A DNA stretch of 33,794 bases. Origin: Planctomycetia bacterium (GTDB lineage Bacteria; Planctomycetota; UBA8108; UBA1146). The stretch lies in contig JAACCY010000011.1 of assembly GCA_009937185.1 (NCBI GenBank), positions 1-33,794 on the forward strand. The letters are read 5' to 3'. A program made the position numbers and the translations under genes. Shown here piece after piece: positions 1 to 33,794 of this stretch (position 1 is the first letter of the stretch; every line of letters begins with the position of its first letter). The notes beneath the pieces were generated by a model. That model did no database searches and had not been told where the DNA came from. It was given only the letters and a program-made list of their open reading frames with translations.

Positions 1-1578
1 AATGGAATGTCCGGAGAACTGTATTTCGCTGAAACAGTGGGTCCAGGCGTCGCCCTTTTTGATTGGGACAGTGATGGCGATATGGATATTGCATTCAGTC
101 AGGGCTATCTACTCAAAAGTTCCAAGTCTCCTGAACCGACACGGCTGCTGACTCCCCCGTCAGGATTCGAATCAGGTTTTCGACTGTATCGAAATGACAG
201 TCTGACCTCTGGGCTTCCAAAATTCACAGATATCACATCGCAGACAGGAATTCAGTCTCGTGTATATGGCATGGTATTGGCGATCACAGATTTCAATCGT
301 GACGGACAACCGGATGTCTTGATCACCGGATTGGGTGAAGATGAATTTTGGGTATCGACGGATTCTGGCCAGTATTCCAATCGGGCCTCAGAGCTAGGGA
401 TCAATGACGATCGTTGGACAACCAGCGCGATCTTCGCGGATCTGGATCGTGACGGAGATGAAGATTTGTATGTTTGTGCGTACGTAGATTTCACTCTCGA
501 TAATCATAAACCCTGTTTTGGACCCAACAGCGTTGTGGACTATTGCGGACCCAGTTCATTTCCGTCTCTCCCCGACCGTCTTTATGAAAATATTGGGTCT
601 CATGCGTTGAGAGATATCACTTCTGAAAGCGGCATCGGAGCCGTCCCAGGAGCCGGGTTGGGTGTCGTGTGTTCTGATCTCGATCAAGATGGTTCACTGG
701 ATCTGTACGTGGCGAATGACGGAGAAGCTAATCGTCAATGGCGACAGGACTCTCGACTCCATTTCGTAGATACGGCTCTCCTGAGTGGTTGCGCACTGAA
801 TCGTGACGGTCGTCCGGAAGCCTCTATGGGGGCGGATTTGGGAGATTTCGACGGTGACGGAGATGAAGATATCTTTCTGACGCATCTCGACGGTGAAACG
901 AACACCTTGTACGAAAATCTTGGATCAGGTCAGTTTGACGATATTAGCGCCACGAGCGGATTAGGTATCCCGAGTAGAAAGTGGACAGGATTTGGCACGG
1001 CATGGTTTGACGTGGACAACGACGGTTGGTTGGATCTGTACGTGACGAATGGCGCAGTCAAGCGTCAGCTCAGTCTCGTCGCAGAAGGGATTCCACATCC
1101 TTTAGGGCAGCCTGATCAAATCTATCGAAATGTCAATGGACAGAATTTCGAAATGGTCCCTTATCAGAAAGTGCCTGCACTCCAAAAAATGACTGTGGGG
1201 AGAGGCGCGGCTTTCGGAGACATCGATAATGACGGAGACGTCGATATCGTCACGACTGGCAATGGAGAATCGGCACGAGTCCTTGTGAATCACCAAGGAT
1301 CAAAGAACGCTTGGTTTGGAGTGAAGTTTGAAGATTCAAAAGGAGTCACTCTCGATAACGTAGATTTTAAAGTCGTTTTTGAAAAGGGTGACACCCTGCA
1401 CAGAAGATCTCGTCGAGGAGGATCTTATTTGAGCAGTCATGATCCACGAGTCGTCGTCGGATTGGGGCAACGATCCGAGTCTTTCATCGTGGCTGTCGAA
1501 TGGCCTAATGGAAATATCGAAAAATTTAGCCAGCTGACAACGGGGAAATATCACACCCTGAAAGAGAAGACCCCTTGA
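1..1578 (+). CDS. CRTAC1-family FG-GAP/VCBS repeat protein with C-terminal ASPIC/UnbV domain (5' partial)
   Basis: The reading frame is open from base 1 (codons Asn-Gly, then ATG at 7). Family members carry an N-G-M-[ST]-G motif about here, preceded by more N-terminal sequence, so the true start and any signal peptide lie upstream of the window. Seven calcium-loop motifs of the D-x-[DN]-x-D-G-x-x-D type are visible, counting from the ATG at 7, near residues 19, 95, 145, 224, 280, 335 and 405; they mark FG-GAP/VCBS beta-propeller blades. Residues about 433-520 match the UnbV/ASPIC domain (G-G-S-Y-L-S, then V-x-W-P-N-G). Such proteins are usually exported. Their biochemical role is unknown, and some are linked to surface binding or adhesion. 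The TGA stop overlaps the start of the TPR gene, which suggests co-transcription and coupling. Confidence 0.9.
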   Translation, partial: NGMSGELYFAETVGPGVALFDWDSDGDMDIAFSQGYLLKSSKSPEPTRLLTPPSGFESGFRLYRNDSLTSGLPKFTDITSQTGIQSRVYGMVLAITDFNRDGQPDVLITGLGEDEFWVSTDSGQYSNRASELGINDDRWTTSAIFADLDRDGDEDLYVCAYVDFTLDNHKPCFGPNSVVDYCGPSSFPSLPDRLYENIGSHALRDITSESGIGAVPGAGLGVVCSDLDQDGSLDLYVANDGEANRQWRQDSRLHFVDTALLSGCALNRDGRPEASMGADLGDFDGDGDEDIFLTHLDGETNTLYENLGSGQFDDISATSGLGIPSRKWTGFGTAWFDVDNDGWLDLYVTNGAVKRQLSLVAEGIPHPLGQPDQIYRNVNGQNFEMVPYQKVPALQKMTVGRGAAFGDIDNDGDVDIVTTGNGESARVLVNHQGSKNAWFGVKFEDSKGVTLDNVDFKVVFEKGDTLHRRSRRGGSYLSSHDPRVVVGLGQRSESFIVAVEWPNGNIEKFSQLTTGKYHTLKEKTP

Positions 1579-3227
1579 GTAAAAGTTTGAGTTCCAATTT
1601 GTGGATGTGTGAGGGGCGTCATGCCCAGCGCTTACGGATTTTGGGATATTATTCTATTTTTTGTCTCATTTGGGTCACTGGCTGTGAAGGAGAACGCTCT
1701 GTATCCGTGGATCCTCCACAGATCCCCTTAGAGGCTTTCGAAGGGAGTGTTCGCCAACATCTGGAAGAAGTTGTTCTTCTGTTGGACGAGGATGGGAGCG
1801 CGAGTTCTTCTGAAGAGACCTCGCGAAAACACGCTCAAGCAGCGATGGTTTACCATGCTTATGATTTAAGAGAATCGGCGATTTATCACTACCGCAAGTC
1901 CCTTGAGCTGCAGAGTGATCACCGACTGAGTTACCTCTTAGCAAAAGTTCTCATGCTTGAATTTCTTCATGAAGAAGCATTTGAGGTTCTTGAGCCCTTC
2001 TCGTCATTGTCTCCCCCCCACATCGTCACACTTCTCAGTCTCTCGGAAATTGAGAATGCACTCCAGCGAACTGAGAAAAGCGCGCAGTTACTGGCGATGG
2101 TCTTGAGTCTGAAACCTGATAGCGTTCCTGCCCTTTTCCAAAAAGGCCGACTATTACACAAAAATGGGGAAGCGCAGGAGGCCTGTGACGTGATGAACAG
2201 AGCTTTGCAACTGTCTCCAGGTGCGTCTGCAATCCGCTATCCTTATGCATTAGCGCTCAAAGAGATCGGTGACATTGAGGAAGCGGCTCGACAAATGAAC
2301 CTCAGAGGTTCTGCGATGCCGAGGCCGAGTGATCCTTGGTTACAAGAGGTCATGGCACTAAGACGTGGTGGACGTGTGCACCTGAATGAAGGAACACTTC
2401 TTTTTGAAGAGAATCTCTACGAGCGAGCCGAAGCGTCTTTTTTGAAAGCACTCGAGTTTGATCCTGAATCTGCTTCTGCACATTTAAATGTAGGTTCGAC
2501 TTTATTGAAACTGGGTCGGCCCGATGAAGCACGTGCATCGTTCATAGAGTCGATCCGACTCGATCCGTCACAACCCCTAGCGTGGTTCGATCTTGGTGTC
2601 CTGGAAGCCGCAACAGGTCATGAAACGCTCGCCATTGAATGCTATGACAGGGCACTTGATCTCGATCCTGATCAACCCGAATCGAGATTCAATCGCGGGA
2701 ACGCCCTGCGGAGGCAAGAAAAGTATCAGCGAGCAGTAAAAGATTTTGAAAGAGTGTGCGCACTTCGACCGGGGAACACCTCAGCGTGGTTGGCTGAAGC
2801 TGTGTGTCATATCCGATTGGGGAAGAATGGACACGCTCTCAAGAGATGTCGTCTTGGTTTATTGGCAACGGACAACAATGCTCGGCTTGTCAGCATGGAG
2901 GCTCGTCTGCTAGGGACTCTCAGTACGGCTTCTCAAGAAGAACTGATCGGGGTTCCTGAAAGACTTCAGAAGGTCTTAGCAGGTAATCGTAATCTTGAAT
3001 TTGTAGCATCGCGTGCGATGGTGCTGGCCGCACTGAATCGTTATCCAGAAGCACAACAACTCCAGCGAGACATGATTGCCGCCGCTCGTCAGGCCGGCGA
3101 AGAGAAGATTGCGCGACGTTTACTGAAGAACCTTGAAAATTACTCTCGAGGAGAACCGGCGGTCGATCCTTGGCCAGAGTCGGAGTCTCCAGTGGACGCT
3201 TCGCCCGTGGGTACAGCGCCGCGTTGA
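1575..3227 (+). CDS. TPR-repeat lipoprotein
   Basis: The gene encodes 550 residues from a TTG start that overlaps the preceding stop (TTGA). The N-terminus has a basic stretch, a hydrophobic run (residues about 22-35) and a V-T-G-C lipobox near residue 37, so it is probably a lipoprotein. From about residue 85 to 480 there are repeated 34-residue TPR units with the usual A/G at position 8 and A at 20, ending in D-P-x-x-P-like turns (for example near 290-370). TPRs are protein-protein scaffolds; the partner is unknown. The obvious candidate is the UnbV protein encoded immediately upstream, since UnbV/TPR pairs recur in Planctomycetota. The last 88 bp overlap the minus-strand HEAT-like gene. 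Confidence 0.88.
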   Translation: MSKSLSSNLWMCEGRHAQRLRILGYYSIFCLIWVTGCEGERSVSVDPPQIPLEAFEGSVRQHLEEVVLLLDEDGSASSSEETSRKHAQAAMVYHAYDLRESAIYHYRKSLELQSDHRLSYLLAKVLMLEFLHEEAFEVLEPFSSLSPPHIVTLLSLSEIENALQRTEKSAQLLAMVLSLKPDSVPALFQKGRLLHKNGEAQEACDVMNRALQLSPGASAIRYPYALALKEIGDIEEAARQMNLRGSAMPRPSDPWLQEVMALRRGGRVHLNEGTLLFEENLYERAEASFLKALEFDPESASAHLNVGSTLLKLGRPDEARASFIESIRLDPSQPLAWFDLGVLEAATGHETLAIECYDRALDLDPDQPESRFNRGNALRRQEKYQRAVKDFERVCALRPGNTSAWLAEAVCHIRLGKNGHALKRCRLGLLATDNNARLVSMEARLLGTLSTASQEELIGVPERLQKVLAGNRNLEFVASRAMVLAALNRYPEAQQLQRDMIAAARQAGEEKIARRLLKNLENYSRGEPAVDPWPESESPVDASPVGTAPR

Positions 3228-4618
3228 GAAGAAGCAGATGTCTTAATCTGAACTTCAGCCCTCGCTTTTAGCTCTTCTGGTTTTCCATTGCCAAGATCAC
3301 TGACGGATTCAGCATCCGTGAGAATCCAATTCCCAGAATTTTGAGTGAAATTGGCAGTCACCTTTAAGGGGATCTTCATGGCCCCCACTGCAGCACTCGG
3401 CATCTGGATGATCAGTTGCGCTGGTTTTTCAACTCCTTCTCCCAACCACTCGCTAACATGTGCGACCCAGATTTCATTTCCAAGAGAATCGCGAATGGAT
3501 TCACTGATGAATCTTCCTGTGGCTTTATCAAAGAGGATCTTCGCGGTTTGGGCTCCCTCAGGACGGCCTTCCCAATATGAAATATTGAGAGCGCCCACTC
3601 CAGCATACAAAGAAGGTGCTCCTGTTAGGTCGAACACCACTTCGACACGATCCTCGGAAACCGAAACGGTACCTGCAAATAAAGAGGGAGCCTGAATCCA
3701 AAGATCTGCTGCAAGCCTGAGGTGAATGACACGATCCAGATGATATTCCAGGAGGCGTGTTAATTTAATTTCTTCTGCAGTGGCGTCAATATCGATAACT
3801 TTACTGCTCCCAGAAGGAACATTGATCATCGAAAATTGGTAAGCGATGGGGCTCGATGATTTCGGCTTTCCCAACCAGCGATTAGAATGCTGAAGTATTT
3901 GCGAAATTTCAGATTTATAAGGTGATTGTTCAGGGGCATTCAGGAAATAACTTTGAGCGGCGATACAGGAATCGACGTCCGCCAACTTCGTCCACAATCC
4001 TCGTAGATCATTACGAAGAGCGGGAGTCTTCAATGCTATGCGAATCGCATTTTGAGCGTTTAGAGCCCCTGGATGTAGAGGTACCGAACTGGCGTCCTTC
4101 TCTCCCAAAATCGCCTCAAATAACTGAGCCGATGGAGGCCGAACCAAAGTTTGAAGTGCACGAAGCGTGGCAGATCGAACTATAGGACTGTGATCTGAGA
4201 ACCTTGTCACGATGAGGTCTAGTACTTTAGCATCGGGTGTTCTGGCCAGTCCGTACACCGCCGCTTCTCGGGCATAAACAGTCTCGCTCTCGAGGCAACT
4301 GGAAAAGAAGTCAATTCTTTCCGCGGGGAAAGCTTCGATGACGAGCATCGTGACGACTTGACGAATTCGGCCCTCATTTTTCTCCATCAATGGCAGCAAT
4401 CTCGGCAGTAACTCTTTCAACGGGTTGAGCCCAATTTCAGCCAAAGTTTGTCGTATTTGTTGGGTGGAACCTGTCGTCAATAATGTTACCCAGCGATCGA
4501 CTAACTCTTCGTTGTCGCCCGTTTGAAACACCATCTCTGGCTCAGACGGATTTGCGTACGAAATGTTCTCCACGGCGAGAACGTGACTGCTGATCAGTAG
4601 TGCCCATAAAAAAATCAT
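3140..4618 (-). CDS. Secreted HEAT-repeat-like protein of unknown function
   Basis: From the ATG at 4618 the product is 492 residues and begins with a short signal peptide (Met-Ile-Phe-Leu-Trp-Ala-Leu-Leu, then an Ala-containing cleavage region). An alternative ATG at 4657 would overlap the upstream fadJ-type gene. I prefer 4618 because it puts the hydrophobic core at the N-terminus and leaves a 13-base gap after the fadJ stop. Residues about 30-190 look like HEAT/armadillo helical repeats (alternating helices with E-A-A-V-Y-G-L-A-type units). The C-terminal half is beta-rich and unrecognised. The Ser/Gly/Ala-rich C-terminus is encoded antisense to the end of the TPR gene. It is the last gene of the glyS-VWA-thiolase-fadJ cluster. 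No function can be assigned. Confidence 0.75.
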   Translation of the reverse strand: MIFLWALLISSHVLAVENISYANPSEPEMVFQTGDNEELVDRWVTLLTTGSTQQIRQTLAEIGLNPLKELLPRLLPLMEKNEGRIRQVVTMLVIEAFPAERIDFFSSCLESETVYAREAAVYGLARTPDAKVLDLIVTRFSDHSPIVRSATLRALQTLVRPPSAQLFEAILGEKDASSVPLHPGALNAQNAIRIALKTPALRNDLRGLWTKLADVDSCIAAQSYFLNAPEQSPYKSEISQILQHSNRWLGKPKSSSPIAYQFSMINVPSGSSKVIDIDATAEEIKLTRLLEYHLDRVIHLRLAADLWIQAPSLFAGTVSVSEDRVEVVFDLTGAPSLYAGVGALNISYWEGRPEGAQTAKILFDKATGRFISESIRDSLGNEIWVAHVSEWLGEGVEKPAQLIIQMPSAAVGAMKIPLKVTANFTQNSGNWILTDAESVSDLGNGKPEELKARAEVQIKTSASSQRGAVPTGEASTGDSDSGQGSTAGSPRE

Positions 4619-4631
4619 TGGTTGGAATCTC

Positions 4632-6803
4632 TCACGAATAAAATGGTTCGTTGGCATGGGCCAATTTACACAAGTAAGAAGACGGAGTTCTGGGGTCTCC
4701 AGCCCCGTGTGCTTTCTCCAGTCGATCAACGATGACTTGAAGACCTTGTGCGTCTGCATCGCGAAGCAAACCCCCCAAATGCGGTGGGAAACCGGTTCCC
4801 ATAATCATGGCAAGATCGAGCATGCCAGGATCCTGAACAACGTTCTCCTCTAGGCAGCGAGCGGCTTCGTCTATCATGGGATCTACGAGAGCAGCAATGA
4901 TTGGATCTGGAGTTCTCGGTTTGTTGATGAGCTGTGAAGCATTGACAGGAATATCGTTTGTAGTATTCCAAGTCATCTGGCGGCCTTGATGGCGATAAAA
5001 TCCAATTTTGGACTTTTTCCCTAACCAGTTTTTCTGAACCATGTCTGAGAGCATTGAAGAAGCTTTGTAGCGGTCACCATAGGCCGCAAAAAGCGTGTTC
5101 GATACTTCCAAGCCGACGTCTAATCCGACTTCGTCCATCAATCTAAAGGGCCCCATCGGTAGGCCGTGCTTTCTAGCTACTTCGTCAATTAATGGGCCCG
5201 GTGTCCCCGTAAGAAGTAGGCGAGAAGCACTGAGCATGTATGGAATTAAAATCCTGTTTACGAGGAAGCCTGGAGAATCTTTAACGATGACGGGGTACTT
5301 CCCCAGTTTCCGAGCAAGAGAGAGAGCTTTTCCCACAGTTTCGGGAGATGTCCATTCTCCTGGAATCACTTCAACAAGAGGCATTCTGGGAACTGGATTG
5401 AAAAAGTGCAGCCCCACTACCCGATCAGCCACAGGACTATTTTCTTGAATGAGAGTCACGCTTAATGCTGAGGTATTCGTCGCGAAAATAGCATCTTCAG
5501 GTAAGCGGTCTGCAATGTCTGCTAGGACAGACTTCTTAACGTCCATACGTTCTACGACGGCCTCAAGTACGCAGCCGCATTTTTTTAGACCATGCAATTC
5601 TTTCCCATATGTCAGTGAGGAAAGAAGCGCGTCTCTTTTTTGAGTTGTGACGCGACGTTTTTTGAATCGCTGATGAAGATCATTACCAATAACTTTTAGG
5701 CCCGAAAGCAGTGAGTCGCTTGAAATGTCCCGGAGTCTTACAGGGATACCTTTTTGTAGTGCTACTGATGCAACACCCGACCCCATAGTCCCGGCTCCCA
5801 AAACGATCAGAGATTTTTCATCGTCCCAATCGCCTGTAGGTTCTTCATGGGTTCCTCTTCGGGATCTTTCCGAATCCTGGAAAATGTTAACTAGATTCCG
5901 GGAGATAGTCCCTGTGACCAGTTGGGATATTTGACGAGCTTCAAGGACCAGGGACGATTCTAGAGAATTTGAAGCGGCGTAACTGGCCACTTCGATGGCT
6001 TTTTCCGGTGCAGGCATTTTCCCACCGGTCTTTTTTCGGACTGTTTTCAACGCTTGTTGAGAAACGAAATAACGACCGAGCGCAGTGCCGTCAATCAGTC
6101 GAGATAAGAAACCTGATCGAAGTTTGGAACGTCGTGCCACCACGGATTTCAGATTATCAGAGAGCATTGTATCGATGGTTTTGATCGCTAATGTTCGAAA
6201 ACCTTCCGGTGCGACGAGGGCATCTACCACGCCTCTTATGAGGGCCGCCTTCGCAGGCATACGTCCGGCAGGAAGTATCCATTGGAGAGCCCCTCTGAGG
6301 CCGAGTAGCCTCGTCATACGAACGGTCCCCCCGAATCCAGGGATAATGCCCAGATTCACTTCGGGGAGTCCTATTCTCGTCGACGGGTCATTCACTGCGA
6401 TTCGAACTGAGCAACCCAGTGCGAGCTCGAGGCCACCTCCTAGGCAGACGCCATTGATGACGCAAAAACTGGGAACTGGGAATCCACTGAAGTTACCAAA
6501 GAGATCTTGGGTCAGCCGGCATTGATCAAAGACTTCATCAGGATCACTCGCGGATTCAATGATGTCGAGATCTGCACCTGATATGAAGTATCCGTCTTTT
6601 GCACTTGAGACGATGACCGCCTGAATTCCATCGTGTTCGATGGCTCTTGGCAAGGTTTTCTTCAAGTCTTCCAAAACAGATCGGCTGAGTACATTCGCAT
6701 TCGATTCTGCATCGATAACGATGTGAAGAAAACGTCCTTTGGGGTCTTCTGTTGGGAACACTCCGTCCCAAACTGAAGAACGGATCAGTTTAAATTGACT
6801 CAT
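4632..6803 (-). CDS. fadJ: FadJ/FadB-type enoyl-CoA hydratase / 3-hydroxyacyl-CoA dehydrogenase
   Basis: The 723-residue product covers two steps of beta-oxidation: hydration of trans-2-enoyl-CoA and NAD-dependent oxidation of the 3-hydroxyacyl-CoA. The N-terminal crotonase domain has both catalytic glutamates (G-G-G-L-E-L near E126; G-L-P-E-V-N-L-G near E148). A Rossmann motif G-A-G-T-M-G-S-G follows near residue 335, then the dehydrogenase signature with catalytic His (G-L-H-F-F-N-P-V) and two helical 3HCDH C-terminal domains. The length fits FadJ/FadB alpha subunits. The ATG at 6803 overlaps the thiolase TGA as ATGA, so the alpha and beta subunits are translationally coupled. Upstream in-frame Met codons lie inside the thiolase gene and are not needed. 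Whether it is FadJ-like or FadB-like cannot be settled by eye. Confidence 0.93.
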   Translation of the reverse strand: MSQFKLIRSSVWDGVFPTEDPKGRFLHIVIDAESNANVLSRSVLEDLKKTLPRAIEHDGIQAVIVSSAKDGYFISGADLDIIESASDPDEVFDQCRLTQDLFGNFSGFPVPSFCVINGVCLGGGLELALGCSVRIAVNDPSTRIGLPEVNLGIIPGFGGTVRMTRLLGLRGALQWILPAGRMPAKAALIRGVVDALVAPEGFRTLAIKTIDTMLSDNLKSVVARRSKLRSGFLSRLIDGTALGRYFVSQQALKTVRKKTGGKMPAPEKAIEVASYAASNSLESSLVLEARQISQLVTGTISRNLVNIFQDSERSRRGTHEEPTGDWDDEKSLIVLGAGTMGSGVASVALQKGIPVRLRDISSDSLLSGLKVIGNDLHQRFKKRRVTTQKRDALLSSLTYGKELHGLKKCGCVLEAVVERMDVKKSVLADIADRLPEDAIFATNTSALSVTLIQENSPVADRVVGLHFFNPVPRMPLVEVIPGEWTSPETVGKALSLARKLGKYPVIVKDSPGFLVNRILIPYMLSASRLLLTGTPGPLIDEVARKHGLPMGPFRLMDEVGLDVGLEVSNTLFAAYGDRYKASSMLSDMVQKNWLGKKSKIGFYRHQGRQMTWNTTNDIPVNASQLINKPRTPDPIIAALVDPMIDEAARCLEENVVQDPGMLDLAMIMGTGFPPHLGGLLRDADAQGLQVIVDRLEKAHGAGDPRTPSSYLCKLAHANEPFYS

Positions 6804-8086
6804 GCTGACCATCCTTCCAGAAGCACTGCGCCTCCTTGGCCCCCACCCACGCACATCGTGGCGATACCGTGACCGCCTCCAGACTCATGCAGTTGGCGAG
6901 CCAATGTCAGGACGATTCTGGTGCCTGACGCTCCAACAGGATGTCCCAATGATATGGCCCCTCCATGTGGATTTAATCGATCTTCTGGGATCGCGCCGGG
7001 AACAGCTTTGAAGCCCGCCATTTTGGAATAGCTCGGGCTTTCAAGCGCTTGCTGACACGCCAGGACTTGAGCAGCAAAGGCTTCATTCAGTTCAACAATC
7101 GAAATATCTTTCAGTGATAATCCCGCATCGTTCAGTACCGCTGCCATCGCGTGTACGGGACCTAAGCCCATTCTCAATGGGTCGCACCCCGTGAATCGAG
7201 CGCCGAGCATTCGAGCCAAGGGCTGATAGCCTTCTGCAACTGCTCTAGATTCCCTCATCATGAGAAGCATTGCGGCTCCGTCAGTGATGCCGCATGAGTT
7301 GGCCACAGTGACGGTTCCTATCTTTTTTTCGAAGTAGGGTTTCATACGACCCATTTTTACGGGATCTGTATTTTCTCGCGGCCCAATGTCCTCCGTCAGC
7401 ATTTCGTCGAGGTGTGGCGGGATAGCAAAAGGAGAGATTTCTCTAGTGAAAGCATCTCGTGAAGAGACGGCTTTTCTATGACTTTCCATGGCGAATCGAT
7501 CTTGATCTTCTCTTGAAATATTCCATTCACGAGCTAAACGCTCAGCGGTATCACCCATCATTTCTCCGCTGAAGGGATCTTTCAGTCCTTCGAGAAGTGC
7601 GATTCTAGGCTTGAGGTCAGACCAGCGAAAAGAAGAGAAACCAGCCAGCTTTTCTTTGAGGGATCGAGCCTTATTAATCGAGACGAGTTTGAAAGCCAGA
7701 CTGAGAGGAAAAAGGAGTGGAATACGACTCATAGACTCAGCGCCACCCGCAAGAATCGCTGTTTTTTCATTCGATTGGATACGAAGCATCGCATCGACGA
7801 CAGACTGCATACCACTGGCGCAGTTTCTGGCGACAGTATAAGCAGGGACTGGTACGGGTAACCCGGAGTGAAGGCTGACCACTCTTGCGGGGTTGGCCCG
7901 ATCGGGAGGCTGAGCACAGCACCCCAAGATCAATTCGTCAATCTCGTCGACCGGAAAGCCTGTGACATCGAGCAACTCTCGAGTGCAGGAAGTCGCGAGC
8001 ACGTCTACCGAGGTATTGACTAGGTTTTCCCCAGATCGTACAAACGGCGTCCTGCGTCCTTCGACGATTACGACGGGATCATTCAA
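6800..8086 (-). CDS. fadI: Acetyl-CoA acyltransferase (thiolase), FadI/FadA type
   Basis: The 428-residue thiolase cleaves 3-ketoacyl-CoA to acetyl-CoA and a shortened acyl-CoA, or the reverse. The nucleophilic Cys89 lies in R-N-C-A-S-G-M-Q. The G-G-x-E-S-M-S block, the N-P-H-G-G-A-I-S-L-G-H-P catalytic His segment and the C-terminal C-V-G-G-G-Q-G-G active site (Cys near 414) are all present. At about 430 residues it is slightly longer than FadA (about 390) and fits FadI-type thiolases. Translation starts at TTG 8086, with an AGGAAAGGG Shine-Dalgarno stretch about 10 bases upstream. It follows the VWA gene by 16 bp and overlaps the fadJ start, forming an alpha/beta beta-oxidation pair. Confidence 0.93.
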   Translation of the reverse strand: MNDPVVIVEGRRTPFVRSGENLVNTSVDVLATSCTRELLDVTGFPVDEIDELILGCCAQPPDRANPARVVSLHSGLPVPVPAYTVARNCASGMQSVVDAMLRIQSNEKTAILAGGAESMSRIPLLFPLSLAFKLVSINKARSLKEKLAGFSSFRWSDLKPRIALLEGLKDPFSGEMMGDTAERLAREWNISREDQDRFAMESHRKAVSSRDAFTREISPFAIPPHLDEMLTEDIGPRENTDPVKMGRMKPYFEKKIGTVTVANSCGITDGAAMLLMMRESRAVAEGYQPLARMLGARFTGCDPLRMGLGPVHAMAAVLNDAGLSLKDISIVELNEAFAAQVLACQQALESPSYSKMAGFKAVPGAIPEDRLNPHGGAISLGHPVGASGTRIVLTLARQLHESGGGHGIATMCVGGGQGGAVLLEGWSA

Positions 8087-8102
8087 TAGGTCTACCCTTT
8101 CC

Positions 8103-9452
8103 TCAACGTATTCTTACGTATCTGCCATTGTTATCAGCAGCGAGTTTTTGCAGGAATTCTTCTTCAGCATCGACGAATCCTAAAGTGAAAATACGGATAC
8201 CCCGCAGATGATTGACCGCCTTGGTTTCGGCAAGGATTCTTCTCATTAATTCTGGTGCATCGGGCGGGAGATTATTACCTCTCGTACCCATATGTGTGGG
8301 TGCACCATCTGTGATCAAGTATATCGTATCAACAGTAGGGTCACCTAAAGCCATATGTAATGCCTCGTCGGTGACTGTTATTCCGGTGGCATTTAAAGAT
8401 TCAATGAATTTCACAGCGTCAGTACGATGCTTTCGATTCGCTTCTTTGAGCACAGGGCTCCAGGGAGATACCTCCGTAGAGTATGCAATCACGGTAAAAC
8501 GTTTATTCTCACCGAGGCCTTCGATCGCCCTTTTGAGCTCCGATTGAGCTCTCAAAATTCTTCTGCGGGATTCCATGAGTTTTGAAATCTTTTCTTCGAC
8601 AGATTCCCCAACTCCGGTAGAGCGACTCACTTTATTGAGTTGTTCTTCACTCGGCGGGTCTGTTGCCAGCATCGAGCCAGAAATATCGATGATGAAAGCG
8701 ATGTTTCTACCCGTGATATCAAGCCCGAAGAGTCCTGTTCCTGTCATCTTTTCAACAGGGGCCGAAAGGTCTACTTTCGAAGGGTCTAATTTATCTCGGT
8801 GAACACTGATCCATGATTTATATGCCGCTGAATCATGCAAGGAGATGCCTGTTAACCTGTGGAGACTGTCGCGACACGTCAGCCAGGCTCTGTCTTTTGC
8901 CATTTTTTCCAGCTCGTCTCTCCCCCCCTTAGCGGCACGCTCACGGGTAGTAGAACCTTCCCATCTTTTCATGGCAGAGATGAGAGGCTCGATAACGAGT
9001 ATGTCTTGAGTACGACCCAATATTTGGGAAGCCACGATGACAACCTGTGGAGCTTTGTCGTGAAGAGCTTTGAGGGAAAGCGAAACGCTGTCGGAACCTT
9101 TGGATTGAAGTGAAGCATACAAACCCAAAGTCCTGGCGGGCCAGTCCGGGTGCTTTTTCACCAACTTTTCCAACTCATTATCAAACTTTGGACCTTGAAG
9201 AGTTCCTAATATCCGAGTGGCGTCAACGAACACTCGATGTCGATCAACGCTATACCATGCGCTCTCTGGTGCCGCCTCTACTTTGGCGACGGCATCTGCG
9301 ATAGGACGTACAGCTTTGTATGAATCTTTCTCTACCAGTTCTCGCATTCGCGAGAGAAGACCATTTGCGTCCTGATTTTTTACAAACTGATCAAGTTGCT
9401 TGTCCCCCGCAACGTTGAAAAAGAGTAGCGAAGCGACGATGAGATTTAACAA
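8103..9452 (-). CDS. Secreted von Willebrand factor A domain protein
   Basis: The 449-residue protein begins with a short hydrophobic segment (residues 1-16, ending V-A-G) that could be a signal peptide. Residues about 60-170 are helical and HEAT-like. The VWA domain starts near 250 with a complete MIDAS D-I-S-G-S (D256, S258, S260) and later L-I-T-D-G-A-P-T (D near 386), so metal-dependent ligand binding is plausible. The start is TTG 9452, overlapping the glyS stop (TTGTTAA) and preceded by AGGAGG seven bases upstream, inside the glyS gene. VWA proteins of this shape are common in Planctomycetota, but their ligands are not known. Its place between a tRNA synthetase and beta-oxidation genes gives no clear functional clue. 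Confidence 0.88.
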   Translation of the reverse strand: MLNLIVASLLFFNVAGDKQLDQFVKNQDANGLLSRMRELVEKDSYKAVRPIADAVAKVEAAPESAWYSVDRHRVFVDATRILGTLQGPKFDNELEKLVKKHPDWPARTLGLYASLQSKGSDSVSLSLKALHDKAPQVVIVASQILGRTQDILVIEPLISAMKRWEGSTTRERAAKGGRDELEKMAKDRAWLTCRDSLHRLTGISLHDSAAYKSWISVHRDKLDPSKVDLSAPVEKMTGTGLFGLDITGRNIAFIIDISGSMLATDPPSEEQLNKVSRSTGVGESVEEKISKLMESRRRILRAQSELKRAIEGLGENKRFTVIAYSTEVSPWSPVLKEANRKHRTDAVKFIESLNATGITVTDEALHMALGDPTVDTIYLITDGAPTHMGTRGNNLPPDAPELMRRILAETKAVNHLRGIRIFTLGFVDAEEEFLQKLAADNNGRYVRIR

Positions 9453-11074
9453 TCGATAGCCTCCTGGATGGCTTGAATCGCTTCATCCACATTTAATCGG
9501 GTTTGAACCATCGAATCACGTTCCCTCAAAGTTACTGTTTCGTCACTGAGAGTTTCACCGTCAACAGTGACGCAGAATGGAGTGCCTGCTTCGTCCATGC
9601 GTCGGTAACGTCGGCCCACTGCACCTTTAACATCATAGAAAACGGGGAACTTTCTCTTTAGTTCCCGATAGATTTCCTGGGCTTTTTCGGGCATTCCGTC
9701 CTTCTTTACGAGTGGAAGCACAGCGGCTTTCATCGGGGCGAGGCGAGGGTGGAACTTCAGAACGACTCTCGATTGCATTTCACCTTTATCGTCAGGTGCA
9801 TTGTCTTCTGTGTACGCCTCGCAAAGAAACGCCAAAGCAGCTCGATCAGCACCGGCAGAAGGCTCTATCACATGTGGAATAAATTTTTCGTTAGAAACCG
9901 GATCTCGGTAACTGAGATCTTTTCCACTACCTTTCCAAAGAGGCTTGCCGTTTTCTCCCAATTGAACTTCTAAAGGCTTGGAATTGGGATCAAGCTTGCC
10001 CTCCATGTGGCTACGGAGATCGAAATCGCCACGATGCGCAATGCCTTCTAATTCTCCGTATTCGCCCTCTGGAAGGAATGGGAACGCGTATTCAATGTCA
10101 GCGGTACCCGTGGAGTAATGGCTGAGTTCGTCAGAATGGTGTTCTCGAAGAATGAGGTTTTCAGAAGATAACCCGTGGTTGAGATACCAATTCATTCTGC
10201 GATCTCGCCAGTAGCTATACCATTCTTGAGAGGTGTCAGGATGGCAAAAGAATTCAACTTCCATTTGCTCGAATTCACGCACTCTAAATGTGAAGTTTCT
10301 GGGCGTGATCTCATTCCTGAAACTTTTTCCAACTTGGGCAATACCAAATGGGATTTTGACTCGAGACGAATCCACGACATTTTTGAAATTTACAAAAATC
10401 CCCTGTGCGGTTTCAGGTCTGAGGTAAGCCATGCTGTCTTCATTATGAAGAGCACCCATTTGAGTTTTGAACATCAGGTTAAATTCGCGAGGTTCCGTCA
10501 GTGTCCCTGCGTCTTTTGCATCAGGACCCAGAACCAATTCTAGTTCATCAATAGTTTCAAGACTGCAAGCGCTGCCGTCCCATTTTATCTGATCACGATC
10601 CTTGGCTCTTAAACCAAAGAACTTCTGCGCTCGGGCGGTGAATGCTTCATCCTCTTCTTCAGGATCAGCCATTGCCGTCACGAAAACTTTTTTATCTCGG
10701 TACTCTGCCCAACGACCTCTCAGTTGATCGTGACGATACCGTTTCTTAGATTCTTTGCAGTCCACCATCATGTCGTGGAACAGGTCGTGGTGACCTGAGC
10801 AACGCCAAACTTGAGGGTGCATAATTATTGAGCAGTCGAGACCTGTCATTTCGAAACTGCTATTCGCCCCGGGGAGCACTCCTATGTCGTCATGACGAGA
10901 AACCATGTCAGCCCACCAGGCTTCTTTGACATTTCTCTTCAACTCCACTCCGAGCGGACCGTAATCCCAACAACCATTCATTCCGCCGTAAATTTCGCTG
11001 GATTGGAAGATGAAGCCCCTGCGTTTACTCAGGGAAACTATTTTCTGCATGACACTGGGCTCTGGATTACTCAA
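9446..11074 (-). CDS. glyS: Glycyl-tRNA synthetase (dimeric, alpha2 type)
   Basis: The 542-residue class II synthetase charges tRNA-Gly. The N-terminus (S-K-R-R-G-F-I-F-Q-S-S-E-I-Y-G-G, then W-D-Y-G-P-L-G) is diagnostic of the single-chain dimeric GlyRS, not the alpha2beta2 form. Motif 2 (F-R-N-E-I-T-P-R) is near residue 255 and motif 3 (G-A-D-R-A) near 408, followed by the anticodon-binding domain (P-x-x-A-P-x-K-A-A-V-L-P-L). The start is TTG 11074 with AGGAGG about seven bases upstream; an ATG eight codons later has no such signal. A good sigma70-like promoter lies at 11161-11189. It is the first gene of the five-gene minus-strand cluster. Confidence 0.96.
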   Translation of the reverse strand: MSNPEPSVMQKIVSLSKRRGFIFQSSEIYGGMNGCWDYGPLGVELKRNVKEAWWADMVSRHDDIGVLPGANSSFEMTGLDCSIIMHPQVWRCSGHHDLFHDMMVDCKESKKRYRHDQLRGRWAEYRDKKVFVTAMADPEEEDEAFTARAQKFFGLRAKDRDQIKWDGSACSLETIDELELVLGPDAKDAGTLTEPREFNLMFKTQMGALHNEDSMAYLRPETAQGIFVNFKNVVDSSRVKIPFGIAQVGKSFRNEITPRNFTFRVREFEQMEVEFFCHPDTSQEWYSYWRDRRMNWYLNHGLSSENLILREHHSDELSHYSTGTADIEYAFPFLPEGEYGELEGIAHRGDFDLRSHMEGKLDPNSKPLEVQLGENGKPLWKGSGKDLSYRDPVSNEKFIPHVIEPSAGADRAALAFLCEAYTEDNAPDDKGEMQSRVVLKFHPRLAPMKAAVLPLVKKDGMPEKAQEIYRELKRKFPVFYDVKGAVGRRYRRMDEAGTPFCVTVDGETLSDETVTLRERDSMVQTRLNVDEAIQAIQEAIDC

Positions 11075-11160
11075 GTGGCCTCCTAAGACCTCTACTGAAG
11101 GTCTGACCGCTGTGGTTGCTCTAATGCTGCCCCAAGAGAAAGATCTCTCAGGTTCCCGTC

Positions 11161-11189
11161 ATCCTAGAAAGAGGGCCTCCTTCTGGCAA
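11161..11189 (-). promoter_or_regulatory. Predicted sigma70-type promoter of glyS
   Basis: On the minus strand TTGCCA (-35, 5 of 6 matches to consensus) is followed after exactly 17 bases by TAGGAT (-10, 4 of 6). The predicted leader before the glyS TTG is about 80 bases. The divergent promoter of the 95-residue gene lies about 16 bp away. Confidence 0.65.
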
Positions 11190-11205
11190 GTTGACCCCCT
11201 TATCG

Positions 11206-11234
11206 TTGACTCAGATAGTCACTTTTCCTATACA
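11206..11234 (+). promoter_or_regulatory. Predicted sigma70-type promoter of the 95-residue gene
   Basis: TTGACT (-35, 5 of 6) and TATACA (-10, 4 of 6) are separated by 17 bases. Transcription would begin around 11241, leaving a leader of only about 12-15 bases that consists almost entirely of the Shine-Dalgarno sequence TAGGAGG and its spacer. Confidence 0.7.
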
Positions 11235-11253
11235 GGACCCTTAGGAGGCCTCA

Positions 11254-11541
11254 TTGAATATTCTCACAGAAGAGCGATTAATCCAATTCCTCAGGGAGAC
11301 TGTCGATTTACAAGGTATCTGCCTTGATCAATTGATCTCCTCTGGGACGAGTCCTGTTTCCGAACAAGTACTCCAAAGGTACCGAGACTTCGTTCACTCT
11401 ATCCAAGTTGAAAAAGACCGGGAACCCACCCTCAAGGAGGAATTCTGGACTTGGATCTGGGAAGCTCCTGCAAACATGAACTACATCCAAATGTATGGCC
11501 GGCTTGCTTGGATCAATTTGCAGCTTCTCAATCTGTTGTAA
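11254..11541 (+). CDS. Small helical protein of unknown function (95 residues)
   Basis: The TTG start at 11254 is preceded by TAGGAGG with a seven-base spacer, a sigma70-like promoter sits just upstream, and a hairpin with a T-run follows the TAA stop. The gene therefore looks like a genuine single-gene transcription unit. The product is predicted to be almost entirely alpha-helical, rich in Glu, Leu and Trp (W-T-W-I-W-E near residues 70-75), with no signal peptide, Cys cluster or known motif. I do not recognise a family. It is oriented against argS, whose stop lies 27 bp downstream. Confidence 0.75.
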   Translation: MNILTEERLIQFLRETVDLQGICLDQLISSGTSPVSEQVLQRYRDFVHSIQVEKDREPTLKEEFWTWIWEAPANMNYIQMYGRLAWINLQLLNLL

Positions 11542-11570
11542 ATCTGCCCCGATCGGTACAGATATTTTTT
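11542..11570 (+). terminator. Putative rho-independent terminator after the 95-residue gene
   Basis: ATCTG (11542-11546) pairs with CAGAT (11559-11563), with a further CC-GATC-GG pairing possible inside, followed by T6 (11565-11570). The T-run includes the complement of the argS TAA stop. The outer stem is only 5 bp, so strength is uncertain. Confidence 0.5.
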
Positions 11571-13302
11571 ACATTCGGGTCAAGGGTTGAATGCAAAGTC
11601 TTTTGAGCCCCGTTGCCAAAGTGTTCTTCAGACTTTCGATTAATGTCAATCGGTGCTCACTCAACTGTTGGTCATCTGACATGACTCGATGTTTTGCGTA
11701 GTAAGTATTGAAATCGCTGGCCAGCTCTAAGAGGTATTGAGAGAGCTGTGAAGGCTCCGCTGATTTAGCAGCCTTGTCAGTGACTTCAGGATATCGAAGT
11801 AAACGCTTTATCAAAACCAGCTCTTCGTCTTCGACAAGACCTGATCCGTCTCCACGAGACATCTTCGAGTCCGCAGCTTTATTCAAAATGCTGGAAAATC
11901 TGACATGCGTGTATTGAAGATAGGGACCGGTTTCGCCGTCAAAGGCGAGCATCTTGTCGAGATCGAAATTCACGTCTTTTCGCCGCGAAGCCTTCATATC
12001 GCTAAAGATCACAGCGCCCATTCCGACCGCTTCAGCGATCTCGGACAAATCGCTCTCGGAAATATCAGGGTTCTTTTTTCGAACAACTGCGCCCGCTAAC
12101 TCAACGGCTTTATCGAGAACATCCTGCAGAAGCACCACTTGGCCTCCGCGGGTTTTTCCTTTTTTCCAATGTCCATCGACATTCAGACGCATCACGCCAA
12201 ATTCGGCATGCTCGAGGTGATCAGCCCATTCGTAGCCCATTTTCTTGAGGACCCCAAATACCTGCCGAAAATGTAGACCTTGTCCCGCATCGACCACGTA
12301 TAGGCATCTGTCGAACTGAACGTTTTCATATCGAGTGATGGCACTGGCGAGATCTCTCGTGCCATACAGGGTCGCTCCGTCTTTTTTGCGAATCAGCATC
12401 GGCGGGATGTCTTCGTCGACCTGGACGACTTCTGCGCCTTCACTCTCAATAAGAATATTCAGCTCGGAGAGTTTTGCGATGACGCCTTTCATCGCTTCTT
12501 CGTAGTGCGATTCCCCGATAACCGTATCGAATTGAACTCCAAGTCGAGCATAAATTTTATCGAACAGTTGAAGAGAAACGTCACGGATCATATTCCAGCG
12601 ATCACGTGCCAGTGAATCTCCGTTTTCGAGTTTTTTAAACCATTCTCGAGCGAGGTCTTCAAGTTCAGGATTTTCTTTTGCGTCATTAGAGTATCGGACA
12701 TAAAGAGCATTGAGATCTGTGACTGCATCTTCTCTATCTGATAAAGGAGGGGAATCAAGATCGTCGAAATCTTTGTAACTTTCCCACGCCGCTAAGAGTT
12801 TTCCGAAACCTGTCCCCCAATCACCCAAATGATTCCAGGAAACCACTTCGTATCCGGCACTTCGGAAAATATTCGCCATCGCCTGACCCAGCATCGTGGA
12901 TCTGAGATGATGCACTGCGAGATGCTTTGCGATGTTCGGAGAAGAATATTCCACGATGACGGTTTTGCCGCGCCCAGAATCAGTACAACCCCATGATTCC
13001 CCACTGGATTCGATCAGGCTGATCGCGTGTTGACTGAAGACTTCACGGTTAACTTTGAGATTCAGGTACGGACCTGTGGCGACGACCTCTTCGAGCCAAT
13101 CGATATCCCAATCTCGACTGGCGAGATCCTGGGACACTTTAACGGGTGAACTTCTCAATAATTTGGCCAATGGGAAGCAACCCATGGCCAGATCGCCCAA
13201 CTTGGCGTCAGGGGGATCGACGAGATCCAACTCCAGTCCATCCGGATCGAGATCCAAGAACGATGCGATTTTGGACGCCAGTTGACGGCTGAAGTGTCTC
13301 AT
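11569..13302 (-). CDS. argS: Arginyl-tRNA synthetase
   Basis: The 577-residue class I synthetase charges tRNA-Arg. The ATG at 13302 is chosen because AGGAAGA lies six bases upstream and the product then begins at the usual ArgS N-terminal additional domain; the long in-frame extension to 13449 is low-complexity and covers the promoter. The HIGH-box equivalent is the H-L-A-V-H-H-L-R-S segment near residue 125, after S-P-N-I-A-K. The C-terminal DALR anticodon-binding region is present (Y-L-Q-Y-T-H-V-R near 485). The gene is transcribed alone and divergently from the small lipoprotein gene. Confidence 0.96.
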   Translation of the reverse strand: MRHFSRQLASKIASFLDLDPDGLELDLVDPPDAKLGDLAMGCFPLAKLLRSSPVKVSQDLASRDWDIDWLEEVVATGPYLNLKVNREVFSQHAISLIESSGESWGCTDSGRGKTVIVEYSSPNIAKHLAVHHLRSTMLGQAMANIFRSAGYEVVSWNHLGDWGTGFGKLLAAWESYKDFDDLDSPPLSDREDAVTDLNALYVRYSNDAKENPELEDLAREWFKKLENGDSLARDRWNMIRDVSLQLFDKIYARLGVQFDTVIGESHYEEAMKGVIAKLSELNILIESEGAEVVQVDEDIPPMLIRKKDGATLYGTRDLASAITRYENVQFDRCLYVVDAGQGLHFRQVFGVLKKMGYEWADHLEHAEFGVMRLNVDGHWKKGKTRGGQVVLLQDVLDKAVELAGAVVRKKNPDISESDLSEIAEAVGMGAVIFSDMKASRRKDVNFDLDKMLAFDGETGPYLQYTHVRFSSILNKAADSKMSRGDGSGLVEDEELVLIKRLLRYPEVTDKAAKSAEPSQLSQYLLELASDFNTYYAKHRVMSDDQQLSEHRLTLIESLKNTLATGLKRLCIQPLTRM

Positions 13303-13353
13303 TTCAAATCTTCCTGTCTTGAAAGTTAAATGTCGTCTCGAGGTCCTTGGCAT

Positions 13354-13381
13354 TTTATAGTGATATACAGGTGGGAACCAA
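13354..13381 (-). promoter_or_regulatory. Candidate argS promoter
   Basis: On the minus strand TTGGTT (13381-13376) and TATAAA (13359-13354) are separated by 16 bases, about 52 bases before the argS ATG. The -10 is strong and the -35 weak. A 6-bp inverted repeat, GTGGGA...TCCCAC (13371-13391), overlaps the -35 and could be an operator. Confidence 0.45.
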
Positions 13382-13432
13382 GTGCTCCCACAAGGTCGGC
13401 ACACCTTTCTTTGAAGAATGACAAGGAGTCTC

Positions 13433-13555
13433 ATGACTGATCGTCTCAAATCGACCCAAAGTCGTCACGACAATGCAGAGTTGAAGTTGGTCCAATATCG
13501 TCGCTATTTGGCACTGTGTATCGTGATAGGCCTGATTTCATCCTGTGGCTGGTAG
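13433..13555 (+). CDS. Lipoprotein signal-peptide segment ending at an in-frame TAG
   Basis: The ATG at 13433 is preceded by AAGGAG with a six-base spacer. Forty codons follow. They encode a polar N-region, an Arg-Arg pair, a hydrophobic core (Y-L-A-L-C-I-V-I-G-L-I) and a perfect lipobox S-S-C at residue 38, then Gly-Trp and TAG. A lipoprotein that stops two residues after its lipidated Cys is improbable as a finished product. The next codon is an ATG in the same frame and the frame stays open for 80 more codons, so this is best read as the first part of a 121-codon gene broken by, or decoded through, TAG. It lies too close to its neighbour to be a separate unit. Confidence 0.6.
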   Translation: MTDRLKSTQSRHDNAELKLVQYRRYLALCIVIGLISSCGW

Positions 13556-13798
13556 ATGAGTACCCTAAAATCATCCGATTCATCAAATCTGCTCTCTGTC
13601 GCAGAAGCACAATCGGGCCCCAAGTGGAAAGAGATCGCTGCTGGGATCGTCCCCACAGAATTTGGAGAATTGCTCAGTGTGAATGGAACAGCGGGGAATT
13701 ATTCACTCGTCTTTAGAGATAGTGATAAAGTTCTTCGCATCGTCGACCTCAGGGGCGGAAAGATTCCTAACCGATCGCTCGTCATTCAGAGGAAGTAA
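13556..13798 (+). CDS. Continuation of the TAG-interrupted small lipoprotein gene (80 residues)
   Basis: The ATG directly follows the in-frame TAG at 13553-13555 and has no convincing Shine-Dalgarno of its own. The 80-residue product is soluble and mixed: a Ser-rich start, then P-K-W-K-E-I-A and a beta-rich segment (N-Y-S-L-V-F-R-D). It has no signal peptide and matches no family I know. It would make a typical mature lipoprotein domain if joined to the preceding signal peptide. It ends at TAA, 109 bp before mazG. Alternatives are stop-start translational coupling, a sequencing error, or a degraded gene. Confidence 0.55.
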   Translation: MSTLKSSDSSNLLSVAEAQSGPKWKEIAAGIVPTEFGELLSVNGTAGNYSLVFRDSDKVLRIVDLRGGKIPNRSLVIQRK

Positions 13799-13907
13799 TG
13801 GAATTCCGGTTCTGAGGAATTGAAGAGTCAGCGACCAGTGTCGAGTAATTCGCAGGACAACACGATGAGAATGCACCGATTTTTGATCTGAATACGAGAC
13901 AGGGTTT

Positions 13908-14687
13908 ATGGAGTCACTTCAAAGACTGAAATCAATCATTGACACTCTCCGATCTCCAGGTGGATGCCCTTGGGATTTGGAACAGACTCCTGAATCTCTG
14001 AGACCCTTCCTTTTAGAGGAAGCTCATGAAGTCGCACAAGCGATTGAAGAAGGCGACTCGGAACACATATGCGAAGAATTGGGTGATCTTCTGATGAATA
14101 TTTTTCTTCAAGCTCGTATTGGAGAAGAGGAAAAGACATTCAGCCTCAATGACGTCGCCGAGAATATCTCTGACAAACTAATTCGGAGACATCCTCATGT
14201 ATTCGGAGATGCCGACGCTGCTGACCCCGAAGCCGTTCGCCGGCAATGGGAAGAGATAAAGCAGGAAGAAAAAGGTGAAACAGAGACGGCACGAAACACG
14301 ATCAGGCCACTCCCCGCTTCGTTACCCGCCTTGTGTAGGGCCGATCGTGTCGGACAAATGGTTGCCAAGGTAGGATTTGATTGGCCAGACAGCACGGGTG
14401 CTATGGAGAAAGTAAAAGAAGAACTCGACGAACTTCATGAAGCTGTGGCTAAAGGTGTCCCGGAAGAAATAGAGCATGAGATTGGCGATATTCTTTTTGC
14501 AGTCAGTAGTGTTGCACGAAAAGTGGGTGTCGATCCTGAAGTCGCTTTGAGCCGTTCGCTTTCGCGATTTGAAGATCGTTTCAAAATTGTTGATAAGAAA
14601 CTGGGAGAACGCGAATCAGCGCCCCTGGATCAACTCGAGGAATGGTATCTCGAGGGCAAAGAAATCCAGAACCGAAATCAGGAGTAA
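13908..14687 (+). CDS. mazG: Nucleoside triphosphate pyrophosphohydrolase MazG
   Basis: The 259-residue product is of normal length for two-domain MazG, which hydrolyses NTPs or dNTPs to NMP and pyrophosphate and cleanses nucleotide pools. The N-terminal signature (G-G-C-P-W-D near residue 20) is followed by the first E-x-x-E (L-E-E-A-H-E) and E-x-x-D (E-E-L-G-D-L) metal-binding helices. The second domain repeats the pattern with E-E-L-D-E-L and E-H-E-I-G-D-I. The H-P-H-V-F-G linker motif is intact. The moxR start follows the stop by five bases, so the two are co-transcribed. Confidence 0.95.
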   Translation: MESLQRLKSIIDTLRSPGGCPWDLEQTPESLRPFLLEEAHEVAQAIEEGDSEHICEELGDLLMNIFLQARIGEEEKTFSLNDVAENISDKLIRRHPHVFGDADAADPEAVRRQWEEIKQEEKGETETARNTIRPLPASLPALCRADRVGQMVAKVGFDWPDSTGAMEKVKEELDELHEAVAKGVPEEIEHEIGDILFAVSSVARKVGVDPEVALSRSLSRFEDRFKIVDKKLGERESAPLDQLEEWYLEGKEIQNRNQE

Positions 14688-14692
14688 CCCAA

Positions 14693-15766
14693 TTGAGCAT
14701 TTCCTTTGAAAACATCTCGCGTATTCGAGACGAGATCACACAAGGCCTAGCGACAAAAATCATTGGTCAAGAAAAGGTGATCGAAGAGGTCATGATCTCC
14801 CTTTTATCCGGAGGTCATATTCTCGTCATGGGCGTACCCGGTTTGGCCAAAACCCTACTCGTTCGCTCTATCTCCGAATTGCTTCAGTTAGATTTTAGTA
14901 GAATTCAATTCACTCCAGATCTTATGCCGCAGGACATCACTGGGGCGAGCATCCTTGACCGTGAAAGTTCCACGGGTGGACGTCAGTTCTCCTTCGCCAA
15001 GGGGCCTCTCTTTGCGAACATGGTATTGGGAGACGAAATCAACAGAACTCCTCCCAAAACCCAAGCGGCGCTCCTCGAAGGGATGGAGGAGGGCCAAGTG
15101 ACGGTCATGGGAGTTCGACACCCGCTTCCAGATCCGTTCTTTGTCATGGCGACCCAAAATCCATTGGAGCAAGAAGGAACCTATCCGCTTCCGGTCACTC
15201 AGTTGGATCGGTTTTCGTTTCAAATATTGATGGATTATCCCAATGCTGAGGAAGAATTGGACGTGGTATCCGTCACGACCGCTATGAACCCCGGCCCCCT
15301 CAAACCCGTGGTCTCTGCAGAATGGCTCCGCGAAGCGTCTCTTGAAGTGCGGCAAGTTCAAATTCCAGATTTCCAGTTGATCAGAGCGACAAGAATCGTG
15401 AGATCCACGCGTCCACAAGAAGAGGGAGCCCCTGAATCCGCACAAGAGCTCCTGTACCACGGAGCAGGCCCCAGAGGTGTACAGACAATACTCGCAACAG
15501 CACGCGCGAGAGCGGCTCTCAACCAACGTAACACGGTTACGGATGAGGATATTGACGCTGTACTATTCCCGTCATTGAGACACCGATTGGGCCTCAGTGT
15601 TCACGCGGAAGCAGAAGGTCTTGAACCTGATCAGGTTCTCAGCAGGATCCTCGAGGAATCAGGTGATCGACCTGAGGAAGCAGACAGTGAAACACTGAAG
15701 CAAGCAGGGTTTTTTAAGGAGTGGCTCAGCAAACTCGCTGATACCACTCCTTATTTCCGAAGTTGA
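14693..15766 (+). CDS. MoxR-family AAA+ ATPase
   Basis: The start is placed at TTG 14693, preceded by CAGGAG inside the end of mazG, giving 357 residues; an ATG at 14642 would add 17 residues out of frame over mazG. Walker A (G-V-P-G-L-A-K-T) is near residue 47, Walker B (L-G-D-E-I-N-R-T) near 107, and the sensor segment A-T-Q-N-P-L-E-Q-E-G-T-Y-P-L-P near 145, all standard for MoxR. MoxR ATPases usually act as chaperones with VWA-domain and DUF58 partners, but none is adjacent; the nearest VWA gene is about 5 kb away. The stop lies one base from the prkA stop on the other strand. Confidence 0.92.
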   Translation: MSISFENISRIRDEITQGLATKIIGQEKVIEEVMISLLSGGHILVMGVPGLAKTLLVRSISELLQLDFSRIQFTPDLMPQDITGASILDRESSTGGRQFSFAKGPLFANMVLGDEINRTPPKTQAALLEGMEEGQVTVMGVRHPLPDPFFVMATQNPLEQEGTYPLPVTQLDRFSFQILMDYPNAEEELDVVSVTTAMNPGPLKPVVSAEWLREASLEVRQVQIPDFQLIRATRIVRSTRPQEEGAPESAQELLYHGAGPRGVQTILATARARAALNQRNTVTDEDIDAVLFPSLRHRLGLSVHAEAEGLEPDQVLSRILEESGDRPEEADSETLKQAGFFKEWLSKLADTTPYFRS

Positions 15767-15767
15767 T

Positions 15768-18011
15768 TCAATTTTCCTGACTGACGATAAAGCCGACGAT
15801 GTCTCTCGCACTATTCTCGTCGTAATTGCAGCGGTCCTTCAGGAATTGAAGACTGTTGTCCACTGCTTGCAATTCGGACTTCGACAATGTCGAACGTTCG
15901 TCTGAGAATGATTTCAGTATGTTGATCAGCGATTCATGGATCTCGTCTTTGCGCGAGTCCCAGAAGCTCTGTTTTAAAGTGTTATAGATCTCAGGGAATA
16001 CTTGGGAGTAATCCAGTTCTGAATTTGGATTATCGGTGGCGTAAGCGCCTATTCGACTGAGCAACGAAGATCTGAATTCATCGATTCCGTCTTTGATATT
16101 AAGCTTCTTCTCAATATCAGACATCACGTCAGTGGTATTCTGGCTGAAGCCTGAAGTTGTTTTTGCCGGAATGCTCTCACCCAGTTCATGGGCCTTGACG
16201 TGGTAGAAGTATTCACTGAACAGGCGATCAAATTCTCCGTCTTCAACATACGAGAAGGAGTCGAATATTTCCCTTTTCACTAACTGAAGGTAGTGACCTT
16301 TAACGTCAGAAACGAACTGTTTGCAATCGTGATATCCGTTGTCGACGGCCAAGCGGAGGAAGTCATGAACGCTAGTGTCCTTGATGAAATCTTCGATCTC
16401 TTCAAGTATCGATAACGGGGAAAGGGAATGCCATTTCTGGCTCTCGGAAGCGGAAGCAATAAGGGCCATCATTTCACGGGGAGAGGCTCCTCTTCTACCT
16501 TCGTATTCGCTCCCGTAGATGCCTTCAAACTCCCCTTCAGTACCTTCGTGTTCTTCTCTGAGGTTATTGACATTTCTCAATAGAAGTTTGCGGTCATCTT
16601 CTTTCATTCCCAGAGGTGTTTCGCCGTGATCGTAGAGCATCGCTTTCTGAAGTGGCGAAAGACGAGCGACGAGAGGCGCAAGTTCTGGCGAATGGTTTTT
16701 GGGTGATGGCCTTTTCAGTCTCGTCATGACAACCCACAAAGCTGCCATTTGAGCCGTATGTGGAGCCACGGATCCTCCCGAGACATGTCGATCGATCTGG
16801 CGCTTGTAAAGTTCCGCTTCCCGACTGTATTGCAGCAGGTAGGGAACTCTGACCAGGGCTAAACGACCTTTAAAAGAGGAGAAGTCCGGTGTTCTCTTGA
16901 ACATGTTGAGTTGCTTCTCGTTGGCACTTCCGCACAGAACAAGATCGAGATGTGCTCTAAAATTGGGAAGCTGAATCGTTCCCTTTTCAGAAGTAGTCAA
17001 AAGGTACTTGTTGGTTTCAGGTGGACGTTTCAGGAAGTCTGAGTATTCACACAAACCGCGATTCGCAGCGATCAAGTCACCGTCGACTTCGTACAAGGGA
17101 AGTCCGTGGAGAATCGTGGGTAATGCATTCCCATTCAGCCCGATAGGTCGAACCTGCGCATCTATGTTTCCTTGTGGCTCAATAGAGATACATCCGAGGC
17201 GGTACTTTTTAGAGTGGAAAAAGCGCTCCACTTGCACGTGCCTCATCACTTCGAGCCAGTCGCCTTTATGCGAGCTCAGTAATGCTTCGTAGATCCATTT
17301 GCTCTTTTGGCTCAAATCGAACTGAAACACCCAATCGTAATTGAAGTTATCCATTTCCTTGATATGGGGGTGTAGCTCTAATGCGTAGCGAACAAGTTCT
17401 TGACGCTCTTTCCTTGGGATCAGGAGCAGCGGTGAGTCTTTGAGTTCACAACGAATGATAGCGCCGACGTCTTTTGGCTTAAGGAATGCATAAGAGCCGA
17501 TGCTATCGGGCTCATCTTCTTCAAATCCGATTCGATTCGATTCCGCGGACTTCTCGGGGAAGACCCAATTGAATCGATAAAGCGCACCCTCCTGTTGGAT
17601 GCTGTATTGATGCATCGCTTGCATGATGGCATTAATCGTTGTCGATTTCGCAGATCCATTGGGACCATGGAGAAGTAGTAGTCGATCACCTTTTCCATTC
17701 CTAGAAAACTGACGAAGTTTCATGTAGATCGAATTTTGAACACTCTCTTGACCTACCAGATTTTCGGAGAGATCCCCATGTTCAAGATCGAACAGTTTCC
17801 ACCTTTTATCGGGAACCCCCACCCTCTGGATGTCCTCTGAACCGTAATATTCAAAAACGTCGAGAAGGTACCTAGGAGAATTCCGCAGATAGGGATAGGG
17901 GTGAGCGAGGAAATCGTCCAGGAAGTTGGAGAAACTGCGAATCCTTTGCCTGGATTCGAATCGGTCGATGGAGTTTCTCCTGAATTGTTTTAGAAATTCC
18001 TGATGATCCAT
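15768..18011 (-). CDS. prkA: PrkA-family AAA+ serine protein kinase-like protein
   Basis: The 747-residue product matches PrkA/YeaG: a conserved N-terminal region, then a AAA+ core with Walker A G-P-N-G-S-A-K-S-T at 116-124 and later the R-x-N-R-G-x-x-E-Y/F-x-D/E-x-x-K/R-like segment (A-N-R-G-L-C-E-Y near 315). It is about 100 residues longer than E. coli YeaG. PrkA proteins have been reported as Ser kinases, and in Bacillus as a AAA protease; the activity here is unproven. The usual partners (YeaH-like VWA protein, SpoVR) are absent. The start ATG at 18011 has GGGGGA eight bases upstream. An imperfect 12-bp inverted repeat flanks the upstream region. Confidence 0.9.
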   Translation of the reverse strand: MDHQEFLKQFRRNSIDRFESRQRIRSFSNFLDDFLAHPYPYLRNSPRYLLDVFEYYGSEDIQRVGVPDKRWKLFDLEHGDLSENLVGQESVQNSIYMKLRQFSRNGKGDRLLLLHGPNGSAKSTTINAIMQAMHQYSIQQEGALYRFNWVFPEKSAESNRIGFEEDEPDSIGSYAFLKPKDVGAIIRCELKDSPLLLIPRKERQELVRYALELHPHIKEMDNFNYDWVFQFDLSQKSKWIYEALLSSHKGDWLEVMRHVQVERFFHSKKYRLGCISIEPQGNIDAQVRPIGLNGNALPTILHGLPLYEVDGDLIAANRGLCEYSDFLKRPPETNKYLLTTSEKGTIQLPNFRAHLDLVLCGSANEKQLNMFKRTPDFSSFKGRLALVRVPYLLQYSREAELYKRQIDRHVSGGSVAPHTAQMAALWVVMTRLKRPSPKNHSPELAPLVARLSPLQKAMLYDHGETPLGMKEDDRKLLLRNVNNLREEHEGTEGEFEGIYGSEYEGRRGASPREMMALIASASESQKWHSLSPLSILEEIEDFIKDTSVHDFLRLAVDNGYHDCKQFVSDVKGHYLQLVKREIFDSFSYVEDGEFDRLFSEYFYHVKAHELGESIPAKTTSGFSQNTTDVMSDIEKKLNIKDGIDEFRSSLLSRIGAYATDNPNSELDYSQVFPEIYNTLKQSFWDSRKDEIHESLINILKSFSDERSTLSKSELQAVDNSLQFLKDRCNYDENSARDIVGFIVSQEN

Positions 18012-18024
18012 ACTGGTCGTCCCC

Positions 18025-18102
18025 CGTTCACATGCGTATCAGTAATCATACCCGATTTTACGAATTTCTTCATAGAGGGTATTTAGTAGACGCACGTGAA
18101 CG
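18025..18102. repeat. Inverted repeat flanking the prkA upstream region
   Basis: CGTTCACATGCG (18025-18036) and CGCACGTGAACG (18091-18102) are inverted copies matching at 11 of 12 positions, 54 bp apart. A possible -10 (TATGAT on the minus strand) lies between them. The geometry resembles paired operator sites for a looping or dimeric regulator of prkA. Confidence 0.4.
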
Positions 18103-18124
18103 AAGAAAAGTTTCCCAGACTTGA

Positions 18125-19291
18125 TTATTTATAAGCAGCGATGCCGGTGATTTCATGTCCCAGGATCAAAGAATGTATGTCATGTGTTCCCTCGTAGGTT
18201 TTGACCGATTCGAGGTTCAGCATGTGTCGCCCCACAGGATACTCATGAGTGACGCCGTTTGCTCCCAGAAGGTCTCTTGCGCTGCGAGCGATCTCTAATG
18301 CCCAATGAACATTGTTCCGTTTCGCCATGGAAACGTGCTGTGCTGTCATTTTGCCGTCTTCTTTTAACTGCGAGAGCCTCAGATTGAGAAGTTGAGCTTT
18401 GGTGATCTCTGTGAACATCTCCGCCAGCTTTTGCTGAACAAGTTGGAAACTGGCAATCGGCTTGTCGAACTGAATGCGACTGAGTGAGTATTTTTTAGCC
18501 GCGTCGAAGCACGCCATGGCCGCCCCTGTGGCCCCCCATGCGATGCCGTATCGAGCTTGGGTCAAGCAGGAAAGAGGACCTCCCAAACCATCAGCCCCAG
18601 GCAGGAGGTTTTCTTTAGGTATCCTGCAGTCTTGGAAATGAAGCTCACTGGTAATGGAAGCTCTGAGTGAGAATTTCTTTCCTTGCTTTGTCGTACTGAA
18701 TCCTTCAGTACCTTTTTCGACGAGGAATCCTCTGATACGACCATCCAGTTTTGCCCACACGACGGCTACGTCAGCAACGCACCCGTTAGTGATCCACATT
18801 TTATTGCCATTGAGAATATAGGAATCACCATCCTCGACAGCGTGCGTGATCATTCCACTGGGGTTTGAACCGTGGTCGGGTTCGGTTAATCCGAAACAAC
18901 CAATCATGCGACCCGAGGCGAGTTCTGGAAGGAACTTTTGTTTATGCTCTTCTGTACCGTATCGATGGATCGGATACATCACGAGACCACCTTGAACGCT
19001 GACAAAGGAGCGTAGTCCACTGTCTCCGCGTTCGAGCTCTTGCATGATTAATCCATAAGCGGTGTTGTCGAGTCCAGCACATTCGTAACCATCAAGGTTT
19101 GCACCCAGAAGACCGAGCTCACCCAACATCGGGATCACTTCTGTTGGGAACTTATCTTCCATGAAACAATCATCGATAACATCGACGATATGATCGTCGA
19201 CGAAATCACGAACGGTATCGCGAATCAATCTCTGCTCTTCAGTGAGCAGATCATCAATGATGTAAAAATCTGTACCTTCGTACTTATCCAT
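18125..19291 (-). CDS. gcdH: Glutaryl-CoA dehydrogenase-type acyl-CoA dehydrogenase
   Basis: The start is set at ATG 19291, which has GGAGG five bases upstream; the in-frame ATG at 19309 does not. The 388-residue flavoprotein matches glutaryl-CoA dehydrogenase: L-R-S-F-V-S-V-Q carries Arg94 and Ser98, the residues that bind the glutaryl carboxylate in GCDH, and the catalytic base is Glu367 in T-Y-E-G-T-H-D-I-H. The FAD-binding segment G-C-F-G-L-T-E-P-D-H-G-S is near 135. GCDH converts glutaryl-CoA to crotonyl-CoA and CO2 in lysine and tryptophan breakdown, and crotonyl-CoA would enter the FadJ/thiolase steps encoded elsewhere in the window. No lysine-degradation genes are adjacent. It follows the tRNA operon terminator. 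Confidence 0.88.
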   Translation of the reverse strand: MDKYEGTDFYIIDDLLTEEQRLIRDTVRDFVDDHIVDVIDDCFMEDKFPTEVIPMLGELGLLGANLDGYECAGLDNTAYGLIMQELERGDSGLRSFVSVQGGLVMYPIHRYGTEEHKQKFLPELASGRMIGCFGLTEPDHGSNPSGMITHAVEDGDSYILNGNKMWITNGCVADVAVVWAKLDGRIRGFLVEKGTEGFSTTKQGKKFSLRASITSELHFQDCRIPKENLLPGADGLGGPLSCLTQARYGIAWGATGAAMACFDAAKKYSLSRIQFDKPIASFQLVQQKLAEMFTEITKAQLLNLRLSQLKEDGKMTAQHVSMAKRNNVHWALEIARSARDLLGANGVTHEYPVGRHMLNLESVKTYEGTHDIHSLILGHEITGIAAYK

Positions 19292-19488
19292 GGAGACCTC
19301 CGTCAGCATTTCCTGTCACAAGTATCCCTATATTACCCGGCGGAATGGGTTGGGAGAATAAAAAGAGACACGTTGAGGATCGGAATTGTTGACAAACTAG
19401 AATTTTTAAAACTATCGCGAGGTCCAGTGAGCCATTCCTTGCCTACTCGTCTGGATAAACCGGAAAAATCATTCGCAATCGTGGGTAC

Positions 19489-19517
19489 AAAAAAAGGCCA
19501 GCACCGAAGTGCTGACC
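19489..19517 (-). terminator. Rho-independent terminator after tRNA-Glu
   Basis: On the minus strand GGTCAGCAC, a TTCG tetraloop and GTGCTGGCC form a 9-bp stem (with one G-T pair) followed by T7. It lies 13 bases after the tRNA-Glu gene and closes the long minus-strand cluster. Confidence 0.93.
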
Positions 19518-19529
19518 TCTTGTTTTAAG

Positions 19530-19604
19530 TGACCCCAAGGGGATTCGAACCCCTGTTCTCAGGATGAAAACCTGATGTCCTAGACCTGACTAGACGATGG
19601 GGCC
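19530..19604 (-). tRNA. tRNA-Glu (anticodon TTC)
   Basis: A full cloverleaf can be drawn: acceptor GGCCCCA paired with TGGGGTC, the anticodon loop TTTTCAT with anticodon TTC, and a T arm with GGTTCGAAT. The discriminator is A and no CCA is encoded. Confidence 0.95.
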
Positions 19605-19616
19605 TTAATTTCTAAG

Positions 19617-19689
19617 TGAGAGCAGATGGGCTCGAACCATCGACCGACGCCTTAAAAGGGCGTTGCTCTACCAACTGAGCTATGCTCCC
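19617..19689 (-). tRNA. tRNA-Lys (anticodon TTT)
   Basis: Acceptor GGGAGCA pairs with TGCTCTC (one G-T). The D arm AGCTCAGTTGGTAGAGC, the loop CTTTTAA with anticodon TTT, and the T arm GGTTCGAGC are all canonical. CCA is not encoded. It is transcribed with tRNA-Glu, 12 bases downstream. Confidence 0.96.
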
Positions 19690-19698
19690 GAACGAGGG

Positions 19699-19727
19699 AA
19701 TCTAACGAGTGACAATTTACACGTCAA
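19699..19727 (-). promoter_or_regulatory. Predicted promoter of the tRNA-Lys/tRNA-Glu unit
   Basis: TTGACG (-35, 5 of 6) and TAGATT (-10, 4 of 6) on the minus strand are 17 bases apart and end 9 bases before the mature 5' end of tRNA-Lys. That spacing suits a tRNA promoter with a very short leader. It lies between the frr stop and the tRNA. Confidence 0.65.
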
Positions 19728-19744
19728 CATTTTCTGCACGAATT

Positions 19745-20302
19745 TCAAATTTCCATCAACTCTGAGGTCTTGCGTTTCAGGTCATTATCGACCTGATTTT
19801 CCAGATTTTTAAGGATTCCCTGGATCCGATCTTTGCAGTCAGACAGCTCATCTTCCGACAGATCGCCGTCCTTCTTAGAGCCCTCAAACGTCTTGTTTGC
19901 GTCTCTACGGACGTTTCTCATGGAGATGCGGGATTCCTCGGCAATCTCCTTTGCGCGCGACACCAGCTGCTTACGGCGCTCCTCTGACAAGGGGGGAACC
20001 TTGAGTCGAATTAATTTTCCATCATTTTGAGGAGTGATCCCCAAATCCGAGGCCAAGAGCCCTTTTTCCATATCGGAGATGGCTGATGCGTCGAAGGGTT
20101 TGATGACAATTTGGTCTGGTTCGGGGACAGAAATGCTCGCCATATCCTTCACGGGAGTGGGAGATCCGTAGTAATCGACCCGAATCGACTCGACGAGACC
20201 CGGATGGGCCCTACCCGTTCTCATGCCTCGAAATTCGTCTCTCATGAAGTCCAAAGCTTTGGACATGCGATCTTCAGCGTCCTGGACAATTTCTTCCATC
20301 AT
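19745..20302 (-). CDS. frr: Ribosome recycling factor
   Basis: The 185-residue product has the normal RRF length and its hallmark segments: M-R-T-G-R-A-H-P near residue 27, the Y-Y-G-S-P-T-P hinge, I-P-P/V-P-P-L-S-E-E-R-R-K, and the long C-terminal helix. With EF-G it splits post-termination ribosomes. AAAGGAA lies a few bases upstream of the ATG, and the gene follows pyrH by 18 bp, as the last protein gene of the rpsB-tsf-pyrH-frr cluster. Confidence 0.97.
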   Translation of the reverse strand: MMEEIVQDAEDRMSKALDFMRDEFRGMRTGRAHPGLVESIRVDYYGSPTPVKDMASISVPEPDQIVIKPFDASAISDMEKGLLASDLGITPQNDGKLIRLKVPPLSEERRKQLVSRAKEIAEESRISMRNVRRDANKTFEGSKKDGDLSEDELSDCKDRIQGILKNLENQVDNDLKRKTSELMEI

Positions 20303-20320
20303 TCTTGTTTCCTTTCGAAC

Positions 20321-21067
20321 TCACTCTTGAGGAGGAGACGGAAGATCCGCATCCGTATCGTTTTCGGTATGCACTAAAGTCCCCACGGGATCCCCCATCA
20401 AGGCGGATTCCACCGCACCTTTAGGGTGCATATCAAAAACCCTCAATCGCAAACCTTGCTCATTACACATCGTGAATGCTGTGGAGTCCATGACCCTCAA
20501 GTTTCTCTTGAGAACCTCGGAAAAAGTGATGACGTCGAATCTTTGAGCACCGGGCACTTTTTCGGGATCTGCGTCGTAGACGCCGTCCACTTTGGTCGCC
20601 TTGAGAACTTCCTGACATTCCAGTTCTGCGGCTCTTAGGACACTGCATGTGTCTGTCGTGAAGAATGGATTGCCCGTCCCTCCAGAGAGGATCACTACGT
20701 GGCCCTCACTGAGCTTCTGACGGGCCCGGGTGGAGTTGAAGGGTTCGACTTGGGGAACGGGACTGCCGGCCCCCATGACCAAGGAGGGCGTCCCTAGAAG
20801 TTGCAGGTGAGCGTAGATCGCCAATGCGTTGACATGAGTCGCAGACATCCCGATGGCGTCTGCGATCGTTTGAGGCAATCCAGTTCCATCCCAGTCCTCG
20901 CCGCGGCAGATATTCCCGGCTCCGACGACGATGGCGATCTGGATATGAGAACTCGCCCGAGCCACCTCTTGGGTGAGTCGGGCGAGAGAATTTTGACAAA
21001 GTCCAGTCCCGGAGTCACCTCCGAGAACTTCACCGCTGACCTTCAGGAGGACTCGCCTCGAAAGCAT
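20321..21067 (-). CDS. pyrH: UMP kinase
   Basis: The 248-residue amino-acid-kinase-fold enzyme phosphorylates UMP to UDP. It shows the N-terminal L-L-K-V-S-G-E nucleotide loop, the V-G-A-G-N-I-C-R-G segment, the G-T-G-N-P-F-F-T-T-D-T acceptor loop near residue 130 and T-K-V-D-G-V-Y-D-A-D-P near 158. A short acidic C-terminal tail is extra. It lies between tsf and frr, the standard order. Confidence 0.97.
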   Translation of the reverse strand: MLSRRVLLKVSGEVLGGDSGTGLCQNSLARLTQEVARASSHIQIAIVVGAGNICRGEDWDGTGLPQTIADAIGMSATHVNALAIYAHLQLLGTPSLVMGAGSPVPQVEPFNSTRARQKLSEGHVVILSGGTGNPFFTTDTCSVLRAAELECQEVLKATKVDGVYDADPEKVPGAQRFDVITFSEVLKRNLRVMDSTAFTMCNEQGLRLRVFDMHPKGAVESALMGDPVGTLVHTENDTDADLPSPPQE

Positions 21068-21081
21068 GGCCCGCGTGACCT

Positions 21082-21672
21082 TTACTGGCCGATTTCAAAT
21101 CGACTGAAACGGGTCAACTGAATGTTCTCGCCAATAGTGGCGATGGCATCTGTGACCACTTGATCAATCGACTTTTTATCGTCTTTGATAAAGGCTTGCT
21201 TGGTGAGGCAAACTTCGCTGAAAAACTTATTCAGCTTACCCTCAACAATATTACCTCTGATCGCTTCAGGCTTATCTGCAACTTGTTCCAGGAACACTGC
21301 GCGTTCACGCTCAATCAATTCTGGATCAAGTTCTTCAGGAACGAGAGCTTGAGGGTTCATCGCTGCAATATGCATCGCAATATCACGAATCAACTCTTGG
21401 AACTGATCATTCTTGGCGACGAAATCGGTTTCGCACAAGACTTCCACGATGACCCCAATTTTTCCATTGGAGTGTACGTAGGATCCGATCCAACCTTGGT
21501 TGGTCTCGCGTCCCGCTTTCTTTGCAGCCATTTGCGCGCCACGCGATCTTAAGAGATCGATGGCCTTCTCTAAATCTCCACTGGATTCAAGAAGAGCTTT
21601 TTTGCATTCCATCATGCCAACGCCTGTACGTTTCCTGAGCTCAGCAACGTCCTTGGCACTGAATTCACTCAT
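21082..21672 (-). CDS. tsf: Elongation factor Ts
   Basis: The 196-residue product exchanges GDP on EF-Tu. The N-terminal UBA-like domain (V-A-E-L-R-K-R-T-G-V-G-M-M-E-C-K-K-A-L) and the T-D-F-V-A-K-N motif near residue 80, which contacts the EF-Tu G domain, are intact. It lacks the long second core and coiled-coil part of E. coli EF-Ts (283 residues), like the short Thermus-type EF-Ts. Confidence 0.96.
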   Translation of the reverse strand: MSEFSAKDVAELRKRTGVGMMECKKALLESSGDLEKAIDLLRSRGAQMAAKKAGRETNQGWIGSYVHSNGKIGVIVEVLCETDFVAKNDQFQELIRDIAMHIAAMNPQALVPEELDPELIERERAVFLEQVADKPEAIRGNIVEGKLNKFFSEVCLTKQAFIKDDKKSIDQVVTDAIATIGENIQLTRFSRFEIGQ

Positions 21673-21715
21673 CGGTTCTCCGATCTGCCAGTATTCTCAC
21701 TGGCCTGAACTGTTT

Positions 21716-22657
21716 CTAAGATTTTGAAGCCTCGCCACTGCCCGTGGCTGAGGGCTTGGGGTCTTCTGCTTTGGTTTTTGCAGCTTTTTCTGGTGTCACG
21801 ACAAGCTTGGGTTTCGCTTTCTCTGACTGAGGAGCGTCCGCGCCAGGAGCCGGTTGGGGAGGTTGAAACTCCTTGGACCGGTTTTCCTTGGTCATATTGC
21901 GGCTCTTCTCTTTTGCGCGAGTCTTGTCCTCGTCAGCAGATTTACGAGCGGCTTCGGCCTGCTGCTCTGCGACAAGCTTGTCCTTACCGGCGATGATCGA
22001 ATCGGTCAGTTGGCTCAGAATGACTTCGATGCTTCGGTAAGCATCGTCGTTTCCGGGAATAGGGATATCAACCAAGTTCGGATCACAGTCGGTATCCACG
22101 ATTGAAATCACAGGGATTCCCTTTGTGTGTGCTTCTCTGACAGCAATCTCGTCACGACGAATGTCGACGGTGATCATGGCACCCGGCAAACGGTTCATGT
22201 TGCGGATACCTTCGAGGTTTCTGAAAATCTTGCGACGTTCGCGTTCCATCGTTGCAAGTTCTTTCTTACCACGGCTTCCATCGGCTGAATCAGCGAGGTC
22301 TTTCTCCAGCTCTTCGAGACGACGGAGTCGTGCACGAATCGTCTGGAAGTTTGTCAGAGTTCCTCCGAGCCACCTGTGAACGCAGAAGTGCATTCCGCAA
22401 CGAGCAGACTGCTCGCGAACGACTTCTCTCGCCTGTGACTTGGTGCCCACGAATACGACCTCGTGACCTGCTGCACAGATGTTCTCAAGGAAGTGTTGGG
22501 CTCTGACGATGCCGCGAACTGTCTGACGCAGATCGATGACATGAATCTTGTTGTGCTTTTGATGAATGTATTCAGCCATGGCTGGGTGCCAACGACTGGA
22601 ACGGTGTCCAAAGTGAACACCTGCTTCAATGAGTTCCTGGATCTGTAATCCGGACAT
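21716..22657 (-). CDS. rpsB: 30S ribosomal protein uS2
   Basis: The 313-residue product begins with the uS2 core (V-H-F-G-H-R-S-S-R-W-H-P near residue 14; F-V-G-T-K-S-Q-A near 70; P-I-P-G-N-D-D-A near 200). Residues from about 235 onward form a charged, Ala/Lys/Glu/Pro-rich tail of some 75 residues absent from E. coli S2. The start ATG has AAGGA seven bases upstream. It ends at TAG; reading on would give only about 16 residues before a TGA that overlaps the tsf start. Confidence 0.97.
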   Translation of the reverse strand: MSGLQIQELIEAGVHFGHRSSRWHPAMAEYIHQKHNKIHVIDLRQTVRGIVRAQHFLENICAAGHEVVFVGTKSQAREVVREQSARCGMHFCVHRWLGGTLTNFQTIRARLRRLEELEKDLADSADGSRGKKELATMERERRKIFRNLEGIRNMNRLPGAMITVDIRRDEIAVREAHTKGIPVISIVDTDCDPNLVDIPIPGNDDAYRSIEVILSQLTDSIIAGKDKLVAEQQAEAARKSADEDKTRAKEKSRNMTKENRSKEFQPPQPAPGADAPQSEKAKPKLVVTPEKAAKTKAEDPKPSATGSGEASKS

Positions 22658-22731
22658 CTTATTTCCTTACCGCTCTTCGATGCTGGGGCCCTTACTGCAG
22701 GTAACCCACGAAAAGCATGAACTTGAGTGAT

Positions 22732-22750
22732 CTCTTCAATCTTTGAAGAG
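22732..22750 (-). promoter_or_regulatory. Hairpin in the rpsB leader
   Basis: A perfect 8-bp inverted repeat, CTCTTCAA-AGA-TTGAAGAG, lies 75-93 bases upstream of the rpsB ATG on the transcribed strand, with no T-run after it. S2 autoregulates rpsB-tsf through leader RNA in some bacteria; whether this is such an element is untested. Confidence 0.4.
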
Positions 22751-22786
22751 TCGAATGACCTCACCTACATAGTCAGATCAGAGGGT

Positions 22787-22815
22787 AAATTAGCGATCTG
22801 GGAGAGAGCCATCAA
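22787..22815 (-). promoter_or_regulatory. Weak candidate rpsB promoter
   Basis: TTGATG (-35, 4 of 6) and TAATTT (-10, 3 of 6) are 17 bases apart on the minus strand, about 130 bases before rpsB and just upstream of the leader hairpin. An inverted repeat TCACCCT/AGGGTGA (22821-22840) abuts it upstream. Confidence 0.3.
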
Positions 22816-22918
22816 TCGAATCACCCTGTCAAAAGGGTGACAAACCAATAAAACTCATGCGAATGGCAAGAAAAGACCTCAAAGTGACGAAAGATGGCGC
22901 CTGAAAGGCAAATAAAAC

Positions 22919-23914
22919 CTAAAGCGCTCTTTGTCGATCCCTCAGGCTCTCCAGTACTTTCCCGGCAGCGACCATGGCTCTTACGCCCTGAGCACCGGAA
23001 ACCGCAGGTGGACGAAGTCCTTTCGCGGAGTCCATGAAGGCTTCCAACTCTGCGCGTAGCGGTTCTGCACCACTGATTTCGAGGGGCTCTTGATGAAGAT
23101 GCTTGGCGAGGAATGACTCGGCACCCTCGGGGGCATCTAGGCGTCCGGCTGTATCGAGGAAGTCTGCGGGATCGTATTCAGAGTCCAACGAGACTTGGAA
23201 ACCGGTTCGATCAACAAGGTCGAGGCTGATGTATTGGCGAGGACCGAAAATTCGAACTTTTCTTGATCGGCTAAAGGCCACTCGACTTGTTTTCACAAAA
23301 GCGGTGGCGCCTGAAGCGAAACTCAATCGTGCATGAGCAAGATCTTCTGTCGGAGAAATGACTCGGGAGCCATGAGCGTCCACCTCAGTCAGTTCGCTTT
23401 CAATCAGATGAAGAACGATGTCGATATCATGAATCATTAAATCGTGAACAACACTGGTCTCAGTAGAACGTAAGGAGAATGGATGTATTCGATCGCACTC
23501 AATAAATACGGGATCCTTGACCTTATGAATCGCTGATCGAACAACGGGATTAAATCGTTCGATATGTCCGACTTGTAATACCGCATCATTTTCCTGAGCG
23601 GCCGAACAAAGGAAATGAGCGTCCTCTAAGGTGTGAGCGAGTGGTTTTTCCACAAGGACTGCTTTGCCAGCCTCCAGGAACGGAGTGGCAGACTTTCGAT
23701 GTTCAGGTGTGGGTGTCACGATACTGACAGCATCGACGGCATCGATGATTTGGTCGGGATGCTCAAATGCTACGCATTGATTTTCAGCGGCAATCTCGCG
23801 TGCTCGGTCCGACGAAACGTCGTAAACCCCCACGAGCTCTGCGTCAGGAATCTCATTCCAATTTCTGGCATGAGCACTCCCTAAATGACCGACACCAATG
23901 ACTGCGACCTTCAT
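22919..23914 (-). CDS. Gfo/Idh/MocA-family oxidoreductase, possibly GnnA-like
   Basis: The 331-residue product has an N-terminal Rossmann fold (V-I-G-V-G-H-L-G-S-A-H) and the E-K-P-L-A-H-T motif near residue 96, followed by the family's beta-sheet C-terminal domain with H-D-L-M-I-H-D-I-D-I near 178. Substrate is not evident from sequence. It begins 12 bases after lpxA, with GGAG overlapping the lpxA TAG stop. In Acidithiobacillus ferrooxidans the oxidoreductase GnnA sits next to lpxA and, with the aminotransferase GnnB, makes UDP-GlcNAc3N for amide-linked lipid A. The same role is possible here, but no gnnB is present in the window. Confidence 0.85.
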   Translation of the reverse strand: MKVAVIGVGHLGSAHARNWNEIPDAELVGVYDVSSDRAREIAAENQCVAFEHPDQIIDAVDAVSIVTPTPEHRKSATPFLEAGKAVLVEKPLAHTLEDAHFLCSAAQENDAVLQVGHIERFNPVVRSAIHKVKDPVFIECDRIHPFSLRSTETSVVHDLMIHDIDIVLHLIESELTEVDAHGSRVISPTEDLAHARLSFASGATAFVKTSRVAFSRSRKVRIFGPRQYISLDLVDRTGFQVSLDSEYDPADFLDTAGRLDAPEGAESFLAKHLHQEPLEISGAEPLRAELEAFMDSAKGLRPPAVSGAQGVRAMVAAGKVLESLRDRQRAL

Positions 23915-23923
23915 GGAATTCTC

Positions 23924-24709
23924 CTAGGGCTGAAGAGCTCGGCCTTGGCGACCTTCTTCTGAACAACGAAGGAAAGTTCGCAGATGTACGCCCTCCTCTG
24001 GAAATTCTTCTCGCTGCTCCAGAAGCTGGAATGCTTCCCTGCGAATCATGTTGTTACTGTAAAGTAATCTTTGGGCTTCTTTGATCCAGGCACAAACATT
24101 TTCGTCGAGGCCTGCTCTTTTCATTCCCACGCTATTCACTGCTCGAACACGAGCGGGGTTACCCTCCGTGATCATGAACGGAGGAGCGTCAGTGCTGACC
24201 TTTGTCATACCACCAATAAAAGCGAGACGACCGACCTTCGCGTAGTGATGAACGGCTGCAAGTCCGCCGAATCCTGCTTGATCCTCGACGACGACGTGTC
24301 CCCCTAAGAGAACACCGTTCGCCATGATGACGTCATTACCAACGATGCAGTCATGGGCCACATGAGAACTCGCCAAAATATAACAGCGACTCCCAAGCCG
24401 AGTGGAACCTCCACCTTGGATTGTCCCACGGTTAATTGTGCAGTGCTCACGGAACAGATTGTCAGAGCCGATTTCAAGCCAGGTCTCTTCACCCTGCCAT
24501 TTTTTGTCTTGCGGATCTCCACCGATGACAGATCCCGGATGAATGACATTTCGTTCACCCAGTTTGGTGTTACAGAAAATGGAGGCGTGATGATGAATCA
24601 CACAGTTGTTGCCAACGGTCACATTGGGGCCAATAAAAACCCCCGGGCCGATCTCGACCCCGTCACCTAGTTCTGCACTCGAATCTATGACAGCCGTAGG
24701 ATGTATCAA
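23924..24709 (-). CDS. lpxA: UDP-N-acetylglucosamine O-acyltransferase LpxA
   Basis: The product is a left-handed beta-helix acyltransferase that performs the first step of lipid A synthesis, moving a 3-hydroxyacyl group from ACP to UDP-GlcNAc (or a 3-amino analogue). I place the start at TTG 24709 (261 residues), which has GAGGAG six bases upstream and opens at I-H-P-T-A-V-I; TTG 24736 would add nine residues overlapping lpxC-fabZ. Hexapeptide repeats run to about residue 185. The conserved catalytic-loop segment (A-S-S-H-V-A-H-D-C) is near 115, followed by G-G-H-V and G-G-L-A-A-V-H-H. The C-terminal helical domain is present. Stop is TAG. Confidence 0.94.
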   Translation of the reverse strand: MIHPTAVIDSSAELGDGVEIGPGVFIGPNVTVGNNCVIHHHASIFCNTKLGERNVIHPGSVIGGDPQDKKWQGEETWLEIGSDNLFREHCTINRGTIQGGGSTRLGSRCYILASSHVAHDCIVGNDVIMANGVLLGGHVVVEDQAGFGGLAAVHHYAKVGRLAFIGGMTKVSTDAPPFMITEGNPARVRAVNSVGMKRAGLDENVCAWIKEAQRLLYSNNMIRREAFQLLEQREEFPEEGVHLRTFLRCSEEGRQGRALQP

Positions 24710-24719
24710 TGCGGTCTCC

Positions 24720-26024
24720 TCATTGAGCGTCAACAAGCATGAAGCGAATCGTGGCCTCTGTCACGGGCTTGCCATCTACGGTAGCACGAACCTGCACCTG
24801 TGCAGAGCGTTCTCGGAGTCTTTTGAGCTCCGCCTCAAGGATCAACTGATCACCGGGAATCACAGTTTTTCGAAACTTAACGTCGTCCATTCCCAGAATA
24901 TAGGCCAATCTCGAAGCATCGGCACTTCCACGCAGGAGTAAGACGCCTGAGAGTTGAGCCAAAGCTTCCAACTGAAGAACTCCCGGCATGACAGGTTGTC
25001 CAGGGAAATGCCCTTGGAAGAACTCTTCATTAAAGGTGACGTTTTTTAAGCCGACAGCACGGACGCCGTCTTCCACTTCAAGAACACGGTCGACGAGAAG
25101 GAAAGGGTATCTGTGAGGAAGAAGTTTGTGGATATCTCGGATTTCCAAACCTCGAGGAGATTTGACGAGGATATCTTCCAATTCCATCGCTCGCACATGA
25201 GCTTCAGCAATCTTGCTCGCGAGTTGTGCGTTGAGTCCATGGCCACTTCGGTGGGCGATGATATGCCCTTGGATGGAGCAACGCAGAACGTAGAGGTCTC
25301 CAAGCAAATCCAAAACTTTATGGCGTGCGGGTTCATCAATGAATCGCCCACCTAAAGCTTCACCGCTGTCAGTCACAATCACGGTATTCTCTTCAGTCGC
25401 TCCCTTACCGAGTCCTTGTGCCTTCAATTCTTTGACCTCACGCTCTAGCACGAAAGTGCGAGCGGGAGCGATCTCTTTGGCGTAAAGTTCTTCGGTTATT
25501 TTAAAATCGACAGTTTGGTTAAAGCCTGGATCTCCCGGATATTGAAGTGTGTAAGTCACTCTTAGATCATCACCGGGAAGAGCGACCACACTGGCCATGT
25601 CATCTTCGGCACTCACCGCATTAGCGATCGCGAGAGACCTACCTCGTGACCCTTGCTTTTCAATACCCGTCTCGCCGATAGCCTCTAGGAATTGAAGAGA
25701 ACTGCCGTCAAGTCCAGGTACTTCAGGGCCATCAATTTCGATGATCCCATTTTCAATACCCAGTACATGAAGTACCGAAAGGAGATGTTCACATGTATGA
25801 ACCTCTATGTCGCCGATGCCGAAACTGGTCCTGCGAGGATGACGACGCAGGGTCTCCAGAGTCAGTGGTATACGTGCCTCTGGGCCAATATCAGTCCGCA
25901 CAAAATGGATACCGGAATCCGGCTCGCCGGGCAGCAAGCGCAACTTTGTCTCGACCCCGGAATGAAGCCCAGGCCCGGTGAAAACAGTTTCGTTTCGGAT
26001 CGTTTGTTGTGACAAAGTGGGCAA
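24720..26024 (-). CDS. lpxC-fabZ: Bifunctional LpxC deacetylase / FabZ dehydratase
   Basis: The 434-residue fusion has LpxC at about 1-285 and FabZ at about 292-434. LpxC's zinc ligands are all visible: His80 (H-T-C-E-H), His235 and Asp239 (R-H-K-V-L-D-L-L-G-D), with the general acid His262 (H-R-S-G-H-G). FabZ's catalytic His304 (L-L-P-H-R-Y-P-F) and Glu353 (M-P-G-V-L-Q-L-E-A) are intact. It commits UDP-acyl-GlcN to lipid A and also dehydrates 3-hydroxyacyl-ACP, the shared precursor. The start at TTG 26024 has AGG five bases upstream; TTG 26015 is an alternative. The frame is the same as skp, separated by TAGTAG. Confidence 0.94.
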   Translation of the reverse strand: MPTLSQQTIRNETVFTGPGLHSGVETKLRLLPGEPDSGIHFVRTDIGPEARIPLTLETLRRHPRRTSFGIGDIEVHTCEHLLSVLHVLGIENGIIEIDGPEVPGLDGSSLQFLEAIGETGIEKQGSRGRSLAIANAVSAEDDMASVVALPGDDLRVTYTLQYPGDPGFNQTVDFKITEELYAKEIAPARTFVLEREVKELKAQGLGKGATEENTVIVTDSGEALGGRFIDEPARHKVLDLLGDLYVLRCSIQGHIIAHRSGHGLNAQLASKIAEAHVRAMELEDILVKSPRGLEIRDIHKLLPHRYPFLLVDRVLEVEDGVRAVGLKNVTFNEEFFQGHFPGQPVMPGVLQLEALAQLSGVLLLRGSADASRLAYILGMDDVKFRKTVIPGDQLILEAELKRLRERSAQVQVRATVDGKPVTEATIRFMLVDAQ

Positions 26025-26033
26025 GAATACCTA

Positions 26034-26594
26034 CTACTTTTTTGCGATTCGGTTAATGACGTCCATCGTGATATCTAATTCAGGACGAGCCCAAACGCTC
26101 ACGTAGACTTTAAAGGTTTCTGCTCTCGAGACGTTATTAACGACGACGTCCAGCTCTCTTTCGGTCGCCACCTCTTCGATGGTCGTCCTCACGAGATTCA
26201 CCAGCGCTTCACGACGAGCAGAGAATCTTGTTGCGAATTCTTTTTCTAAGTCTTCTTTTTTCCAAATCAGTTCAGCATTTTTTAAAGCAAATCGTTTCTC
26301 GATGTCACGTCTGCCATTTGAACCCGGCTGCAACTGTTGTGCTTCTGCCTCAAGCTGTTGGAGTTCTGCCTCGATATCACGAAGACTTTTTTCCATACCT
26401 GTTCTGAGAGTGTTGAACTCATCTGTAATTTGTTTTCCCTGGGGGATTTGGTCAAGGACAACTTGAACATCACAAACACCAAGACGGTGATTTTCAGATT
26501 GATACGGAAGACCAAGAACACCGGTTTGAGTTCCTGTCAGCAAGAGAAGTACCAACAGAACCGGCAAGGCGGCTTGGGAGATTGTATTTTTCAT
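26034..26594 (-). CDS. skp: Skp/OmpH-family periplasmic chaperone
   Basis: The ATG at 26594 has AAAAGGAA about seven bases upstream and opens a clear signal peptide (K-N, then a Leu/Val-rich core near residues 8-20, T-G-V-L-G). The 186-residue precursor then has a short beta strand (L-G-V-C-D-V-Q-V-V-L-D), a long coiled-coil rich in Glu, Gln and Lys (about 55-130) and a closing beta strand (L-D-V-V-V-N), the Skp layout. Skp-type proteins hold unfolded outer-membrane proteins, which fits its place before lipid A genes. It ends in tandem stops TAGTAG. Confidence 0.9.
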   Translation of the reverse strand: MKNTISQAALPVLLVLLLLTGTQTGVLGLPYQSENHRLGVCDVQVVLDQIPQGKQITDEFNTLRTGMEKSLRDIEAELQQLEAEAQQLQPGSNGRRDIEKRFALKNAELIWKKEDLEKEFATRFSARREALVNLVRTTIEEVATERELDVVVNNVSRAETFKVYVSVWARPELDITMDVINRIAKK

Positions 26595-26619
26595 GAAAAT
26601 TTCCTTTTCGCTTAAGTAT

Positions 26620-27966
26620 CTAAAATGTGTCACTCGGCAACGGAGGCTCTGCAAATGTCAGAGTTTCTCCTCGGAATGAAAGTTTAAAGCTGCCCACAGA
26701 ACCTTTTCTGTGCTTAGCGATAATCACTTCTGCGAGGCCCTTAGCCTCTTCGCTATCAGGCTTGTAGTACTCTTCCCGGAAAAGCAACATGATCAAGTCA
26801 GCATCCTGTTCGATGGCCCCTGATTCACGCAAGTCTGACATCTGAGGTTTTTTGCTTTCTCGAGATTCGACCGCTCGGGAAAGCTGGGAAATCGTCAATA
26901 CTGGAACCTCTAGCTCTCGCGCCAGTTGTTTCAGTGATCTTGAGATCTGAGAGATTTCCTGCTGGCGATTTTCTGCTCGGCCCCCACCCAATTCCAACAG
27001 CTGCAAATAGTCGATAACGATCAATCCGAGATTGTGCTTTTGGTGCAACAGCCTGGCCCGAGAACGAATCGTAAGGGCATTCAGTCCCGGAGAATCATCG
27101 ATGAAAATCGGCGCTTTACTGAGATCGACCGCTCTGTTGGTCAGTCGTTCCCACTCAGGATCAGTAATCTGATTTTTATAGATATGGTGTGCCGGAACAA
27201 CCGCTGCATTGGACAGCATGTTCGCCGCGATTTGGTCATGACTCATTTCGAGACTGAAAATCGCAACAGGCACTTTGTTTTTTAAAGCGGCATGGAGAGC
27301 AATATTCAGACTAAAAGTGGTTTTACCCATGGAAGGACGACCCGCAACGATCACCAAATCAGTCGGTTGCAAACCACTCGTTTTATCATCTAGATCTTTG
27401 AAGCCCGTCAGTACTCCTGCATTTTCGCCACGCTCTCTGGCGTCAATCAGTTTGAAAACATTTTCCAGAGCTTCATTCATGTGCGTCACATTTTTACGTC
27501 GACTATTGTCTGCAAGTTGAAGGATGAGAGTCGACGCCTCTTCAATAAGGTCGTCGGCAGGTGCCTGACCTTGTTTCGCTCGGGTCTCGACGTCTTGGCA
27601 GACTTCTATGACCGCTCTTCTGCGAGCGGTTTGCTGAACGATCGACCCATATTCCAGAGCATTCGTACTTGTACGAACCTTTTTGCCCAGTTCTTGAACA
27701 AAATCACGTCCACCGGCATTCTCGAGAAGACCATTGCGCTCCATTTGATCAATGAGCAAAACGGGCTCGATGACCCCTTCTTCAGCGAGAAGAAATTGAA
27801 TCTGTTGAAAAATGACCTGATGCCGAGCGAAGTAGAAAAAGTCTGACCGAAATTGATCGACGATGGCTTTACTGGCCATTCCCCCAAACAAGATGGATCC
27901 CAGCAGGAATTCCTCGGCCTCTTTGTTATGCGGTAGATTTGATTCGGCAAAATCTTGAGTGATCAT
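26620..27966 (-). CDS. dnaB: Replicative DNA helicase DnaB
   Basis: The 448-residue product is a full-length DnaB. The N-terminal domain starts P-H-N-K-E-A-E (normally P-x-x-x-E-A-E). Walker A G-R-P-S-M-G-K-T-T is at 209-217, Walker B L-I-V-I-D-Y-L-Q-L near 315, and the Q-E-I-S-x-I-S-R-x-L-K block, S-Q-L-S-R and D-L-R-E-S-G-x-I-E-Q-D-A-D motifs follow. No intein is present. Its ATG is preceded by GGGGA. It follows rplI after a 238-bp gap holding terminators, so it probably has its own promoter, which I could not locate. Confidence 0.97.
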   Translation of the reverse strand: MITQDFAESNLPHNKEAEEFLLGSILFGGMASKAIVDQFRSDFFYFARHQVIFQQIQFLLAEEGVIEPVLLIDQMERNGLLENAGGRDFVQELGKKVRTSTNALEYGSIVQQTARRRAVIEVCQDVETRAKQGQAPADDLIEEASTLILQLADNSRRKNVTHMNEALENVFKLIDARERGENAGVLTGFKDLDDKTSGLQPTDLVIVAGRPSMGKTTFSLNIALHAALKNKVPVAIFSLEMSHDQIAANMLSNAAVVPAHHIYKNQITDPEWERLTNRAVDLSKAPIFIDDSPGLNALTIRSRARLLHQKHNLGLIVIDYLQLLELGGGRAENRQQEISQISRSLKQLARELEVPVLTISQLSRAVESRESKKPQMSDLRESGAIEQDADLIMLLFREEYYKPDSEEAKGLAEVIIAKHRKGSVGSFKLSFRGETLTFAEPPLPSDTF

Positions 27967-28045
27967 TCTGTTTCCCCATCGAACTCTATCTGATTGAATC
28001 CGTCAGAATCGATCTGAGGCTTCTTCCATAAATCAGAGCGAGAAG

Positions 28046-28081
28046 AAGGCCCGGTTTTGCATCTATGCACAACCGGGCCTT
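28046..28081. terminator. GC-rich hairpin, probable bidirectional terminator between rplI and dnaB
   Basis: AAGGCCCGGTT (28046-28056) and AACCGGGCCTT (28071-28081) form a perfect 11-bp stem with a 14-base loop. A short T-run follows on either strand (CCTTTTC on plus, CCTTCTTC on minus). Confidence 0.75.
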
Positions 28082-28088
28082 TTCTACT

Positions 28089-28120
28089 GCCTCTGAAACA
28101 AACTACCGGAGACCAGAGGC
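28089..28120. repeat. Second hairpin in the rplI-dnaB gap
   Basis: GCCTCTG (28089-28095) and CAGAGGC (28114-28120) are perfect 7-bp inverted copies with an 18-base loop. TTTT follows on the plus strand. Function is not clear. Confidence 0.4.
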
Positions 28121-28170
28121 TTTTGAAACCCTGAAAGTCTACGGCCCTAAGCCGCACTACAGGCATATTT

Positions 28171-28197
28171 AAAAAACACGTCGGGTTATCCAGTGTT
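28171..28197 (-). terminator. Weak hairpin with T6 just after rplI
   Basis: On the minus strand AACAC and GTGTT pair around an inner GG/CC, followed by T6. It begins about 8 bases after the rplI TAG and may be the first of two terminators in series. Confidence 0.45.
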
Positions 28198-28204
28198 CAA
28201 CTTC

Positions 28205-28672
28205 CTAAGATTCTGAGTCCCCGTCTTCGTCAGCTTTCACGACCCAGACCTTAATCCCCGTCTCCACCTCAGGGTGGATATTGACAGCAAGATTATAGAT
28301 CCCAAGTTCCTTGATAGGCTTTTCGAGAACGATAGTAGTGGGGTCCACTTCGATGCCGTCCGCAGCCATTTGCTCACAGATATTTGCGGCAGTGACTGAT
28401 CCGAACAGGTGACCTTCTTCTGTCGCACGAGCGATCAATGTGCAAGAAGCACCATTGATGGCTTCAGCCTGAGACTGGAGTCCGGCAAGCCGCTCCACTT
28501 CCTGTGATTCAACACGCTTCTTCTGCGCTTCGATCCACTGAAGATTAGCTCTGCCCAATTCCACTCCCAGTCCCCTGGGAATCAGGAAGTTGCGAGCGTA
28601 TCCCGATTTGACACTGACGACTTCTCCGAGTGATCCCAGATTAGCGACGTCTTTTGTTAGGAATAGTTTCAT
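28205..28672 (-). CDS. rplI: 50S ribosomal protein bL9
   Basis: The 155-residue product has the bL9 N-terminal domain (L-T-K-D-V-A-N-L-G, then V-K-x-G-Y-A-R-N-F-L-I-P-R-G), the long connecting helix (about 45-75) and the C-terminal domain. GGGAG precedes the ATG. It is the last gene of rpsF-ssb-rpsR-rplI. The stop is TAG, followed closely by terminator-like hairpins. Confidence 0.97.
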   Translation of the reverse strand: MKLFLTKDVANLGSLGEVVSVKSGYARNFLIPRGLGVELGRANLQWIEAQKKRVESQEVERLAGLQSQAEAINGASCTLIARATEEGHLFGSVTAANICEQMAADGIEVDPTTIVLEKPIKELGIYNLAVNIHPEVETGIKVWVVKADEDGDSES

Positions 28673-28691
28673 TGTTTTACTCCCTTCCCAA

Positions 28692-28898
28692 TTACTGACC
28701 GTAAGGAATCAAGCCCATGAATCGAGCGCGATGTACTGCACGCTTGATAATGTGCTGCATCTTTGAATTACAACCAATTTGGCGACGGGAGACCATTTTC
28801 CCATTACTGGCAACTAGCCTCTGAAGAAGGTCTACGTCTTTGTAGTCGACGAACTCGCGGTCTGCGACCAACGACTTCTTTTCCTTGCGTCCAAACAT
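28692..28898 (-). CDS. rpsR: 30S ribosomal protein bS18
   Basis: The 68-residue product shows the bS18 core: D-Y-K-D-V-x-L-L-x-R-x-V, G-K-M-V-S-R-R-Q-I-G, and the C-terminal I-K-R-A-V-x-R-A-R-x-M-G-L-I-P-Y. It pairs with bS6 on the ribosome, and the genes lie two apart here. Confidence 0.97.
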   Translation of the reverse strand: MFGRKEKKSLVADREFVDYKDVDLLQRLVASNGKMVSRRQIGCNSKMQHIIKRAVHRARFMGLIPYGQ

Positions 28899-28920
28899 TC
28901 AATTTCTCATTTCAAAATTA

Positions 28921-29382
28921 TTAAAAGGGGACCTCGTCATTGTAGGTCTCACCTTGAGGAAAACTGCTTCCACCGGCAGCGGGAGGTGATTCGTTACCGA
29001 AGGATTGGGATCCTTCACGACTATTTCCGGCGCCACCTGATGCTTGTCCACCGCGGGGCATGAAATTGACCCTGTCGGCAACAACTGTCAGCTTACTGCG
29101 ATTTTTACCTGTTTCCTTGTCTTGCCACTGATCGGTCTTCAGGCGTCCTTCGATCAGTACCCCACTACCCTTACTGAGGTATTGGTTACTAATTTCAGCC
29201 TGGCGTCCCCAAACAGTAACGTCCACAAAGGTGGTTTCTTCCTGGAACTCTGAAGCCCCATCACGTTTATACTTACGATTCGAAGCGATTCCCAGATTAC
29301 AGACAGCTGTACCGCTGGGAATCATTCTCAACTCCGGATCTCGCGTAAGATTGCCGACGATGAATACTTTGTTGAATTCCAT
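28921..29382 (-). CDS. ssb: Single-stranded DNA-binding protein
   Basis: The 153-residue product has an OB fold (M-E-F-N-K-V-F-I-V-G-N-L-T-R-D-P-E at the start; V-W-G-R-Q-A-E near 57), a Gly/Ser/Pro-rich linker (from about 112) and the acidic tip D-E-V-P-F that recruits partner proteins. A strong AAGGAGGG precedes the ATG. Standard place between rpsF and rpsR. Confidence 0.97.
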   Translation of the reverse strand: MEFNKVFIVGNLTRDPELRMIPSGTAVCNLGIASNRKYKRDGASEFQEETTFVDVTVWGRQAEISNQYLSKGSGVLIEGRLKTDQWQDKETGKNRSKLTVVADRVNFMPRGGQASGGAGNSREGSQSFGNESPPAAGGSSFPQGETYNDEVPF

Positions 29383-29396
29383 AAAACCCTCCTTCT

Positions 29397-29981
29397 TTAT
29401 CCTTTTTCTTCTTCACTTTCCGGGGCTGCATCGACAGCCACGGTGTCCGCTTCAGCGGCCTCGGTTTCACCCGTTTCTTCAGCGACAGGCTCTGATACTT
29501 CAGGATCTGACGCTTCGGCTTCTGCTGCAGCAGCTTCAGGCTCATCTTCATTTGCGGATTCCGCTGCGGGAGCTTTTCCTTCTTCAGTATTCTCGCTGGA
29601 AGCGGAGTCACGTTGAGGAGCCGATGAAGGATCCGGCTGCGCGGCACGACGATCAGCGATATCTTTGCGACGCTTCATCTCTTCTTCCAAGAAATCTTCC
29701 TGGACAAAGAGCGATCGCATGATCTTTTCGTTGAGTTGTGCATCGGTTCGCATGCTCACGATACTTTGAGTATCTGCCCGGAAATAAATGAGGAAATAGA
29801 CTCCCCGCTTAGTTCCTTTGATCTCGTATGCCAGTCTTTGCTCTGGCCACTTTTCGCTATATTCAATAGCGCCGCCATGACTCTCGACAATGCCGATCAT
29901 CATGCTTTCAAGTTCTGTCCAACCCTGAGATGCTACAGAAGCATCGATGAGGAATAAGCCCTCATATAATCTTTCGGTCAA
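29397..29981 (-). CDS. rpsF: 30S ribosomal protein bS6 with long acidic C-terminal tail
   Basis: The start is TTG 29981 with AAAGGAG five bases upstream. Residues 1-95 are bS6 (Y-E-G-L-F-L-I-D near 6; the K-R-G-V-Y-F-L-I-Y-F strand near 58). From about residue 105 to 194 the protein is a low-complexity tail rich in Glu, Ala, Ser and Pro. E. coli S6 is 131-135 residues and receives extra C-terminal Glu from RimK; here a long acidic tail is encoded. The region between pth and this gene (29982-30152) holds a leader with a run of seven G but no promoter I would defend. Confidence 0.95.
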   Translation of the reverse strand: MTERLYEGLFLIDASVASQGWTELESMMIGIVESHGGAIEYSEKWPEQRLAYEIKGTKRGVYFLIYFRADTQSIVSMRTDAQLNEKIMRSLFVQEDFLEEEMKRRKDIADRRAAQPDPSSAPQRDSASSENTEEGKAPAAESANEDEPEAAAAEAEASDPEVSEPVAEETGETEAAEADTVAVDAAPESEEEKG

Positions 29982-30152
29982 AGTGATCTCCTTTACAGAT
30001 CTTGATTTGCGAAAAGCCCCCCCGTGACCAACAGGGAATCTATGCTATTTCGCACCCAATTGTTTAGTTTGCTTACTCATATGGACCACAAGTGTGATGC
30101 AGAATCGTAGGCTCATAAAGAAGTTCAACGAGCGTCAACTCGTGAGATTTCT

Positions 30153-30773
30153 TCAAATACCGGGGGTATTCTCCTCCGGAAGCGGCCCATTGTAGCGAAG
30201 ACCTGCATTCTTTACACCCTCAACCGCCCAGCAAAGTGCAGAATCTGCCGCTCTATGAATTGAGCGCTGTTGACGTGCCCATTCAGCCTCTACGGGCTTT
30301 TCTAGAACGAAATCCTCAACAGTTTGCCCCTCGGAAGGTCGACCTATTCCCATTCTGCACCGCGCGAAACGGTCGGAACCGAGATTTTGGATCAGATCTT
30401 CGATGCCTCTGTGGCCTCCTGAAGATCCTCCAGGTCGCATTCGTAGCATTCCTGGATCGAGATCAAGGTCGTCTACAACCACCAATAGATCTTCGATCGT
30501 TGCGTCGATCTTACGGAGATAACCCTTCACCGGAGCCCCGCTGCAATTCATGAACGACATGGGCTTGAGGAGATGGAGCTTGCGCCCCTTCCAACCTGCA
30601 GAGAAGGCTTCAAGGTCTGGCTGCGTAAATGGATCAGTGGCTTTCAGCAGTGCGACAAGATTGTCCACGACCGAGAACCCCAAATTATGGCGTGTATCTA
30701 TATACGAATCTCCCGGATTGCCAAGGCCAACGATGACTCGTGGGCGTGAGCGATCAGGGAGAGATCTTGCCAA
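30153..30773 (-). CDS. pth: Peptidyl-tRNA hydrolase
   Basis: The 206-residue enzyme releases peptides from stalled peptidyl-tRNA. The catalytic set is present: Asn19 (G-L-G-N-P-G), His29 (T-R-H-N-L-G-F), Asn76 (S-F-M-N-C-S-G) and Asp101 (V-V-D-D-L-D-L). The G-S-S-G-G-H-R-G-I tRNA-binding loop is near 117. Translation starts at TTG 30773. It follows rplY by 23 bp, the usual pairing. Confidence 0.96.
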   Translation of the reverse strand: MARSLPDRSRPRVIVGLGNPGDSYIDTRHNLGFSVVDNLVALLKATDPFTQPDLEAFSAGWKGRKLHLLKPMSFMNCSGAPVKGYLRKIDATIEDLLVVVDDLDLDPGMLRMRPGGSSGGHRGIEDLIQNLGSDRFARCRMGIGRPSEGQTVEDFVLEKPVEAEWARQQRSIHRAADSALCWAVEGVKNAGLRYNGPLPEENTPGI

Positions 30774-30796
30774 AACAGAACCAGTTCCGTAAGAGT

Positions 30797-31354
30797 TTAT
30801 CCGCCGCGTCGACCGTGACAGATAATGACCGGAGTACCTTCAGAGAGAAGAAGTTCAACTCCCTCAGGCATGACCAGATCGCGTGCACGAACCGATTCGT
30901 TGGTCCCCATCGATTCGACGTTGATCGTCAGTGAATCGCAAAGGTTTCCAATTTTGCCTCGCACGGGCACATGACGGTAAGCCATATCCATGACTCCACC
31001 CCCTGTTACGCCCTTTGCGATTCCGGAAGTGAGAATCCGCATCGTTGTCGTGATTTCAGCATCGAGCGAAACACGAGCAAGGTCAGCATGGATGGCTTTA
31101 TCACCATAAATATCGTACTGAACTTCTTTGAGAATTCCTGATTCGACCTGTCCCTCAAACTTGATCTCGAAGAATCGATGATGATTCTCCAAAGCTTTAA
31201 AGAACTCACTAGCATTCACTGTGAGATTCAAATTTGGCTTGTCTCCACCGTAAACGTTAACGGGCATATGGCCCTCATCACGCAAACGACGTGTAGAACT
31301 AGATCCGGAACTGGTGGTATCGCGGGAGGATCCCTCCATCACGAACTTATCCAT
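30797..31354 (-). CDS. rplY: 50S ribosomal protein bL25 (CTC form)
   Basis: The 185-residue product is the two-domain CTC/TL5 type: an N-terminal 5S rRNA-binding domain (R-R-L-R-D-E-G-x-M-P-V-N-V-Y-G near residue 23; a Tyr/Asp-rich strand near 78) and a C-terminal beta domain (G-I-A-K-G-V-T-G-G-G-V near 112). CTC forms are often stress-linked. It lies between prs and pth, its usual neighbours. Confidence 0.95.
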   Translation of the reverse strand: MDKFVMEGSSRDTTSSGSSSTRRLRDEGHMPVNVYGGDKPNLNLTVNASEFFKALENHHRFFEIKFEGQVESGILKEVQYDIYGDKAIHADLARVSLDAEITTTMRILTSGIAKGVTGGGVMDMAYRHVPVRGKIGNLCDSLTINVESMGTNESVRARDLVMPEGVELLLSEGTPVIICHGRRGG

Positions 31355-31389
31355 CTTGGGTCACCCTTCGGTTACACACCTAATTGGTA

Positions 31390-32334
31390 TCAGAGGCTAT
31401 TACGGCCTATCGAAGCAGATTTATGTATCTGTCGAATGGCATTGCCGAACGCCGCAGCGCACGACAGAACAGATACCCTATCACTGGAAATCTTTCCGTC
31501 CACCGGAATGGTGTCGACGAAAGCAAACTCCTGAGCGGGAGAGGCCAAAAGCCTCTCAACTGCAGGACCACATAAAACGGGGTGCGTACAGGCCAATATC
31601 ACCGATTTGGCACCCTTATCGAGAACCAGACGAGCAGCAGCAGTAATTGAGCCCCCCGTCGCGATCACATCATCTGCCAAAATAGCGTTCATTCCGGCCA
31701 CGTCGCCGATAATGAAACCTATCTCGGTCTTTTCGCCACTGACACGCCTTTTGTCGACAGTCGCCAGTCGAGCTCCTAAGCCGCGGCTATAGGCTCTTGC
31801 CATTTTAATGGCACCTACGTCTGGACTGACCACGACGAGATCTTCAAATTCCTTTTTACGGAAGTGATCCACAATCACCGAACCGGCGTAGACGTGATCC
31901 ACGGGAATATCGAAAAACCCCTGAATCTGTTCGCAGTGTAGATCCATTGTCACAACACGGTCAGCTCCAGCAGCGACAATCAAGTTGGCAACCATTTTGG
32001 CGGTGATGGGAACTCGTGCACCTTGTTCACGTCGGTCTTGACGCGCATATCCAAAGTAGGGAATCACTGCGGTGATTCGAGCGGCAGACGATCTCTTCAC
32101 GCAATCGATCATCACCGGGAGTTCCATGAGGTTTTCGTTTACGGGAGGACACGTGGATTGGACGATGAAGACATCCTTGCCTCGTACGTCTTCCCCTAAC
32201 GAAACGGAAATTTCGCCATCAGGGAAACGAGTGACTTCAGCTCTTCCCGGCTCTAGACCCAAGTCGCTGCATATATCAGCGGCTAATGTGTGATTCGAGT
32301 TACCGTTGAGTACTACCATCGTGTCGGAAAGCAT
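31390..32334 (-). CDS. prs: Ribose-phosphate pyrophosphokinase
   Basis: The 314-residue product makes PRPP from ribose 5-phosphate and ATP. It has F-P-D-G-E-I near residue 40, the R-Q-D-R-R-E flexible-loop segment near 100, the metal-binding D-L-H-C-E-Q-I-Q-G-F-F near 130, and the PRPP loop D-D-V-I-A-T-G-G-S near 217. The ATG at 32334 overlaps the stop of the GlmU acetyltransferase half (TGATG). Confidence 0.97.
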   Translation of the reverse strand: MLSDTMVVLNGNSNHTLAADICSDLGLEPGRAEVTRFPDGEISVSLGEDVRGKDVFIVQSTCPPVNENLMELPVMIDCVKRSSAARITAVIPYFGYARQDRREQGARVPITAKMVANLIVAAGADRVVTMDLHCEQIQGFFDIPVDHVYAGSVIVDHFRKKEFEDLVVVSPDVGAIKMARAYSRGLGARLATVDKRRVSGEKTEIGFIIGDVAGMNAILADDVIATGGSITAAARLVLDKGAKSVILACTHPVLCGPAVERLLASPAQEFAFVDTIPVDGKISSDRVSVLSCAAAFGNAIRQIHKSASIGRNSL

Positions 32335-32885
32335 CAGGAACCTTTCTCGTCGTCACCATCCTCAGATTTACTCTGAGGTTTTTTCACCATATTTTTAGCA
32401 GGAACACCAATAACAGTAGTTCCATCCTCGATCACTTTGCCCGGAGGAACCACAGCCCCCGCTCCTATCGTTGCGTTCTTTCCTACATGACCCGGAGCCA
32501 CAATGACAGAACCGCTGCCGACAAAAGCACCTTCTTTTATGAGAGTGTGATGCTTTTTCTTTCCATCGTAATTCGCAACAACAGCACCCGCACCAATATT
32601 GGCATTCTCTTCGATCGTTGCATCACCGAGATACGCCAAATGCTTCGCTTTGGCACCGTCTTTAATTTGACTTCGATTGACCTCTACAAAGTCACCGATC
32701 ACGACACCGTTTCCTAGAATGGATCCGGATCTGATATGAGCGAAAGGTCCCACTTCACAATCAGTACCAATCTCGACCCCACGCCGGATTACGGTTTGAG
32801 GTTGAATCAGAGTATCCTGACCTATGGAGACGTCCATTTCTATCCAAGTGGTCAAAGGATCTACAATCGTGACTCCACGACTCAT
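32334..32885 (-). CDS. glmU: GlmU acetyltransferase half (left-handed beta-helix), separated from the uridylyltransferase half
   Basis: The 183-residue ORF is the glucosamine-1-phosphate N-acetyltransferase domain of GlmU, which makes GlcNAc-1-P. Key residues of the E. coli active site are present: His82 and Tyr85 (K-H-L-A-Y-L-G-D-A), Asn105-Tyr106 and the following Lys (A-N-Y-D-G-K-K-K). It starts at G-V-T-I-V-D-P, where the beta-helix begins in bifunctional GlmU, but about 30 residues (one or two coils) are missing before V-G-P-F-A-H-I-R. The ATG has no good Shine-Dalgarno, and the frame is the same as the upstream half, with two TAG codons between. It could be made by reinitiation or readthrough. 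A monofunctional acetyltransferase is the simplest reading. Confidence 0.88.
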
Positions 32886-32936
32886 GTGATCACGTTGTAT
32901 TCTCTGCTGAATCTACCTAGAAGCCTGAGCCAATTG

Positions 32937-33671
32937 CTAGCGGTCGTTCACCTGGGCGAATTCCTTGTCCACACAGCAATCATGAGTACCTACGCCAAGA
33001 TCACGTTCCTTGAGAACCTCTACCAAACGAGTGAGGTAAGCCTCTTTATCGGGATCTCCTGAAGACAAATCCTCTTCGACGAGAAAGCGCAGAGCCGGGA
33101 GAGTTTTCCTGTGATCCAATGCGTAAATCCCCAGATTGACCTCATGGATTTCTTCGTCATCGAGAGCACGCTCTTTTTGTTCGACGATGCCGTTAAATGC
33201 ACCCTCTGAGCCCACCTCTGAGCCACGGACAATTCTTCCCATTCCAAAGGGGTCATTCAGGATCGAAGTCGCCACCGTGAACGTGTGATCAGAATTATTA
33301 TGCGAAGAGACGATGCCTTGAAGAAGTTCCACGTCGAGATCAGGCAGATCACCATTCACGATCATCACGGTGTCGAAACGCGGAGGACTTTGATCCAAAG
33401 CTTCAAGAACGGCATGCCCTGTTCCCCGAGGTGGATCCTGAAGTGCGAGACGAATATCAGAACCGTCGAGATGAGCACGAATAGAATCGGCGCCGTGGCC
33501 CACAACGACAGTGATGTCGGAAGCCCCAGCAAGTCGCACCTGTCGAATCACATGATCCAGCATCGGTAGCCCGAGTAGAGGATGAAGAACTTTGGGGAGT
33601 GAGGATCGCATTCGGGTCCCTCGACCTGCTGCGAGGATAACAGCGGAAAACTGGTCCATGTCCGGATCCAT
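32937..33671 (-). CDS. glmU: GlmU uridylyltransferase half (N-terminal nucleotidyltransferase domain)
   Basis: The 244-residue ORF is the complete N-acetylglucosamine-1-phosphate uridylyltransferase domain, which joins GlcNAc-1-P to UTP to give UDP-GlcNAc. The nucleotide loop L-A-A-G-R-G-T-R-M with Lys27 (L-P-K-V-L) opens the protein. Q-D-P-P-R-G-T-G-H-A, N-G-D-L-P-D, G-R-I-V-R, V-E-Q-K and E-V-N-L-G-I-Y follow in order. It ends at V-N-D-R then TAG, exactly at the start of the linker helix that leads to the acetyltransferase domain in normal GlmU. ATG 33659 is an alternative start. It lies 35 bp after tRNA-Gln. Confidence 0.9.
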   Translation of the reverse strand: MDPDMDQFSAVILAAGRGTRMRSSLPKVLHPLLGLPMLDHVIRQVRLAGASDITVVVGHGADSIRAHLDGSDIRLALQDPPRGTGHAVLEALDQSPPRFDTVMIVNGDLPDLDVELLQGIVSSHNNSDHTFTVATSILNDPFGMGRIVRGSEVGSEGAFNGIVEQKERALDDEEIHEVNLGIYALDHRKTLPALRFLVEEDLSSGDPDKEAYLTRLVEVLKERDLGVGTHDCCVDKEFAQVNDR

Positions 33672-33706
33672 CCCTGTTTGCTGATCGACTCACCCGAAGA
33701 ATTGAA

Positions 33707-33781
33707 TGGCTACCCGGCGAGGACTCGAACCTCGAATGACTGGACCAAAACCAGTTGTGTTGCCAATTACACCACCGGGTA
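33707..33781 (-). tRNA. tRNA-Gln (anticodon TTG)
   Basis: Acceptor TACCCGG pairs with CCGGGTA (the weak U1-A72 pair is typical of bacterial tRNA-Gln), the discriminator is G and CCA is encoded. The anticodon loop is TTTTGGT with anticodon TTG, and the T arm contains GGTTCGAGT. Confidence 0.95.
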
Positions 33782-33794
33782 GCGGAATTTTTGT

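Follow-up and report, generated by a model that had tools for sequence, protein, structure and literature searches.

The closest described counterparts of the locus analysed here are the bifunctional GlmU proteins (TIGR01173), in which a uridyltransferase and an acetyltransferase domain share one unbroken frame. In the sister genome and the other congeners of the bacterium under study, this frame comprises about 455 codons and lies in the same place as here, beside prs. A second point of reference is provided by supE strains of E. coli, whose tRNA-Gln with the anticodon CUA suppresses amber codons, so that essential genes could carry TAG in place of a Gln codon. The window, by which we mean the whole stretch of 33,794 nucleotides that was analysed, is a contig of a draft genome (G000; 2.77 Mb in 254 contigs, 87% complete). 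Here, unlike in bifunctional GlmU, two TAG codons in the linker break the frame as given. The locus comprises the following features, listed in the order in which they are read on the minus strand.

33707..33781, minus strand: tRNA-Gln(UUG), just upstream of glmU, identical in the sister genome
32937..33671, minus strand: 5' ORF with the GlmU uridyltransferase (pyrophosphorylase) domain, 244 amino acids, ending in VNDR and a stop; match to the GlmU models
32937..32939, minus strand: first in-frame TAG of glmU; CAG (Gln) in the sister genome
32886..32936, minus strand: inter-domain linker codons past the first TAG, compared with the sister
32913..32915, minus strand: second in-frame TAG of glmU; CAG (Gln) in the sister genome
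32883..32885, minus strand: ATG, would-be start of the second ORF, with no clear Shine-Dalgarno sequence
32334..32885, minus strand: 3' ORF with the GlmU left-handed beta-helix acetyltransferase domain, 183 amino acids; match to the GlmU models
31390..32334, minus strand: prs (ribose-phosphate diphosphokinase), next downstream of glmU, intact

As a preliminary description of this DNA had reported, glmU, a cell-wall gene that is essential, is split in its linker by two in-frame TAGs on the minus strand (33671-32334). The second of these had been placed at 32899-32901, which is wrong; it lies at 32915-32913. On the minus strand the linker reads GTG AAC GAC CGC TAG CAA TTG GCT CAG GCT TCT AGG TAG and continues after the second TAG with ATT CAG CAG AGA ATA CAA CGT GAT CAC ATG AGT. 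Seven codons (QLAQASR) separate the two stops and nine (IQQRIQRDH) follow before the ATG at 32885, which is 27 nt from the second TAG and 51 nt from the first. The linker can indeed be aligned with other GlmU proteins without indels, and the two ORFs correspond to neighbouring parts of the same GlmU models (TIGR01173). No convincing Shine-Dalgarno sequence is present in the 20 bases 5' of the second ORF (AGAGAATACAACGTGATCAC), in agreement with the earlier assessment. The stop of the 3' ORF overlaps the prs start, and the tRNA-Gln(UUG) upstream of glmU is the sole tRNA-Gln found in the assembly.

The uridyltransferase domain of the 5' ORF carries the LAAGxGTRM..PKVLH, GTGHA and VNDR motifs, and the C-terminal left-handed beta-helix acetyltransferase domain is present in the 3' ORF. 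The claim that both halves keep their active-site motifs is only partly correct, owing to the Asn in FVEVNRS (the 3' ORF), which stands at the position of Lys351 of E. coli GlmU. This Asn and a beta-helix shorter than that of E. coli GlmU (window 32723-32640, minus strand) are common to all congeners. Because the whole genus has it, the Asn is not a sign of decay.

The closest relative, the Planctomycetota MAG G005 (JADHSM010000007.1), shares 94% DNA identity with G000 across the whole window. Its glmU is a single open frame, 455 codons long, in which CAG stands in the place of each TAG, and the gene is likewise unbroken in the other five congeners, where Arg occupies the first position and Met or Leu the second. 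Aligning glmU from close relatives, as had been proposed, thus gave sense codons at both positions in the sister and all five congeners; the frame was hence broken recently, and in G000 alone. By the sequences compared, the glmU TAGs are unique to this genome within the genus. A search for a second intact glmU, which the preliminary description had named as a possible refutation if the present copy were decaying, found none in the 87% complete assembly.

Between G000 and G005, dN/dS is 0.07 for the N-terminal and 0.14 for the C-terminal half of glmU, compared with 0.01–0.10 for other genes of the window. Across the 16 linker codons from the first TAG to the ATG, leaving out the second TAG, there are four synonymous differences and no missense difference from G005. 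Moreover, the amino-acid changes in GlmU that are derived in G000 are not more numerous than those derived in G005. Judged from these comparisons, both halves are still under purifying selection and glmU is not decaying; the stops, if real, are young. Together with the intact relatives and the lack of a second glmU in the assembly, the selection on both halves and the missense-free linker indicate TAGs that are either young or not real. The surroundings of the TAGs differ from G005 at 6 of 47 bases, which is not unusual for this pair of genomes. A burst of C>T damage at the TAGs was considered, since five of the six changes are coding-strand C>T, and was rejected because similar clusters occur elsewhere in the window. 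The lowest dN/dS among the window genes tested (0.01) belongs to an LpxC fused to a FabZ-like domain, which is followed by lpxA (24720-26024, minus strand; names given by reading the translations).

The two glmU stops have company in the same assembly. In a 322 kb alignment of G000 and G005, we searched for in-frame stops of one genome inside coding-like ORFs of the other, a comparison that covered 213 genes and 87,810 codons. Mid-gene stops of G000 facing sense codons in G005 were found in glmU (two CAG>TAG), atpD, a ribF-like gene (TCG>TAG) and an SPFH-like gene (GAA>TAA at 0.88 of the gene length). The reverse scan, for G005 stops in G000 ORFs, gave none away from gene ends. In atpD, CAG has become TAG at about position 11155 of L131 (G000:C76, minus strand), replacing a Gln that is known as invariant; no further difference from the sister lies within 90 bases on either side, and G000 has one full-scoring atpD copy with this one TAG. 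A CAG>TAG change in a NUDIX-like gene of uncertain start, ahead of the recognisable domain, was treated as doubtful and serves as the sixth stop wherever six are counted; a further CAG>TAG, upstream of an rpsF-like start, was also treated as doubtful. Five of the six aligned mid-gene stops, the NUDIX-like one included, are TAG, where 35% would be expected at random (P ~0.02), and three or more of them arose by CAG>TAG. This TAG excess is a weak hint.

A domain search across six congeners revealed one more TAG of G000 alone, in valS. It was placed by a reordered-segment query and a pattern search at G000:C52:6084-6107 (CD*DRQRF; TGC GAT TAG GAC CGC CAA CGT TTT), where it replaces the TGG of a conserved Trp. 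Domain searches for aminotransferases, ABC ATPases and GTPases gave no further stops. Thus, G000 alone shows isolated nonsense codons in three other indispensable single-copy genes, namely atpD, valS and the ribF-like gene. An implausible-looking change also affects a tRNA-Ser (L194, G000:C32, 562-651), whose anticodon differs by one base, GGA in G005 and GGG in G000, so that ARAGORN names the G000 gene as tRNA-Pro. A tRNA-Ser with this anticodon would put Ser at Pro codons. It accounts for one of three differences in the 1,817 tRNA bases compared between the two genomes.

We propose, with a probability of roughly 0.6, that the two glmU TAGs are base-level errors of the draft assembly and that the living organism has one full-length bifunctional GlmU. 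The TAGs would stem from an incorrect consensus or from aberrant reads that contributed the bases, and the same source of error would yield the atpD and valS stops and the tRNA-Ser change; we infer one shared technical cause for all of them. The glmU stops are most likely faulty base calls and not a new split, because the same assembly has equally lethal-looking stops in indispensable genes that are intact in all close relatives. From the number of nonsense codons, the error rate would be about 5e-4 per base, of the same order as in the tRNA comparison. That all linker differences besides the TAGs are synonymous is expected under base error, since the linker would in reality still be translated. 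Several observations speak against it. Two stops within 9 codons of a conserved gene exceed chance expectation (P ~0.003 for two within 8 codons if six stops fall at random among 87,810 codons), and independent errors would seldom fall in the inter-domain linker, the sole place that tolerates a stop. A correlated local error must therefore be assumed. The bias of the stops towards TAG, with its repeated CAG>TAG changes, also sits poorly with base error, as does the fact that domain scores of G000 and G005, compared by eye, are about equal; a general load of missense errors in G000 is not evident from them. On balance, an assembly error, which the preliminary description had itself named as a route to refutation, is the better reading. 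What could be tested in that description was borne out, with a recent interruption that is here confined to G000, whereas neither of the two causes it had offered, fission or TAG readthrough, is supported as the likeliest in view of the atpD, valS, ribF-like and SPFH-like stops and the tRNA-Ser anticodon.

The main rival is a real and recent fission of glmU, which we regard as unlikely but deserving of serious attention. The first TAG would end the uridyltransferase after VNDR and translation would restart at the ATG at 32885, giving two one-domain enzymes; the second TAG would have arisen later, in the then-dead linker. Such a dead linker accounts for two stops so close together, a pairing that is improbable for independent events, and the frame is interrupted precisely where one GlmU domain gives way to the other, both of which retain a low dN/dS. 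Moreover, stand-alone GlmU uridyltransferase frames of 254–292 codons occur in five other Planctomycetota genomes (G030, G037, G042, G051 and G052), and two such genes were read in their loci (L026 and L033). One-domain GlmU in other Planctomycetota makes a split biologically possible, with a precedent in the phylum. However, fission leaves the atpD and valS stops of the same assembly unexplained, and these cannot be fissions themselves because they lie mid-domain, inside the catalytic cores of the ATP synthase beta subunit and valyl-tRNA synthetase; a single cause for all the stops is the simpler account. It also fits poorly with a linker free of missense changes, as the second TAG would have needed time to arise, with the lack of a clear Shine-Dalgarno sequence before the second ORF, and with the absence of the split from every relative in the genus or family. 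A literature search found no published glmU fission. More doubtful still is the idea that the contig bears a dead glmU, be it a pseudogene or an uncommon variant, non-viable or cross-fed, that entered the assembly, with the functional copy elsewhere. A second copy could be missing from an assembly of this completeness, yet none is present in it, and the purifying selection on both halves and the lack of a surplus of G000-derived amino-acid changes argue against a dead gene. We rank this explanation as the least probable of all.

Amber suppression, whether by a suppressor tRNA or by leaky termination at UAG, would let an amino acid, mostly Gln, be inserted at this codon and thereby make TAG tolerable in essential genes. 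Most of the aligned mid-gene stops and the valS stop are TAG, the CAG>TAG changes include two in glmU and one at the atpD Gln, and if TAG meant Gln none of the six changes in the linker region would alter the protein. Against this, RF1 (prfA) is intact, no CUA anticodon occurs among the 35 tRNAs found in the 87% complete assembly, and rpsB, rplI, dnaB and lpxA (dnaB and lpxA so named by reading their translations) end in TAG. In aligned genes, TAG terminators of the sister are also TAG in G000 in 34 of 38 cases, and no clear shift from TAG to other stops is seen. CAG>TAG changes number 5 in 1,485, at most 4 of them inside genes, whereas about 46 would be expected on the G000 branch if TAG and CAG were freely interchangeable, as calculated from the synonymous rate. 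In addition, Gln-specific readthrough misfits the valS site, which is Trp>TAG, and the ribF-like site, which is Ser. We therefore hold amber suppression to be improbable, and give slightly less credence again to its fullest form, a free-living planctomycete with natural amber suppression that would read UAG in glmU (twice), atpD and valS while RF1 and UAG terminators persist. A global TAG=Gln code was rejected on the grounds of the intact RF1, the conserved TAG terminators and the rarity of CAG>TAG; a published screen of over 250,000 genomes states that all bacterial reassignments then known concerned UGA (PMC8629427). An apparent TGA inside prfA proved to be the natural stop of that gene. Adjacent same-frame ORFs, counted by stop type, gave no clear TAG excess, and scanning codon usage for readthrough stops lacked the sensitivity to be of use.

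If the stops are base errors, as we consider more likely, the locus is a caution against claims of fission or recoding drawn from draft genomes, which call for a prior look at whether genes of the atpD and valS type carry stops in the same assembly. If they are real, either a two-domain enzyme of the cell envelope has been caught shortly after it split, or amber suppression occurs naturally in this bacterium. Known systems offer a counterpart for each of these outcomes. The stand-alone GlmU uridyltransferases of Planctomycetota in L026 and L033 have the N-terminal domain only and end at or after the linker helix, and the L033 gene adjoins prs and a bL25-like gene. Unlike at the present locus, no beta-helix ORF adjoins them within the short loci examined, and they are an established state in distant families, whereas here a bifunctional gene would be freshly broken. 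The supE strains of E. coli differ from G000 in that no suppressor tRNA was found in the latter, a Trp codon is also affected, and RF1 and the TAG terminators are normal.
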